Source: Caulobacter sp. Root1455 (lineage in GTDB: Bacteria; Pseudomonadota; Alphaproteobacteria; Caulobacterales; Caulobacteraceae). From it: 64,000 bases of DNA. Where the stretch lies: NCBI RefSeq assembly GCF_001426905.1, contig NZ_LMFQ01000023.1:1-64000 (forward strand), given 5' to 3'. The notes under the pieces are model-generated. The model had not been told where the DNA came from, ran no database searches, and saw only the letters and a list, made by a program, of their open reading frames with translations. Positions 1 to 64,000 of the stretch are shown here, one piece after another (within the stretch, counting starts at the first letter, position 1; each line of letters begins with the position of its first letter). A program made the position numbers and the translations under genes.

Positions 1-480
1 GTGTTCCATGCCCGGCCGGCCCTGGAGACGTGAGGTTTGACGAGGTCCCTACGCACGCGAACCGCGCCGCCGACAGAGCTTCCCGCTCGATCGCCCCCCG
101 CCGCCGCATCGGTCGCTGGCCATGCGCCCTTTCCCGCGTCGAGGTGGTATCAGGATACGGGCGGTTTGGAGGGTGAGGACCAAATCGGGTCGAGAAAGTG
201 CAGGGCGTTGAAATCGCGGGGGTTTGTTGGCTATGCGCCGAGCGTAAGTCGCCCAGCCGGGGACATGCTCTCACGGCAAGGCCTCGCCAAATCGCCTCCG
301 AAGCGTGGGGTGAGTGCGTGTCCCCATCGTCACCCACGGCGTCGAACTTCGATCCTGAATAGTGACCAGGCTCAGCGGACGACTTTGGGGACACGCACTC
401 ACATCAAGGGCTCTGCGAAACCGGTCGATGCACCGCCGTGAGTGCATGTCCCCCAGCTGATCTCTCCCCTCCGGGTCGCC
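1..480. other. Gene-free left end with short inverted repeats
   Basis: I see no convincing gene here. The only long open frame (37-441, plus strand) has no recognisable domain, is rich in Arg, Pro and Ser as expected of chance frames in GC-rich DNA, and has no ribosome binding site. What the stretch does hold is three copies of GTGAGTGCRTGTCCCC, annotated separately. It lies downstream of the minus-strand gene ending at 481. It could be the remnant of a mobile or REP-like element. Confidence 0.5.
310..453. repeat. Three copies of a 16-bp repeat, two inverted
   Basis: GTGAGTGCGTGTCCCC occurs at 310-325 and its exact reverse complement at 387-402. A third copy with one change (GTGAGTGCATGTCCCC) is at 438-453 in the first orientation. 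The first two form a perfect 16-bp inverted repeat around a 61-bp centre. Such arrangements resemble the ends of small non-autonomous elements or REP units. No transposase is present. Confidence 0.6.
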
Positions 481-1170
481 CTACGCCGCCCCGCCCACAG
501 AAACGAAGCCATGCGCCCGCGCCAAAGCCTCGCCCGCCGCGATCCGGGCCGAGGGATTGGGCCGGGGTTCGCCGACCTTGGTCAGGGTGTTGATGTCGAC
601 GTGGCGGAACGGCGCGGCCCGGCCGCGCACCTGAAGCATGGTGGTGGAGACGTAGGACCAGCCGCCTTCGGCGTTGAAGCCGATGTCGAGCTGATAGGAG
701 TCGGTCCGGAACGCCCATTCCAGGAATTCGGCCGAACAGATGCCGTAGCCCGGGCCGCCCCGCTCGGCGCGGACCTTCAGGCCCGAGCCGTCCGGCAAGG
801 CGCGGCCGCTGGCCAGCGCCACCTGGCCGCGCGGGATGGCCAGGGTCTGCATGATGATGCCGGTGGCCGGCTCCCACAGCCAGTAGCCGACCTGGTCGTG
901 GAAGGTGGTGTCCTCGTCCGAGGCGACGATATGGACGTGATAGCGCAGGCCGTAGAGCAGCTGCGGCCCGTTGGCCTGGGGGTCGATCGGCTGCATCTCG
1001 ATGCGCTCGAGGAACTCGCGCCGCTCGGGTCCCTCGGCCTTGGGATTCAGGTCGACGCCCTTGCGCCCTTCCCAAACGCCGGCCAGACGCCGCAGCGGGC
1101 CCAGATTGGCCAGGGTGTCGGGATCCACGTCCGCCGGTTCGGTGAAGATGTCGTCGGGAAAGTCGATCAT
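481..1170 (-). CDS. Heme-binding beta-barrel (nitrobindin/THAP4-like) protein
   Basis: A 229-residue cytosolic protein with no signal peptide or membrane segment. The stretch LAGVWEGRKGVDL near residue 30 matches the GxWxG opening of the nitrobindin/FABP-like barrel family (formerly DUF1794), and the beta-rich middle (YHVHIV, DQVGYWLWEP, GIIMQTLAIPRG) fits. Family members bind heme or fatty-acid-like ligands and may handle NO or peroxynitrite; the ligand here is not shown by the sequence. The ATG at 1170 follows a GGAG/GGGA-type site. The gene stands alone, with the xthA group upstream on the same strand. The family assignment is good, the physiological role unknown. Confidence 0.8.
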   Translation of the reverse strand: MIDFPDDIFTEPADVDPDTLANLGPLRRLAGVWEGRKGVDLNPKAEGPERREFLERIEMQPIDPQANGPQLLYGLRYHVHIVASDEDTTFHDQVGYWLWEPATGIIMQTLAIPRGQVALASGRALPDGSGLKVRAERGGPGYGICSAEFLEWAFRTDSYQLDIGFNAEGGWSYVSTTMLQVRGRAAPFRHVDINTLTKVGEPRPNPSARIAAGEALARAHGFVSVGGAA

Positions 1171-1323
1171 CGTGTCCCTGCTCCAGCCAAGCTTGGCGGT
1201 ATGTCAGCAAGGCATGGCCGACTCGAACCCAAAAGGGAAGTTGGGGCGAAGCCGGAAGGCGGGTGGTCGCGCCGTTGCCGCCGAGAGGACCTTCTGAAGG
1301 TCGACTTCGGGCGAAAAGCGGAC

Positions 1324-1560
1324 CTAGCGCCTACGGCCGATGAACCACTCGGTCGTGATGATGAAGCGCTCGGCGTGCTCCGGCGGCGCGAACAGACCCA
1401 CCATGCGGCCCGCGTGTCGGTCGACGAAAGTGGTTCCCTCGACCCATTCGCTCTCGACCAGGTAAGTCTCGCCATTGGAGAACTCCCGGACCTCGGCCAT
1501 GCGTTTGCCGTCCTCGCTGTAGTGCGTGCAGAGCGTCCGATACGGGGCTCCGTTCAGCAC
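1324..1560 (-). CDS. Small conserved-looking hypothetical protein (78 aa)
   Basis: I do not recognise this protein. It reads VLNGAPYRTLCTHYSEDGKR, then a segment with MAEVREF and ESEWVEGTTFVDRHAGRM, and ends WFIGRRR. The composition is that of a real soluble protein rather than a shadow frame: balanced acidic, basic and aromatic residues, no Arg/Pro excess. The GTG at 1558-1560 lies 5 bp beyond the xthA stop and gives the longest plausible product; an internal ATG (MAEVREF) is an alternative. It is probably translated from the xthA transcript. No function can be assigned. Confidence 0.6.
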   Translation of the reverse strand: MLNGAPYRTLCTHYSEDGKRMAEVREFSNGETYLVESEWVEGTTFVDRHAGRMVGLFAPPEHAERFIITTEWFIGRRR

Positions 1561-1565
1561 GATTT

Positions 1566-2372
1566 CTAGACCCGCAGATCGGCCGTGACCGGCGCGTGGT
1601 CGCTCGGCCGCTCCCACTCCCGCACCGTGTCGTGGACCTTGGACGAGACCTTGCCGTCGACGATCGCCGCGTCGCGCAGGCCGGGGCTGGCCAGGATGTG
1701 GTCCAGGCGCAGGCCGCGGTTGGACTTGCGGAAGTCGGCGGCGCGGTAGCTCCACCAGCTGAACAGCTTTTCCGGCTCGGGCGTGGCCAGGCGCGGCAGG
1801 TCCAGGAGATCCATCGACTTGATCATCGCGTCGAAGGCTTCGAGCTCGGCCGGCGTGTGGCTGACAACCTTCAACATCTGGCGGTGACTCCAGACATCGT
1901 TCTCGCCGGGCGCGATGTTGAGGTCGCCGGTGACGATCAGCGGCGCCTTGGGATCGCGCTTCTTCAGGGCGGCGGTCAGGGTCTCGTAGAAGTCGAGCTT
2001 GTGGTCGAACTTCGGATTGCCGACGCGATCGGGCGTGTCGCCACCCGCCGGGATGTAGAAGTTCTGGATGTCGACGCCGGCCACCTTGACCGCGACGCAG
2101 CGGGCATGGCCCTCGCGGCAGTTCATCAGCGTCGGCACGTCCTCGAACGGCAGGCGCGAGGCGATGGCCACGCCGTGCCAGCCCTTCTGACCGGCGATCT
2201 TCAGGTGCGGCAGGCCCATGGCCTCGAAGGCCTCGCGGGGGAACTCCCCCTCCTGGCACTTGATCTCCTGCATGCACAGCACGTCGGGGGCCTGCTCGTC
2301 GACGAAACGGGCGGCCTGCTCGGCGCGCAGGCGGACGGAATTGACGTTCCAGGTGGCGATACGGAGGCGCAT
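1566..2372 (-). CDS. xthA: Exodeoxyribonuclease III
   Basis: A 268-residue AP endonuclease and 3'-5' exonuclease of base-excision repair, of the exonuclease-endonuclease-phosphatase fold. Expected motifs are present in order: IATWNVNS at the N-terminus, MQEIKCQE carrying the metal-binding Glu, an IPAGG segment with the active-site Tyr (NFYIP), VTGDLNIAP with the catalytic Asp and Asn, LRLDHIL, and the terminal SDHAPV His-Asp pair. Length is normal for the family. The ATG at 2372 begins MRLRIATWNV, the usual start. The 78-aa gene follows directly. Upstream are an inverted repeat and a candidate sRNA terminator, so xthA is likely transcribed from its own promoter near 2380-2430. Confidence 0.97.
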   Translation of the reverse strand: MRLRIATWNVNSVRLRAEQAARFVDEQAPDVLCMQEIKCQEGEFPREAFEAMGLPHLKIAGQKGWHGVAIASRLPFEDVPTLMNCREGHARCVAVKVAGVDIQNFYIPAGGDTPDRVGNPKFDHKLDFYETLTAALKKRDPKAPLIVTGDLNIAPGENDVWSHRQMLKVVSHTPAELEAFDAMIKSMDLLDLPRLATPEPEKLFSWWSYRAADFRKSNRGLRLDHILASPGLRDAAIVDGKVSSKVHDTVREWERPSDHAPVTADLRV

Positions 2373-2428
2373 GCCGTTCCTCTAGAGGTTATCGACATCC
2401 AGGTCCAATAGGCTTCCGAGCGCTAAAA

Positions 2429-2510
2429 CCTCGTCCTTCGACAAGCTCAGGATGAGGCTTTCGAGCGCGGCGTCAGCAGTAGCCCTCATCCTGAGCTTGT
2501 CGAAGGACGG
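2429..2510. repeat. Paired inverted repeat, family 1 (copy a)
   Basis: Left arm at 2429-2457 with core CTTCGACAAGCTCAGGATG, and its near-perfect reverse complement at 2484-2510. The two arms could form a long cruciform or RNA hairpin. This is the first of seven paired copies in the window (see findings). Confidence 0.9.
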
Positions 2511-2560
2511 GGACGGTCCCTGGACGCTGATTGCTCATCGTCTGGGCTTGCGGACGGACC

Positions 2561-2596
2561 AAAACGAAAAACGCCCAGACGCTGAGCGCCTGGGCG
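2561..2596 (-). terminator. Intrinsic terminator of the candidate sRNA
   Basis: The hairpin CGCCCAG-A-CGCT-GA-GCG-C-CTGGGCG (2572-2596) is followed, reading the minus strand, by five T and then CGTTTT. This is a classical Rho-independent terminator. It is too far from lolA (over 180 bp past its stop) to be an ordinary terminator for that gene. Confidence 0.75.
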
Positions 2597-2676
2597 AAAG
2601 TCGGGTCTCTCATGCCGCCGCCGGGAGGGGATAGGTCCGGCACGGTTGCGAAGAGCGGGTCGGGCGCTCCTCGCCA
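2561..2676 (-). ncRNA. Candidate small RNA between lolA and xthA
   Basis: On the minus strand a TTGACT (2708-2713) and a GATTTA (2684-2689), 18 bp apart, resemble a sigma-70 promoter. About 110 nt downstream is a strong intrinsic terminator: CGCCCAG/CTGGGCG arms (2572-2578, 2590-2596) with an inner CGCT/AGCG stem, followed on the minus strand by TTTTTCGTTTT. The span between them has no credible ORF and contains a C-rich stretch (CCCCTCCC), a feature of many alphaproteobacterial regulatory RNAs that pair with ribosome binding sites. The 5' end is estimated from the promoter position. It does not carry the conserved core of SRP RNA. I cannot name it. Confidence 0.5.
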
Positions 2677-2683
2677 TGCGTGT

Positions 2684-2713
2684 TAAATCTGCCACGGCTG
2701 GAATCTAAGTCAA
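2684..2713 (-). promoter_or_regulatory. Sigma-70-like promoter for the candidate sRNA
   Basis: Minus strand: TTGACT (2708-2713), 18-bp spacer, GATTTA (2684-2689). The -35 is good, the -10 moderate. It lies in an AT-rich patch and points away from lolA toward the terminator at 2561-2596. Confidence 0.4.
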
Positions 2714-2784
2714 GAACAATCGCGTTAACACCTTGCATGTTGTGAAATTGTCGCATTTTGGCGTGTCAAACGGCCTTAATGCAA

Positions 2785-3438
2785 CTAGGGCTTGCCGACT
2801 CTGCGCCTCGGATCGCTTAGGACGAAGAGCTTCGGATCCAGGCCCGAGGTCTTTTCGAAGTCGACCAGGCGCACGCGGGTTTCGCCGCCCTTCACGTCGG
2901 TGACGGTCCAGCCGATCAGGCTCGGCTCGCTGCTGAAGTCCAGGGCGATGCGGCCCAGGGTCTGGCGCCGGGCGTCGACGGCGGTGATCGTGAAGCCGTC
3001 CGACAGCTTGCGCACGCCGGTGATGGTCACGCCGCGGTCCAGCCGCACCTCCCGCGCCAGCAGCAGGGCCAGGGGCGTGCGGCTGAGCGGATAGCTTTCG
3101 AAGGTCTTCAGCCGGGGGTCGAAGAGGTTGACGTTGTTGCCGTTGCTGACGACCAGCAGGCCGGCCGGGCCGTCATAGGCGAAGCGGGCCTTGCCGGGGC
3201 GCTGCAGGTAGAAGTCGCCCTGGGTCTGGCCGCCTCGGGCGTCGGTCTGGATGAAGCGGCCCTTGGCCGAGCCCAGCGTCTGGATATAGGCCGTGGCCTT
3301 GTCGACCAGGGCCTTTTCCTCGGCCGAGAGCACCGGCGCCGAGGGTTGGGCGGCGAGCGCGGGGCCGGCCCCGAGCCCAAGGGTGGCGGCCAGGCTCAGG
3401 CCGGCGGCGAGGATCAGACGGCGGGTCGTGTCGGTCAT
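2785..3438 (-). CDS. lolA: Outer-membrane lipoprotein carrier protein LolA
   Basis: A 217-residue periplasmic chaperone that carries lipoproteins from the LolCDE transporter to the outer membrane. Residues 1-29 form a Sec signal peptide ending ALAAQP. The mature part shows the LolA pattern: an opening helix (ALVDKATAYIQTL), GRFIQTD, QGDFYLQRPGKARF, LLVVSNGNNVNLFDPRLKTFESYPL and LARE. The ATG at 3438 follows a GGAG-like site. It lies downstream of ftsK on the same strand, an arrangement common in alphaproteobacteria, but a family-1 repeat separates the two. Confidence 0.93.
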   Translation of the reverse strand: MTDTTRRLILAAGLSLAATLGLGAGPALAAQPSAPVLSAEEKALVDKATAYIQTLGSAKGRFIQTDARGGQTQGDFYLQRPGKARFAYDGPAGLLVVSNGNNVNLFDPRLKTFESYPLSRTPLALLLAREVRLDRGVTITGVRKLSDGFTITAVDARRQTLGRIALDFSSEPSLIGWTVTDVKGGETRVRLVDFEKTSGLDPKLFVLSDPRRRVGKP

Positions 3439-3605
3439 GCGATCTCCTAGGCTTCAACCTTTGCCCTGACCATGCGACGAGCGAAAGGCCGTCGCGCGAC
3501 CATTTTCCGGCGCTGCGATGAAGCGCCGTTCAGGTTCGGGGGTTGGAGCGAAGGGAAACGCGGGCGAACGGTCTAGGTTTCCGGTCCTCGCCGTGAGCCG
3601 AATTC

Positions 3606-3690
3606 CCCGTCCTTCGACAAGCTCAGGATGAGGAATTCGAACGCCAGCGCCTCGATAGCCCTCATCCTGAGCCTGTCGAAGGACGAGGGC
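3606..3690. repeat. Paired inverted repeat, family 1 (copy b)
   Basis: Arms at about 3607-3633 and 3659-3689, separated by 25 bp, in the gap between ftsK (stop at 3705) and lolA. The right arm reads GAGCCTGTCGAAGG where most copies have GAGCTTGTCGAAGG. Confidence 0.9.
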
Positions 3691-3704
3691 GGGCCCGCGA
3701 GCGC

Positions 3705-6113
3705 CTACATCGGCGGCGGGGGCGGGGCCAGGATTTCGCGCTTGCCGGCGTGGTTGGCGGCGCCGACCACGCCTTCCTTCTCCATCCGCTCCATCAGCGA
3801 GGCGGCGCGGTTGTAGCCGATCTGCAGGCGGCGCTGGATGTAGCTGGTCGAGGCCTTGCGGTCGCGGGTGACCACCGCCACGGCGTGGTCGTAGAGGTCG
3901 TTGGCCCCGCCCTCGCCGGCGAAGGCGCCCTCGACGGCCTCTTCCTGCTCCTCGTCGCCGCCGGCGGTGACTTCCTCCAGGTAGTTGGGAATGCCCTGGT
4001 CGCGCAGGAACTTGGCCACGGCCTCGACCTCGCCGTCGCTGACGAACGGGCCGTGCAGGCGGGTGATGCGGCCGCCGCCGGCCATGTACAGCATGTCGCC
4101 CTGGCCCAGCAGCTGCTCGGCGCCCTGCTCGCCCAGGATGGTGCGGGCGTCGATCTTGCTGGTGACCTGGAAGCTGATCCGGGTCGGGAAGTTGGCCTTG
4201 ATGGTGCCGGTGATCACGTCGACCGACGGCCGCTGCGTCGCCATGATCAGGTGGATGCCGGCGGCGCGGGCCATCTGGGCCAGGCGCTGGACGGCGCCTT
4301 CGATGTCCTTGCCGGCCACCATCATCAGGTCGGCGACCTCGTCGATGACCACGACCAGATAGGGCATGGGCTCGGGGCGGATCTTCTCGGTCTCGTAGAT
4401 CGGGCGGCCGGCGTCGTCGAAGCCGGTCTGGACGGTCCGCTCGAAGTGCTCGCCCTTCTCCAGGGCCTCGTTGGCCTTCTCGTTGAAGCCGCCGATGTTG
4501 CGCACGCCGATCTTCGACATCCGTCGATAGCGGTCCTCCATCTCGCGCACCGTCCACTTCAGGGCGACGACCGCCTTCTTCGGATCGGTGACGACCGGGG
4601 CCAGCAGGTGCGGGATGCCGTCATAGACGCTGAGCTCCAGCATCTTCGGGTCGATCATGATGAAGCGGCACTTCTCGGGCGGCAGCTTGTAGAGGATCGA
4701 CAGGATCATGGCGTTGACGCCGACCGACTTGCCCGAGCCGGTGGTGCCGGCGATCAGCAGGTGGGGCATCTTGGCCAGGTCGGCGATGTAGGTCTCGCCG
4801 CCGATCGTCTCGCCCAGGGCCATGGGCAGGATGTGGGTGGCCTTGTCGTAGTCGGACGATGACAGCAGGTCGCGCAGATAGACCGTCTCGCGGCGCGAAT
4901 TGGGCATCTCGATGCCGATGGCGTTGCGACCCTGGGCCACGGCCACGCGGCAAGAGATCACGCTCATCGAGCGGGCGATGTCGTCGGCCAGGGCCACGAC
5001 CCGGGCGGTCTTGGTGCCGGCGGCCGGCACCAGCTCGTACATGGTGACCACGGGGCCGGGGCGGATCTGGTCGATCTGGCCGCGGACGCCGAACTCCGCC
5101 AGCACGCTTTCCAGCAGGCGGGCGTTCTGGCGCAGGGCCTCCTCGTCGAACTCGGCCGAGCGCGGCTTGGGTTTGGCCAGCATGGCCAGCTCGGGCAGCT
5201 GGAAGCCCTCGGCCTCGAAGTCGAAGGCCTTCTGCTGTTCGCGCTGCTCGCGGGCGTTGGAGCGACCCGGAACCTTGGGCTGGGCGATGGCCAGGGGGCG
5301 CGGCTCGAAGCTGGGCTCGAAGGCGTCGTCGTCTTCCACGGGCGGCGGCGCGGCCTTGGCCGGCTTGGCGGCCTTGCGGGTTTCGGGCTCGATCTCGATG
5401 ACCGGAGCTGCCTTGCGCGGGGCGCGGGGACGGGCGGCGGGTTCGGGCTGGGGCGCGGCGACCGGGGCGGCGGCGCGTTCGCGCGGCTGCATCAGGCCGT
5501 GGATCATCTCGCCGATCGCCTCGGGATCGATGCGGCGCACGCCGATCGCGTAGCCCAGGGCCACGATCGCCCCGATCGCCAGCAGCAGGGCGGCGATCAG
5601 GTGGGCGCCGGGCAGGCGGGCGAAGCCGAGCAGGCCGGTCAGCAGGTTCAGCAGGCCGTCGCCCCAGAACCCGCCCAGGCCCTTGGCCAGCGGCCAGGCG
5701 GCGGGACGCGGCGGGGCGGCCAGCATGCCGGCCAGGGCCAGCAGGCCCAGGCCCCCGACCAGGGCGCGGACCCGTAGGTCACGGCGATGGGCGGCCGGAT
5801 CGGGCTGGGTGACGCGCGACATGCCGAACACCAGCATCAGGGCGGCGGCGACCCAGCCGGACAGGCCCATCGACTGCATGACCATGTCGGCCAGGGCCGC
5901 GCCGGCCCCGCCCAGCGCGTTGGTGGCCGGCAGGCCGGTGGCGGCGTTCAGGCTGGGATCGGCGGCGTTGTAGGTGGCGACCGACAGCAGCAGGCCCGCG
6001 CCGACCACGCAGATCACCCCGCCCCGGAACCGCGCCGACCACGGCTGGGCCCAGCCGTAGCGCACCGCGTCCCAGACCAGTTCAACGCTCGATCGCCGCG
6101 CCGCTCGCGCCAT
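3705..6113 (-). CDS. ftsK: DNA translocase FtsK
   Basis: An 802-residue septal motor that pumps chromosomal DNA through the closing division septum and activates XerCD at dif. Residues 30-190 hold about four hydrophobic membrane segments. A Pro/Ala-rich linker runs from about 205 to 320, shorter than in E. coli. The alpha-beta RecA-like motor follows, with Walker A GTTGSGKS at 456-463 and a Walker B-type [12 protein letters not shown]. The C-terminal gamma winged helix ([23 protein letters not shown]) reads KOPS sites. The start MARAARRSS at 6113 is preceded by a possible CtrA-type box at 6163-6177. Confidence 0.97.
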
Positions 6114-6162
6114 CAGAAGTCACCTTGCACTCGTGTAACCCGGATGTTGTGCCGCAAGAGGG

Positions 6163-6177
6163 TTAAGGGGCGTTTAC
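6163..6177. promoter_or_regulatory. Possible CtrA-type box upstream of ftsK
   Basis: TTAA (6163-6166), 7 bp, TTAC (6174-6177): one mismatch from the CtrA consensus TTAA-N7-TTAA, 50-64 bp upstream of the ftsK start. A GAGTC CcrM methylation site lies at 6203-6207. A match of this quality can occur by chance, so the call is tentative. Confidence 0.35.
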
Positions 6178-6268
6178 GATGACCGGGCGGCCGTGCGGTT
6201 TGGAGTCGCGGATTGGGCGCGTGATCCCTGCTTGCGCAGTGAGGTAACCGCATAGAAGCTCGGCTTTC

Positions 6269-6907
6269 ATGAATGCCGATTTCCTCCGCATATTGATCGC
6301 TAGGTGCGGCCGTCGCCCGTTTGCCTCTGCCCTGATAGGGACGATCACGGGGATGGTCACTTATGCTCTACTTCACATTGCAGGTTCGTCTGCCTGGATT
6401 GAGAGTCATCCGGGTTTGGCGGCTTGGGTACAAGCAGTGGGCTCAGTTGCCGCTCTCGGATGGGGCGCGTGGCTCTATAGAGCAAGCCTCAAGGACAAAG
6501 CAGCTGAGCAGGAAAACAATAAGCGAGCTGTAATCACCGCCAATATCGAGGTTTTGAAATTTGCAGCAAGATTGGCGAAAACAATTTCTGATATAGGGAG
6601 GGAATATATAGAGGAAAATAAATGCTTCGGCCCGACTGTACTACGAAGGTTAGATATGATAATCGAAACTATGCAGCTGGCACCGGTCGTGGAAACGAAA
6701 GACAGCTTTATCGTGGCAAGCATGATAGCTGCTCGTGCAACCATGGAGTCACAGAAAGAAGCATGTGAGTCATTTAATCAGGCAGTAGAACAAAATGTGA
6801 ATGGTTCTGATAAAATTCATATCGAAACAATTCTTGGGTTCATTGAGCATTATTCGGTACAAATTAACGATGATGTTAATAAGTTATCAGAGCATTACCT
6901 GGGATAA
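6269..6907 (+). CDS. AT-rich membrane-anchored hypothetical protein
   Basis: I do not recognise this 212-residue protein. Two hydrophobic segments near the N-terminus (about 19-39, SALIGTITGMVTYALLHIAG, and 49-68, LAAWVQAVGSVAALGWGAWL) would form a hairpin anchor, followed by a long, mostly helical soluble part (RAVITANIEVLKFAARL, ETILGFIEHYSVQINDDV). From about 6480 onward the DNA is visibly richer in A and T than any neighbour, with codons such as ATA, AAT and TTA that are rare elsewhere in the window. That argues for recent acquisition. It stands alone between ftsK and DUF1993. The overall plan recalls phage or defence-island membrane accessory proteins, but no family can be named. Confidence 0.75.
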   Translation: MNADFLRILIARCGRRPFASALIGTITGMVTYALLHIAGSSAWIESHPGLAAWVQAVGSVAALGWGAWLYRASLKDKAAEQENNKRAVITANIEVLKFAARLAKTISDIGREYIEENKCFGPTVLRRLDMIIETMQLAPVVETKDSFIVASMIAARATMESQKEACESFNQAVEQNVNGSDKIHIETILGFIEHYSVQINDDVNKLSEHYLG

Positions 6908-7117
6908 CCTTTATAGGCTATGAGCCGCCAGGGCGAATTTCGCTCTGAGCTGCCTAGGTTTGCCTAGTTCTCACATCCCGCATGGCTTGGAATAGGTGGT
7001 TATAGTCAACCGAAATGGGCTGGAACAAAACACGAACATACGTCCGGACTCGACGTGGCCGAGAGTCATTCTGGCGCGTAACCCGCCGCTGGTTGGCGGG
7101 TCAGTTGGGCGCCGGTC

Positions 7118-7222
7118 ATGGACAAGGAGTTGTTGAGTCAGTTGCCGATGGTTCTGTCGGCGGTCGCGACGGTGTTCACCGCCCTGGCGACCCTGGTGTG
7201 GGCGTTCCGGCGGCGGCCTTGA
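7118..7222 (+). CDS. Possible 34-aa single-pass membrane protein
   Basis: The short frame starts MDKELLSQLPMVLSA, continues with a hydrophobic helix (residues about 10-29) and ends WAFRRRP, giving a positive-inside C-terminus. This is a plausible single-span miniprotein. A weak GGCGGG-type site precedes the ATG. It lies in the gap between the AT-rich gene and DUF1993, just after a small inverted repeat (ACCCGCC/GGCGGGT, 7081-7101). It may equally be chance. Confidence 0.35.
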   Translation: MDKELLSQLPMVLSAVATVFTALATLVWAFRRRP

Positions 7223-7241
7223 CCGCCGCCGGAAGCGCGCC

Positions 7242-7748
7242 TCAGGCCGCGCCCAGATAGTCCTTCTTGCCGATCTCGACGCCGTTCTTGCGCAGGATCG
7301 CGTAGGCGGTGGTCAGGTGGAAGAAGAAGTTCGGCTGGGCCTGGGTCTGCAGATAGGCCAGGCCCTTGACCACGGTGGTCTCGCCGCGGCGGGTCAGGCT
7401 GATGTCGCGGTCCTCGGCGCCCGCGAACTTGGCGGGGTCCAGGCCCTCGACATAGGCGACGGCGCGATCGACGCGGGCGATCAGCTCGTCGAAGGTCGTC
7501 TCGACGTCGTCCCAGGCCGGAACCTCCTCGCCGGCCAGGCGCGCGCAGCAGCCCTTGGCGAAGTCGGTGGCGATCTGCACCTGGCGCAGCAGCGGGAACA
7601 TGTCGGGGAACAGTCGGGCCTTCAGCAAGGACTCGGGGTCGAGTTTCTTCGCTTCAACATGCGCAGCGGCCTTGGTCAGCACGCCCTTCAGGCCTTTCAG
7701 GCCCTGGACGAAGACGGGGACGCTGGCCTGGTGGATGGTGAGGGTCAT
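7242..7748 (-). CDS. DUF1993 family protein
   Basis: A 168-residue soluble helical protein matching the DUF1993 (DinB/YfiT-like bundle) family: MTLTIHQASVPVFVQGLKGL at the start, a middle with DFAKGCCARLAGEEVP, and a C-terminal half with QAQPNFFFHLTTAYAILRKNGVEIGK ending GKKDYLG. Family members are often metal-associated four-helix bundles; no reaction has been established. The ATG at 7748 is chosen over an upstream in-frame start because the family begins with M(T/S)LT. The gene is monocistronic and divergent from the next gene. Confidence 0.88.
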   Translation of the reverse strand: MTLTIHQASVPVFVQGLKGLKGVLTKAAAHVEAKKLDPESLLKARLFPDMFPLLRQVQIATDFAKGCCARLAGEEVPAWDDVETTFDELIARVDRAVAYVEGLDPAKFAGAEDRDISLTRRGETTVVKGLAYLQTQAQPNFFFHLTTAYAILRKNGVEIGKKDYLGAA

Positions 7749-7882
7749 GGGAACTCCGGCTCGGGGAGCGCGAGCCATAACGCGCGCCGTCGTCCGGAGC
7801 CAGAGCGCCTAGAAAAAGCCTTCACCGCACCGCCCGATCCGGCGAACATCGGTTTCCAATTCGTCGCCTGGGAACGTATTTC

Positions 7883-8752
7883 ATGGTACGAGCCGCCACC
7901 TCCTTCCGCCGCCTGGTCGCGCCCGCCGTTTTGGCCGCCACGGCCGTGATGCTGGCCGCGACCGCCGCCGAGGCCCAGATCCCCGACGTCTTGCAGGCCT
8001 CGGAACAGGCGCTGTACGCGGGGAAATTCGACGCGGCCGTCGCGCCGTTGCGCGCCGCCCTGGCCGCCGACCCGGCGCCCGACGATCGCCTGCGGCTGCT
8101 GCTGCAGCAGATGCGAGTCCACCAGACCCAGCGGCTGTCGGGCAAGATCAGCCCCGACGAGGCGTCCGTGTCGGCGGCGGTCAAGGCCCTGACGCCGGGC
8201 ATCCAGGACCCCGCCCTGCTGGGCCTGGTCGGCCTGCGCGAAACCACCTCGGACTATTTCGAGCGCCTGACCCGCGACCAGACGTCCGAGGTGATGACCC
8301 TGCAGCCGGCCTATCGCGCGGCGGCCGGGCGTCTGACCGACCCCTGCATGCGGGCCGAGGCCCAGTTCTTCGTCGGGCTGATGCCGCAGATCGCTGGCGA
8401 TCCCGCCGCCTCGGGTCCGCCTCTGGCCGAGGCGCTGCGGATCGCCACGGCGGGCCATTGCGACCTGGAGGTCTCCTACGTGCTGCGCCACCAGGCCGTC
8501 GAGCGCGACGCGGCCGGCGACAAGGCCCGGGCGCGCGACCTGATGGCCGAGTCCCTGGCCATTCGCCGGCGGGTCGGCTTCCAGGTCTTCGTCCCCTATT
8601 CCCTGCTGTCGCTGGCCGACGCCGAACAGGCCGTGGGCGAGGCGGAGGCGGCCCGCGGCCACCGCCAGGAGGCCCTGGACCTGGCGCGAAAGCTGGATCT
8701 GCCAGCCCAGGAGGCGGCCGCGCGCGAGGCGTTGGGCGAGAAAGCCGGCTAG
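7883..8752 (+). CDS. Periplasmic TPR-like hypothetical protein
   Basis: A 289-residue protein with a Sec signal peptide (residues 1-31, cleavage near AAEAQ). The mature part is all helical with repeat-like pairs: SEQALYAGKFDAAVAPLRAAL near 39 and RGHRQEALDLARKLDLPAQE near the end read as tetratricopeptide-type helices. Cysteines in DPCMRA and GHCDLE could form a periplasmic disulfide. It probably acts as a binding scaffold in the periplasm. I cannot assign it to a named family, and nothing in the neighbourhood indicates a partner. Confidence 0.8.
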   Translation: MVRAATSFRRLVAPAVLAATAVMLAATAAEAQIPDVLQASEQALYAGKFDAAVAPLRAALAADPAPDDRLRLLLQQMRVHQTQRLSGKISPDEASVSAAVKALTPGIQDPALLGLVGLRETTSDYFERLTRDQTSEVMTLQPAYRAAAGRLTDPCMRAEAQFFVGLMPQIAGDPAASGPPLAEALRIATAGHCDLEVSYVLRHQAVERDAAGDKARARDLMAESLAIRRRVGFQVFVPYSLLSLADAEQAVGEAEAARGHRQEALDLARKLDLPAQEAAAREALGEKAG

Positions 8753-8843
8753 GTCGGAACCGTCCAAGCGCCGCCGTAACGGAACGGGCTTCGCCTCGCG
8801 GGGTTTCTCAGGGGTTCAATTCACTCCTTCAGGAGCATTCCCC

Positions 8844-9278
8844 ATGAAAGTCAGCGACGCGATGACCAGCCAGGTCTCCACCGCCGCCCCCACCGACACC
8901 GTGCGCAAGGTCGCCCAGGTGATGGCCCATGTCGAAACCGGCGCCGTGCCGATCGTCGAGGGCGGCAAGGTGGTCGGCCTGGTCACCGACCGCGACATCG
9001 TCCTGCGCGTGGTCGCCGAGGGCCGCAGCTTCGACAGCCCCATCTCCGAGGCGATGAGCGAGGGCGACGTCCAGAGCGTGCGCGAGGACGACGTCCTGGC
9101 CGACGCCACCGCCAAGATGGCCAGCCACCAGATCCGCCGCCTGGTCGTGCTCAACGAGGCGGGAAACCTGACCGGCATCCTGTCGCTGGGCGACGTGGCC
9201 AAGGACTACGGCGCCAAGCAGGTGGGCAAGACGCTGGAGGACATCTCGGCCGAGCCGGCGGACGCGGCGGCGCAGTAG
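8844..9278 (+). CDS. CBS-domain pair protein
   Basis: A 144-residue stand-alone Bateman module. CBS1 spans about 1-60 (MKVSDAMTSQVSTAAPTDTV, GAVPIVEGGKVVGLVTDRDI) and CBS2 about 66-125 (ISEAMSEGDVQSVREDDVLA, RRLVVLNEAGNLTGILSLGD). The acidic Ala-rich tail is probably disordered. CBS pairs bind adenosine nucleotides and act as energy or redox sensors, often on a partner enzyme. The ligand is not predictable here. A GGAG site (TCAGGAG) lies 10 bp before the ATG. The gene appears monocistronic, followed by a repeat. Confidence 0.92.
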   Translation: MKVSDAMTSQVSTAAPTDTVRKVAQVMAHVETGAVPIVEGGKVVGLVTDRDIVLRVVAEGRSFDSPISEAMSEGDVQSVREDDVLADATAKMASHQIRRLVVLNEAGNLTGILSLGDVAKDYGAKQVGKTLEDISAEPADAAAQ

Positions 9279-9286
9279 CTCACCCC

Positions 9287-9406
9287 CTTGCCCCCACCTG
9301 ACGGCTTCGCCGTCTGTCCGCCCCCATAGGGGGCGGAGGACGAAAGCGCGGACTCCTCTTCCCCCTGTGGGGGAAGACGGTCGCGAAGCGACCCGTAGGG
9401 GGCAAG
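9287..9406. repeat. Paired inverted repeat, family 2 variant (copy a)
   Basis: CTTGCCCCC (9287-9295) and GGGGGCAAG (9398-9406) close a 120-bp element with inner palindromes (GACGGCTTCGCCGTC; CCCCCATAGGGGG; CCCCCTGTGGGGG). It lies between the converging CBS gene and mdh and differs in detail from the other family-2 copies. Confidence 0.75.
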
Positions 9407-9427
9407 TGTCCGCCGCACAAAAGAAAA

Positions 9428-9451
9428 GGGCGGCCCCTCGCGGAGCCGCCC
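9428..9451 (-). terminator. Intrinsic terminator of mdh
   Basis: GGGCGGC (9428-9434) pairs with GCCGCCC (9445-9451). Reading the minus strand, the stem is followed by TTTTCTTTT. It lies 26 bp past the mdh stop. Confidence 0.8.
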
Positions 9452-9476
9452 TTTGTCGTTCTGGATCGAGGATCGC

Positions 9477-10505
<1,029 letters not shown>

Positions 10506-10573
10506 TCAAGCCCCCTTTCCCGTTTCGCTGCAGTGCGGCAAAACTGCCTGAACAACGATAAGGAGGCACGGGG

Positions 10574-11623
10574 ATGAGCAAGACCGATCCGGGGAACTAT
10601 TTCGAGGACTTCCGCCTGGGCCAGGTGATCGTCCACGCCACCCCTCGAACCGTCACCGCCGGCGACGTGGCGCTGTATACGGCGCTGTACGGGCCGCGCT
10701 TTTCGCTGTTCTCGTCCGACGTCTTCGCCCGCGACTGCGGGCTGGAGACCGCGCCGGTCGATCCGCTGGTCGCGTTTCACATCGTGTTCGGCAAGACCGT
10801 GCCGGACATCAGCCTGAACGCCGTGGCCAATCTGGGCTACGCCGAGGGGCGGTTCCTGGCCCCGGTGCATCCGGGCGACACCCTGTCGGCCAAGTCCGAG
10901 GTGATCGGGCTGAAGGAGAACTCCAACGGCAAGACCGGCGTGGTCTATGTCCGCACCACCGGAACCAACCAGCGCGGGGTGGCGGTGCTCAGCTATGTGC
11001 GCTGGGTGATGGTGAGGAAGCGCGACCCCGGCGCGGTGGTCGAGGGCCAGGGCGTGCCGCAGCTGGCGACCGCCGTGGCCGCCGCGGACCTGGTGCCGCC
11101 GCCGGGCCTGGACTTCAAGCGCTACGACTTCGCCCACGCCGGCGCGCCGCACGCCTTCGAGGACTACGCGGTCGGCGAGAAGATCGACCACGTCGACGGC
11201 ATGGTCGTTGAGGAGGCCGAGGCCCAGATGGCCACGCGCCTGTGGCAGAACACCGCCAAGGTCCATTTCAACCAGTTCGAGCGCGCCAAGGACCCGTCGG
11301 GCCGGCGGCTGGTCTATGGCGGGGTGGTGATCTCCACGGCCAAGGCCCTGTCGTTCAACGGCCTGCAGAACGCCGGACTGATCCTGGCGATCAACGGCGG
11401 CCGCCATGTCAGCCCCTATTTCGCCGGCGGCACGGTGTTCGCGTGGTCCGAGATCCTCGACAAGGCCGACCTCGGCCACGGGATCGGCGCCCTGCGCCTG
11501 CGGCTGGTGGCGACGGTGGACCAGCCTTGCGCCGACTTCCCCGACAAGGATGGGGCCGGGGCCTATGCTCCGGGCGTCATCCTCGACTTCGACTATTGGG
11601 CGGCGGTTCCGAAACGTGGCTGA
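10574..11623 (+). CDS. mch: Mesaconyl-CoA hydratase (beta-methylmalyl-CoA dehydratase), MaoC-type
   Basis: A 349-residue protein made of two MaoC/hot-dog halves. The first opens with GNYFEDFRLGQVIVHATPRT and TAGDVALYTALYGPRF; the second half follows from about residue 185 (AFEDYAVGEKIDHVDG). Length and opening match the mesaconyl-CoA hydratase of the ethylmalonyl-CoA pathway, which interconverts mesaconyl-CoA and beta-methylmalyl-CoA during acetyl-CoA assimilation. A CitE-like lyase, which could handle related malyl-CoA esters, lies 1.6 kb downstream. GGAGG-like site before the ATG. The HIT gene overlaps its end by 8 bp. A different hot-dog hydratase activity cannot be excluded. Confidence 0.85.
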   Translation: MSKTDPGNYFEDFRLGQVIVHATPRTVTAGDVALYTALYGPRFSLFSSDVFARDCGLETAPVDPLVAFHIVFGKTVPDISLNAVANLGYAEGRFLAPVHPGDTLSAKSEVIGLKENSNGKTGVVYVRTTGTNQRGVAVLSYVRWVMVRKRDPGAVVEGQGVPQLATAVAAADLVPPPGLDFKRYDFAHAGAPHAFEDYAVGEKIDHVDGMVVEEAEAQMATRLWQNTAKVHFNQFERAKDPSGRRLVYGGVVISTAKALSFNGLQNAGLILAINGGRHVSPYFAGGTVFAWSEILDKADLGHGIGALRLRLVATVDQPCADFPDKDGAGAYAPGVILDFDYWAAVPKRG

Positions 11624-12041
11624 GTTCTCGCTCGATCTGGCCTTCGTCGCCACCGCCGCCGACCTGGGCGAGCTGCCGCTGTGCCATGCCCGGCTGCAGC
11701 TCGACGCCCGCTATCCGTGGATCGTGCTGGTTCCCCGCATCGCCGGCGCTCGCGAGCTGGAGGACCTGTCCGCCGCCGACCGCGCGCGGCTGATCGAGGA
11801 GACGGTGCTGGCCGGCGCCGCCGTCCGCGCCGTGGCGGACGTCCTGGGCGTGCCGGTCGACAAGCTCAATGTCGGCGCCCTGGGCAATGTCACGCCGCAG
11901 CTGCATGTCCACGTGGTCGGTCGCCGGCGCGGCGATCCGGCCTGGCCGGGTCCGGTCTGGGGGCATTCGCCGGGCGCGGCCTACAAGGCCGCGACGCTGG
12001 AGCGGGCGGTCGCGGCGGCGCGGGCGGCGCTGGGGCTCTGA
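11616..12041 (+). CDS. HIT family protein
   Basis: A 141-residue histidine-triad nucleotide hydrolase/transferase-like protein, starting at a GTG that overlaps the stop of mch (GTGGCTGA). The family core is present: ARLQLDARYPWIVLVPR, VDKLNVGALGNVTPQLHVHV. The triad reads Q-L-H-V-H-V-V, so the first of the three usual histidines is Gln while the catalytic central His and third His remain. Members cleave nucleoside phosphoramidates or nucleotide conjugates; the substrate here is unknown. It is translationally coupled to mch. Confidence 0.88.
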   Translation: MAEFSLDLAFVATAADLGELPLCHARLQLDARYPWIVLVPRIAGARELEDLSAADRARLIEETVLAGAAVRAVADVLGVPVDKLNVGALGNVTPQLHVHVVGRRRGDPAWPGPVWGHSPGAAYKAATLERAVAAARAALGL

Positions 12042-12058
12042 ACCCACACCCATAACCG

Positions 12059-12187
12059 CCGTCATCCCGGGCCTTGTGCCCGGGACCCCTGGTTCAGCTG
12101 ACGGTGAAGCGAAATGGCGCGCTGGCGCGCCACACCCCTGCCCTTGCGGCGGACGGAGGGGTCCCGGGCGCAAGGCCGGGATGACGG
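12059..12187. repeat. Paired inverted repeat, family 3 (copy a)
   Basis: The left end CCGTCATCCCGGGCCTTG and right end CAAGGCCGGGATGACGG are near-perfect inverse copies. Between them an inner pair (CGGGACCCCT / AGGGGTCCCGGG) extends the stem, and GGCGCGCTGGCGCGCC forms the apex. A second copy is at 48996-49125. It lies between the converging HIT gene and the 12203-13252 gene. Confidence 0.9.
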
Positions 12188-12202
12188 TTGAAAGGGGGAG
12201 GC

Positions 12203-13252
12203 CTACTTCTTTTTCTTTTTGGCCGAGCTCTTGGCCGTCGCCTTGCCCTTGGCCTTCGAGCCCTTGGCGGCCGTCGCCTTGCCCTTCGCGCCCTTCTTGC
12301 CCTTGGCCGTCGTCGCCTTGCCCTTGCCGCCCTTCTTGGTGGCGGCCGCGCACTTGGCCTTGGCGGCTTTCAGGGCCTTGCCGGTCTTGCCCTTGGTCGA
12401 GCAGGCCGGGGCTTTGGCGGGGGCCTCGGCGACCACGCGGGGCGCGGCGCGGGGCGCGCCCCAGATCACCGGGCCGCGGCCGGTCGGCACATAGCCGGGC
12501 GGCAAGGTGGCCTGGGCCACGCGATGGGCGGTGACCAGGGTCTCGACGCCGTTCTCGTTGAGCTTGCCGCTCCACGACCCGTCGCCGCGCGGCGTCAGGT
12601 CCAGGGTCGCCAGCTGGCCGGGACGCGGCGAGAACCGGGCGAGAAAGCCGTTGTAGGAGCGGTCGACGAAATCGATCAGGCCGGTGGAGCCCACCGTTCC
12701 GGGCCGGCGCACGTCGCGCCAGGCGCCTTCCAGCCCGTCATAGCCGCCGACCTTGTCGACCAGCTGCAGCGCATAGAGTGACGCGCCGTCCGGGCCCTCG
12801 ATCGACCAGCCGCCGTCCAGCGGGCCCTGCAGGCCCTGGGCGGCCAGGATCGAGCCCTTGACCCGCAGGTCGTAGGCCTCGGCCGTCGGCACATAGCCTC
12901 CCGGCGCGATGGCATGGTTGGGCAGCTCGTCCGGATCCGGCGCGGGGATCGGCAGGATGGTGGGCTTGTGCGGCGGGGCCGGCGCCTGGGGCGCGGCGTC
13001 CTCCTCGTCGGTGGTCTGCGGACCGCTCTGGGCGATCAGGTCGGCCAGCGGGTCGACGGCCTGGTCGGCCGAGGTCGCGGTGTCCGGGGCCGGCGGCGCG
13101 GCCACGACGGGCGGGGTGTTCGGATCGACGGGCGCGGCCTGGGCCGGCGGGCCGGCCGGCGCGGATTGCACGGGCGCTGTCGCGACCGGCGCCTCCTGAG
13201 CCAGAACGGGGGCGGCGGCGAGGGCCAGCAGGGAGATCAGGAGCGCGCGCAT
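12203..13252 (-). CDS. Secreted protein with histone H1-like Lys/Ala tail
   Basis: A 349-residue protein I cannot assign. Residues 1-18 are a signal peptide ending VLAQE. A Pro/Ala-rich low-complexity stretch follows to about 110. A folded central domain spans about 115-270 (GGYVPTAEAYDLRVKGSILA, WSIEGPDGASLYALQLVDKV, DFVDRSYNGFLARFSPRPG, PRGDGSWSGKLNENG), beta-rich as in small periplasmic or outer-membrane assembly factors. The last 65 or so residues are almost only Lys, Ala, Gly, Thr and Ser (KGKATTAKGKKGAKGK) and end KKKKK, like the C-terminal domain of histone H1. Export would place this basic tail in the envelope, where it could bind LPS, peptidoglycan or DNA. Confidence 0.8.
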   Translation of the reverse strand: MRALLISLLALAAAPVLAQEAPVATAPVQSAPAGPPAQAAPVDPNTPPVVAAPPAPDTATSADQAVDPLADLIAQSGPQTTDEEDAAPQAPAPPHKPTILPIPAPDPDELPNHAIAPGGYVPTAEAYDLRVKGSILAAQGLQGPLDGGWSIEGPDGASLYALQLVDKVGGYDGLEGAWRDVRRPGTVGSTGLIDFVDRSYNGFLARFSPRPGQLATLDLTPRGDGSWSGKLNENGVETLVTAHRVAQATLPPGYVPTGRGPVIWGAPRAAPRVVAEAPAKAPACSTKGKTGKALKAAKAKCAAATKKGGKGKATTAKGKKGAKGKATAAKGSKAKGKATAKSSAKKKKK

Positions 13253-13264
13253 CGGGCTTTCGGT

Positions 13265-14143
13265 CTAGGCGGCCGAGCGTTCGGCGATGGCGGCGGCCAC
13301 CGCCACCAGCCGCTGCGCCTGAACCAAATGCAGCCGCTCGGCCATCTTGCCCTCGACCCGCAGCGCGCCCTTGCCGGCGTTCTCCGGGGCGGCGAAGGCG
13401 GCGATCACCGCCTGGCTCCAGGCGATCTCGTCGGCGGTCGGCGAGAAGGCGCGGTTGCAGATCTCCAGGTGCTTGGGGTGGATCAGGGTCTTGCCGTCGA
13501 AGCCGAAGTCGACGGCCTGGCCGCAGACCGCCGCCAGGGCGTCCAGGTCCTCGATGTCGTTGTGCACCCCGTCCAGGATGGTCAGGCCGTGGGCCCGGGC
13601 GGCGGCCACCGACAGCGACAGGATCGGCAGGAAGGCCTCGCGGCCCGGCGTCTGGCGGGCCCGCATCTCCTTGGCCAGGTCGTTGACCCCCATCACCCAG
13701 CCGGTCAGGCGGGTGGTGCGCGACGCCGCGGCGATCTCCCACAGGTGGAAGGCGGCCTTGCCGGTCTCGATCATGGTCCACAGCCTGGTGGCGGCCGGGG
13801 CGGCGTGCAGCGCGGCCTGGTAGGCGTAGACGTCGGCGGCGTCGTTGACCTTCGGCACGAGGACCGCGTCGGGGCCGGCCTCGGCGGCGGCCTTCAGGTC
13901 GGCCTCGCCCCAGGGGGTGTCCAGGCCGTTGGTGCGGATGACGATCTCGCGCGGGCCGAAGCCCCCGGCCTTGACCGCCGCGACGGCGGCGTCGCGGGCC
14001 GCTTCCTTCATGTCCGGAGCGACGGCGTCCTCAAGGTCCAGGATGATCACGTCCGCGTCCAGGGTGCGCGCCTTGTCCACCGCCTTGGCGTTGGAGGCGG
14101 GCATGTAGAGGGCGCTGCGGCGCGGCCGGGCGATGTCGGACAT
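13265..14143 (-). CDS. HpcH/HpaI aldolase family (CitE-like) CoA-ester lyase or thioesterase
   Basis: A 292-residue TIM-barrel enzyme of the citrate-lyase-beta/malyl-CoA lyase family: RPRRSALYMPASNAKAVDKA at the start, DVIILDLEDAVAPD with metal and substrate acids, EIVIRTNGLDTPW, AVLVPKVND, MIETGKAAFH with the metal-binding Glu, and GFDGKTLIHP at the end. The LYMPASN opening is closer to (3S)-malyl-CoA thioesterase-like (Mcl2) proteins than to L-malyl-CoA lyase (Mcl1), which would make it a late ethylmalonyl-CoA-pathway enzyme beside mch. I chose the ATG at 14143, preceded by GGGAG, over an upstream frame extension lacking family similarity. The exact reaction is unresolved. Confidence 0.85.
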   Translation of the reverse strand: MSDIARPRRSALYMPASNAKAVDKARTLDADVIILDLEDAVAPDMKEAARDAAVAAVKAGGFGPREIVIRTNGLDTPWGEADLKAAAEAGPDAVLVPKVNDAADVYAYQAALHAAPAATRLWTMIETGKAAFHLWEIAAASRTTRLTGWVMGVNDLAKEMRARQTPGREAFLPILSLSVAAARAHGLTILDGVHNDIEDLDALAAVCGQAVDFGFDGKTLIHPKHLEICNRAFSPTADEIAWSQAVIAAFAAPENAGKGALRVEGKMAERLHLVQAQRLVAVAAAIAERSAA

Positions 14144-14285
14144 GAGGCTCCCGCTGGACTTCTTGGTCTTGTGCTTCCTCTTAAGCATCTGAAGCGCCGC
14201 ACCGGAAGCCGTCACACGCGACAACAGCAGAACCGCGTCCAGATTCGCCAGACACAATCCCCGGGAACGGGGTTAAGCTCGGGGC

Positions 14286-14666
14286 ATGACCACGCGCTAC
14301 GACGACACCGCCAAGAACGTCCTGGGCCAGGAGCTGCAGCCCTGCTCGCTGAACCCGGTGACCGGCTTCTATCGCAACGGCTGCTGCGAGACCGGGCCGC
14401 ACGATCTGGGCCTGCACACGGTGTGCGCGGTGATGACCGCCGAGTTCCTGGCCTTCTCGGCGGCCACCGGCAACGACCTGTCGACCCCGCGCCCGGAATA
14501 CGCGTTCCGGGGCCTGGTCGCCGGCGATCGCTGGTGCCTGTGCGCCGGCCGCTGGAAGGAGGCCCTGGACGCCGGCGTCGCCCCACCGGTGGTGCTGGAG
14601 GCCAGCCACGAGGAGATGCTGGCGGTGGTCCCGCTGGGCGTGCTGAAGGACCACGCGGCGGCGTGA
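14286..14666 (+). CDS. DUF2237 family protein
   Basis: A 126-residue cytosolic protein of the DUF2237 family. Characteristic segments are KNVLGQELQPCSLNPVTGF, YRNGCCETGPHDLGLHTVCA, TAEFLAFSAATGNDLSTP, LVAGDRWCLCAGRW and PPVVLEASHEEML. Six cysteines in conserved positions suggest metal binding or redox activity, but no role is known. The ATG at 14286 follows a short leader divergent from the CitE-like gene. Assignment to the family is firm. Confidence 0.9.
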   Translation: MTTRYDDTAKNVLGQELQPCSLNPVTGFYRNGCCETGPHDLGLHTVCAVMTAEFLAFSAATGNDLSTPRPEYAFRGLVAGDRWCLCAGRWKEALDAGVAPPVVLEASHEEMLAVVPLGVLKDHAAA

Positions 14667-14691
14667 GGACATTCAAGGTCTGAGACGAAAG

Positions 14692-14777
14692 CCTCGTCCT
14701 TCGACAAGCTCAGGATGAGGTTTTTCTGTCGCTCGGCCTGTCAAAGGTCCTCATCCTGAGCCTGTCGAAGGACGAGG
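14692..14777. repeat. Paired inverted repeat, family 1 (copy c)
   Basis: Arms at 14692-14720 and 14749-14777, spaced by 28 bp, between the converging DUF2237 and flavoprotein genes, where it could serve as a bidirectional terminator. Confidence 0.92.
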
Positions 14778-14806
14778 ACCTCGCACCGGGGCCAGTGTGG
14801 ATCGGC

Positions 14807-16204
14807 CTAGACCAGCGGCTTCAGCTCCCCCAGCATCGTCGGGATCAGCTCCGACACCGTCGGGTGGATGTGCACCGCGCGCTGGATCGTCGTGTAGGGC
14901 GCCTTGGCGTACATGATGTCGATCATGCCGTGGATCGCCTCGTCGCCGTTCAGGCCCAGGATCGCCGCGCCGAGGATCTGCTTGGTCTCGGCGTCGACCA
15001 CCACCTTCATGAAGCCTTGGGTCTCGCCCTTCTCGACCGCCCGGCCGACCCGGGTCATCGGGCGCTTGCCGACCAGCAGCGGGCGGCCCGTGGCGCGGGC
15101 CTCGGCCTCGGTCATGCCGACCCGGCCCAGCGGCGGGTCGATGAACAGGCCGTAGCAGGTGATGCGGTCGCTGACCTTCCGAGGGTCGTTGTCCAGGAGG
15201 TTGGCGGCGATGATCTCGAAGTCGTTGTAGGCGGTGTGGGTGAAGGCGCCCTTGCCGTTGCAGTCGCCCATCGCCCAGACGCCGGGATGGCTGGTCCTCA
15301 GCTGGTCGTCGACGACCACGTAGCCGCGTTTATCGAGGTCGATACCGGCCTTGTCCAAACCCAGGTCGTCGGTGTTGGGCTTGCGGCCGATGGCCAGCAG
15401 CACGTGCGAGCCGGTCACCTGCGGCGCGCCGTCCTCGCAGGTGACATGGACGCAAACCCCTTCGTCACAGGGGGCGAAGGCGATGCATTCGGCGTTGAGG
15501 CGGACGTTCACCCCCTCGGCCTCGAGGATCTCGCGCACGGCGTCGGAGATCTCGGGATCCTCGCGGCCGATCAGGCGCGGACCCATCTCGACCACGGTGA
15601 CCTTGGCGCCGAAGCGCCGGTACATCTGGGCGAACTCAAGGCCGATATAGCTGCCGCCGACGATCACCAGATGCCGGGGCAACGCCTCGACCTCCATCAT
15701 GCCGACATTGGTCAGGTATCTGATTTGGTCCAATCCCGGCATGTCGGGCGCGTTGGCGCGGCCGCCGACATTGAGGAAGATCTTCGGGGCGGTCAGCAGG
15801 TCGTCGCCGACCCGCACGGTCTCGGCGCCCTCGAAGCGGGCGTGGCCCCGGAAGACCGTGCAGCCCTTCATGCCGCCCAGCCACTTTTCCAGGTTGCCCC
15901 GGGCGTTGAGCGTGACGGTCCGGGCGCGGTCGTGGACGCGCTTCATGTCGACGCCGACTTCACCTTGCAGGACCACGCCGTACTCCGCCGCCCGCCGCGC
16001 CAGGTGGGCGGCGTAGGCGCTGGCCACCAGGGTCTTGGTCGGCATGCAGCCGGTGTTGACGCAGGTTCCGCCGAAGTCCTTGCGTTCGATCAGGGCGACG
16101 GTCCAGCCGGCGTCGGTCAGCCGTCCGGCCAGGGACGGGCCCGCCTGCCCGGCCCCGATGATGATGGCGTCGAAGGCGCGCCTTTCGGGAATGGGGCCCG
16201 ACAT
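14807..16204 (-). CDS. Mercuric reductase-like FAD/NAD(P) disulfide oxidoreductase
   Basis: A 465-residue class I pyridine nucleotide-disulfide oxidoreductase. The FAD site is AIIIGAGQAGPSLAGRL, the redox disulfide is C48/C53 in GGTCVNTGCMPTKTL, the NAD(P) site is VIVGGSYIGLEFAQMYRRFG, and the second FAD motif is GVWAMGDCNG. The C-terminal HIHPTVSEL gives the His-Glu pair that protonates the active thiol. It lacks the N-terminal heavy-metal domain and C-terminal vicinal cysteines of true MerA, so mercury reduction is unlikely; an uncharacterised dithiol or quinone substrate is more probable. The start codon directly abuts the stop of the DUF4126 gene. Confidence 0.92.
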   Translation of the reverse strand: MSGPIPERRAFDAIIIGAGQAGPSLAGRLTDAGWTVALIERKDFGGTCVNTGCMPTKTLVASAYAAHLARRAAEYGVVLQGEVGVDMKRVHDRARTVTLNARGNLEKWLGGMKGCTVFRGHARFEGAETVRVGDDLLTAPKIFLNVGGRANAPDMPGLDQIRYLTNVGMMEVEALPRHLVIVGGSYIGLEFAQMYRRFGAKVTVVEMGPRLIGREDPEISDAVREILEAEGVNVRLNAECIAFAPCDEGVCVHVTCEDGAPQVTGSHVLLAIGRKPNTDDLGLDKAGIDLDKRGYVVVDDQLRTSHPGVWAMGDCNGKGAFTHTAYNDFEIIAANLLDNDPRKVSDRITCYGLFIDPPLGRVGMTEAEARATGRPLLVGKRPMTRVGRAVEKGETQGFMKVVVDAETKQILGAAILGLNGDEAIHGMIDIMYAKAPYTTIQRAVHIHPTVSELIPTMLGELKPLV

Positions 16205-16669
16205 CTACTTGACCGCGGTGACGATCAGGATCGCGCCGCCGACCGCGACGACGTCTTCGATCAGGCCGGCCGGCAGGTCCTTGCCGACCGCCTTGGCCAG
16301 GCGGCCGCGGACGTCCGCTCCGCCCAGCGTGCCGATCACCGCGCCGATCGCCCCGGCGACCGCGCCGCCGATCCAGGCGCCGCCACTCATGCCGATCGCC
16401 GCGCCGCAGAAGGCGCCGCTGACGATGCGGGTCCCGAACTGGGCCGGAACCTTGCGGCTGGGGGTCTGGGGCAGCTGGTCGCCGATCAACTCCAGCACGG
16501 CCAGGGCGGTGAACACCCAGGTGGCGATCGTGCCGCCCACCCACTCCAGCGGCGTGCCCGTCAGCGGGATCAGGCCCAGGTGCGCGCCCCAGGCGACGGC
16601 GGCCGGGGCGGTCATGGCGCGCAGGCCGGCGACCACGCCGATCAGCAGAGCGAACAGATAGAGGGACAT
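16205..16669 (-). CDS. DUF4126 family membrane protein
   Basis: A 154-residue inner-membrane protein with about four hydrophobic segments. DUF4126 features: MSLYLFALLIGVVAGLRAMT, APAAVAWGAHLGLIPL, ELIGDQLPQTPSRKVPAQFG and a Gly/Ala-rich GAFCGAAIGMSGGAWIGGAV helix. Function unknown. I chose the ATG at 16669 over the upstream Arg-rich extension because the membrane-inserting N-terminus begins there. The stop (16205-16207) is immediately followed by the ATG of the flavoprotein, so the two form an operon. Confidence 0.88.
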   Translation of the reverse strand: MSLYLFALLIGVVAGLRAMTAPAAVAWGAHLGLIPLTGTPLEWVGGTIATWVFTALAVLELIGDQLPQTPSRKVPAQFGTRIVSGAFCGAAIGMSGGAWIGGAVAGAIGAVIGTLGGADVRGRLAKAVGKDLPAGLIEDVVAVGGAILIVTAVK

Positions 16670-16760
16670 GCGGGTCTCCGTTGAGCGCCGCCGTGATCTG
16701 GCCCGCCGCGCGATCAAATCGCAAGAGCGAACGCCGTTCTTGAACGTTTCGGCTTAAGCG

Positions 16761-16872
16761 CCGTGCGTCCTTCGAGGCCCGCTTCGCGGGCGCCTCAGGA
16801 TGAGGAGCTTTGTTGCCACTGAATTCCTCATCCTGAGGTGCGAGGCGCAGCCGAGCCTCGAAGGACGCACGG
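16761..16872. repeat. Paired inverted repeat, family 4
   Basis: CCGTGCGTCCTTCGAGGC at the left and GCCTCGAAGGACGCACGG at the right are exact inverse copies. Inner parts pair CCTCAGGATGAGG with CCTCATCCTGAGG. The CTCAGGATGAG segment is shared with family 1, so the two may be related. Single copy in this window, in the gap upstream of DUF4126. Confidence 0.9.
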
Positions 16873-16880
16873 TGGCCGGT

Positions 16881-17417
16881 TCAGCCCAGCGGGTATTCCG
16901 CCTCCAGCCGGTAGGCCGAGCCCTCGTGGGTGCGCCAGCTGGAATAGAGGCCGAAGCGGTCGACGCGGAACGGCGGCGAGTGCAGCAGGTTGTTGGCCTG
17001 GATCCAGGCGGCGACCTCGGGCACGGCGGGGCGCTTCAGATAGGCCAGGGTGAGGTGCGGGGTGTAGACCCGGGTCTCGGGCTTGAGGCCGGCCCGGCGG
17101 GCGGCGCTCTCATTGGCCTTGGCCAGGCGCCGCAGGTCGGGGTTCTCGGCGACCCCGGCCCAGACCGCGTGGATCTCGATCCCCTCGCCGAAATGGCCGA
17201 CTCCCTGGAGTTCGAGGTCGAAGGCCGGGGCCTCGATTCCCCGCAGTTCCTCGTCCAGGTCGGCGGCGATGGTCTCCTGCACGTCGCCGATGAACTTCAG
17301 GGTGATGTGGAACGCTTCGCGCGGCCGCCAGTGCGCGCCCTCGATGCCGTGCTGGCGCGGCAACAGGTGGTCGCCGACCTCGGCGGGAATGGCGATGGCG
17401 GTGAACAGGCGGATCAT
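16881..17417 (-). CDS. thpR: RNA 2',3'-cyclic phosphodiesterase (2H family)
   Basis: A 178-residue member of the ThpR/LigT family, which opens RNA 2',3'-cyclic phosphates and was historically called 2'-5' RNA ligase. The two catalytic H-x-T-L motifs are present: HITL at 37-40 and HLTL at 121-124. The opening MIRLFTAIAIP and LKFIGDV are standard. Length is normal. The gene stands alone between two paired repeats (families 4 and 2). Confidence 0.95.
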   Translation of the reverse strand: MIRLFTAIAIPAEVGDHLLPRQHGIEGAHWRPREAFHITLKFIGDVQETIAADLDEELRGIEAPAFDLELQGVGHFGEGIEIHAVWAGVAENPDLRRLAKANESAARRAGLKPETRVYTPHLTLAYLKRPAVPEVAAWIQANNLLHSPPFRVDRFGLYSSWRTHEGSAYRLEAEYPLG

Positions 17418-17435
17418 GGCGTTGTTCTAGCCGAT

Positions 17436-17565
17436 CCTCCCCCCGTGGGGGAGGTGTCGGCGCAGCCGACGGAGGGGGGAGTAATAGGCCATGGACCGCA
17501 ACTCGGATCGATCGTCCCACAACTCCCCCCACCGGCCTTCGGCCGCCTCCCCCACAGGGGGAGGG
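17436..17565. repeat. Paired inverted repeat, family 2 (copy b)
   Basis: TCCTCCCCCCGTGGGGGAGG at the left and CCTCCCCCACAGGGGGAGGG at the right are each self-complementary, and the inner segments (GGAGGGGGGAGT / ACTCCCCCCACC) pair across the element. It lies between thpR and the aldo/keto reductase gene, both on the minus strand. Confidence 0.88.
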
Positions 17566-17574
17566 CCTAGGTTC

Positions 17575-18627
17575 TCACGGACAAGGATTCGGCTGCAGCG
17601 CGTGCAGGGCGTTGACCGCCTTTTCCATCTCCTCGGTCCAGGTCAGGTCGAAGGCGGCGATGTTGGTCTTCAGCTGGTCCATCGAGGTGGCGCCGATGAT
17701 GGTGGCCGTGACGAACGGGCGGGTGTCGCAGAACTTCAAGGCCAGCTGGGCGGGGTCGACGCCGAAATGGGCGGCCAGGTCGACATAGCCGCGGATCGCC
17801 TCCTCGGCGCCGGGGCCTTCGTAGCGCTGCATGCGGTTGTAGAGGGCCTTGCGCGAGCCGGCCGGCAGCTTGCCGTCCAGGTACTTGCCGGTCAGGGCGC
17901 CCTGGGCCAGGGGCGAATAGGCCAGCAGGCCGACCTGTTCGCGCATGGCGATCTCGGCCAGGCCGTATTCGAACGTGCGGTTGGCCAGGTGGTAGGCGTT
18001 CTGGATCGAGGCGATGCGCGGCAGGCCGCGCTGCTCGCTCTCGGCCAGGAAGCGCATCACGCCCCACGGAAACTCGTTCGAGACGCCGATCGCGCGGATC
18101 GTCCCCTTCTTCACATGGGCGTCCAGCGCCTCGAGGATGTCGCCGAACGCCTCGAAGTCCTGCTCGTAGTCCTTGAACGTCTGGCCGCCGAACACCCGCA
18201 CCGGCCGGTCGGGCCAGTGCAGCTGGTAGAGATCCAGATAGTCGGTCTCCAGGCGCTTGAGCGACTGCTCCACCGCATAGTCGATCTGGGCCTTGGTCTG
18301 GCGGGTGGGGCCGCCGTCCGGCCGCATCCACGACAGGCCGCCGAACGCCGCGCCCCGGCCGGCCACCTTGGAGGCCAGGACGATCTGCTGGCGCTTGCCG
18401 GTCGTCTTCAGCCACGAACCGATATGGCGCTCGGTCGACCCTTGCGTCTCGGGATTGGGCGGGCTGGCGTACATCTCGGCGGTGTCCCAGAAGGTCACGC
18501 CCTGGTCGAGCGCGTAGTCCATCTGTTGGTGGGCTTCCGCCTCGCTGTTCTGCGAGCCCCAGGTCATGGTGCCCAGGCAGCAGCGCGAGACTTGGATGCC
18601 GGTCCGGCCGAGTTCGACGTAGTCCAT
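17575..18627 (-). CDS. Aldo/keto reductase (Tas-like)
   Basis: A 350-residue NADPH-dependent carbonyl reductase with the AKR barrel. The catalytic tetrad is intact: D48 and Y53 (DTAEMY), K87 (ASKV), H137 (LHWPDR). The inserted SWLKTTGKRQQIVLASK and C-terminal FCDTRPFVTATIIGATSMDQ, which contacts NADPH, fit the Tas/MocA subgroup of about 350 residues. Substrate is not predictable. The ATG at 18627 abuts the BI-1 gene's promoter region, which runs divergently. Confidence 0.93.
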   Translation of the reverse strand: MDYVELGRTGIQVSRCCLGTMTWGSQNSEAEAHQQMDYALDQGVTFWDTAEMYASPPNPETQGSTERHIGSWLKTTGKRQQIVLASKVAGRGAAFGGLSWMRPDGGPTRQTKAQIDYAVEQSLKRLETDYLDLYQLHWPDRPVRVFGGQTFKDYEQDFEAFGDILEALDAHVKKGTIRAIGVSNEFPWGVMRFLAESEQRGLPRIASIQNAYHLANRTFEYGLAEIAMREQVGLLAYSPLAQGALTGKYLDGKLPAGSRKALYNRMQRYEGPGAEEAIRGYVDLAAHFGVDPAQLALKFCDTRPFVTATIIGATSMDQLKTNIAAFDLTWTEEMEKAVNALHALQPNPCP

Positions 18628-18693
18628 GTCGCCCCTTTCAAGGATCTATCGCATCCATCTTACGGGCGGCGCGCGCCACGGAAAGCGCAACAT

Positions 18694-18722
18694 CTTGCAT
18701 GATACTCGCAGGACCCCGATAT
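18694..18722 (+). promoter_or_regulatory. Possible sigma-32 (heat-shock) promoter of the BI-1 gene
   Basis: CTTGCAT (18694-18700), 14 bp, CCCGATAT (18715-18722) resembles the sigma-32 pattern CTTGAAA...CCCCATNT, with one or two mismatches. The -10 overlaps a perfect hairpin sequence CCCCGA-TAT-TCGGGG (18714-18728). Transcription would begin near 18729, giving a 45-nt leader. Confidence 0.4.
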
Positions 18723-18773
18723 TCGGGGAGCGTCCAAGATGGGCGCGCTGCTTTTTCGAAGGGCCTTACCCCG

Positions 18774-19526
18774 ATGAACGACTTCAACCGCGGCTACGCG
18801 CGCTCGATCCCCGCGGATCGCGCCGACATGTCGGTTGACGCCGGCCTGCGCAGTTTCATGCTCGGCGTCTACAACAAGGTGGCGTTGGGTCTTCTGCTGT
18901 CCGCCGCCCTGGCCTACCTGACGACCGCCTACGCGCCGGTCGCCAACCTGCTCTACGTCCTCACTCCGGACGGCCGCCTGGCGGGCTTCACGGTGCTGGG
19001 CATGGTGCTGCGCTTCGCGCCGCTGGTCATGATCCTGGTGTCGATCTTCGCCATGCGTAACCCGACCGCCCGCTCGTCCGGCGCGCTGTACTGGGCGCTG
19101 GTGGCCTCGATCGGCGCGGGCCTGGGCCTGTGGCTGATCGTCTACAACATCCAGTCGGTGTTCACGACGTTCCTGATCACCTCGATCGCCTTCGGCGGCC
19201 TCAGCCTGTTCGGCTACACCACCAAGAAGGACCTGACCGGCTTCGGCAGCTTCCTGATCATGGGCCTGATCGGCCTGGTTCTGGCCTCGCTGGTCCAGAT
19301 GTTCCTGCACCTGCCGGGCCTGAGCTTCATCATCAGCATCCTGGGCGTGCTCATCTTCGCGGGCCTGATCGCCTACGACACCCAGCGGCTGAAGATGGCC
19401 TATTACGAAATGGGCGGTGATCAGAACTCGATGGCGGTGGCCACCAACTACGGCGCGCTGAACCTGTATCTGAACTTCATCAACCTGTTCCAATTCCTGC
19501 TCAGCATCTTCGGCAGCCGCCGCTAG
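18774..19526 (+). CDS. Bax inhibitor-1 (YccA/YbhL-type) membrane protein
   Basis: A 250-residue inner-membrane protein with seven predicted helices and the BI-1 hallmarks: DAGLRSFMLGVYNKVALGLL at the first helix, and FAGLIAYDTQRLKMAYYEMG, carrying the paired Asp residues of the pH-sensing calcium-leak channel family. YccA relatives interact with the FtsH protease and dampen its activity under stress. I chose the ATG at 18774 because the protein normally starts MNDFNRGY; the upstream frame is leader. A strong terminator follows. Its promoter may be heat-shock type. Confidence 0.93.
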   Translation: MNDFNRGYARSIPADRADMSVDAGLRSFMLGVYNKVALGLLLSAALAYLTTAYAPVANLLYVLTPDGRLAGFTVLGMVLRFAPLVMILVSIFAMRNPTARSSGALYWALVASIGAGLGLWLIVYNIQSVFTTFLITSIAFGGLSLFGYTTKKDLTGFGSFLIMGLIGLVLASLVQMFLHLPGLSFIISILGVLIFAGLIAYDTQRLKMAYYEMGGDQNSMAVATNYGALNLYLNFINLFQFLLSIFGSRR

Positions 19527-19552
19527 ACGCCAGGTCCGGAACTCGAGACGAG

Positions 19553-19583
19553 GGCCCCGGCGGGAAACCGCCGGGGCCTTTTT
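19553..19583 (+). terminator. Intrinsic terminator of the BI-1 gene
   Basis: GGCCCCGGCGG (19553-19563), GAAA loop, CCGCCGGGGCC (19568-19578), then TTTTT: an 11-bp perfect stem capped by a stable tetraloop. It also lies just past the stop of the converging HdeD-like gene. Confidence 0.92.
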
Positions 19584-19589
19584 CCTGGC

Positions 19590-20150
19590 CTAGAGGCGAC
19601 GGCGCAGCCGGCGCAGCCGCAGCGCCAGGGCCACGATCAGCACGCCCAGCGCGATGGCCCAGACGCCGATCAGCCAGGCCAGGGCCAAGGCGCCGGCCCG
19701 CGGCGCCAGGACCACCCCCGCCCCGAACAGCACCGAGATCGTCCCCGACGCGATCAGCGTCCATTCGTTGTCGATGACCTTGCGCATATGGACGGCGCCG
19801 ATGATCTCGAACAGGCCGCGCGCCACGGCGGACACGCCGATCAGGATGATCAGCAGGATCGCCGTGAGCGCCGGCCAGGCCAGGGCGGCCACGCCCGCGA
19901 CGAGATTCGCGACCCCGATCACCACCAGCCACCATCGCGGGACGATGCCGCCGCCGCGCAGCGCTTCGGCCAGGGCGAACACCCCGTCGCTCAGGGCGTA
20001 GACGGCGTAGAGGATCACCAGGATGACCAGGGTCAGGTGCGGCCACAGCAGGGCCAGGGCCCCGAACAGGATCGCCGCCAGGCCGCGCAGCAGCACCAGC
20101 CACCAGGTGCGGGCCAGCAGATGGGCCACGGAAAGGGGTTCGGCGATCAT
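19590..20150 (-). CDS. HdeD-family (DUF308) membrane protein
   Basis: A 186-residue inner-membrane protein with six hydrophobic helices arranged as three repeated pairs. Typical HdeD features: WWLVLLRGLAAILFGALALL, ALSDGVFALAEAL, WWLVVIGVANLVAGVAAL, GVSAVARGLFEIIGAVHMRK. The C-terminus is an Arg-rich cytosolic tail (RLRRLRRRL). HdeD proteins are linked to acid or envelope stress in enterobacteria; the mechanism is unclear. Monocistronic, converging on the BI-1 terminator. Confidence 0.9.
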   Translation of the reverse strand: MIAEPLSVAHLLARTWWLVLLRGLAAILFGALALLWPHLTLVILVILYAVYALSDGVFALAEALRGGGIVPRWWLVVIGVANLVAGVAALAWPALTAILLIILIGVSAVARGLFEIIGAVHMRKVIDNEWTLIASGTISVLFGAGVVLAPRAGALALAWLIGVWAIALGVLIVALALRLRRLRRRL

Positions 20151-20227
20151 GCGGGGCTCCCGTCAGGCCGAGCCGGCGCCCGGTCCCATGGGAACGCCGG
20201 CGGCCCCGCGATCGGTTCAAAAGCGCC

Positions 20228-20566
20228 TCAGTCGATGACCTTGAACCGGCCCTTGTCGAACATCCGCAGCACCTGGGCCAGGTCGTGGCCCCGCTTGAGG
20301 GTCAGGCCGCCCTGGCCGATCACCGCCCATTCGCCCTGCTTGCGGGCCAGGGCCGGGTGCTTCTCGATGCGGTAGAGCGGCGCCTCGGCCGCATGGCGGA
20401 ACACCGAGAACACCGCGTGGTCGCTGAGGCCGGCCATGCCGTAGTCGCGCCACTCGCCGGCGGCGACCATCCGGCCATAGAGCCGCAGGAGCTGGTCGAT
20501 CTCGCGACGCTCGAAGAAAACGACACCGTTCTTGACGGTGACCGGGGGGCGGGAATCCAGGGCCAT
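20228..20566 (-). CDS. DUF2794 family protein
   Basis: A 112-residue soluble protein of the alphaproteobacterial DUF2794 family. Diagnostic segments: NGVVFFERREIDQLLRLYGR, AAGEWRDYGMAGLSDHAVFS, PLYRIEKHPALARKQGEWAV and HDLAQVLRMFDKGRFKVI. No role is known. It is oriented away from the tandem sRNA locus, so the region 20567-20680 probably carries divergent promoters for both. Confidence 0.9.
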   Translation of the reverse strand: MALDSRPPVTVKNGVVFFERREIDQLLRLYGRMVAAGEWRDYGMAGLSDHAVFSVFRHAAEAPLYRIEKHPALARKQGEWAVIGQGGLTLKRGHDLAQVLRMFDKGRFKVID

Positions 20567-20681
20567 CGGGCGAATCCTAACCCCAAATCGGGCTTCGAGG
20601 CGAGCGCCCCTCGGCGAAGGGCGGCGTGCGCGTCGAGACCGGCGTTGCGGCCTTGCTACAGTGGCGCTTGATAATCTCCGT

Positions 20682-20895
20682 ACTGTCGCGATGGGCCACG
20701 AAATGACCTTAATTTCGACCCCTCGCCGCCCGGTTGGCCCACCATCTTCGACTGGTCGGCCGATCGGACATCCTGCGGTTCAGGATCCTGAACAGCCCCC
20801 CCAGCCCCCTCGATCGTGGGCCGGTCGGCCGACAGACCACCCTCTAAAGCATTGCCCGAGACCCCCGCGTGGCGCCCCTCTCCACGCGGGGTTTT
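20682..20895 (+). ncRNA. Tandem small RNA, copy 1
   Basis: There is no credible ORF, but the RNA folds well. A 5' hairpin (CGAAAT 20699-20704 / ATTTCG 20712-20717) is followed by a long stem, GTCGGCCGATCGG (20755-20767) with CCGGTCGGCCGAC (20821-20833), enclosing a C-rich loop that includes CCTGAACAGCCCCCC. An intrinsic terminator closes it at 20863-20895. Copy 2 repeats the same plan 250 bp downstream, with compensatory changes in the stem. The 5' end is approximate: a GATAAT (20670-20675) lies just upstream. From memory, Caulobacter surveys named an sRNA after gene CC3664, and gene order makes this locus a candidate for it; I could not check this. Confidence 0.7.
20863..20895 (+). terminator. 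Intrinsic terminator of sRNA copy 1
   Basis: CCCCGCGTGG (20863-20872) pairs with CCACGCGGGG (20882-20891), followed by TTTT and CGCG. The loop is C-rich (CGCCCCTCT). Confidence 0.85.
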
Positions 20896-20949
20896 CGCGT
20901 GCGCGCCACCGCGACGTTCAGCGCGGCTCGGACACATCCACGACACGAA

Positions 20950-21156
20950 CCGCCGCGAAACGACCTTTATCGCGCCCTTCCACCGCCGATTTGGCCCGCC
21001 ATAAGGTCAGTGTCGGCTGATCGGACGCCTCGGATCCGGACCCTGAACAGCCCCCCAGCCCCCCTGATTCGGGCTCTGGTCAGCCGACGGACTAGACATT
21101 TCCCCTCCCCCTAAGAGGCCCGCGCGGTGTCCCCTCCCCGCGCGGGCTTTTCTTTT
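20950..21156 (+). ncRNA. Tandem small RNA, copy 2
   Basis: A diverged duplicate of copy 1. Shared parts, in order: a 5' hairpin (CGCGA 20954-20958 / TCGCG 20970-20974) whose loop keeps the GACCTT of copy 1; TTGGCCCGCCA against TTGGCCCACCA; the long stem GTCGGCTGATCGG (21012-21024) with CTGGTCAGCCGAC (21076-21088); the loop motif CCTGAACAGCCCCCC; and a terminator at 21118-21156. One C-G pair of the copy-1 stem is U-A here, so pairing is preserved despite change on both sides. The 5' end is estimated by alignment to copy 1. Confidence 0.7.
21118..21156 (+). terminator. Intrinsic terminator of sRNA copy 2
   Basis: GCCCGCGCGG (21118-21127) pairs with CCGCGCGGGC (21138-21147), followed by TTTTCTTTT. 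Loop TGTCCCCTCC is pyrimidine-rich as in copy 1. Confidence 0.88.
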
Positions 21157-21165
21157 GGACATAGG

Positions 21166-21291
21166 TCCTCCCCCTGTGGGGGAGGCGCGAAGCGCCGGTG
21201 GGGGGAGTTGTGGGATCGATCGAGGAATTCGGCATCTGCCGATCACTCCCCCTCCGTCGGCTTCGCCGACACCTCCCCCACAGGGGGAGGA
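21166..21291. repeat. Paired inverted repeat, family 2 (copy c)
   Basis: TCCTCCCCCTGTGGGGGAGG at the left and CCTCCCCCACAGGGGGAGGA at the right, with inner GTGGGGGGAGT / ACTCCCCCTCC. It separates the sRNA locus from the converging DUF1223 gene, ending two bases before its stop codon. Confidence 0.9.
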
Positions 21292-21293
21292 CC

Positions 21294-22010
21294 CTACTTT
21301 TCCGAAACTTCCTGCAGCACCCCGATCACCCGGCCGCCCTTGGCGCCCTGGACGATGATCACGGTCTTCAGCGCCTCGTCGGCGGCGACGGGCAGGCGGT
21401 AGAGCTTGGGCCGGCCGTTCCAGGGACCCAGGCGGACCAGTTCGCGCACGACGTTGCGGTGGACCAGGGTCTGGCCGCGGTTGTCGCCGCGCTTGACGGC
21501 GATGTCCTGCTCGCGCGGGTCGTAGCGCACCAGCCAGACCTCGCCCCCGCCGCGCGGCGCGGGGCCCGAGCCGACGGCCACGCGGCCGCCGTCGCCGATG
21601 AATTCCATGTCCGGCGGATTGGACGGCGCCTTGGCCGCATCCTTGACCAGGGTCTCGACCGCCTCGGCCTTGGCGCCGGACGCCTGCTGGCGGCCCGCGA
21701 CCACGACCTGCGGGGTCGGCACGTCGCGCAGCGAGAACTTCTGGGCGTAGGCGCGCTGGCGGGTCGCGAAGGCCGGCTTGGCGAAGGTGTCGGTCCAGCC
21801 GAGGTAGTCCCAGTAGTCGACCGAATAGGTCAGGGCCAGGACGCCCTTGTCGTCGGCCATGTCGGCGATGACCTGGTTGGCCTTGCCGCAGGAGGAGCAA
21901 CCTTGAGCGGTGAACAGCTCGACGACCACCGGCGGTTTCGCGGCGAGCGCGGGCGCGGCTGAAAAACCCGCGAGGGTGGTGAGAGCGAGAAAGAGCAGGG
22001 CCTGACGCAT
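21294..22010 (-). CDS. DUF1223 thioredoxin-like secreted protein
   Basis: A 238-residue periplasmic protein. Residues 1-23 are a signal peptide (LALTTLAGFSAAPALAAKP). The DUF1223 fold follows, with a thioredoxin-like CxxC at C38/C41 (ELFTAQGCSSCGKANQ), then SVDYWDYLGWTDTFAKPAF and VPTPQVVVAGR, matching a cis-Pro loop. Family members are widespread in alphaproteobacteria and presumed redox-active, but no substrate is known. It lies between the sRNA locus and acnA on the minus strand. Confidence 0.92.
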   Translation of the reverse strand: MRQALLFLALTTLAGFSAAPALAAKPPVVVELFTAQGCSSCGKANQVIADMADDKGVLALTYSVDYWDYLGWTDTFAKPAFATRQRAYAQKFSLRDVPTPQVVVAGRQQASGAKAEAVETLVKDAAKAPSNPPDMEFIGDGGRVAVGSGPAPRGGGEVWLVRYDPREQDIAVKRGDNRGQTLVHRNVVRELVRLGPWNGRPKLYRLPVAADEALKTVIIVQGAKGGRVIGVLQEVSEK

Positions 22011-22114
22011 GTGCGGGGCACTTAAGCCAAGATCGTGGTCGATGGCCGTTCACGAGGCCGTGAAGGCGGCTTTCTCGCGCAAAAGAAGAAATCCGCCGCA
22101 CGAAAAACCCAAAG

Positions 22115-22142
22115 AAAAAGCCGGGCCCCGTGGGGACCCGGC
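22115..22142 (-). terminator. Intrinsic terminator of acnA
   Basis: GCCGGGCCCCG-T-GGGGACCCGGC (22120-22142); on the minus strand the hairpin is followed by TTTTTCTTT. It lies 25 bp beyond the acnA stop. Confidence 0.88.
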
Positions 22143-22166
22143 TTCGTCTTTTCGAGCGCGTCGCGC

Positions 22167-24854
<2,688 letters not shown>

Positions 24855-25047
24855 TTCGAAGGATCCCTTCTCTGTCCACGGCCGCCGGAAAACCTCTCCA
24901 GGGATCGCGCGATCGAGGCGGACCCACAGCGTCCATCCTCGCGCCGCGTACGCCCCATCCAATGCGGAGGGTGACGGCCGAGGGCTTCTTAGCGGTCGTC
25001 GTCGGCAACGTCCATGCACAGGGCAGGGTCTTGAGGGCTTCCCGTCC

Positions 25048-25662
25048 ATGTTGAGAGCTATTCGCATCAAGGACTTAAGTCTTGTTCGCGGCGAGCGGCG
25101 GCTGTTCTCGGGTCTGGATCTGGAGATCTCGGCGGGACAGGCCGTGGCCCTGACGGGACGCAACGGCGCGGGCAAGACCAGCCTGTTGCGGGCCGTGGCG
25201 GGCCTGTTGCGGCCGTCGCGGGGCGTCATCGGCTTCGACGGCGAGGCCGGCCCGCTGGAGGCCGAGGTCGCGCGGTCCGACGGGCTGCACCTGGTCGGCC
25301 ATCACGACGGCCTGAAATCGACGCGTTCGGCCTGGGAGGAGCTGCTGTTCCAGACCCGCTGGACCGGCGGGTCCGAGGCCTCGGCGCGCGCGGCCGCGAA
25401 GAAGCTGGACCTGGACCGCCTGCTCGACCTGGAGATCCGTCGTCTGTCGGCCGGTCAGCGCCGGCGCGTGGCCCTGGCCCGGCTGCTGGCCAGCCCCCGG
25501 TCGCTGTGGCTGCTGGACGAGCCGATGGCCCCGCTGGACGCCGGCCATCGCGAGGGCTTCGGCGCCCTGATGGCTCGACACCTCGAAGGCGGCGGCATGG
25601 TGCTGGCCGCCGTCCACGATCCCCTGCCCGTTCCCTGCCGCGTGGTGGAGGTCGGCGGATGA
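25048..25662 (+). CDS. ccmA: Heme exporter ATP-binding protein CcmA
   Basis: A 204-residue ABC ATPase of the cytochrome c maturation system I, powering release of heme from CcmC to CcmE. Walker A GRNGAGKT at 37-44, signature [15 protein letters not shown], and Walker [13 protein letters not shown]. Its short length and weak C-terminus are normal for CcmA. The ATG at 25048 is chosen because the upstream open frame lies in the acnA promoter region. Overlaps ccmB by 4 bp (ATGA). Confidence 0.95.
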
Positions 25663-26324
25663 AGGCGTTCCTGATCCTGCTGCGCCGCGAGCTGGCCCTG
25701 GCCTGGGGCAATGGCGGCGGGCCGCTGCTGGCCCTGGCCTTCTACGCCTGCGTCGTGACCCTGCTGCCGCTGGCGGCCGGCCGCGCGCCCGAGCGGCTGG
25801 CCTCGCTGGCCCCCGGCATCGCCTGGCTGGCCCTGGCCCTGGCCGCCCTGCTCTCCCTGGAGCGCCTGTTCGAGCGCGACTTCGAGGATGGGGCGCTGGA
25901 CCTGCTGGCGTTGGGTCCCGCCCCGCTGGAGGCGGTGGCCGTGGCCAAGTGCCTGGCCCACTGGTTGGCGGCCGGCGCGCCCTTGGCCCTGGCCGCTCCG
26001 ATCGCCGCCCTGGCGCTGGGCGCCTCGCCGCACATCATCCCGCTGCTGATCCCCTGCGCCCTGGCCGGGGGCCTGGCCTTCTCGTTCCTGGGCGGACTGG
26101 GCGCCAGCCTGGCGCTGGGGTCCAAGCGCGGCGGCCTGCTGGTGGCGGTGATCGTCCTGCCGCTCTACGTGCCGCCGGTGATCTTCGGGGCCGGGGCGCT
26201 GGACGCCCTGGCCGGGGGATTGCCGTGGACGGGGGGACTGTTCCTGCTGCTGGCCTATTCGGCCGCGGCCGTGGCCCTGGGCCCGATCGCCATGGCGGCG
26301 GCGTGCCGGAACGCGCTGGACTGA
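25659..26324 (+). CDS. ccmB: Heme exporter permease CcmB
   Basis: A 221-residue inner-membrane subunit of the CcmABCD complex, with six hydrophobic helices. Typical features: [20 protein letters not shown] at the start, a [19 protein letters not shown] cytosolic loop, and [20 protein letters not shown]. Start ATG overlaps the ccmA stop, so the two are translationally coupled. The other Ccm genes are separated from it by about 2.5 kb (see ccmC). Confidence 0.95.
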
Positions 26325-26341
26325 GGTTGGGAGGTTGGATC

Positions 26342-26566
26342 GTGGATGAGAAAAATACAGTCTACGTTCTTCATCACGTCAGGGCCGACGACGAGTTCGG
26401 TGACGACACCAAGTTGATTGGGGTCTATCGCTCGCAAGCCGCAGCCGAAGATGCCGTTCTGCGGCTGATGGTCCAGCCGGGCTTTTGCGATACTCCTGAA
26501 GGCTTCAGTATCGACGGTTACCGGCTAGACCAGGATCACTGGCAGGAAGGGTTTGAAACGATCTAG
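26342..26566 (+). CDS. Small DUF7336-like protein
   Basis: A 74-residue soluble protein starting at a GTG with an excellent GGGAGG site 7 bp upstream. The sequence NTVYVLHHVRADDEFGDDTK, then a VYRSQAAAEDAV helix, PGFCDTPEGFSIDGYRLDQD and a final HWQEGF match, as I recall, the DUF7336 family of small proteins with no known role. It begins 17 bp after ccmB and could be cotranscribed with it, though nothing links it to heme handling. Its base composition is slightly lower in GC than ccmAB. Confidence 0.8.
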   Translation: MDEKNTVYVLHHVRADDEFGDDTKLIGVYRSQAAAEDAVLRLMVQPGFCDTPEGFSIDGYRLDQDHWQEGFETI

Positions 26567-26570
26567 TCGC

Positions 26571-27467
26571 CTAGATCGGCCCCGCGCTCGCCGTCACCGG
26601 TGCCACATGCCGCTCGCCCAGCACCACCGCGAAGCTGCCGGCGATGATCATCAGGCCGCCGGCCGCCAGGGCCCAGGTCAGGTGGTCGCCGAACAGCCAC
26701 ACCCCGATGCAGGCGCCCATCAGCGGCTCGATATTGATGAACACCCCGGCGCTGGCGCTGCCGACCCGGGCCGAGCCGAACTGCCAGGCGGCGGTGGCCA
26801 GCAGAGTGCCCAGCACGCCCAGGCCGAGAATGCCGACCCAGACCATCGGCGAAAGATCCAGCTTGGGCGGTCCGTGCATGACCCACGAGATCGGCAGCAC
26901 GGTGGCGGCGGCGATGATCACCGTCACGGCCGGTATGGCCATCGGGGTCGGGGCCTTGGGCGCGCGGCGCAGCACGATCAGCCAGGCCAGGAAGATGAAC
27001 AGCGAGCCCAGCGACAGGGCCACGCCCAGGGGCGAGCCGGCCCCGTCCGGCTTGCCGGCGATCAGGGCGGCGCCCAGGGTCGCGGCCGCCACCCCGCCCC
27101 ATGAGGCGCGGCTGACCTTCTCGCCCAGCAGCTTGGCCGAGATGGCGATCAGGGCCGGCATGGCCCCGACCAGCAGGGCCGCCAGGGTGACGCTGACATG
27201 GGCCAGGCCCTCGAACTGCACCATGAAGGCGATCCCGTACAGCGCCCCGGCCGCCAGGATCACCGGCGAGCGGAACAGGGCCCGGGCCTCGGCGGTCCTC
27301 AGGGCGAACGGCGCGGCGACCACCGCCGCCACCGCGAACCGCAACAGCACCATGTGCGCCGCGTCGGTCTCGCGCAGCACCAGCTTGCCCAGCGGGAAGC
27401 CCAGCCCCCAGCAGACGCCGGCGACGATCAGGGCGAGGAAGGCGACATGCTTGTCGGGGCGTTTCAT
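26571..27467 (-). CDS. EamA/DMT-family transporter
   Basis: A 298-residue inner-membrane protein with ten hydrophobic helices in two EamA halves. The first (FLALIVAGVCWGLGFPLGKL, MVLLRFAVAAVV, LAALLVGAMPALIAI, WGGVAAATLGAALIAG) is repeated by the second (LLATAAWQFGSARVGSASAG, INIEPLMGACIGVWLFGD, GLMIIAGSFAVVLGE). Drug/metabolite transporters export amino acids or nucleobases; the substrate is not predictable. ATG 27467 is chosen over upstream extension through a non-coding stretch. It converges on the DUF7336-like gene with 4 bp between stops. Confidence 0.9.
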   Translation of the reverse strand: MKRPDKHVAFLALIVAGVCWGLGFPLGKLVLRETDAAHMVLLRFAVAAVVAAPFALRTAEARALFRSPVILAAGALYGIAFMVQFEGLAHVSVTLAALLVGAMPALIAISAKLLGEKVSRASWGGVAAATLGAALIAGKPDGAGSPLGVALSLGSLFIFLAWLIVLRRAPKAPTPMAIPAVTVIIAAATVLPISWVMHGPPKLDLSPMVWVGILGLGVLGTLLATAAWQFGSARVGSASAGVFINIEPLMGACIGVWLFGDHLTWALAAGGLMIIAGSFAVVLGERHVAPVTASAGPI

Positions 27468-27550
27468 GGCCAGGCTTCTAACCGTGTTCGGAGGGGCGGA
27501 GATAGGCGCGCGGTCTAGCCCGCATCGACATTCGGCGGCTGGGACGAAAA

Positions 27551-27636
27551 CCTCGTCCTTCGACAAGCTCAGGATGAGGTTTTTCTAGCCTCGGACTTGT
27601 AAATGGTCCTCATCCTGAGTCTGTCGAAGGACGAGG
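27551..27636. repeat. Paired inverted repeat, family 1 (copy d)
   Basis: Arms at 27551-27579 and 27608-27636. The right arm reads GAGTCTGTCGAAGG, another single-base variant. It lies between the DUF3147-like and EamA genes, both on the minus strand. Confidence 0.9.
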
Positions 27637-27705
27637 ACCACGCACCGAGCCTGAATGTTGTCGATACCCACTCCGGCCCGAACCGCCGTCAGCGCATGAC
27701 AGCAG

Positions 27706-28056
27706 TCAGAGCTTCAGGCCGAAGCGCGGTCCGATCGCCGTCATGGTCAGATAGAGGCCCACGGTGACGATGCAACCGGCGCCCAGCGCCATCCAGAAGT
27801 TCACGCCCCGCCGCAGCAGGGCCGGTACGATCAGGAACATCGGCAGGGACGGCAGCACGTACCAGAAGGTCGCCTCGACGTGGGTGGCCATCCGTCCGAC
27901 GTCGCGGGTGTCGCGCCACAGCCACAGCATGCCCAGGATCGAGATCAGCGGCAGCGAGGCGACCAGGGCGGCGAAGCCCGGCTGGCGCTTGGCGATCTCG
28001 GACACCAGGGCGATGATCACCCCCGAAATCGCGGCCTTGACCAGCAGGTAGAGCAT
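27706..28056 (-). CDS. DUF3147 family membrane protein
   Basis: A 116-residue inner-membrane protein with four hydrophobic helices: MLYLLVKAAISGVIIALVSE, ALVASLPLISILGMLWLW, VEATFWYVLPSLPMFLIVPA and MALGAGCIVTVGLYLTMTAI. This matches the DUF3147 family. No function known. The ATG at 28056 puts the first helix at the N-terminus; the extra 17 residues of the longer frame are Pro/Arg-rich and look untranslated. Confidence 0.85.
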   Translation of the reverse strand: MLYLLVKAAISGVIIALVSEIAKRQPGFAALVASLPLISILGMLWLWRDTRDVGRMATHVEATFWYVLPSLPMFLIVPALLRRGVNFWMALGAGCIVTVGLYLTMTAIGPRFGLKL

Positions 28057-28221
28057 TCCGGGACCTCCGTTGGGGCGCGGCGCCGCGAGAATCCATCGCG
28101 GCGTCAAAGCGTTATCGACGATCTGTCCGTCAGTCCTGCAACATTCGTCGAAGATTCTGACATTCCGGCGTTACATGGGGAATTGAGGTTCTGCTCAAGG
28201 TATTTTCCACGGAGCAATCAG

Positions 28222-28785
28222 ATGCGCATGCAACCGAGCCGCCTGGCCTTGACGGCCGCGGCCGCGATCCTCCTCTCCACCGCGACGGCCGCCGTCGCCC
28301 AGGACGGTCCGCCGCCGCCCGGCCCGCCCCCTTCCGGCATGCCCCCCTCCGGCATGCCGATGTCCCACGATGGCCCCGGCGGTCCGATGATGATGATGCG
28401 CCATCATCACATGGATCCCGAAGCCCGCGCCCAGCACCTGCGCGACGTGCTGCAGCTGCGTCCCGACCAGGACGGCGCCCTGAAGGCCTTTCTGGCCGCG
28501 ACCGAGCCCAAGGACTGGGACGGCGACCGGCCGAAGAAGGGGGACGGGGACGGTCCGCCCAAGGCGCTGACCACGCCCGAGCGCCTGGATCGGGAGACCG
28601 AGCACCTGGCCCGCGCCAAGGCGCGCATCGACGCCACCCGCGCCTTCTACGCGGCCCTGTCGCCCAGCCAGAAGAAGGCCTTCGACGCCCTGGGCCCGAT
28701 GGTCGGCGGTCATGGCGCGATGATGCGCCACGTCGAAACCCGGCGCTTCGAGGGCGGTCCGGACGGCATGCCGGGCAAGCCCTGA
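28222..28785 (+). CDS. Spy/LTXXQ-like periplasmic protein
   Basis: A 187-residue exported protein. The signal peptide (1-26) ends AAVAQD. A Pro/Met/His-rich segment follows (PPPPGPPPSG, MMMMRHHHMD), a possible metal-binding region. Then comes a helical domain: RAQHLRDVLQLRPDQDGALK, TEHLARAKARIDATRAFYAA, and LSPSQKKAFDAL, an LTxxQ-type motif, as in Spy/CpxP and periplasmic metal-sensor proteins. It likely acts as a periplasmic chaperone or metal-stress protein. It lies just upstream of ccmC with a 58-bp gap; no fixed partner is apparent. Confidence 0.82.
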   Translation: MRMQPSRLALTAAAAILLSTATAAVAQDGPPPPGPPPSGMPPSGMPMSHDGPGGPMMMMRHHHMDPEARAQHLRDVLQLRPDQDGALKAFLAATEPKDWDGDRPKKGDGDGPPKALTTPERLDRETEHLARAKARIDATRAFYAALSPSQKKAFDALGPMVGGHGAMMRHVETRRFEGGPDGMPGKP

Positions 28786-28843
28786 GGCCGGCTGGACCGT
28801 CTCGACGATTGCGGGCGTCCTCCAGGTCTTCTAAGGCTCGGAA

Positions 28844-29590
28844 ATGGACGCCCGTGACCGACATCATCCGCTGGATTTCCTGACGAACCCCGAGCGGTTC
28901 ATGGCCTTTTCCAGCTGGGCCGCGCCGATGTTCGGCGTGATCGCGGCGGTGCTGGCCGGAGTCGGCCTGGTGCTGACCTTTGTCGCGCCGGAGGACTACC
29001 AGCAGGGCGACACGGTGCGGATGATGTTCATCCACGTGCCGGCCGCCGTGATCAGCATGTTCGTCTATCTGTGCCTGGGCGTGGCCAGCTTCCTGGCCCT
29101 GGTGTTCCGCCACGCCCTGGCCGACGCCGCCGCCGTGGCCTGCGCGCCGCTGGGCGCGGCCTTCACGGTCCTGGCCCTGGTCACCGGCTCGTTGTGGGGC
29201 AAGCCGATGTGGGGAACCTGGTGGGTGTGGGACGCCCGCCTGACCTCGGTGCTGGTGCTGCTGCTGTTCTATCTGGGCTATCTGGCCCTGCGCTCGGCCC
29301 TGGAGGACGAGCAGAAGGCGGCCCGCGCCGCGGCGATCCTGGCCCTGGTCGGCCTGATCAACCTGCCGATCATCAAGTTCTCGGTCGAATGGTGGAACAG
29401 CCTGCACCAGGGCAGCTCCACGCTGTTCGCCAAGCCGGGCGACGCCCTGCCGGCGGTCTATGCCTGGCCCATGCTGGTGATGAGCCTGGCCTATCTGTCG
29501 GCGTTCGGATCGCTGTGGCTGGTGCGGATCCGCGCCCTGGTCTGGCGGCGCAAGGCCCGGGCCCTGGCCCTGCAAGCGGCGGAGGGCTAA
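28844..29590 (+). CDS. ccmC: Heme exporter protein CcmC
   Basis: A 248-residue inner-membrane protein with six helices. It binds heme on the periplasmic side and loads it onto CcmE. The Trp-rich signature is intact (MWGTWWVWDARLTSVLVLLL), as are the flanking axial-histidine regions (RMMFIHVPAAVISM and SVEWWNSLHQGSS). ATG at 28844 (MDARDRHHPLDFLTNPERF). ccmD starts 3 bp after its stop. Confidence 0.96.
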   Translation: MDARDRHHPLDFLTNPERFMAFSSWAAPMFGVIAAVLAGVGLVLTFVAPEDYQQGDTVRMMFIHVPAAVISMFVYLCLGVASFLALVFRHALADAAAVACAPLGAAFTVLALVTGSLWGKPMWGTWWVWDARLTSVLVLLLFYLGYLALRSALEDEQKAARAAAILALVGLINLPIIKFSVEWWNSLHQGSSTLFAKPGDALPAVYAWPMLVMSLAYLSAFGSLWLVRIRALVWRRKARALALQAAEG

Positions 29591-29593
29591 GGG

Positions 29594-29785
29594 ATGCACT
29601 TCGATTTCGACGCCGGCAAGTACGCGGTCTATGTCTGGCCGGCCTTCGCCCTTACGGCCGCCGCCTTCGTCTGGATGATCGCCGACAGCCTGGCCTCGGC
29701 CCGCCGCTGGCGGCGCGAGGCCGAGCGGCTGCAGGCGCGCCGCCAAGTCCAAGGCGAGACCCAAGGCGAGGCGGGGAAGCCGTGA
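29594..29785 (+). CDS. ccmD: Heme exporter protein CcmD
   Basis: A 63-residue small membrane protein with one transmembrane helix (YAVYVWPAFALTAAAFVWMI) followed by a charged cytosolic tail (RRWRREAERLQARR), the normal plan for CcmD. It stabilises CcmC-CcmE interaction and helps release holo-CcmE. Its stop overlaps the GTG start of ccmG. Confidence 0.92.
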   Translation: MHFDFDAGKYAVYVWPAFALTAAAFVWMIADSLASARRWRREAERLQARRQVQGETQGEAGKP

Positions 29786-30294
29786 ACCGCTGGATCGGCT
29801 ACGCGCCGCTGATCGTCCTGCTGGGCCTGGGCGTGCTGTTCGCCGGCTACGCGCTCAAGCACGACCCGCATGTCCAGCCCCACGCCCTGGTCGGCAAGCC
29901 GGTCCCGGCCGTGACCCTGCCCGACCTCGACACCGGCGCGATGGTCGCGGTGCGCGACGCGCCGGCTGGTCCGCGGCTGATCAACTTCTTCGCCTCCTGG
30001 TGCGCGCCCTGCCGGGTGGAGCAGCCGCAGCTGATGGCGCTCAAGGCCCGGGGCGTCACCGTGGTCGGCGTCGCCTACAAGGACGAGCCGGCCCGGACCC
30101 AGGCCTTCCTCGCCGAGCTGGGCGACCCGTTCGCCGTCAAGCTGGCGGACCGCACGGGCCGCGCGGGCATCGAGTTCGGCGTCACCGGCGTGCCCGAGAC
30201 CTTCCTGGTCGGAGCCGACGGCGTGATCCTGGCCAAGCACAGCGGCCCGCTGACCGACGCCGACGTCCAGGAGATGCTGGGCAAGCTGCGCTAA
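29782..30294 (+). CDS. ccmG: Thiol:disulfide interchange protein CcmG (DsbE)
   Basis: A 170-residue membrane-anchored thioredoxin-like protein that reduces apocytochrome c cysteines before heme attachment. An N-terminal helix (WIGYAPLIVLLGLGVLFAG) anchors it; the active site is C74/C77 in FFASWCAPCRVEQP, with the cis-Pro loop FGVTGVPETFLV. The GTG at 29782 overlaps the ccmD stop. ccmE, ccmF and ccmH are not in this window. Confidence 0.95.
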   Translation: MNRWIGYAPLIVLLGLGVLFAGYALKHDPHVQPHALVGKPVPAVTLPDLDTGAMVAVRDAPAGPRLINFFASWCAPCRVEQPQLMALKARGVTVVGVAYKDEPARTQAFLAELGDPFAVKLADRTGRAGIEFGVTGVPETFLVGADGVILAKHSGPLTDADVQEMLGKLR

Positions 30295-30363
30295 AGCGTT
30301 TTCAAGCGAGGTGGACGCCGGCTCGCGCGAAGAAGACGCCTAAAATCAAAGACTCTGGACGCG

Positions 30364-30395
30364 AAAAGGCCCGGACGGCCATGCCGGTCCGGGCC
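30364..30395 (-). terminator. Intrinsic terminator of the glycine-zipper gene
   Basis: GGCCCGGAC (30368-30376) pairs with GTCCGGGCC (30387-30395); on the minus strand the stem is followed by TTTT. It lies 21 bp past the stop of the 30416-30784 gene. Confidence 0.82.
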
Positions 30396-30415
30396 CGCGT
30401 TCGGTTTCAGCGGCG

Positions 30416-30784
30416 TCAGCAGCGCGAACCCTTGCCGATCTGGCTGCCGGCATAGGCGCCGACGCCCGCGCCCAGCAGGGTGCCGGGGGTGCGGTTGCCG
30501 TGCGAGACCGAGTTGCCCAGCAGGCCGCCGGCCACGGCGCCGATGATCGCGCCGGTCGCCTTGCCGTTCTTGCGGTGCGAGCGGCAGCTGTCGTAGCTGC
30601 GATAACGGCTGTCGTAACGGCTGTCGTAACGGCTGTCGTAACGGCTGTCGTAGCGCTCGTAACGATGGTGGTCGCGATAATAGCGGCCGTCATGGGCCGA
30701 GGCGAAGCTCGGGACCGAAGCCAGGCTCAGGGCCGCGGTGGCGGCGGCGAGCAGCGAAACGGTGGTCTTTGCGGTGGTGCGCAT
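30416..30784 (-). CDS. Glycine-zipper periplasmic/outer-membrane protein with YDSR repeats
   Basis: A 122-residue protein. Signal peptide 1-30 (ends FASAHD). Residues 31-66 are Tyr/Arg/Asp-rich and include four tandem YDSR units (45-60). The C-terminal half is a glycine-zipper 2TM-type segment (GAIIGAVAGGLLGNSVSHGN, TLLGAGVGAYAGSQIG), as in small envelope proteins that insert in or associate with the outer membrane. Two cysteines (67 and 122) could pair. The repeats are encoded by a perfect 12-bp tandem array, so unit number may vary among strains. Monocistronic. Confidence 0.85.
   Translation of the reverse strand: MRTTAKTTVSLLAAATAALSLASVPSFASAHDGRYYRDHHRYERYDSRYDSRYDSRYDSRYRSYDSCRSHRKNGKATGAIIGAVAGGLLGNSVSHGNRTPGTLLGAGVGAYAGSQIGKGSRC
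30599..30658. repeat. 12-bp tandem repeat within the glycine-zipper gene
   Basis: Three identical units of GTCGTAACGGCT at 30611-30646, flanked by partial or one- to three-base-changed units (30599-30610, 30647-30658). The unit is a multiple of three, so slippage would add or remove YDSR tetrapeptides without a frameshift. Confidence 0.9.
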
Positions 30785-30953
30785 CGGGTGTCCCTTTCAG
30801 ATCAGTTCGAGTCCGACCGCCCGGCCCCGATCCGGGTCGATCCTGGGGACAGCCTAGGCGGCCGAGCCTGAACGGCGTCGACAACCCGACTTTCATCCGG
30901 CGTTCATTTTTCTCCGGGTTTTCCCGTAGTTTTCCGGCGCTGAACCGCGACCA

Positions 30954-31005
30954 TTAACCGCGCGTTGACCATGCTCGCCGACTTTGCGTTAACCATGATA
31001 GAGTC
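30954..31005 (+). promoter_or_regulatory. CtrA-like and CcrM sites upstream of the 31012 gene
   Basis: TTAA-N7-TTGA (30954-30968), one mismatch from the CtrA consensus TTAA-N7-TTAA; a second half-site TTAACCAT (30989-30996); and a GAGTC CcrM methylation site at 31001-31005. TTGACC (30965-30970) could double as a -35 element. The gene starts at 31012, so the leader would be very short. Confidence 0.45.
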
Positions 31006-31011
31006 GCGTTC

Positions 31012-31287
31012 ATGAGCACGATCCGCCCCACCGGCTTGCCGGCCGTTCCGCAGAGGCCCGCCTCGTCCCAAGGGACGACGGGGACCGGCGGCTCGCGCGC
31101 GGCGGCGTTCTTCCAGGCGGCCGTCGGCGACGCCGCCGCGACCCGGCCGACCACGCCGCCGATCGCCGTCCAACTGCAGACCCAGGCCCAGCCGCAGCGC
31201 CAGCCGCCGGCCCGCCCGTTCGTCCAGCCAACCGAACAGCCGCAACGCATCCTGCGCCCCGGCTCGCTGCTGAACATCCTGGTCTAG
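31012..31287 (+). CDS. Small Pro/Gln-rich hypothetical protein
   Basis: A 91-residue protein I do not recognise. It is low in complexity: MSTIRPTGLPAVPQRP, then a short Ala-rich helix (SRAAAFFQAAVGDAAA), then PQRQPPARPFVQPTEQPQ, ending RPGSLLNILV. It has no signal peptide or membrane helix. The short hydrophobic C-terminal end is the most motif-like part and could be a docking peptide. The composition is consistent with a disordered adaptor. The upstream CtrA-like and CcrM sites suggest cell-cycle control (inference). Confidence 0.65.
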   Translation: MSTIRPTGLPAVPQRPASSQGTTGTGGSRAAAFFQAAVGDAAATRPTTPPIAVQLQTQAQPQRQPPARPFVQPTEQPQRILRPGSLLNILV

Positions 31288-31312
31288 TTCGGACCGGCGC
31301 CTAGACCGACCC

Positions 31313-32626
31313 CTAGACCGGCCACGTCTCCGGACTCGTCGCCAGCACTTCGCCCGCCAGATAGAGCGAGCCGCAGATCAGCACGTGCGGCGTCGGCGCG
31401 ACGGCCAGCGCCTTGTCCAGGGCCGCCTCGACGCTGTCGCAGGCCTGGGCCCGCAGGCCGGCCAGCTCCGCCGCCGCCGCCGTCTGGGCGGCGCTGGCGG
31501 CGGCGTGGCCCTCGAACGTGACCGTGAAGACCTTGGCCTCGAGCGCCGCGAACGGCGCGAAGAAGCCGGCGGCGTCCTTGTTGGCCAGCAGGCCGGAGAT
31601 CAGCGCCACGGGCCGGCCGTCGCGGGCGGCCAGGTCGCCCAGGGCCCTGGCCACGGCCTGGCCGGCGTGCGGATTGTGACCGCCGTCGAGCCAGAGGTCA
31701 GCCCCGGCCGCCTTGGCGCGCGCGGCCAGCGGTCCGGCCGTCAGCCGCTGGAACCGCGCGGGCCAGGTCGCGGCGGCGATCCCTCGGGCCATGGCCGCCT
31801 CGTCGATGCGCGCATCGTTCAGGACCAGCATCGCCGCCACCGCCAGGCCGGCGTTGGCGAACTGGTGCTCGCCGGGCAGCGACGGGGCCGGCAGGTCCAG
31901 CAGGCGGTCCTGCAGCTGCACCAGCAGCCGTCCACGCTCGCTCCAGGCGTCGAAGTCGCGGCCCATCAGAGTCAGGGGCGCTTCGGCGAGGTCGGCCTCG
32001 CGCTCGACGACCCGCTCGGCCTCCTCGGCCTGGCGGGCGCTGACCACCGGGATGTTCGGCTTGATGATCCCGGCCTTTTCCTGGGCGATGGCCGCCAGGG
32101 TGTCGCCCAGGAACTCGCGGTGGTCGATGTCGATCGGGGCGATGACGCTGACGGCGGGCATGACCACGTTGGTGGCGTCCAGCACCCCGCCCAGCCCCAC
32201 CTCGACCAGGCACAGGTCGGCCGGGACCTCGGAAAAGGCCTGGAACGCCGCGGCGGTGGTGATCTCGAAGAAGGTGATCGGCAGGCCGGCGTTGGCGGTC
32301 TCGACGCGCTCGAGCACCTCGGCCAGGTGTTCGTCGGTGATCAGGGACCCGGCCAGGCGGATGCGCTCGGCGAACCGCACCAGGTGGGGCGAGGTGAAGA
32401 CGTGGACGCGGAGCCCCGCCGCCTCGGCCATGGCCCGCAGATAGGCGACGGTCGAGCCCTTGCCGTTGGTGCCGGCCACGTGGATCACCGGCGGCAGGCG
32501 CCTTTGCGGGTCGCCCAGGGCCGCGCACAGCCGGACCATCCGCTCCAGCGACAGGTCGATCAGCTTGGGATGCAGGGCCTGCAGCCGCGCCAGCGCGGCG
32601 TCGTGGGCGCGGAGGTGGTCGGTCAT
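31313..32626 (-). CDS. folC: Bifunctional folylpolyglutamate/dihydrofolate synthase
   Basis: A 437-residue cytosolic Mur-ligase-type enzyme that adds glutamate to dihydropteroate and folates. ATP site VIHVAGTNGKGSTVAYL, substrate loop FTSPHLVRFAERI, LVEVGLGGVLDATN, IDIDHREFLGDTLAAIAQEK with the carbamylated-Lys region, and the C-terminal domain with WLDGGHNPHAG. ATG 32626 gives the usual start MTDHLRAHD; the longer frame reads through the repeat. Last gene of the trp-acc-fol cluster, separated from accD by a family-1 repeat. Confidence 0.95.
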   Translation of the reverse strand: MTDHLRAHDAALARLQALHPKLIDLSLERMVRLCAALGDPQRRLPPVIHVAGTNGKGSTVAYLRAMAEAAGLRVHVFTSPHLVRFAERIRLAGSLITDEHLAEVLERVETANAGLPITFFEITTAAAFQAFSEVPADLCLVEVGLGGVLDATNVVMPAVSVIAPIDIDHREFLGDTLAAIAQEKAGIIKPNIPVVSARQAEEAERVVEREADLAEAPLTLMGRDFDAWSERGRLLVQLQDRLLDLPAPSLPGEHQFANAGLAVAAMLVLNDARIDEAAMARGIAAATWPARFQRLTAGPLAARAKAAGADLWLDGGHNPHAGQAVARALGDLAARDGRPVALISGLLANKDAAGFFAPFAALEAKVFTVTFEGHAAASAAQTAAAAELAGLRAQACDSVEAALDKALAVAPTPHVLICGSLYLAGEVLATSPETWPV

Positions 32627-32636
32627 GAGGGTCCGC

Positions 32637-32723
32637 CCTCGTCCTTCGACAGGCTCAGGATGAGGGCTATTGCTCACTCAGCGCCAAATTCGAACCTCAT
32701 CCTGAGCTTGTCGAAGGACGAGG
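32637..32723. repeat. Paired inverted repeat, family 1 (copy e), between accD and folC
   Basis: Arms at 32637-32665 (with GACAGGCTCAGG, a variant) and 32695-32723. It fills almost the entire 113-bp gap within an apparent operon, 11 bp from the folC start, so it would lie in the mRNA next to the folC ribosome binding region. Confidence 0.92.
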
Positions 32724-32739
32724 TTCGTTCACGAACGTC

Positions 32740-33669
32740 CTAGGCCGCCTTGAGCCCGCGTCCCATCATCAGGGTGCCCAGGATCGAGCCCAGCACGGCC
32801 GGCAGCTCCTTGCGCGGCGTGACACGGTCGACCATGCCCTTCTCGACCAGGTATTCCGAGCGTTGGAAGCCCGGCGGCAGGGTCTCGCGGATGGTCTGCT
32901 CGATCACCCGGGGACCGGCGAAGCCGATCAGGGCGCCCGGCTCGGCCAGGTGCACGTCGCCGAGCATGGCGTAGGAGGCGGTGACGCCGCCGGTGGTCGG
33001 GTCGGTCAGCACCACGACGTAGGGCAGGCCGGCGTCCTTCATCGCGTTGATGGCCAGGGTGGTACGGGCCATCTGCATCAGGGACAGGGCCCCTTCCTGC
33101 ATCCGCGCGCCGCCGGCGGCGGTGAAGGCCACCAGCGGAACCTGGCGCTCGATCGCGGCCTCGGCGGCGGCGATGAAGCCCTCGCCCGCGGCCATGCCCA
33201 GCGAACCGCCCATGAAGGCGAAGTCCTGGACCAGCACCACGGCGTCGACGCCGCCGACCTTGCCGAAGGCGATGGCCATGGCGTCCTGCTCGCCGGTCGC
33301 CTTGCGGGCGGCGGCCAGGCGGTCCTTGTAGGACTTGCCGTCCGAGAACTTCAGCGGATCCTCGAACACGGCCGGGGTCGGCAGGACCGAGAACAGCGCC
33401 TCGTCGAAGGTGAACTTGAAGCGCAGTTCGGGACCGATGCGCATGTGGCGTCCGGCCGGGGTGACCCACAGGGCCGCCTCCAGGTCGGAGCGGTAGATCA
33501 TCTCGCCCGTGTCGGGGCATTTGACCCAGAGGTTCTCCGGGGTCTCGCGCTTGGCGAACGCGCCGCGCACGCCGGGCGCGATCCGCGACAGCCAGCCGCC
33601 GCGACGGCCCTCCGCCGGCGCCTTGGTCTTGTCGCCCTTCTTGGGCCCCTGGGGTTCAGCCATCGCCAT
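32740..33669 (-). CDS. accD: Acetyl-CoA carboxylase carboxyltransferase subunit beta
   Basis: A 309-residue subunit that, with AccA, moves the carboxyl group from biotin to acetyl-CoA, the first step of fatty-acid synthesis. The crotonase-like domain is clear: DFAFMGGSLGMAAGEGFIAA, VPLVAFTAAGGARMQEGALS, PTTGGVTASYAMLGDVHLAE, ALIGFAGPRVIEQTI. The N-terminal zinc ribbon is degenerate: VKCPDTGEMIYRSDLE and VTPAGRH keep one of four cysteines. ATG 33669 (MAMAEPQ) follows an AAGG site; the GTG at 33684, overlapping the trpA stop, is an alternative. The trpFBA-accD-folC order is common in alphaproteobacteria. Confidence 0.95.
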   Translation of the reverse strand: MAMAEPQGPKKGDKTKAPAEGRRGGWLSRIAPGVRGAFAKRETPENLWVKCPDTGEMIYRSDLEAALWVTPAGRHMRIGPELRFKFTFDEALFSVLPTPAVFEDPLKFSDGKSYKDRLAAARKATGEQDAMAIAFGKVGGVDAVVLVQDFAFMGGSLGMAAGEGFIAAAEAAIERQVPLVAFTAAGGARMQEGALSLMQMARTTLAINAMKDAGLPYVVVLTDPTTGGVTASYAMLGDVHLAEPGALIGFAGPRVIEQTIRETLPPGFQRSEYLVEKGMVDRVTPRKELPAVLGSILGTLMMGRGLKAA

Positions 33670-33680
33670 AGCCTTCAGCC

Positions 33681-34508
33681 TCACGCCAATTCGAGTCGCG
33701 CCGACCGCACAGCCTTAGCCAGCTCCGACGCCTTGAGAAGAACCTTCTCGGTCACGTTTTCGTTCACCTTGGCCGCGGACTCGATTTCGTCCACCAAGGC
33801 CGAGCCGACCACGGCCGCGTCGGCGACGCGGGCCACGGCGGCGGCCTGGGCCGGGGTGCGGATGCCGAAACCGACCGCCACCGGCAGGCCCGAGGCCGCG
33901 CGCAGCCTGGCCACGGCCGGGGCCACGTCGCCGGCGTCGGCCGACTTCACGCCGGTCACGCCGGCCACCGACACGTAGTACAGGAAGCCCGAGGTGCGGC
34001 GGACCACGGCCGGCAGGCGCGCGTCGTCGGTGGTCGGGGCGGCCAGGCGGATCAGCGAGATCCCGGCGGCCTCGAGCGCGTCGGCCAGCGGATCGGCCTC
34101 CTCCGGCGGGCAGTCGACCACGATCAGGCCGTCGACCCCGGCTTGCGCCGCGTCATGGGCGAAGGCCTCGAAGCCCTTGTTCACCAGCGGGTTCAGGTAG
34201 CCCATCAGGATCAGCGGGGTGTCCTGGTCGCCTTCGCGGAAGGCGCGGACCAGGTCCAGCGTGCCGTTCAGGGTCATCTTCTGGGCCAGGGCGCGCTGGC
34301 TGGCGCGCTGGATGGTCGGGCCCTCGGCCATCGGGTCCGAGAACGGGAAGCCCAGCTCGATTAGGTCGGCCCCGGCGGCCGGCAGGCCCTTCAGGATGGC
34401 CAGCGCCGTGGCGGCGTCGGGATCCCCGGCCATCACGTAGGAGACGAAGCCGGCGCGGTTCTCGGCCTTCAGGGCCGCGAACCGGCGATCGATACGGTCT
34501 TTGGTCAT
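33681..34508 (-). CDS. trpA: Tryptophan synthase alpha subunit
   Basis: A 275-residue TIM barrel that cleaves indole-3-glycerol phosphate to indole and glyceraldehyde 3-phosphate, channelling indole to TrpB. Catalytic Glu and Asp lie in [18 protein letters not shown]. Phosphate-binding loops [20 protein letters not shown] and [13 protein letters not shown] are standard. ATG 34508 gives [13 protein letters not shown]. It is 82 bp downstream of trpB, and that gap contains a lone half of a family-1 repeat. Confidence 0.97.
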
Positions 34509-34548
34509 GATCTCAGTTCCCGCCTGGAAAAGCGGTGGAGCCAAAACC

Positions 34549-34566
34549 CTTGTCGAAGGACGAGGG
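34549..34566. repeat. Solitary half of a family-1 repeat
   Basis: CTTGTCGAAGGACGAGGG matches the outer part of the right arm of family 1, with no partner arm nearby. It looks like a remnant in the trpB-trpA gap. Confidence 0.75.
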
Positions 34567-34590
34567 CGTGGAGCGCGGAGTCGAACGCAT

Positions 34591-35811
<1,221 letters not shown>

Positions 35812-35839
35812 GAGCTCTTCCGAAACATCAGGCGAAACA

Positions 35840-36481
35840 TCACGCGCGTTTGACGGCGTCGAGGAACGCCGTGATCAGAGCCGGGTCCTTTAGGCCGGGA
35901 CCCCGCTCGACGCCAGAGGAAACGTCCACCAGCGGCGCGCCGGAGGCCTTGATCGCCAGGGCTACGTTCCACGGATCCAACCCCCCGGCCAGGAAATGCG
36001 GGCGAGAAAATCGCCGGCCTTCCAGCAGGCTCCAGTCGAACCTTGCGCCGGTTCCGCCGGGGAGGGCGGATCCTTCCACCGGTCTGGCGTCGAACATCAG
36101 GTGCTCGACCACGCCGTCGAAAGCCGAGGCCTGGTCGACGTCCGCCGCCGACGAGACCGAAAAGGCCTTGATCACCCCGGCCCCGCTGCGCCGGGCGATC
36201 TCGCGGACCCGCGAGGGGGTCTCCTTGCCGTGCACCTGGATCAGGTCGGGCTTCAGCGTGGCCATCAGCTGGTCGACCAGGGCGTCGTCGGGATCGACGG
36301 TGACGGCCACGGTCTTGACTGGTGATTGGCGCAGCGGCGCGGCCAGCCGGGCGGCGGCCTCGGGGTCGAGGTTGCGGGGGCTCTTGGCGAAGAACACGAA
36401 ACCCAGATGCGTCGCGCCGCCGTCCAGGGCGGCCGTCACGGCCTGGAGGGTCGAAAGGCCGCAGATCTTTGCATGAGGCAT
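35840..36481 (-). CDS. trpF: Phosphoribosylanthranilate isomerase
   Basis: A 213-residue TIM barrel that converts phosphoribosylanthranilate to CdRP in tryptophan synthesis. The catalytic Cys is in KICGLST (C7), the catalytic Asp in [16 protein letters not shown] and phosphate-binding [26 protein letters not shown] are typical. ATG 36481. First gene of the minus-strand trpFBA-accD-folC cluster. No leader peptide or attenuator is evident in the 225-bp gap upstream. Confidence 0.97.
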
Positions 36482-36706
36482 GGGGTTATCAACAGGGCGG
36501 GAAGAAGAGCTTGGCCGTTAACGGCTCGGCGACGTTCGACATATAGGGCGGTCGGCTGAACGACGAAACGCTCCTTGCGTCGGCGCCGAAATAAAGGGCG
36601 GTTCCGGCTGATGGGATGCGCTCTAAGTTGTGTCTGTACCCGTTAAGCCTAAGGCTGTATTATAACGATTGAGCTACAGATCGAACACGGATAGGTTTAT
36701 AGTAGG

Positions 36707-39631
36707 TTGCAATACACGTATTCTGCATCGCCACTCATCGCCTATCTTGGCCAGAGCTTGTACTTTGACATCAAAGTACAAAATGATGACGTGCAATATC
36801 TGACCTTCACGCTGGAAGACGGAGTTTGGAATACGGTTGGCGGGTGGAGCAATTCCGGCGCGACCATCATCAAGATGGACACTCTGGGGGTCAGCGGCGT
36901 CACTCAGTGGGTGAACGATTCCTTCGACCTTAATATTAACCTGGTGAGTAACTGGGTTGGCGGTTGGTGGGTCATGGACGCGCAGACCGCGCGGGACACC
37001 ATCACGGACAACGCCCAGCGCATCCAGATCGCCAACCTCGAAAGCAACGTCTCGCACGAGGCCAGCGCCAAGGATTGGCGCGCGGACATCCACTCGTTCA
37101 CGGAACTGGCCGACTTCGTCGCGGACAAATTCACCGACGCCTACGCGGCGGAGACCACGCACACATTTTCAACGCAGGAAAGCCGCGCTCTCTATTACAT
37201 GCAGTGGGTCTCGGGTCTGTGGAGCTACGGCAACCTGACCGACATCTACGCGCCGGGCGCTGTCCAGAACAACGAGATAACGGGCGCCATCGACCCCGCG
37301 ACGATGTCGGTTCGCACCTACCTCGACTCGCCTATCGGTTGCTGCACGGACTACGTCACGGTTCTGACCTTCCTGCTTTCGCAGGCTGGCATCGAGACGC
37401 GGGTGGTCGGCGGCGTGGGTCACGTCCTGGTCGAGGCCTCGCTGGACGGCAAGTGGTGGACCTTGGACGCCAATGTGGGGATCGCCTACGAGGCGTCGGT
37501 CGACCAGATCGTCGACACCAGCACCACCGTGAAGGCCATCAGCTTCGACCACGAAGGCATGCAGCTGGGTTCCTCGATCTACCGCGAGGCGCTGGTCGAA
37601 TTCCGCCAGAACATGCTCGCCTATTTCGACGACGGCTTCTTCGCGGACGGCTACCGATACAACACCGTCGACTTCTTCCACAGCCTGCCCTACGGCGACG
37701 CCTTCCTGTCCGAGATTAACCTCGCCGACTGGCCGACGTCGGACAACAGCCAAAACGGCTATCTGACCCTCAACTCCGACCTGAACGGACTGACGCTCGA
37801 CCAGTACTACGCCATACTCAACATCCCGCTTCAGCGCCTGCACGCCGCGCAGGTGGACAGCGACGTCAGCACCGCCTTCGCCGACGGCGGATGGCGCGTC
37901 GGGATCACCAGCTTCTCCGGTCTGGTCGGCTATGTGGAGCAGCAGTTCGCCGCCGCGGCGCCCAACAGCGCCTTCTCCACCGCTGAAAGCCACGCGTTCT
38001 TCTATCTTCAGGCGGTCTCCGGCCTGTGGAACCTGGGCGCGGACGCGGGGGCCAGCGATGTCGCCGGCCTCCTGTCGGCCTCGACCGCGTCGCAGTCCGA
38101 CTTCGCGACCGTGCTCGCCGCCCTCCTGAACCAAGCCGGCATCGAGAGCCGCATCATCGTGACGCCCAACTTCGTGATCAACGAAGTCAATCTCGACGGA
38201 CACTGGTGGTCGCTGAACGCGGCGACCGGGGTGGCCGTCGAAGGGGCCTGGAACCAGGTGGTCGACACCTCGGGAACGCCGACGGTCTATCTCTTCGACA
38301 ACGCACACCTTGATATGGGCGAACACTACCAGGACGTCGTGGATAACCTGGTGCGCGTCTACATGACCTCCGTGGCCAACGGCGTGGAATACGACTTCCA
38401 GCGCTACGCGGTCGCCGATTGGGCGCTGACCCACGGCTTCGGCGACGTCCTGGCCGGTCTGGCCGCGACGAAGACGCTGTTTCTCAACGGTGGTTCGTGG
38501 ACCGAGCAGTCCAGCACCACGCCCTGGAACCTCGGGGACTTCGACGGCGACGGCAAGGCGGACGTATTCTCCTACGTGCCCGGCGTCTCCGGCGCCAACA
38601 TGCTGCTGTCCAGCGGCTCGGGCTTCTCGACGCCGGCCAGCTGGACCGGCGCGGGCAACGGTTCGCAAGGCTGGTACGTCGGTGACTTCAATGGCGACGG
38701 CAAGGACGACATCTTCCGGGTGATCCCCGACGCTTCCGGCGCCCAGGTCTTCCTGTCCAACGGCGCGACCTTTGTCGGCGCGGGCAGCTGGGCTCAGCCC
38801 AACCTCAACGCTGGTCGCTGGTACATCGGCGACTTCGACGGCGACGGGCGCAGCGACATCCTCAACTACGCACCCGGCGTTTCCGGCGGCCAGGTCTATC
38901 TGTCGACGGGGTCGTCGTTCGCGAGCGCTGGGTCATGGACCTCGGCGGGCAACGGCTCGACGGGCTGGCTGATCGGCGACTTCAACGGCGACGGCAAGGA
39001 CGACCTGGGGCGCGTCATCAACGACTCGGGGTTCCAGGTCTTGATATCGAACGGCGCCGGGTTCGATACGGTCGCGATCTGGTCGACGACGGGGAACGGG
39101 GCCGACAAGTGGGCGATCGGCGACTTCAACGGCGACGGCAAGGACGATCTGTTGCGGCGCGACGCGGCGACGGGCGGCAACGAGGTCTTGCTCTCCGACG
39201 GGAGCTCGTTCCACGGTCAAGGCCTGAGGAGCTCCAGCGATCCCGGCCTGCGCGGCTGGTTCGTCGGCGACTTCAACGGCGACGGGCTCGACGACATCTT
39301 CACCAGCCCCAGCGCTTCGGCGTCGATCAGCGTCGAACTGGCCCAGAACAAGGGAACGGCCGACCAGTTCGTGGGCCAGGACGACCATGTCGACAAGTTC
39401 GTGTTCCCGGCCGGCTTCGGCAACGACACGATCGTGAACTTCGACACCGACGGCGCCGACCACGACCTGATCGGCTTCAGCAAGTCGGTCTTCACCAGCT
39501 ACGGGGATGTGATGGCGCACGCCCAGCAGGTGGGCCTGGACGTCGTGATCACCGTCGATGACCACACGTCGCTGACGCTCCACCACACGCTGATCGGAAG
39601 CCTGGTGTCGGACGACTTCCTCTTCCGTTGA
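36707..39631 (+). CDS. Large secreted protein: two transglutaminase-like modules, six FG-GAP repeats, type-I secretion-like tail
   Basis: A 974-residue protein with no Sec signal. Layout: an Ig-like N-terminal region (about 1-95); module 1 (about 122-340) with a transglutaminase-type triad, C212/C213 (GCCTDYVTVL), H239 (GVGHVLVEASLDGKWW), D254 (TLDANVG); module 2 (about 395-590), a duplicate aligned at W124/W396 but with Gln463, Phe489 and Asn504 at those positions; six FG-GAP/VCBS repeats near 609, 658, 707, 756, 804 and 853 (GDFNGDGKDD), each a calcium-binding DxDGDG loop, 49 residues apart; and a C-terminal region (884-974) with GFGNDTIVNFD, like RTX/serralysin-type secretion targets. The likely start is a TTG at 36707, just after an in-frame stop, in an AT-rich leader. 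It is probably exported by type I secretion, as Caulobacter does with its S-layer protein. No transporter is adjacent. Confidence 0.82.
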   Translation: MQYTYSASPLIAYLGQSLYFDIKVQNDDVQYLTFTLEDGVWNTVGGWSNSGATIIKMDTLGVSGVTQWVNDSFDLNINLVSNWVGGWWVMDAQTARDTITDNAQRIQIANLESNVSHEASAKDWRADIHSFTELADFVADKFTDAYAAETTHTFSTQESRALYYMQWVSGLWSYGNLTDIYAPGAVQNNEITGAIDPATMSVRTYLDSPIGCCTDYVTVLTFLLSQAGIETRVVGGVGHVLVEASLDGKWWTLDANVGIAYEASVDQIVDTSTTVKAISFDHEGMQLGSSIYREALVEFRQNMLAYFDDGFFADGYRYNTVDFFHSLPYGDAFLSEINLADWPTSDNSQNGYLTLNSDLNGLTLDQYYAILNIPLQRLHAAQVDSDVSTAFADGGWRVGITSFSGLVGYVEQQFAAAAPNSAFSTAESHAFFYLQAVSGLWNLGADAGASDVAGLLSASTASQSDFATVLAALLNQAGIESRIIVTPNFVINEVNLDGHWWSLNAATGVAVEGAWNQVVDTSGTPTVYLFDNAHLDMGEHYQDVVDNLVRVYMTSVANGVEYDFQRYAVADWALTHGFGDVLAGLAATKTLFLNGGSWTEQSSTTPWNLGDFDGDGKADVFSYVPGVSGANMLLSSGSGFSTPASWTGAGNGSQGWYVGDFNGDGKDDIFRVIPDASGAQVFLSNGATFVGAGSWAQPNLNAGRWYIGDFDGDGRSDILNYAPGVSGGQVYLSTGSSFASAGSWTSAGNGSTGWLIGDFNGDGKDDLGRVINDSGFQVLISNGAGFDTVAIWSTTGNGADKWAIGDFNGDGKDDLLRRDAATGGNEVLLSDGSSFHGQGLRSSSDPGLRGWFVGDFNGDGLDDIFTSPSASASISVELAQNKGTADQFVGQDDHVDKFVFPAGFGNDTIVNFDTDGADHDLIGFSKSVFTSYGDVMAHAQQVGLDVVITVDDHTSLTLHHTLIGSLVSDDFLFR

Positions 39632-39708
39632 GGCGCGTGATCGAGGGGGCGTAGCGAGGGCGATGCGGGCCGCGTCGGAGCCGCGCCTCCCGTCGCCGTG
39701 CGGTCAGA

Positions 39709-41997
<2,289 letters not shown>

Positions 41998-42250
41998 GCG
42001 GTTCCCCTGTCCTGCGCAAGTGTCTGGGGACGGGCCGAACAATGCGACACGTCCTTATGCGGCCGCACCGTAGCGACCGGGCGGGGTCGTAACAACCTCG
42101 CGCGCTTGAAGTTTTTCCGCGCAAACGCTTGTTCTGCTTGGATTTGCTGTTGTCCAACGTTGTCATTCGGAGGCGCCCCAAGGGCACTTTGTCTTGACCT
42201 GAGGGGGCGGGTCGGGAGACTACCGCGCGGGTCAATCCCGGGAGATCGCC

Positions 42251-43075
42251 TTGAGCCAGAACGACTTAGCGCCGCCGCGAAGCCGATCGAAAGGTACCGT
42301 TACCATTGCGTTGGCGGGCTGCCTGGGCCGCATGGGCCAGGCCCTGGCGCGGACCTTGGATGGGCGGTCCGACGCGACGGTCGTCGGACGATTTGATCGG
42401 CCCGGCGCGACCGGAGAGGGCCTCGTGGAGCGCGACGTGGCCCTGAAGGTCGCCGAGGTGGCCATCGACTTCACGATTCCCGAGGCCTCCGTGGCCCTGG
42501 CCGAAGCCGCCGCCCTCCTTTCTGAAAGAGATGGCGGCGGCCCCGCCTTGGTCATCGGCTCGACCGGTTTTTCCGACGAACAGAACGCCCGGATCGCGGC
42601 GGCGGCGACCAAGGTCGCCATCGTCAAGTCCGGCAACTATTCGCTGGGCGTCAACATGCTGATGGGCCTGGTCAGGCAGGCCGCCGCCGCCCTGCCCGCC
42701 TCGGATTGGGACGTCGAGGTGTACGAGGCCCACCACAAGCGCAAGATCGACGCCCCGTCCGGCACCGCCCTGATGCTGGGCCAGGCGGCGGCCGAAGGGC
42801 GCGGCGTGGGCCTGGGCCAGGTGGCCGACCGCGGCCGCGACGGCGTCACCGGCCCGCGCAAGGAAGGCGCGATCGGCTTCTCGGTGGTGCGCGGCGGCGG
42901 GATCATCGGCGAGCATAGCGTGATCTTCGCCGGCGAGGAGGAGGTGCTGACCCTGTCGCACTCGGCCACCGATCGGGGGCTGTTCGCGCGGGGCGCGGTG
43001 GCCGCCGCCTTGTGGGTCAAGGGCAAGCCGCCCGGGCTCTACGACATGCAGGATGTGCTGGGGTTTCAAAACTAG
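42251..43075 (+). CDS. dapB: 4-hydroxy-tetrahydrodipicolinate reductase
   Basis: A 274-residue NAD(P)H-dependent enzyme of lysine and diaminopimelate synthesis. The nucleotide loop reads [17 protein letters not shown], slightly different from the usual GxxGxMG but intact in function residues. [34 protein letters not shown], and the catalytic [20 protein letters not shown] (His-His, Lys) are present. Start is TTG at 42251 with GGGAG 7 bp upstream; no ATG fits the N-terminus. ydbH follows after 39 bp. Confidence 0.96.
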
Positions 43076-43114
43076 GCCTAACAATCGCCGCAGCTTGCGG
43101 CATTGTGCTCCTCG

Positions 43115-46100
43115 ATGGCTGAACCGCTACCGCCCGATCCCCAGCCCGACGCCGAGCCGGCTTCCCCGATCGAAATCGTGGAGGCCGCGGGCGCGACGCT
43201 GAGGGATGTCGTGCTGGAGGTGATGTCGCTGGCCGCCCTGGCCTTCATCGCCCTGGGCTTCGCCACCTATGCCGGCCGCCGCGAGATCAGCCGCGAGCTG
43301 GCCCTGGCCTGGCTGAACAACAAGGGGATCGAGGCGACGCTCGACCTCGACGACCTGGACGCCACCGGCTTCGCCGGCGCCATTCGCCTGGGTCCCAAGA
43401 ACGCTCCGGTGTTCTCGGCCGAGCGCATCGAGGTGGCCTATGACCTGGTCACGCCCTGGAGCGGCGGCCCGTTCGCGCTGAACACCCGGGCCGTGCGGCT
43501 GGTGCGGCCGAGGGTCAACGCCCGGCTCGACCAGAACGGCCTGAACTTCGGAACCCTGCAGCCGCTGATCGACGCGGCGCTGAAGTCGCCGGACGAACCG
43601 ACCACGCCCGGTCCGGCGATCCTGATCGAGGACGCCCGGGTGCTGCTGCGCACGCCCGGCGGCCCGGCCCGTCTGACCGGCGACGCCAGCCTGGACGACG
43701 GCAAGCTGCTGCGCTTCGACGGCCGGCTGGGCGCCCTGCGCTACGCCGCCCCGGGCTTGTCGTTCGAGACCGACGGCGCCCTGATCAAGGCCCGCAAGCG
43801 CGGCGACCGCCTGACCCTCGACGTCCAGCTGGCCCTGAAGACGCTCAGCGTCAGCCGTTCGGGCGCCAGCCAGCTGGACCTGACCGAGGCGCAAGGCTCC
43901 CTGCAGGCCGACATGACCTATCCGGACCTGAAAAAGCTGTCGATGGTCGGACCCGCGGAGGCGCGGCTGGCCCTGAAGGCCCGGGGCGCCGAGGTCGGGG
44001 CCGCCAGCCTGGGCGGGCTGGAGGCCAATCTGGCGGTGGCCGGCCTGCTGAGCGGCGACCTCAAGCGCGGCGGCCTGACCGGCAAGACCACCCTGCACGC
44101 GCGGGGCGAAAGCCTGACCGCCACGGGACCAGGCGGCGGCCTGGACAGCCGCGACGTGGTCGCCGACCTCGACCTGTCGAACCTGGCCCTGACCTATGAC
44201 CCGGCCGGCGCGCACGGCTCGGCCCGCACCCGCCTGACCGCCAACGCCGAGCGGGCGGTGGCCGGCGGCGCGGCCCTGTCGCGGACCTCGGTCGAGGTCC
44301 AGTCCTCCAGCCTGACCCTGGTGTCGGACGCCCAGCGCAGCTCGATCAGCGGTCCGCTGACCGTGGCCCTGGGCGGCGGCCGCGTGGCGGCGGGCGGGGT
44401 CGTCCTGTCCAGCCTGGCGGCCGACGGCAAGGGCCGGTTCTCGGTCGGGACCGACGGGATCGCCCTGGCCCTGGACGGCAATGCCGACGCCGACGGGGCC
44501 ATGACCGGTCCGGACGCCGCGCGCGTGACCGCCGCCCTGCCCAATCCCGCCTACGCCCAGGCCGCGGCCCGGGCCCTGTCGCGTTTCGAGCTCAGCGCTC
44601 CGGCCCTGAAGCTGGGGATCACCGGCGGCCAAACGATCCTGTCCCTGCCCCGTCCGCTGTCCCTGACCGCCGCCACCGGGGCCAAGGCCGTGCTGAGCGC
44701 GCCCGGCGGCCCGCTGCTGGCGGCCCGGGACGGCGCGGCCGACGGCCGGGCGGCGGTCGCCCTGAGCGGCGGCGGCCTGCCCGACCTGACCCTGAAGGCT
44801 CCCAACTGGCGGTCCGACGCCTCGGGCCTGACCAGCGACGTGATCGTGGCGGGAACGCTGGACGTCCCGCCGTTCCTCGGCGTGGCCGGAACCCTGGCCG
44901 GCCAGGCGCGGCTGGCCGGCGGCGGGCTGACGGTCCGCCTGAATCGCTGCACGCCGATGACCGCCCGGGCGATCGCCATGGGTGAGCCGCCGATCAGCGA
45001 CGTGACCTTCGACCTCTGCCCCGCCGCCCAGCCCCTGGTGGTCGCCGTCGGCGGGATCTGGCGGGCCTCGGCCCTGGTCAAGGACGGCGCGGCCCTGGTC
45101 AATGTCGCCCAGGCGCGGCTGGAGGGCGTCGACGCCAGCTTCGTGGGCGGCGGGCGCGGCTTCGACGCCGCCCAGATCAAGGTCACCGGCGGCCGGGTGG
45201 TCGAGGCCTCGACCGAGGGCAAGCGCTTCGAGACCATCGCCGCGACCGGCCAGGTCGACCTGGCGCGCGGCCAGTGGACCGGCGGGCTGGACGCCAAGAC
45301 CCTGGACGGCCGCGCGCTGGGCCGGGTCACGATCCGCCACGAGGTGGCCAGCGGTCGGGGCCAGGCCGATATCGACGCCTCCAGGCTGACCTTCGCCAAG
45401 GGCGGGTTGCAGCCGCTGGGCCTGACGCCCCTGGCCGCGGTCGCCCGCGACGCCGAGGGTCCGGCCGCCTTCACCGGGCGCTTCGCCTGGGCCGGCGAGG
45501 TAATGACCAGCTCCGGCAAGATCACGACCACGGGCCTGGATTTCCGCAGTCCGCTGGGCCAGGTCCACCGGCTGAAGGGTCAGATCGTGTTCGACAGCCT
45601 GGCCCCGCTGACCGCCCCGCCCGGCCAGGTCCTGACCATCGACAGCATCGACGCCATCGTGCCGATCCAATCGGTCCAGGCCAGCCTCGCCCTCGGCGCG
45701 GAGGCGCTGCACCTGCAGGCCACGACCTTCGAGGCCTCGAAGGGCAAGATCACCCTCGAACCGCTCGACGTGCCGCTGGACGGCAAGGGCGTGATCAAGG
45801 GCGTGGTGACGATCGCGGGCCTGGATCTGGGCCAACTGGTCGCCGACTCGTCCCTGGCCGACAAGGTCAAGGTCGAGGCGGTGATCGACGGCCGCCTGCC
45901 GTTCGAGGCCGGTCCGGCCGGCTTCCGCTTCGTCGACGGCAAGGTCTACGCCGTCGGCCCCGGCCGCCTGTCGATCGCCCGCGAGGCCCTGACCGGGGTG
46001 CAGGCGGGGCAAGGGGCCGCCGTCGATCCCAACGATCCGCTGACCACCAAGAAGGACGCGCCCGTCAACGCCATCCAGGACTTCGCCTACCAGGCCATGG

Positions 46101-46426
46101 AGAACCTCGCCTTCGACACGCTGGAGGCCGGGGTCAGCAGCACCGACAAGGGGCGGCTGGGCGTGCTGTTCCACATCAAGGGCGAGCACGATCCCAAGAT
46201 CGTCGAGAAGGCCCGGATCGGCCTGATGGAGCTGCTGAACGGCAGCGCCTTCCAACGCCGCATTCCCCTGCCCGCCAAGACGCCGGTCGACCTGACGCTG
46301 GATACGTCGTTAAACTTCGACGAGCTCCTCGCGGCCTGGCGGCGCGGATGGCAGGAAAGCGAGCCCGAAACGCCCGCGACCCCTCCCGCCGCGCAAGCGC
46401 CGCGTTCAGACGCGGTTCAGCCGTGA
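43115..46426 (+). CDS. ydbH: YdbH-like AsmA-family intermembrane transport protein
   Basis: A 1103-residue envelope protein: a short cytosolic N-terminus, one membrane helix at about 39-56 (LAALAFIALGFATYAG), and a very long beta-rich periplasmic body. C-terminal features match the YdbH family (TSSGKITTTGLDFRSPLGQV, GVSSTDKGRLGVLFHIKGEH, SAFQRRIPLPAKTPVDLT). In E. coli YdbH, TamB and YhdP share the task of moving phospholipids to the outer membrane, and YdbH works with the lipoprotein YnbE and the modulator YdbL. The ATG at 43115 is chosen; a TTG four codons earlier is less likely. ynbE and ydbL follow directly, which supports the call. Confidence 0.9.
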   Translation: MAEPLPPDPQPDAEPASPIEIVEAAGATLRDVVLEVMSLAALAFIALGFATYAGRREISRELALAWLNNKGIEATLDLDDLDATGFAGAIRLGPKNAPVFSAERIEVAYDLVTPWSGGPFALNTRAVRLVRPRVNARLDQNGLNFGTLQPLIDAALKSPDEPTTPGPAILIEDARVLLRTPGGPARLTGDASLDDGKLLRFDGRLGALRYAAPGLSFETDGALIKARKRGDRLTLDVQLALKTLSVSRSGASQLDLTEAQGSLQADMTYPDLKKLSMVGPAEARLALKARGAEVGAASLGGLEANLAVAGLLSGDLKRGGLTGKTTLHARGESLTATGPGGGLDSRDVVADLDLSNLALTYDPAGAHGSARTRLTANAERAVAGGAALSRTSVEVQSSSLTLVSDAQRSSISGPLTVALGGGRVAAGGVVLSSLAADGKGRFSVGTDGIALALDGNADADGAMTGPDAARVTAALPNPAYAQAAARALSRFELSAPALKLGITGGQTILSLPRPLSLTAATGAKAVLSAPGGPLLAARDGAADGRAAVALSGGGLPDLTLKAPNWRSDASGLTSDVIVAGTLDVPPFLGVAGTLAGQARLAGGGLTVRLNRCTPMTARAIAMGEPPISDVTFDLCPAAQPLVVAVGGIWRASALVKDGAALVNVAQARLEGVDASFVGGGRGFDAAQIKVTGGRVVEASTEGKRFETIAATGQVDLARGQWTGGLDAKTLDGRALGRVTIRHEVASGRGQADIDASRLTFAKGGLQPLGLTPLAAVARDAEGPAAFTGRFAWAGEVMTSSGKITTTGLDFRSPLGQVHRLKGQIVFDSLAPLTAPPGQVLTIDSIDAIVPIQSVQASLALGAEALHLQATTFEASKGKITLEPLDVPLDGKGVIKGVVTIAGLDLGQLVADSSLADKVKVEAVIDGRLPFEAGPAGFRFVDGKVYAVGPGRLSIAREALTGVQAGQGAAVDPNDPLTTKKDAPVNAIQDFAYQAMENLAFDTLEAGVSSTDKGRLGVLFHIKGEHDPKIVEKARIGLMELLNGSAFQRRIPLPAKTPVDLTLDTSLNFDELLAAWRRGWQESEPETPATPPAAQAPRSDAVQP

Positions 46427-46460
46427 AGCCGCACCTTTCTCGAGAACTGGAGACACCCGC

Positions 46461-46637
46461 ATGAAGCGCGCCCTGATCCTTCCCCTCCTCGCGGTGGGCG
46501 CCCTGGCGGCGTGCACACCGACGGTGCGGGTCAAGGTCGACCCGATCAACATCTACGCCAAGCTGGACGCCGACGTGCGCGTGCGACTGGACAAGGAAGT
46601 CCAGACGCTGATCCAGCAAAACCCGAACCTGTTCTAG
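46461..46637 (+). CDS. ynbE: YnbE-family small outer-membrane lipoprotein
   Basis: A 58-residue protein with a lipoprotein signal: MKRALILPLLAVGALAAC, lipobox LAAC with Cys18. The mature part is only 41 residues (VRVKVDPINIYAKLDADVRV, ending IQQNPNLF), the YnbE pattern of a beta strand proposed to extend YdbH's groove to the outer membrane. It lies 34 bp after ydbH and 13 bp before ydbL. Short, but the family features are unmistakable. Confidence 0.92.
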   Translation: MKRALILPLLAVGALAACTPTVRVKVDPINIYAKLDADVRVRLDKEVQTLIQQNPNLF

Positions 46638-46650
46638 AGGAGGAACCGAC

Positions 46651-47013
46651 ATGATCCGCAAGACTATGACGGTCCTGGCCCTGGCCGCCTCGCTGGGCGC
46701 CGTGAGCTTTGGGGCCCTTCCCGCCCTGGCCCAGTCGCCCGCCGCCAAGGCCGCCGTCGACGCCGCCAAGGCGTCCGGAACCGTGGGCGAGCAGGCCGAC
46801 GGCTATCTGGGCGTCGTCTCGGGCGGCGACGCGGCCCTGCGCGCCGCCGTGGCCGAGATCAACACCGGCCGCGCGGCCGCCTACAAGGACATCGCCGCCA
46901 AGACCGGCGTCACCCCCGAAGCCGCCGGCCAGGCCACCGCCAAGCAGCTCTACGCCCGCCTGGCGCCCGGCCAGTACTGGAAGCCGCTGGATGGCGGCTG
47001 GACGAAGAAATAG
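46651..47013 (+). CDS. ydbL: YdbL-family (DUF1318) periplasmic protein
   Basis: A 120-residue exported protein, signal peptide 1-28 ending ALAQSP. The DUF1318 domain follows: KAAVDAAKASGTVGEQADGY, GVVSGGDAALRAAVAEINTG, RAAAYKDIAAKTGVTPEAAG, ending PGQYWKPLDGGWTKK. In E. coli YdbL is thought to modulate YdbH-YnbE assembly. Overlaps the same transcript as ydbH-ynbE; a GGAGG site precedes the ATG. A family-2 repeat ends the operon. Confidence 0.93.
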   Translation: MIRKTMTVLALAASLGAVSFGALPALAQSPAAKAAVDAAKASGTVGEQADGYLGVVSGGDAALRAAVAEINTGRAAAYKDIAAKTGVTPEAAGQATAKQLYARLAPGQYWKPLDGGWTKK

Positions 47014-47032
47014 GCGCGAACGGCCAGGCTGG

Positions 47033-47164
47033 TCCTCCCCCTGTGGGGGAGGCGGCCGAAGGCCGGTGGGGGGAGTTTGGGCAGGCGGCCTTTTCGTGCG
47101 GTCGGGGCCTCATTACTCCCCCCTCCGTCGCCCTTTGGGCGACACCTCCCCCACGGGGGGAGGA
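47033..47164. repeat. Paired inverted repeat, family 2 (copy d)
   Basis: TCCTCCCCCTGTGGGGGAGG at the left, CCTCCCCCACGGGGGGAGGA at the right; inner GTGGGGGGAGT / ACTCCCCCCTCC arms. It lies downstream of ydbL and upstream of the Hsp20 gene, both plus-strand. Confidence 0.9.
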
Positions 47165-47176
47165 CCTTGCTTCCCT

Positions 47177-47207
47177 CTTGAACCCGCCCGCGCGCGTCGC
47201 CACCTAG
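47177..47207 (+). promoter_or_regulatory. Possible heat-shock promoter of the Hsp20 gene
   Basis: CTTGAAC (47177-47183) is a good sigma-32 -35 element; 16 bp downstream CCACCTAG (47200-47207) only partly matches the CCCCATNT -10. It lies 77 bp before the ATG. Consistent with a heat-shock gene but not decisive. Confidence 0.35.
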
Positions 47208-47283
47208 GAGTTACGTTGCGAGGCCGGGCGCCGATCTTGGGCCTGATCCTCGCGAACGAAGTCGCTTGAGCGAGGACTTCGCG

Positions 47284-47709
47284 ATGACCCGGACGATCCT
47301 GTTCGACAGCCCCTTTCTACTGGGCTTCGAGCACACACGAGACCTGATCGAGCGCGCGGCCAAGGCCGCCGCCGAAAGCTATCCGCCCTACAACGTCGAA
47401 CAGGCCGACGACGGCGGGGTGCGCATCACCCTGGCGGTGGCCGGCTTTTCGCCCGACCAGCTGCACGTGACCGTCGAAGGCGGCCAGCTGATCGTGGCCG
47501 GGCGGCGCGACAACGAAGGCAAGCCCGAGGCCGACAAGGCCTATCTGCATCGCGGCATCGCCGCCCGCGGCTTCCTGCGGACCTTCGTGCTGGCCGACGG
47601 CATGGAGGTCACGGCCGCTACGCTCGAGCACGGCCTGCTGCACGTGGACCTGGCCCGTCCGGAGCCCGAACGGCTGGTCCGCCGCATCCCGATCCGCTCG
47701 GCGGGATAG
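47284..47709 (+). CDS. Small heat-shock protein (Hsp20/IbpA family)
   Basis: A 141-residue ATP-independent holdase. An alpha-crystallin domain spans about 36-125 (YPPYNVEQADDGGVRITLAV, GFSPDQLHVTVEGGQLIVAG, RGIAARGFLRTFVLADGMEV, LEHGLLHVDLARPEPERLVR), and the C-terminus carries RRIPI, an I-x-I-type anchor. ATG 47284 follows AGGA at good spacing; a TTG at 47266 would add six residues. A DUF1150 gene follows, the usual alphaproteobacterial pairing. Confidence 0.95.
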   Translation: MTRTILFDSPFLLGFEHTRDLIERAAKAAAESYPPYNVEQADDGGVRITLAVAGFSPDQLHVTVEGGQLIVAGRRDNEGKPEADKAYLHRGIAARGFLRTFVLADGMEVTAATLEHGLLHVDLARPEPERLVRRIPIRSAG

Positions 47710-47809
47710 GCCTTACGGCGGCCCGTCGACGCTTTCTCATCACGATCCCCAGACGCGGTCTGAACCGAGACGCGCCACGGGGCGTTCCCTTTCCGAAGGA
47801 GGTGGTCTT

Positions 47810-48079
47810 ATGACACCGAACCCCGCTACCCCGTTCTTCTCCGCCGAAGCCTTCGCGGCCCTGGGCGCCCCGGATCTGGTCTATGTGCGACCGATCAAGG
47901 CCGCGGAGATCCTGGCCGACGTGCCCGTCGGCGTCAGCGACGAGGTCGACCTTTCCCCTGACCAGACGCTCTACGCGGTGTTCCGCGCCGACGGCGCGCG
48001 CCTGGCCGTGCTGACCGACAAGGACGCGGCCGTCGCCGCCGCCCTCGCCCACGAACTGGCGCCCGTCTCGGTGCACTAA
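47810..48079 (+). CDS. DUF1150 family protein
   Basis: An 89-residue soluble protein of the DUF1150 family (FSAEAFAALGAPDLVYVRPI, YAVFRADGARLAVLTDKDAA, AAALAHELAPVSVH). Its role is not established, but it habitually neighbours small heat-shock genes, as here, 100 bp downstream. A very strong GGAGG site lies 8 bp before the ATG. Confidence 0.93.
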   Translation: MTPNPATPFFSAEAFAALGAPDLVYVRPIKAAEILADVPVGVSDEVDLSPDQTLYAVFRADGARLAVLTDKDAAVAAALAHELAPVSVH

Positions 48080-48099
48080 GTCCTATCGCCGTGCTTGGT

Positions 48100-48185
48100 C
48101 CTCGTCCTTCGACAAGCTCAGGATGAGGACCATTTTAGAAGCTTTGCAGTAGAGAACCTCATCCTGAGCTTGTCGAAGGACGAGG
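48100..48185. repeat. Paired inverted repeat, family 1 (copy f)
   Basis: Arms at 48100-48128 and 48157-48185, essentially perfect inverse copies, between the DUF1150 and cyclophilin genes. Confidence 0.93.
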
Positions 48186-48341
48186 TTCTCGCTTGCGGGG
48201 GGCGAGCGCCGACCGCGCCAGGGCTTTTTCGATCCCATCGGTATCTTCGCAGGTCTCGGCAGCGAGCCGACCACCTTCTGTCGACGCGCCCCCTTCAGGC
48301 AGGGTAAGCAGGCGTGACCTTCGATAGGACGAGGAAGACGC

Positions 48342-48959
48342 ATGAACGACGCGAGGATCGGGCGCCGGAGCCTGCTGGGCGTGGCCGGACTGCTGATCGC
48401 GCGCCCAGCCTGGGCCGCCCAACCCAAGCCTCTGGCCAAGCCCCGCGTGGCGATCCAGACCGATCACGGCGTGATCGTCGTCGAACTGGAGAGCGGCAAG
48501 GCGCCGGTCACCTGCGCCAATTTCCTGCGCTATGTCGACGCCCGCAAATACGACGGCGGGAGCTTCTACCGGGCCTCCAAGACCAAGGGCGTCAAGGGCG
48601 CCGGCTCGATCCAGGGCGGACCGCCCGACCGCGTGCGCCGCTTCGCGCCCATCGCCCACGAAAGCACCCGCCTGACCGGGATCAAGCACCGGGCCGGGAC
48701 GATCTCGATGGCCCGCAACGCCCCCGGCAGCGCCACCTGCGACTTCTTCATCTGCGCCAGCCCCCAGCCCTATCTGGACGCCCATCCGGGCGCGGCGGGC
48801 GACAACCAGGGCTTCGCGGCCTTCGGCGGCGTGGTCCAGGGGTTGGATGTGGTGAAGAAGATCCTGGCCCTGAAGGCCGACGGCCCCGCGCCCTATCCGG
48901 CCATGAAGGGACAGATGCTCAATCCGCCGGTGAAGATCATCGGAATGAAGCGGGCTTAG
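48342..48959 (+). CDS. Exported cyclophilin-type peptidyl-prolyl isomerase
   Basis: A 205-residue protein. The N-terminus RIGRRSLLGVAGLLIARPAW has an adjacent Arg pair before a hydrophobic stretch and an AWA|A cleavage site, suggesting Tat or Sec export. The cyclophilin domain follows: VAIQTDHGVIVVELESGKAP, NFLRYVDARKYDGGSFYR with the catalytic Arg region, AGTISMARNAPGSATCDFFI, and FGGVVQGLDVVKKIL. It likely assists periplasmic folding. A family-3 repeat follows. It is one of several short envelope-related genes here. Confidence 0.93.
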   Translation: MNDARIGRRSLLGVAGLLIARPAWAAQPKPLAKPRVAIQTDHGVIVVELESGKAPVTCANFLRYVDARKYDGGSFYRASKTKGVKGAGSIQGGPPDRVRRFAPIAHESTRLTGIKHRAGTISMARNAPGSATCDFFICASPQPYLDAHPGAAGDNQGFAAFGGVVQGLDVVKKILALKADGPAPYPAMKGQMLNPPVKIIGMKRA

Positions 48960-48995
48960 GGGGCTCGAGCTCGCTAGCAACGAACCTCCATTCAA

Positions 48996-49125
48996 CCGTC
49001 ATCCCGGGCCTTGTGCCCGGGACCCCTGGTTCAGCTGACGGTGAAGCGCCTTGGCGCGCTGGCGCGCCACACCTCCGCACCTGCGGCGGACAGAGGGGTC
49101 CCGGGCACAAGGCCCGGGATGACGG
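48996..49125. repeat. Paired inverted repeat, family 3 (copy b)
   Basis: CCGTCATCCCGGGCCTTG at the left, CAAGGCCCGGGATGACGG at the right, with the same inner GGTTCAGCTGACGG and GGCGCGCTGGCGCGCC segments as 12059-12187. It lies between the converging cyclophilin and ptsN genes. Confidence 0.92.
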
Positions 49126-49156
49126 TGGGTTGTGGGGTGTTGAAGGGGGAGAACCC

Positions 49157-49627
49157 TCAGGCCGCCGTCGGCTTGCTCTCGTGGGCCTGGGTCAGCGTCA
49201 CGTGCACGGCGTCGGCCGAGCGGGCCTTGCGCAGCTGTTCGCGCATTTCGGGCTGGCGCATCAGTCGCGAGATGCGGGCCAGGGCCCGCAGGTGGCTGGA
49301 ATCGGCGTCCTTGGGCGCGAACAACGCCACCAGCAGATCGACGGGCTTGTCGTCCACGGCCCCGAACGCCACCGGGGTCTCCAGACGCACGAACACCGCG
49401 CGGACCCGGTCCAGGCCGCGCAGGCGGGCGTGCGGGATCGCCACGCCCTGGCCCACGCCGGTCGAGCCGGCGTTCTCGCGCTCGATCAGACCCTCCAGCG
49501 CCTCGTCGGCGTCGACGCCGAACGCGCGGGCGGCGACGTCGGCGATCACGCCGAGAACCTGACGCTTGTTGGCGGCGCTGACCCGCAGGGTGACCGCGCC
49601 GGGCTCCAGTAGATCGCCGATGGTCAT
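49157..49627 (-). CDS. ptsN: PTS IIA-like nitrogen-regulatory protein PtsN
   Basis: A 156-residue EIIA-Ntr protein, phosphorylated on H66 (GVGQGVAIPHARLRGLDRV) in the nitrogen phosphotransferase chain. Typical flanks: LGVIADVAARAFGVDADEAL, DDKPVDLLVALFAPKDADSS, HLRALARISRLMR. It regulates potassium transport, carbon/nitrogen balance and stress responses in relatives. Downstream of hpf on the same strand, in the conserved lpt-rpoN-hpf-ptsN order. Confidence 0.95.
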   Translation of the reverse strand: MTIGDLLEPGAVTLRVSAANKRQVLGVIADVAARAFGVDADEALEGLIERENAGSTGVGQGVAIPHARLRGLDRVRAVFVRLETPVAFGAVDDKPVDLLVALFAPKDADSSHLRALARISRLMRQPEMREQLRKARSADAVHVTLTQAHESKPTAA

Positions 49628-49727
49628 GGTGTGGAAACTCGCTCGCAGTCGGTCGTCGCGTATCGTCGCCCCAAGAAAGCCTCGGGATTGGGACCTACCA
49701 AAACGCGCCGACCGACCCGAGGTTCGA

Positions 49728-50360
49728 TCAGCCCATGGCCGGTGCGTGCCCGTTTAGCGACTTCGTGCGTTCGGGGTCGATCCAGCCGATATTTCCGTCA
49801 GGCCGCCTGTAGACCACAGACAAACCGTCGTGGGCGGCGTTCCTAAACACGATTGCCTGGGACTCGGTCAAGTCCAGTTCCATGACCGCCATGGAAACAG
49901 TCATGATCTTCAGCGAGGACTGGGTTTCGGCGATGATCATGCCGGCGGGGGCGCCGGCGGGGTGATCGTCCTCCGCGCTCCAGTCGTCGTCGTCGATCTC
50001 GTCGCTGTCGGGGGCCCGCAGCACGTACATCGCCGCGTTTTCCGCCTGCTTGGCGGTGGCGGCGATGGAGTGGCTCTTAAGTCGTCGCTTGTAGCGCCGA
50101 ATGCGCGTCTCGATCTTGGCCAGGGCGGCGTCGAAGGCCGCGTGGGCGTCGCCGCCCGAACCATGGCTGATCAGCTGCTGGCCCGAAGCCAGCTTGACCG
50201 AACAATCGACCCGGAAGGCGAAGCCCTCCTTGCTGATCACGACCTCGGCGTCACCGCCGCGGTCGAAATACTTGCCGATGCTCAGGGCGATTTCGTCGGA
50301 GACTCGCGCTCGCAGAGCCTCACCAACGTCGACATGCTTGCCGGAGATTTGGACTTGCAT
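49728..50360 (-). CDS. hpf: Long-form ribosome hibernation-promoting factor
   Basis: A 210-residue HPF. The N-terminal domain (1-95; MQVQISGKHVDVGEALRARV, GFAFRVDCSVKL, AFDAALAKIETRIRRYKRRL) binds the decoding centre; an acidic linker (DSDEIDDDDWSAEDD) follows; the C-terminal domain (about 150-205; SVSMAVMELDLTESQAIVFR, GLSVVYRRPDGNIGWIDPE) dimerises ribosomes into 100S particles. The long form alone usually does both jobs in alphaproteobacteria. Confidence 0.95.
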   Translation of the reverse strand: MQVQISGKHVDVGEALRARVSDEIALSIGKYFDRGGDAEVVISKEGFAFRVDCSVKLASGQQLISHGSGGDAHAAFDAALAKIETRIRRYKRRLKSHSIAATAKQAENAAMYVLRAPDSDEIDDDDWSAEDDHPAGAPAGMIIAETQSSLKIMTVSMAVMELDLTESQAIVFRNAAHDGLSVVYRRPDGNIGWIDPERTKSLNGHAPAMG

Positions 50361-50411
50361 GGCCTATCAACGCGCCCGTCTCGGCCCGGTGTCAAGCGTC
50401 GCAAAAACGAC

Positions 50412-51023
50412 TTAAAACAGCCCCGGAATCATATGCAGGAGCCTCTGAACCGCCGCCGTCACGACCCCGGCGCTGACCACCAGCAGGCCGACGCTGATCG
50501 ACGCCATCAGGTAGCCCAGCAGGGCCAGAAGGCCGTCGCGCTGCAGCAGGGCCAGGGCCAGGACGGCCACCGTGGCCCCCGGCGCCAGGTTGCCCAGCGG
50601 GATCGGCAGCACCAGCACCAGGGCCAGCAGGGTGCAGACCACGCCGATCAGGCGCTCGCCGACCCGGCCGAACAGGATCTCCAGCCGGGGACGGGTGACC
50701 AGCTCCATCCGGCGGACGATCGGCGTCAGCCTACGGAACAATCCGCGCAGGTCGTCGCGCTTCAGGGGGTGCTCGACCAGCTTGCGCGGCAGCCACGGAA
50801 TGTCGGAACCCCAGGCGATCTGCGGGGCCAGCAACAAGATCGGCAGGCTGAGGATCGTGGACGAGCCCGGGGGCAGGGGCAGGCAGTTGAGCAGGCCGAA
50901 CACCAGCAGCATGGCCCCGAAGGCGCGGCTGTCGAACTGCTCCAGCATCTGGCCGACGGTCAGGACGGGACGCGTGTCCTCGCCGAACCCCTCGATGACG
51001 TCGGACAAGCTCTCGGTGGTCAT
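50412..51023 (-). CDS. exoD: ExoD-family membrane protein
   Basis: A 203-residue inner-membrane protein with about four helices and ExoD features: SDVIEGFGEDTRPVLTVGQM, AMLLVFGLLNCLPLPPGSST, LSLPILLLAPQIAWGSDIPW, LVLPIPLGNLAPGATVAVLA. ExoD was linked to exopolysaccharide synthesis in Sinorhizobium; the biochemical function is unknown. Its insertion between rpoN and hpf is a variation on the usual gene order. Confidence 0.88.
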   Translation of the reverse strand: MTTESLSDVIEGFGEDTRPVLTVGQMLEQFDSRAFGAMLLVFGLLNCLPLPPGSSTILSLPILLLAPQIAWGSDIPWLPRKLVEHPLKRDDLRGLFRRLTPIVRRMELVTRPRLEILFGRVGERLIGVVCTLLALVLVLPIPLGNLAPGATVAVLALALLQRDGLLALLGYLMASISVGLLVVSAGVVTAAVQRLLHMIPGLF

Positions 51024-51080
51024 GCTTCGCCTTTAGTCGTCTTCACGAAACGCGGAGCACGACTGTTCGGCACCATGGGG

Positions 51081-52598
51081 TCAGGCGGTTTCCTTGATCA
51101 AGCGCCGCCGTTCAACTGACGAGGGAATTCGCAGGGCCTCGCGGTACTTGGCCACCGTGCGGCGGGCGATGTCCACGCCGCTGTCCTTGAGGATCTCGAC
51201 GATGCGGTCGTCGGAATGGACGTCGGCCTCGGTGCGTTCGGCCTCGACCAGGCCCTTGATCTTGTGGCGCACGCTGGCGGCCGAGTGGGCCTCGCCGCCT
51301 TCGGTGGCCTGGATCGCCGAGGTGAAGAAGTATTTCAGCTCGAACACCCCGCGCGGGGTGGCGATGTACTTGTTGGAGGTCACCCGGCTGACCGTCGACT
51401 CGTGCATGCCGATGGCGTCGGCGACGGTCTTCAGGTTCAGCGGCCGCAGGTGCTCGACGCCGTAGGCCAGGAAGCCGTCCTGCTGGCGGACGATCTCGCT
51501 GGAGACCTTCAGGATGGTCTTGGCCCGCTGGTCGAGGCTTTTGACCAGCCAGTTGGCGGTGGCGAAGCTGTCGGAGACGAAGGTCTTTTCCTGGTCGGTC
51601 CGCGCGCCCTTGCTGACGCGGGCGTGGTAGCGCTGGTCGACCAGCACCCTGGGCAGGGTGTCGGTGTTCAGCTCCACGTGCCACAGGCCGCCCGGCGTCT
51701 CGCGCACATGGACGTCGGGCACCAGGGTCTGGGGCGGATCGCTGTGGAAGGCCGCGCCGGGGCGGGGGGTCAGGGCGCGGATCTCGGCGACCATCTCGCG
51801 CAGGTCCTCGTCGTCGACGCCGCAGAGCTTGCGCAAGGCCGCCATGTCGCGCTTGGCCAGCAGGTCCAGATTGTCCAGCAGGGCGGCCATGCAGGGGTCG
51901 TAGCGGTTGACGTCCTTCAGCTGCAGGGCCAGGCACTCGCGCACGTCGCGGGCCATGACGCCGGCCGGCTCGAAGCCTTGCAGCACGGTCAGGACGCCTT
52001 CCACGAAGTCCAGGGCGCAGCCCAGGCGCTCGGCGACTTCGGCGATGTCGGCGCGCAGGTAGCCGGTCTCGTCGACGGCGTCGATCAGCACCCCGGCCAC
52101 GACGTTCTGGGCGGGCGACAGGCCGGCCACGGCCAGCTGCTCGGTCAGGTGCTCGACCAGGGTCGGCGGGCGCGACAGGGCGCCTTCGTAATTGTCGTCG
52201 CTCTCGAAATTGCCGCCGCCGCCGGTGCGCGACCAGTCGATCTGGCCGCCGGCCTGTTCAGCCCCGGCTTCGGCGCCGTCGCCGGTGGCGCGTTCACCTG
52301 GGGAAACGTCGTCGGGCGTGGCGTCCATCTGGCCGCTGGCGGCGCTGTCGGAGACCGCGTCCAGGCTCAGGTTCTCGGTCGGGCGTTCGATGTCGCCCTC
52401 GCCTTCATTGGGGGGCGCGCGCTCGGCCTCGACCGGGCCGTCTTCGCGCTGGAGCAGGGGATTGCGCTCGAGTTCGGCCTCGACGAAGGCGTCGAGTTCA
52501 AGGTTCGACAGTTGCAGGAGCTTGATCGCCTGCTGAAGCTGCGGCGTGATGACAAGGCCCTGGCCTTGACGAAGCTCCAATCGATGGCCGAGAGCCAA
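51081..52598 (-). CDS. rpoN: RNA polymerase sigma-54 factor
   Basis: A 505-residue sigma-54. Region I (LELRQGQGLVITPQLQQAIK, LLQLSNLELDAFVEAELERN) contacts activators; an acidic region II follows (about 60-140); region III has the core-binding part and the helix-turn-helix (IGMHESTVSRVTSNKYI); the RpoN box ARRTVAKYRE is at 478-487. In Caulobacter sigma-54 drives flagellar and stalk genes. Region II is somewhat long. The gene follows lptB, separated by a 280-bp gap. Confidence 0.97.
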   Translation of the reverse strand: MALGHRLELRQGQGLVITPQLQQAIKLLQLSNLELDAFVEAELERNPLLQREDGPVEAERAPPNEGEGDIERPTENLSLDAVSDSAASGQMDATPDDVSPGERATGDGAEAGAEQAGGQIDWSRTGGGGNFESDDNYEGALSRPPTLVEHLTEQLAVAGLSPAQNVVAGVLIDAVDETGYLRADIAEVAERLGCALDFVEGVLTVLQGFEPAGVMARDVRECLALQLKDVNRYDPCMAALLDNLDLLAKRDMAALRKLCGVDDEDLREMVAEIRALTPRPGAAFHSDPPQTLVPDVHVRETPGGLWHVELNTDTLPRVLVDQRYHARVSKGARTDQEKTFVSDSFATANWLVKSLDQRAKTILKVSSEIVRQQDGFLAYGVEHLRPLNLKTVADAIGMHESTVSRVTSNKYIATPRGVFELKYFFTSAIQATEGGEAHSAASVRHKIKGLVEAERTEADVHSDDRIVEILKDSGVDIARRTVAKYREALRIPSSVERRRLIKETA

Positions 52599-52878
52599 TG
52601 CGCCCTCCTGGGCAAATCAACGAACCTGTTGATCGCCATTGAAAGGCCAGTTGGTTAACGGGGCGCCAACGCCAGCAAAAAGCGGGCCACTGCGACCATC
52701 CGCCCGTGAAACCCGGCGTTTTTCTCGATCCTGAACATCAAGCCGTTGATATTGCGAGGTTTCTGCTGTGTCGAAACCTAGACGCACGGATCCGCGCGCT
52801 CCGGATGTCGGAACGCGCGGCCCGTTAAATTTGCCCAGGACGGAGGGCCTCGACCCGAAAGGTCGAGGCGAAGGGCGC
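52599..52878. other. Gap between lptB and rpoN with two hairpins
   Basis: No gene fits. A hairpin GCCTCGACC-CGAAA-GGTCGAGGC (52847-52869) lies just past the lptB stop and could terminate or attenuate transcription, though without a T-run. A second inverted repeat, AGGTTTC/GAAACCT (52758-52780), lies further on. The rpoN promoter should lie within this gap; no clear -35/-10 pair stands out. Confidence 0.5.
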
Positions 52879-53649
52879 CTAGACCCGCTCGTCGAAGCTG
52901 TCGCCGAGATAGACGCGGCGGACCTCGGGGTTGTCGACGATCTCCTGCGGGGCGCCCTCGAACAGCACCTCGCCGGCGTGGATGATCGAGGCGCGATCGA
53001 CCATTTGCAGCGTCTCGCGGACGTTGTGGTCGGTGATCAGGATGCCGATGCCGCGGTTCTTCAGATAGCTGACCACCTCGCGGATGTCGGAGATCGCCAG
53101 GGGGTCGATGCCCGCGAACGGTTCGTCCAGCAGCATGAACGAGGGTTCGCTGGCCAGGGCCCGGGCGATTTCGACGCGTCGACGCTCGCCGCCCGACAGG
53201 GCGACGGCCGGCGACTTGCGGATGTGGGTGATCCGCAGCTCTTCCAGGATCTCGGTCACGTGCTCGCGCGCCTTGCGCTGGTCCTTCTGGCGCATCTCGA
53301 CCACGGCCATGACGTTCTGCTCGACCGTCATGCCCCGGAAGATCGAGGCTTCCTGCGGCAGATAGCCCACGCCCATGCGGGCGCGCTGGAACATCGGCTG
53401 GCTGGTGATGTCCTCGCCGTCCAGATAGATCGAGCCGTAGTCGGCGGCGACCAGGCCGGTGATCATGTAGAAGCAGGTGGTCTTGCCGGCGCCGTTGGGG
53501 CCCAGCAGGCCCGCGACCTCGCCGCGCTTGAGGCGCAGGGAGACGCTCTTGACGACGGGGCGGTCGCCGAACGACTTGCCGATGGCGTCGACGACGAGGC
53601 CGTCTGAGGCCAGGTCGCTAACACCCGGGTATTGCATCGAAAACGCCAT
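52879..53649 (-). CDS. lptB: LPS export ABC transporter ATP-binding protein
   Basis: A 256-residue ATPase that, with LptFG, extracts LPS from the inner membrane. Walker A GPNGAGKTTCFYMI, Q-loop GYLPQEASIFRGMTVEQN, signature ALSGGERRRVEIARAL, Walker B FMLLDEPFAGIDPLAISD, H-loop GILITDHNVRETL. The N-terminus carries a short extension (MAFSMQYPGVSDLASD). Six bp after lptA. Confidence 0.97.
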   Translation of the reverse strand: MAFSMQYPGVSDLASDGLVVDAIGKSFGDRPVVKSVSLRLKRGEVAGLLGPNGAGKTTCFYMITGLVAADYGSIYLDGEDITSQPMFQRARMGVGYLPQEASIFRGMTVEQNVMAVVEMRQKDQRKAREHVTEILEELRITHIRKSPAVALSGGERRRVEIARALASEPSFMLLDEPFAGIDPLAISDIREVVSYLKNRGIGILITDHNVRETLQMVDRASIIHAGEVLFEGAPQEIVDNPEVRRVYLGDSFDERV

Positions 53650-53655
53650 GGGTTC

Positions 53656-54270
53656 CTACGGCTTGCCGGCGGGCTTTTTGTCTTTGTTCTGGTCGGGATA
53701 GAGCACCGCCCGCACACGCGTCTTGCCGCGACCCGTGGCGTTGGATTCCATCTTCACGTCGTTGGTCTTGGTCTTGATCGTCATGCGGTCGCCGCGCGCG
53801 ACGTCCTGACCCTGGACGGCCACGACGTCGCCGGTCACCACGACGGTGTCGGTGGCGTAGTCGTAGACGGCGTGATCGCCGCGCACCGTCTGTTCCGGCG
53901 TCACGTAGAAGACGTTGCCGTCGGCCTCGACGCGATCGACGTCGCCGCAGTCGGCGTTGCCGCCTGGCGTCGCGGACGCCTTACCCGGCACCTTGCGGCG
54001 GTTGTAGACGGTCATGGTCGCGGCTCGCATGCGGGCCTTGTCCTGCAGAACCTCGACCGCGCCGCGGAAGATGGTCTTGCACTGGCTGTTGATGACCTCC
54101 TGCTCGTCGGCGGAGATGTCCACCGGCGCGCTGGAGTTGTTGCCGCCGCCGCCGGGCGTCTGCGCCATGGCGGCGCCGCCCCAGGAACCCACGACGAGGG
54201 CCGGGCCGCTCAACAGGCTGAAGGCGATCGCCGTCGGCGCCATCCATCGATTCATCAACCAGGTCCTCAT
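53656..54270 (-). CDS. lptA: LPS transport periplasmic protein LptA
   Basis: A 204-residue periplasmic beta-jellyroll that bridges LptC to LptD for LPS transport. The signal peptide (1-36) ends AAMAQTP; a Gly/Asn/Ser-rich linker follows; then the OstA fold: PVDISADEQEVINSQCKTIF, VEVLQDKARMRAATMTVYN, NVFYVTPEQTVRGDHAVYDY, DTVVVTGDVVAVQGQDVARG. Between lptC and lptB. Confidence 0.95.
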   Translation of the reverse strand: MRTWLMNRWMAPTAIAFSLLSGPALVVGSWGGAAMAQTPGGGGNNSSAPVDISADEQEVINSQCKTIFRGAVEVLQDKARMRAATMTVYNRRKVPGKASATPGGNADCGDVDRVEADGNVFYVTPEQTVRGDHAVYDYATDTVVVTGDVVAVQGQDVARGDRMTIKTKTNDVKMESNATGRGKTRVRAVLYPDQNKDKKPAGKP

Positions 54271-54272
54271 GT

Positions 54273-54941
54273 CTATTCCGGAGCCGTCCCGGGGTCTTGG
54301 CCTTGTTCCGGGACGGTTTCGCCCGTCTTCCGGTCGATCCGTGTCTTGACGCCGCCCCGGAAGATGATGCGGTCGCCCTTGTCATATACGGAGTAAGCGT
54401 TGGATTGCACCTGTCCAGTTGGACCTTCGCCTTGAAGCGAGGTTTCGCCGGTGGTGTTGCCGTTGCGGGTGTCGACCAGCGCCTCGTCCGAAGCAAAGCG
54501 GTAGCCGGCGCCGTCGTCCATGCGGACATTGCCGTACAGCTGGAGCTTCAGGGTGTCTTCGCGATAGACGCCGCGATCGGCGGTCGAGCGGGTGGGGGCG
54601 GGGCTGCCCACGCCCAGGGTCAGGGTCGGGGCGTCCAGGAACACCCGCTTGAGGTCGTTTTCGTCGCGCACCGCCGAGCGGGCGGTGATGATGAACGGCC
54701 GCCCGTCGCTGGACTGGCCGTAGAAGCGCGGCGAGACCATGCGGATCTGGGCCTTGCTCTCGGCCGGCCGACGGTCGCCGGCGGTGAAGGATCGCCAGGC
54801 CACCTGGCCGCCGACCGTCGCCAGCAGGGCGGCCATCGCGGCCGGCAGCACCACGCGCGCCAGCTTGACGCGGCGCGAACGGCGGCGCCAACGGCGCAGG
54901 TCCCGTCTGTATCCCGCCTGGTCGGCCTCGAGGGTGGTCAT
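54273..54941 (-). CDS. lptC: LPS export protein LptC
   Basis: A 222-residue inner-membrane protein: a cytosolic Arg-rich start (RRDLRRWRRRSRRVKLARVV), one membrane helix (about 29-50), and a periplasmic beta-jellyroll (IRMVSPRFYGQSSDGRPFII, TARSAVRDENDLKRVFLDAP, GVYREDTLKLQLYGNVRMDD, GYRFASDEALVDTRNGNTTG). It receives LPS from LptBFG and passes it to LptA. Two bp before lptA, 10 bp after rnd. Confidence 0.92.
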   Translation of the reverse strand: MTTLEADQAGYRRDLRRWRRRSRRVKLARVVLPAAMAALLATVGGQVAWRSFTAGDRRPAESKAQIRMVSPRFYGQSSDGRPFIITARSAVRDENDLKRVFLDAPTLTLGVGSPAPTRSTADRGVYREDTLKLQLYGNVRMDDGAGYRFASDEALVDTRNGNTTGETSLQGEGPTGQVQSNAYSVYDKGDRIIFRGGVKTRIDRKTGETVPEQGQDPGTAPE

Positions 54942-54951
54942 GCCTCCGGCC

Positions 54952-55569
54952 TCAGCTGTGCGCGAAGATGTCGACGTCTTCCCAGCCGGCCAGGTCGAGG
55001 GCCGCCCGATGGGGAAGATAGTCGAAGGCGGCCTTGGCCAGCGCCATGCGGCCCTCGCGGACCAGCATGGCGTCCAGGCGCTCGCGCAGGGCGTGGAGAT
55101 GCAGCACGTCGGACGCGGCGTAGGCGACCTGCTCGGGCGACAGCGCCGCCGCGCCCCAGTCCGAGCTCTGCTGGACCTTGGACAGCTCGATCCCGACCAG
55201 TTCGCGCGTCACGTCCTTGAGGCCGTGGCGGTCCGTATAGGTGCGGGCCAGCTTGCTGGCGATCTTGGTGCAGTACACGGGAGCCGTCATGACCCCTAAG
55301 TGCAACAGGAACATGGCGATATCGAAGCGGCCGAAGTGGAAAAGCTTCACCACCGCCGGATCGGTCAGCAGGCGCTTGAGGTTGGGAGCGTCGTAGGTCG
55401 AGCGGTCCAGGCGCACCACGTGGGCGTCGCCGTCGCCCGACGACAGCTGGACGACGCAGAGCGGATCGCGGCCCAGCCGAAGGCCCATGGTCTCGGAATC
55501 GATGGCGACCGCGGTCGCGCCGGCGAAAGCGCCGTCCGGAAGGTCGCCTTCATGCAGAAAGTTGGCCAA
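54952..55569 (-). CDS. rnd: Ribonuclease D-like 3'-5' exonuclease
   Basis: A 205-residue DEDDy exonuclease: ExoI FAGATAVAIDSETMGL (Asp, Glu), ExoII LFHFGRFDIAMFLLHL (Asp), ExoIII EQVAYAASDVLHLHAL (Tyr-x3-Asp). It lacks the HRDC domains of full-length RNase D, as is usual for alphaproteobacterial short forms. I chose the TTG at 55567-55569 (MANFLHEGDLPDG) because a GGAG lies upstream and family members start there; an open frame to 55728 would add a Pro/Arg-rich stretch through the tRNA-proximal region. First gene of the rnd-lptCAB cluster. Confidence 0.9.
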   Translation of the reverse strand: MANFLHEGDLPDGAFAGATAVAIDSETMGLRLGRDPLCVVQLSSGDGDAHVVRLDRSTYDAPNLKRLLTDPAVVKLFHFGRFDIAMFLLHLGVMTAPVYCTKIASKLARTYTDRHGLKDVTRELVGIELSKVQQSSDWGAAALSPEQVAYAASDVLHLHALRERLDAMLVREGRMALAKAAFDYLPHRAALDLAGWEDVDIFAHS

Positions 55570-55800
55570 GTCTCTTCGTCTCCGCGCCTCGGTCTCGTCG
55601 CGCGGACGCTGCGAATTCCCGATACGCCTGAATAGTGGGGCGCCGACCCTGTCGGCCGGATGAACAGGATATCTAACGCCTGGCCAGCGCGACCGCCAGC
55701 CCATCCCGCGCACAAGACCGTGGCGCACGACAGGGTTGCGCGCGGCTGGATCGCGCCCCCGAGGGGACGAAACACCATCTAGGGATGTTGGATTTCATTC

Positions 55801-55838
55801 GGCACCACCCCGACCTTCTTTCGAAGGTTGGTAGGGGG

Positions 55839-55845
<7 letters not shown>
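55801..55845. repeat. Inverted repeat overlapping the 3' end of tRNA-Leu
   Basis: GGCACCACCCC (55801-55811) and GGGGTGGTGCC (55835-55845) form a perfect 11-bp inverted repeat. The right arm includes the tRNA's 3' GGCACCA end on the minus strand. A small hairpin, ACCTTC-TTTC-GAAGGT (55813-55828), lies within. Confidence 0.8.
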
Positions 55846-55925
<80 letters not shown>

Positions 55926-56069
55926 CTGCGGGGCGATCCGTGGAGCGCCGCGAGGCCGGGACGTTTATGCAAAGGTTTTGACCGCGTCAATCGCTTAGTT
56001 GCGCATTTCGTTGCGATTGGTCGCGGGGTCGTCTATCCCCCGCCTCACGAGTTTAGGACGAGGTTGATT

Positions 56070-57026
56070 ATGCAAGGTCTGGTCACGGTGTTCGGCGGCT
56101 CCGGCTTCGTCGGCGGCCAGGTCGTACGCGCGCTCGCCAAGGCGGGTCATCGCGTGCGGGTGGCGGTGCGCAATCCGAACCTGGCCTATCGCATGCGCAT
56201 GCTGGGCGATGTCGGCCAGATCGAAGTCGTGCAGGCCAATGTCCGCAACGCCCCGTCGGTGGCCCGCGCCGTGGACGGCGCCGAGGCGGTGGTCAATCTG
56301 GTCGGCGTCCTGTGGGAAAGCGGCCGGCAGAAGTTCCAGACCCTGCACGTCATGGGCGCCAAGACGGTCGCCGAGCAGGCCAAGGCCGCCGGCGTCAAGC
56401 GCCTGGTGCAGATCTCGGCCATCGGCGCCGACGCCAATTCGCCCTCGAAGTACCAGCGCACCAAGGCCGAGGGCGAAGCGGCCGTCCGCGCGGCCTTCCC
56501 CGGCGCGGTGGTGATCCGTCCGTCGATCGTGTTCGGCGCCGAGGACAAGTTCTTCAACAAGTTCGGCCAGATGGCCGCCCTGTTCCCCGCCCTGCCGCTG
56601 ATCGGCGGCGGCGAGACGAAATTCCAGCCGGTCTATGTCGGCGACGTGGCCCAGGTGGTGGCGAAAGCCGTCGCCCATCCGGCCGCCGAGGGCCTGACCT
56701 ACGAGCTGGGCGGCCCGGCCGTCTACAGCTTCAAGGAGATCCTGGAGTTCATCCTGCGCGAGACCGGCCGCAACCGCGTCCTGGCTCCGATCCCGTTCTT
56801 CGCGGCCGGCCTGATCGGCAAGATCGGCGACCTGTCGCCGATCGCGCCGCCGCTGACCTCGGACCAGGTCGAGTCGCTGAAGACCGACAATGTCGCCGAT
56901 CACGGCCTGCCGGGCCTGGCCGAGGCCGGCGTCGTGCCGACCACCGTCGAGTCGGTGGTCCCGTCCTACCTCTACCGCTACCGCAAGGGCGGCCAGTACG
57001 CCGAGGTCCCGGCGGGGGCGTTCTAG
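56070..57026 (+). CDS. NDUFA9-like atypical SDR (complex I-associated)
   Basis: A 318-residue protein of the NDUFA9/atypical extended SDR family, with NAD(P) motif VTVFGGSGFVGGQVVRALAK, GAEAVVNLVGVLWESGRQKF, LVQISAIGADANSPSKYQRT and ILRETGRNRVLAPIPFFAAG. The active-site Tyr-x3-Lys is altered, as in this family, so it likely stabilises complex I or binds quinone/nucleotide rather than reducing a substrate. ATG 56070 follows GAGG; a TTG at 56064 is less likely. Monocistronic. Confidence 0.92.
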   Translation: MQGLVTVFGGSGFVGGQVVRALAKAGHRVRVAVRNPNLAYRMRMLGDVGQIEVVQANVRNAPSVARAVDGAEAVVNLVGVLWESGRQKFQTLHVMGAKTVAEQAKAAGVKRLVQISAIGADANSPSKYQRTKAEGEAAVRAAFPGAVVIRPSIVFGAEDKFFNKFGQMAALFPALPLIGGGETKFQPVYVGDVAQVVAKAVAHPAAEGLTYELGGPAVYSFKEILEFILRETGRNRVLAPIPFFAAGLIGKIGDLSPIAPPLTSDQVESLKTDNVADHGLPGLAEAGVVPTTVESVVPSYLYRYRKGGQYAEVPAGAF

Positions 57027-57036
57027 GAATTCAAGG

Positions 57037-57168
57037 TCCTCCCCCCGTGGGGGAGGTGTCGGCGCAGCTGACGGAGGGGGGAGTGATCGGACCTCGACCG
57101 CTGTCCGGATCGACGATCCCGAGACTCCCCCACCGGCCTTCGGCCGCCTCCCCCGCAGGGGGAGGGCC
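57037..57168. repeat. Paired inverted repeat, family 2 (copy e)
   Basis: TCCTCCCCCCGTGGGGGAGG at the left and CCTCCCCCGCAGGGGGAGGG at the right. It lies between the converging NDUFA9-like and uppP genes. The interior is nearly the same as copy b (17436-17565). Confidence 0.9.
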
Positions 57169-57176
57169 CGCGCCCG

Positions 57177-57992
57177 TCAGCGCGGGATGTAGATCAGCCC
57201 CAGGCCGATCACACCGACCACGATCCGCCACCAGGCGAACGGGGCGAAGCCGCGCTTGCCGATGAAGGCGATCATCGTCTTGACCACCAGCAGGCCCGAC
57301 AGGAACGACACCACGAAGCCGACGGCGATCGTGCTGGCGTGGCTGGTGTCGATGTCCTTGTAGCTCTTGAGCAGGTCCAGGGCGAAGGCGCCGACCATGA
57401 TCGGGATGGCCATGAAGAAGCTGAACTCGGCCGCGGCCTTGCGCTCGACGCCGATCAGCATCGAGCCGACGATGGTCGAGCCCGAGCGTGACACGCCCGG
57501 CAGCAGCGACAGGCACTGGAACAGGCCGATGAAGAACGCGGTCTTCAGGCTCAACGCCATGCCGTCCATCTCGCGCGGGGCGGGGGCCTTCTTGTCGACG
57601 ATCAGCAGCAGGAAGCCGCCGATGATCAGCGACACGCAGATCACTTGCGGCAGGTAGGGGTTCTCGAAGAAGTGCTTGATCACGCCGTGCAGGAGGAGGC
57701 CGGCGGCGAAGGCGGGGATGCAGCCGATGATCACGCTGAGCGCGAAGCGCCGGGCCTCCGGCTTGGTCGGCAGGCCGACCACCACCTGCCACAGGCGCTG
57801 AAAGTAGACCGCCACCACGGCCAGGACCGCGCCCAGCTGGATCAGGACGATGAAGGTGTCCCAGGTCGGATCGGTCAGGCCCAGGGCGATCTTGGTCAGC
57901 AGCAAGTGTCCCGTCGAGGAGACGGGGATGAATTCGGTCAGGCCCTCGACCAGGCCCAGCACGATCGCGATCAGCCAATCCGGCATCGTCAT
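57177..57992 (-). CDS. uppP: Undecaprenyl-diphosphatase
   Basis: A 271-residue inner-membrane enzyme (BacA type) with about eight helices that recycles undecaprenyl diphosphate for peptidoglycan and LPS synthesis. Both catalytic motifs are present: EGLTEFIPVSSTGHLLL and LSLLPGVSRSGSTIVGSM. ATG 57992; alternative internal ATGs are unlikely. Divergent from gltD across 241 bp. Confidence 0.97.
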   Translation of the reverse strand: MTMPDWLIAIVLGLVEGLTEFIPVSSTGHLLLTKIALGLTDPTWDTFIVLIQLGAVLAVVAVYFQRLWQVVVGLPTKPEARRFALSVIIGCIPAFAAGLLLHGVIKHFFENPYLPQVICVSLIIGGFLLLIVDKKAPAPREMDGMALSLKTAFFIGLFQCLSLLPGVSRSGSTIVGSMLIGVERKAAAEFSFFMAIPIMVGAFALDLLKSYKDIDTSHASTIAVGFVVSFLSGLLVVKTMIAFIGKRGFAPFAWWRIVVGVIGLGLIYIPR

Positions 57993-58233
57993 TCCTTACA
58001 GGCGCACGGCCTCAAAACCCTGGGCCGGGCGTGCGCCCGACACGGTAAACAATCGGTTTATCCATAAAGTTGACTATTTTGGGTCACAGCTGAGAGTGGC
58101 TCGCAATAACCCGGGGCCCATCACGGATATATTTGTCCACAATTTTGACTGACGCATTCTTCTTGCCGCGAAGAGTCCGTATGAGGCCCGCGCACGCAAA
58201 TTTTTCCCCGGAAGCGGGGACGAGGGAAGTCGC

Positions 58234-59682
58234 ATGGCCGAGCGCATGCTGAAATTCACGACCGTCGCCCGCACGACGCCCGAAAAGCGGGCGGCCAGCG
58301 AGCGCAATGGCGACTTCCACGAGATCTACGCCGACTTCATCGACGCCAAGGCCACCGAGCAGGCCTCGCGTTGCTCGCAATGCGGCGTGCCGTTCTGCCA
58401 GACCCACTGCCCCCTGCACAACAACATCCCCGACTGGCTGCGGATGACCGCCGAAGGCCGTCTGGAAGAGGCCTACCAGCTGTCGCAGGCGACCAACTCC
58501 ATGCCGGAGGTCTGCGGCAGAATCTGCCCTCAGGACCGACTGTGCGAAGGCAACTGCGTCATAGAGCAGTCGGGTCACGGCACCGTGACGATCGGTTCGG
58601 TCGAACGCTACCTGACCGACAAGGCCTGGGAGATGGGCTGGGTGAAGCCGCTGACGGCCAAGGCCGATCGCGGTCAGTCGGTCGGGATCATCGGCGCCGG
58701 CCCGGCCGGCCTGGCCGCCGCCGAGAAGCTGCGCGAGGAAGGCTACGCCGTCACCGTCTACGACCGCCACGACCGGGCCGGCGGACTGCTGATCTACGGC
58801 ATCCCCGGCTTCAAGCTGGAAAAGGACGTGGTCGAGCGCCGCACCCGGCGCCTGGCCGACGGCGGCGTGGTGTTCAAGCTGGGCTTCGAGGTCGGCAAGG
58901 ACGCCACCCTGCAGGACCTGCGCGACCGGCATGACGCCGTGCTGATCGCCGTGGGCGTCTACGCCGCGCGCGACCTGGTGGCCCCGGGCGCCGGCAGCCA
59001 GGGCGTGGTGCCGGCCCTGGACTATCTGATCGCCTCCAACCGCACGGGCCTGGGCGACAGCGTCCCCGCGTTCGAGAGCGGCGTGCTGAACGCCGACGGC
59101 AAGGACGTGGTCGTGGTCGGCGGCGGCGACACCGCCATGGACTGCGTGCGCACCGCCATCCGCCAGGGCGCGACCTCGGTCACCTGCCTCTATCGCCGCG
59201 ACAAGGCCAATATGCCGGGCTCCTTGCGCGAAGTGGCCAACGCCGAGGAAGAGGGCGTGATCTTCGAATGGCTGGCCGCCCCGCGCGCGGTGATGGGCGA
59301 GGCCACGGGCGTCACCGGCGTGCGCGCCATCCGCATGCGCCTGGGCGCCCCGGACGCCTCGGGCCGCCAGACCCCGGAAGAGATCGAGGGCGGCGACTTC
59401 GACCGTCCGGCCCAGCTGGTGGTCAAGGCCCTGGGCTTCGAGCCCGAGAACCTGCCGGAGGCCTGGTCGGCCCCCGACCTGAAGACCACGCGCTGGGGCA
59501 CGGTCAAGGCCGACGTCCGCCACCAGATGACCAATCTGGACGGCGTGTTCGCGGCCGGCGACATCGTGCGCGGCGCCTCGCTGGTGGTGTGGGCGATCAA
59601 GGACGGCCGCGACGCCGCCGACGCCATGCACCGCTACCTGATGACCAAGACCGGCGCCGCGGCGCTGATCGCGGCGGAGTAG
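58234..59682 (+). CDS. gltD: Glutamate synthase small subunit
   Basis: A 482-residue flavoprotein that feeds NADPH electrons to GltB for glutamate synthesis. N-terminal [4Fe-4S] cysteines in SRCSQCGVPFCQTHCPLHNN and EVCGRICPQDRLCEGNCVIE, FAD site VGIIGAGPAGLAAAEKL, NADPH site VVVVGGGDTAMDCVRTAIRQ, and C-terminal FAD motif LDGVFAAGDIVRGASLVVWA. ATG 58234 after a GGGGA-like site. Upstream DNA is AT-rich (58060-58200) with two TTGACT sequences, probably promoter-bearing. Here gltD precedes gltB. Confidence 0.97.
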   Translation: MAERMLKFTTVARTTPEKRAASERNGDFHEIYADFIDAKATEQASRCSQCGVPFCQTHCPLHNNIPDWLRMTAEGRLEEAYQLSQATNSMPEVCGRICPQDRLCEGNCVIEQSGHGTVTIGSVERYLTDKAWEMGWVKPLTAKADRGQSVGIIGAGPAGLAAAEKLREEGYAVTVYDRHDRAGGLLIYGIPGFKLEKDVVERRTRRLADGGVVFKLGFEVGKDATLQDLRDRHDAVLIAVGVYAARDLVAPGAGSQGVVPALDYLIASNRTGLGDSVPAFESGVLNADGKDVVVVGGGDTAMDCVRTAIRQGATSVTCLYRRDKANMPGSLREVANAEEEGVIFEWLAAPRAVMGEATGVTGVRAIRMRLGAPDASGRQTPEEIEGGDFDRPAQLVVKALGFEPENLPEAWSAPDLKTTRWGTVKADVRHQMTNLDGVFAAGDIVRGASLVVWAIKDGRDAADAMHRYLMTKTGAAALIAAE

Positions 59683-59693
59683 GCGGCTGGTTC

Positions 59694-59782
59694 CCTCGTC
59701 CTTCGACAAGCCCGGGATGAGGAAACCAGACCGCCAGTGACGCTTCAGTAGCCCTCATCCTGAGCTTGTCGAAGGACGAGGG
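59694..59782. repeat. Paired inverted repeat, family 1 (copy g), between gltD and gltB
   Basis: Arms at 59694-59722 (variant GACAAGCCCGGG) and 59753-59781. It fills most of the 128-bp gap between gltD and gltB and ends 28 bp before the gltB start. Confidence 0.92.
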
Positions 59783-59810
59783 CGGACCAAGAAACTCTTC
59801 GGAGGCCGCT

Positions 59811-62800
59811 ATGGCCCAAGACATCGACCTGTACTTGAAGAACCGCCAGGCCCTGATCGACGGCCACGCCTATGATCCCACCACCGAGCGCGACGCGTGC
59901 GGCGTGGGCCTGGTCTGCGCCATCGACGGCCAGCCGCGCCGCGAAGTCGTCGAACTGGCGATCAAGGCCCTCAAGGCCCTGTGGCACCGGGGCGCGGTCG
60001 ACGCCGACGGCAAGACCGGCGACGGGGCCGGCGTGTTGGTCAGCGTGCCGCAGGACTTCTTCATCGACCAGGTGCGCCGCACCGGCCACGCCCTGCGCCA
60101 GGGCCCGATCGCCGTCGGCCAGATCTTCCTGCCGCGCACCGATCTGGGCGCCCAGGAGGCCTGCCGCACGATCGTCGAAGCCGAGGCCCTGCGCTTCGGC
60201 TTCTACATCTATGGCTGGCGCCAGGTGCCGGTGAACACCGCGGTGATCGGCGAGAAGGCCAACGCCACCCGTCCCGAGATCGAGCAGATCATGCTGGCCG
60301 CCCCGGCCGGCCTGGAAGGCGAGGCCCTGGAGCGCGCCCTGTTCCTGTGCCGCAAGCGCATCGAAAAGCGCGTCCATTCCCAGAACCTGTCGGGCTTCTA
60401 CATCTGCTCGTTCTCGGCCAAGTCCTTGATCTACAAGGGCATGTTCCTGGCCGAGCACATCGATGAGTTCTATCCGGACCTGAAGGACGAGCGGTTCAGC
60501 GCCGCGGTGGCGATCTTCCACCAGCGCTATTCGACCAACACCTTCCCCGAATGGCGCCTGGCCCAGCCGTTCCGGATGCTGGCCCACAATGGTGAGATCA
60601 ACACCATCAAGGGCAACATCAACTGGATGAAGTCCCACGAGATCAAGATGGCGGCCGACGCCTTCGGCGAGTTCGGGGACGACGTCAAACCGGTGATCCA
60701 GCCGGGCGGTTCGGACAGCGCCAACCTGGACAACACCTTCGAGGTGCTGGTCCGGGCCGGCCGCGACGCGCCGATGGCCAAGACCCTGCTGGTGCCGGAA
60801 GCCAACAGCCCGCACATGAAGCCGGCCCACAAGGCCCTCTACAGCTACTGCAACGCGGTGATGGAGCCGTGGGACGGCCCGGCCGCCCTGTGCGCCACCG
60901 ACGGCCGCTGGGTCGTGGCCGGCAAGGACCGCTCGGGCCTGCGCCCGCTGCGCGTGGCCTATACCGACGACGGCCTGGTGATCATGGGCTCGGAAGCGGG
61001 CATGTGCGGCGTCGAGGAAAGCCGCATCACCCGCAAGCTGGCGATCTCGCCGGGGCGGATGATCGCCATCGACCTGGCGGGCGGCAAGCTCTACGGCGAA
61101 GACGACATCATCGACGAACTGGCCGGCCGGCACCCCTATACCGACTGGCTGGGCAACATGGTCGATCTCGAAAAAGAGATCGGCCCCGGCCCCGAGCCGC
61201 GCAAGTACGGCCGCGAGGAGCTGACCCGCCGCCAGGCCGCCGCCGGCTTCAGCCTCGAGGACCTGGAAATGGTCCTGGCCCCGATGGTCGAGGAGGGCAA
61301 GGAAGCGGTCGGCTCGATGGGCGACGACGCGCCCCTGGCCGTGCTGTCGGAAAAGTACCGGCCGCTCAGCCACTTCTTCCGCCAGAACTTCAGCCAGGTG
61401 ACCAACCCGCCGATCGATCCCCTGCGGGAGACCGGCGTGATGAGCCTGAAGACCCGGTTCAAGAACCTGGGCAACATCCTGGCGCAGGACGCGGCCCAGG
61501 CCGACGTCTACGTGCTGGAAAGCCCGGTCCTGACCACCGGCATGTACGAGCGCATCCACGGCCTGCTGGGCGAGAAGAGCGTGGTGGTCATCGACTGCAC
61601 CATGCCGCTGCCGGCCCCGGAAGCCCGTCCCGGCGACGCCCTGCGCGCCAATCTCGACCGCATCCGGGCCGACGCCGAGGACGCGGTGCTGCGCGGCTGC
61701 GGGGCCATCGTTCTGACCGACGAGGGCTCGGGCGAGGACCGCGTCGCCCTGCCGATGATCCTGGCCACCGGCGGCGTCCACGCCCATCTGGTCGCCAAGG
61801 GCCTGCGTTCGTACGTCTCGATCATCGTCCGCTCGGCCGAGTGCCTGGACACCCACTATTTCGCGGTGCTGGTCGGCGTCGGCGCCACCGCGGTCAACGC
61901 CTATCTGGCCCAGGAAAGCTTCCAGGACCGCCTGGAGCGCGGCCTGATCGGCGACAAGTCGCTGCGCGACGTCTGCATCAACTTCAAGACGGCCATCGAG
62001 GGCGGTCTGCTGAAGATCATCTCCAAGATGGGCATCAGCGTCATCTCCTCGTACCGCGGCGGCTACAATTTCGAAGCCGTCGGCCTGTCGCGCGCCCTGG
62101 CCGCCGAGTTCTTCCCCGGCATGCCCTCGCGCATCTCGGGCATCGGCCTGGCGGGCCTGGAGAGCAAGGCGGTCGAGCTGCACCGCAAGGCCTGGGGCGA
62201 ACCGGCCGTGACCCTGCCGGTCGGCGGGCTGTACAAGGTGCGCCGTTCCGGCGAGGCCCATGCCTTCGAGGCGCGGCTGATCCACACGCTGCAGAGCGCC
62301 TGCGACACCGGCGACTTCGAGCTCTATCGCCGCTGGTCCAACGGCCTGCGCACCCAAAAGCCGATCCAGCTGCGCGACCTGCTGGACTGGCGCTCGGACC
62401 GCAACCCGATCTCGACCGACGACGTCGAGAGCGTCAACGAGATCCGCAAGCGCTTCGTCACCCCCGGCATGAGCCTGGGCGCCCTGGGCCCCGAGGCGCA
62501 CGGCGTGCTGAACATCGCCATGAACCGGATCGGCGCCAAGTCGGTGTCGGGCGAGGGCGGCGAGGACTCGGCGCGCTACAAGCCCCTGCCGAACGGCGAT
62601 AACCCCAACAGCGCCATCAAGCAGGTGGCCTCGGGCCGGTTCGGCGTCACCGCCGAATATCTGAACCAGTGCCGCGAGATCGAGATCAAGGTCGCCCAGG
62701 GCGCCAAGCCCGGCGAGGGCGGGCAACTTCCTGGCTTTAAAGTCACGGAGATGATTGCACGTCTGCGCCACGCCACGCCCGGCGTGATGCTGATCAGCCC

Positions 62801-64000
62801 GCCGCCGCACCACGACATCTATTCGATCGAGGACCTGGCCCAGCTCATCTATGACCTCAAGCAGATCAATCCGATCGCCCGGGTCACGGTGAAGCTGGTG
62901 GCCGCCACCGGCATCGGCGCGATCGCGGCCGGGGTGGCCAAGGCGAAAGCGGACGTCATCCTGGTGTCCGGCAATGTCGGCGGCACCGGCGCTTCCTCGC
63001 AGACCTCGGTCAAGTACGCCGGCGGTCCGTGGGAGATGGGGCTGTCGGAAGCCAACCAGGTGCTGACCCTGAACAACCTGCGCCACTCGGTGGTGCTGCG
63101 CACGGACGGCGGCATCCGCACCGGCCGCGACGTGGTGATCGCCGCCATGCTGGGCGCCGAGGAGTTCGGCATCGGCACCGCCTCGCTGGTGGCCATGGGC
63201 TGCATCATGGTGCGCCAGTGCCACTCCAACACCTGCCCGGTCGGGGTCTGCACCCAGGACGAGGCCCTGCGCGCCAAGTTCACCGGCACGCCGGAAAAGG
63301 TCATCAACCTGTTCAGCTTCGTGGCCGAGGAAGTCCGCGAGATCCTGGCGGGCCTGGGCTTCAAGTCGCTCCAGGAAATCGTCGGCCGCACCGACCTGCT
63401 GGCCCAGGTGTCGCGCGGTGGCGAGCACCTGGACGACCTGGACCTCAACCCGCTGCTGGTCCGCGCCGATCCCGGCCAGAACAAGCCCTACTGCACCGTC
63501 GAAGGCGGCCGCAACCCGGTGCCCGACACGCTGGACGCCCAGATCGTCCGCGACGCCGCGCCCTTGCTGGAGCGCGGCGAGAAGATGCAGCTGACCTACA
63601 CGGTCCGCAGCACCGCCCGGTCGATCGGTTCGCGCACCTCCAGCCACATCGTGCGCAAGTTCGGCATGAAGGGCCTGCCCGCCGGTCACCTGACCGTCCA
63701 GCTCAAGGGCTCCGCCGGCCAGAGCCTGGGCGCCTTCGCGGTCCAGGGCCTGCGCATCGAGCTGACCGGCGAGGCCAACGACTATGTCGGCAAGGGCCTG
63801 TCGGGCGCGACGATCGTCATCAAGCCGGCCCGCGGCCTGGCGGCCCCCGAGACCAACACCCTGATCGGCAACACCGTGCTGTTCGGGGCCACCTCGGGCC
63901 GGCTGTTCGCGGCCGGCCAGGCCGGCGAGCGCTTCGGGGTCCGCAACTCCGGCGCCACCACGGTGGTCGAGGGCTGCGGCGCCAACGGCTGCGAATACAT
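59811..64000 (+). CDS. gltB: Glutamate synthase large subunit (partial, 3' end beyond window)
   Basis: The first 1396 codons of GltB, which transfers the amide of glutamine to 2-oxoglutarate. Present are: the N-terminal glutaminase with the Ntn Cys30 (ERDACGVGLVCAIDG), exposed after removing a 29-residue propeptide; the central domain; the FMN synthase domain; the [3Fe-4S] cysteines C1131, C1137 and C1142 (GCIMVRQCHSNTCPVG); and the beginning of the GXGXG domain (QGLRIELTGEANDYVGKGLS). The last ~100 residues are missing. GGAGG lies 6 bp before the ATG. No frameshift seen. Confidence 0.97.
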   Translation, partial: MAQDIDLYLKNRQALIDGHAYDPTTERDACGVGLVCAIDGQPRREVVELAIKALKALWHRGAVDADGKTGDGAGVLVSVPQDFFIDQVRRTGHALRQGPIAVGQIFLPRTDLGAQEACRTIVEAEALRFGFYIYGWRQVPVNTAVIGEKANATRPEIEQIMLAAPAGLEGEALERALFLCRKRIEKRVHSQNLSGFYICSFSAKSLIYKGMFLAEHIDEFYPDLKDERFSAAVAIFHQRYSTNTFPEWRLAQPFRMLAHNGEINTIKGNINWMKSHEIKMAADAFGEFGDDVKPVIQPGGSDSANLDNTFEVLVRAGRDAPMAKTLLVPEANSPHMKPAHKALYSYCNAVMEPWDGPAALCATDGRWVVAGKDRSGLRPLRVAYTDDGLVIMGSEAGMCGVEESRITRKLAISPGRMIAIDLAGGKLYGEDDIIDELAGRHPYTDWLGNMVDLEKEIGPGPEPRKYGREELTRRQAAAGFSLEDLEMVLAPMVEEGKEAVGSMGDDAPLAVLSEKYRPLSHFFRQNFSQVTNPPIDPLRETGVMSLKTRFKNLGNILAQDAAQADVYVLESPVLTTGMYERIHGLLGEKSVVVIDCTMPLPAPEARPGDALRANLDRIRADAEDAVLRGCGAIVLTDEGSGEDRVALPMILATGGVHAHLVAKGLRSYVSIIVRSAECLDTHYFAVLVGVGATAVNAYLAQESFQDRLERGLIGDKSLRDVCINFKTAIEGGLLKIISKMGISVISSYRGGYNFEAVGLSRALAAEFFPGMPSRISGIGLAGLESKAVELHRKAWGEPAVTLPVGGLYKVRRSGEAHAFEARLIHTLQSACDTGDFELYRRWSNGLRTQKPIQLRDLLDWRSDRNPISTDDVESVNEIRKRFVTPGMSLGALGPEAHGVLNIAMNRIGAKSVSGEGGEDSARYKPLPNGDNPNSAIKQVASGRFGVTAEYLNQCREIEIKVAQGAKPGEGGQLPGFKVTEMIARLRHATPGVMLISPPPHHDIYSIEDLAQLIYDLKQINPIARVTVKLVAATGIGAIAAGVAKAKADVILVSGNVGGTGASSQTSVKYAGGPWEMGLSEANQVLTLNNLRHSVVLRTDGGIRTGRDVVIAAMLGAEEFGIGTASLVAMGCIMVRQCHSNTCPVGVCTQDEALRAKFTGTPEKVINLFSFVAEEVREILAGLGFKSLQEIVGRTDLLAQVSRGGEHLDDLDLNPLLVRADPGQNKPYCTVEGGRNPVPDTLDAQIVRDAAPLLERGEKMQLTYTVRSTARSIGSRTSSHIVRKFGMKGLPAGHLTVQLKGSAGQSLGAFAVQGLRIELTGEANDYVGKGLSGATIVIKPARGLAAPETNTLIGNTVLFGATSGRLFAAGQAGERFGVRNSGATTVVEGCGANGCEY

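Follow-up and report, generated by a model that had tools for sequence, protein, structure and literature searches.

The closest described system to the locus studied here is RusT (CCNA_R0199) of Caulobacter crescentus NA1000, a 118-nt Hfq-bound sRNA encoded between lolA (CCNA_03820) and xth (CCNA_03821) (PMC11005374). RusT folds into four stem-loops, with the seed in stem-loop 2 (nt 45-57, C53), and is contacted by Hfq just before the terminator (PMC11005374). It is induced by iron starvation (chelation with 2,2-dipyridyl) or excess zinc, and its promoter, which drives a reporter in C. crescentus, is occupied and repressed by NtrX, insertions in ntrX leading to constitutive expression (PMC11005374). 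The RNA acts in trans by base-pairing with the mRNAs of outer-membrane genes and represses TonB receptors, ompW, glnBA and others via stem-loop 2 (PMC11005374). NtrX is also reported to bind upstream of ntrYX in C. crescentus (PMC11005374); published NtrX sites read CAAN3-5TTG (Brucella) and GCAN9TGC (Rhodobacter) (PMC9223101). CCNA_R0199 has been listed as a G1 RNA (PMC5988900), and it adjoins a GANTC at 3987164 whose cleavage score goes from 2451 to 489 without MucR1/2 (PMC5172544).

The sRNA gene of the lolA-xthA gap

We analysed a stretch of 64,000 nucleotides from Caulobacter sp. Root1455 (hereafter the window), in which an earlier note, made from the sequence alone, had proposed an sRNA in the gap between lolA and xthA. 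This candidate corresponds to RusT, published at the same locus in C. crescentus, a name that the earlier note did not give; an sRNA at this locus is thus already known. We conclude, with a probability of about 0.95, that the gap encodes a RusT ortholog, an sRNA that acts in trans, depends on Hfq and is transcribed from a promoter of its own to a terminator of its own (Table 1). The name xth for the downstream gene was taken from its position and from the synteny described in the RusT paper (PMC11005374). Homology was judged through the four strains given in the Fig. 2A legend of that paper rather than through the NA1000 sequence (PMC11005374): the loci of C. hibisci KACC 18849, C. endophyticus 774, C. 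radicis 695 and C. zeae 410 align with this one over promoter, core and terminator.

Table 1. Elements of the rusT locus and other features of the window (positions in the 64,000-nucleotide window).
Feature	Positions	Strand	Basis
xthA, exodeoxyribonuclease III, downstream neighbour	1566..2372	-	Pfam PF03372
RusT sRNA, 118 nt	2560..2677	-	model match, fold, length from PMC11005374
Rho-independent terminator with U-run	2561..2596	-	
Conserved core CTATCCCCTCCCGGCGGCGGCATGAGAGAC	2605..2634	-	exact in 44/52
Stem-loop 2 with seed loop ACCUAUCCCCUC	2615..2645	-	fold and consensus structure
C-rich tract CCCCTCCC	2630-2623	-	
Seed UAUCCCCU, complement of AGGGGAUA	2626..2633	-	
Stem-loop 1, loop CCCGACC	2648..2674	-	fold
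Candidate operator 2, partly symmetric block GTGGCAGATTTAACAC spanning the -10 element	2680..2695	-	
-10-like element GATTTA, weak consensus match	2684..2689	-	
GANTC (CcrM) site inside promoter spacer	2701..2705	-	
-35 element TTGACT	2708..2713	-	sequence and conservation
Candidate NtrX operator 1, conserved upstream promoter block TGCGACAATTTCACAACATGCAAG	2732..2755	-	footprint over 52 sequences
lolA, outer-membrane lipoprotein carrier, upstream neighbour	2785..3438	-	Pfam PF03548 (LolA), 114 bits
REP-like repeat pairs	2435-2506, 3611-3682, 14698-14771, 27557-27630, 32643-32717, 48106-48179, 59700-59775		
Tandem matches to Rfam RF01530 (Caulobacter sRNA CC3664)	20755-20892, 21012-21148	+	101 and 74 bits

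The C-rich tract and the terminator given in the earlier note were both confirmed on the minus strand. The terminator stem (2596-2572) has 11 pairs, 9 of them G-C, and is followed by TTTTTCGTTTT at 2571-2561; a consensus scan also reported it, among 4 terminator-like sites in 2.5 kb compared with 1.6 +/- 1.2 in shuffled sequences. Placing the 5' end at about 2677 (an inferred start, about +/-3 nt) gives the RusT length of 118 nt, and the C-rich tract then falls within the seed loop. The 118-nt RNA is unusually stable (z = -3.5, with 1 of 200 shuffles as stable), and stem-loop 1, the C-rich stem-loop 2 and the terminator are clear in the minimum-energy fold, stem-loop 3 merging with the terminator. 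Stem-loop 1 was absent from the consensus structure of all 52 homologous sequences, the set left after removal of 14 near-duplicates from 66.

In these 52 sequences, the 30-nt core is most often unchanged, ATCCCCT is present in all of them and TATCCCCTCCCGGC, the seed of stem-loop 2, whose exact numbering relative to the published seed depends on the start, in 48. For the terminator, two measures exceeded all 500 shuffles, namely the number of cells changed on both sides (48) and the score for covariation, and the share of paired cells was also above chance; the number of pairs changed on both sides (63 of 500 shuffles as high) and the number of further pair types (344 of 500) were not exceptional. 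Hairpin 2 has a nearly invariant stem, which thus carries little covariation information.

We recovered the RNA at the same place in most relatives by a search anchored on lolA, in which the LolA protein was used as query against genome contigs, independently of the RNA. In 35 of the 36 loci obtained, titled Caulobacter, Phenylobacterium or unclassified relatives, it lies between lolA and xth and on their strand (in L014 and L020 the locus ends within xth), the exception being L036. With a DNA query, 97 of 199 sampled family genomes were matched. A covariance model built from the 52 sequences, the window sequence included, matched the window at 2560-2681 (124 bits) and 158 of the 199 genomes at E <= 0.001; 20 of the 41 genomes without a match are named in the results. 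A score of at least 40 bits was reached in 121 of the 199, including all 39 genus genomes among the matches listed, each of which scores at least 68 bits. This threshold was set because plain terminators reach about 35 bits, and it loses true members: L111, L112 and L115 score 39, 33 and 33 bits, with the hairpin beside lolA or xth. Among 19 further family loci fetched, 18 have the hairpin beside lolA, xth or both. A paralog of RusT in the same genome was rejected, the second-best model match (L093, 34 bits) being an mRNA terminator, and the second match in genome G182 (L114) is a terminator instead of RusT. There was no Rfam match above the gathering threshold in the gap or at the 12 related loci tested.

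Two other kinds of elements were observed in the window. A REP-like repeat is present as seven paired inverted copies of CCTTCGACAAGCTCAGGATGAG, with up to 2 mismatches, one pair sitting between the rusT terminator and xthA. The two RF01530 matches, 119 bases apart, are apparently a duplicated sRNA gene.

Promoter, operator-like blocks and alternative readings of the gap

The TTGACT/GATTTA pair proposed as promoter in the earlier note was confirmed: both elements are present, separated by 18 nt, and TTGAC is conserved, but GATTTA is weak and not above chance alone. The promoter claim rests on conservation, since the consensus scan called no sigma-70 promoter in the gap; CTTGAC was found in 41 and TTGAC in 47 of the 52 homologous regions, and the partly symmetric -10 block GTGGCANAWWTNNCAC in 34. 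Conservation of promoter and hairpin, on which the earlier note had made its proposal depend, was thus observed in relatives. The GANTC in the spacer of this genome, set against RusT relatives, was found in 5 of 52 and dropped as a general feature; GANTC occurs anywhere in the promoter in 33 of 52. By eye, a sigma-T promoter like that of the sRNA GsrN is absent, the -35 region reading CTTGACT in place of the sigma-T consensus; identity with GsrN was rejected.

The two promoter blocks flanking the -35 element are conserved, with changes, out to Phenylobacterium-titled records. In L028, the arms of the -10 block read GTGGC-N6-GCCAC; a perfect palindrome at this locus was dropped on recount. A weight matrix made from the upstream rusT block alone was run on 25 ntrC-ntrY loci, and in 20 of them the best match, as judged by reading, was the same ntrC-ntrY site, which is conserved in the alignment. 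Scores of about -0.5 or more were obtained in 8 of the 25 ntrY loci, whereas 1 in 102 of the other window pieces and none of the 73 control pieces reached this level, with a threshold chosen afterwards and in related genomes, so that these counts amount to about one event. The top-scoring ntrY locus (L073) matches a neighbouring site and not the shared one. The motif TGTTGN7GNCACA, written down after inspection of both promoters, is present in 23 of 25 ntrY and 36 of 52 rusT regions, and 51,164 coding bases contain no copy of it. It is rare genome-wide and not enriched there (5, 5 and 3 sites versus 6, 3 and 2); the rusT and ntrY promoters are among its 5 sites in G182 and its 3 in G077, and ntrY among its 5 sites here, the upstream rusT block of the window being one mismatch off the motif. 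The rusT/ntrY block is unlike the published Brucella and Rhodobacter NtrX sites. We predict that the two partly symmetric blocks are NtrX sites, the upstream one resembling the block before ntrY, and NtrX would then act here through both of them, one covering the -10 element.

Other readings of the gap concern its two neighbours and a possible peptide. The hairpin could be only the terminator of lolA, and the RNA its 3' UTR, as suggested by the shared strand and by the many weak model matches elsewhere that are plain terminators; however, the conserved -35 element, upstream blocks and 30-nt core exceed what a terminator needs, and RusT of C. crescentus measures 118 nt and has a promoter that is active in a reporter (PMC11005374), which makes this reading very improbable. 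We give next to no credence to a leader or cis-regulator of xthA: that gene does lie downstream on the same strand, but the terminator and the repeat pair at 2435-2506 intervene, and the RNA is trans-acting in C. crescentus (PMC11005374). A small peptide could start at the ATG of the core (ATGAGAGAC), and GGCATGAGAG is found in 48 of 52 sequences; yet the sequence and length 3' of the core vary, and L024, L026, L027 and L034 lack this ATG, so that a coding function appears scarcely credible. A RusT ortholog thus remains our reading of the gap.

Predicted targets of the seed loop

The seed UAUCCCC and the sequence GGGGAUA are perfectly complementary. The earlier note linked the C-rich tract to a block of ribosome binding, which agrees with the compensatory mutations made with ompW and CCNA_00210 (PMC11005374), and also with the GGGGAUA sites that we found before start codons. 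Among 23 ompW-family loci, which come from 20 of 26 genus genomes, 15 carry such a site at most 20 bases upstream of the start, the copy of this genome among them, the start codons being picked by rule. Genome-wide, the pattern GGGGATA-N3-10-ATG has 25 matches here (24 distinct sites) and 36 in G182, versus 11 and 2 for the reversed pattern. When frames below 80 codons were left out (7 here, 10 in G182), a crude signal peptide was recognised in 9 of 17 frames here and 20 of 26 in G182, compared with 1 of 4 (and 5 shorter frames) for the control GGAGATA in G182, the test being rough, the control small and some frames doubtful. This control motif is rarer than its own reversal (9 versus 25) and is thus a weak yardstick.

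The genes ompW, glnA and amtB are preceded by the site in both this genome and G182. According to Pfam, it also precedes three TonB receptors here (L263, L269, L281) and six in G182 (L262, L280, L284, L293, L295, L297), and the frame L285, which follows a site here, has a plug domain just below the Pfam cut-off. TonB-receptor barrels have 73 matches in this genome, few of which have the exact site. The ammonium transporter gene with GGGGATA in both genomes (L315, L276) brings the nitrogen genes, with glnA, to two. An IHF/HU-type DNA-binding protein (L271, L305; assigned by Pfam on L271, L305 beginning alike) is encoded by a gene that has GGGGATA three bases before its ATG in G000 and G182 and may be a RusT target outside the envelope.

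Duplex energies beat all 200 shuffles in 3 of 23 ompW loci, that of the own ompW being unexceptional (36 of 200 shuffles as good), and were dropped as proof of targeting. We propose as testable predictions a GGGGAUA target signature at ribosome-binding sites across species, including those of glnA, amtB and TonB receptors. In this model, the UAUCCCC loop would pair with these ribosome-binding sites and block translation; by analogy with C. crescentus, iron chelation or excess zinc would raise RusT, and TonB receptors, ompW and glnBA would be repressed.

Candidate RusT-like RNAs beyond the family and comparison with known sRNAs

Across the class, the covariance model matched 42 of 385 genomes, 38 of them outside the family. 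From 20 of these 38 genomes, 21 loci were fetched: 8 lie behind lolA, and 13 (L123-L135), without lolA, look like terminators, so that the class-wide matches were not taken at face value. When hairpin 2 was searched for as a pattern with 17 fixed bases, 4 of the 385 genomes matched (reversed control, 0 of 385), and the three matches other than the window belong to other orders, each behind a lolA relative of 30-33% identity. In three such families, the hairpin was found behind lolA, on its strand, in 8 genomes (L113, L116-L122). At L113, L116, L117, L118 and L120-L122, a second, longer cytosine stretch, GCCCCCCCCGC, was observed in an upstream hairpin.

We also sampled 75 further families, with one lolA-downstream stretch each, chosen without regard to the RNA (four shortened), leaving out families in which the place of lolA was not listed or ran off the contig. 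A 12-base loop motif (at most one mismatch) was present on the lolA strand in 6 of 80 stretches, that is, the 75 plus five others, four of the six being known cases; neither the opposite strand nor the reversed motif gave a match in any of the 80. The new matches were L155, which belongs to the same order but to a different family, and L215, from the window's own family. Both were included in the alignment of a second model (R2), so that the L155 score of 48 bits is built in; the weaker matches of this model were L175, L191, L178, L199, L202, L177 and L180, at 26 to 15 bits, and 12 matches had E <= 1, some of them short or on the other strand. On the lolA strand, 9 of 75 stretches have a hairpin with a TCCCCT loop, compared with 1 of 75 on the opposite strand, and the 14 permuted loop motifs gave 0 to 3 (mean 1.4). 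When a terminator was also required, these numbers were 4, 0 and 0 to 2, in a test that is not clean, as the hairpin rule was fixed after some of these loci had been seen. L155, L173, L178, L180, L191 and L202 resemble sRNA genes in which several stem-loops follow one another, L155 and L202 failing the U-run rule, and the UCCCCU-loop hairpins of L166, L185 and L189 look like chance and are not claimed. The xth gene begins within 1 kb in 10 of the 75 stretches, two of which have such an RNA. By title, no lolA-linked sRNA other than RusT was found in the literature searched, a scope outside which most subscription papers fall.

The RNAs behind lolA in other orders could also be unrelated C-rich sRNAs or terminators that have converged, a reading that we find quite plausible without favouring it. 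C-rich loops are known in several sRNA systems (PMC5869019), the sequence outside the loop differs and the hairpin rule came after some of the loci. Against convergence, the RNAs share the side of lolA and its strand, UCCCCU loops are in excess over permuted ones (9 of 75 versus a mean of 1.4), and the hairpin reads CCGGCCTATCCCCTCCCGGC in another order versus CCGGACCTATCCCCTCCCGGC here, with no other of the 385 genomes having it away from lolA. The evidence for a class-wide RusT family is thus suggestive. We put at even odds the proposal that RusT is the only characterised member of an old lolA-linked alphaproteobacterial family, not in Rfam, with several stem-loops, a UCCCCU loop in one of them and usually a terminal terminator, which would act via AGGGGAUA ribosome-binding sites on a recognisable set of exported-protein and nitrogen genes; on the same proposal, its range would cover the Caulobacteraceae, another family of the order and several other orders, just behind lolA.

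A feature picked from raw sequence has turned out to be a real published regulator, to which we add testable predictions: its targets would be marked by a signature at their ribosome-binding sites, rusT and ntrY would have an NtrX operator in common, and other orders would have RNAs of the RusT kind. If true, the control of iron and envelope by RusT could be followed across the class. The reach past close relatives, the cross-species GGGGAUA signature and the operator prediction appear new relative to the available text of the RusT paper (PMC11005374).

Among known systems, RusT of C. crescentus and the locus described here are alike in strand, gene order (lolA-rusT-xth), length, C-rich stem-loop 2 and terminator, whereas expression, Hfq binding and NtrX control were shown in C. 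crescentus and would be expected here. GsrN of C. crescentus is similar in that a C-rich loop pairs with G-rich mRNA sites, but it differs by its 5' loop with six tandem cytosines, its activation by sigma-T and its own activation of katG (PMC5869019). In relatives, GsrN is typically near general stress genes, although not in C. crescentus (PMC5869019). ChvR and CrfA of C. crescentus are also sRNAs affecting the expression of TonB receptors, but their regulators and signals are different (PMC11005374).
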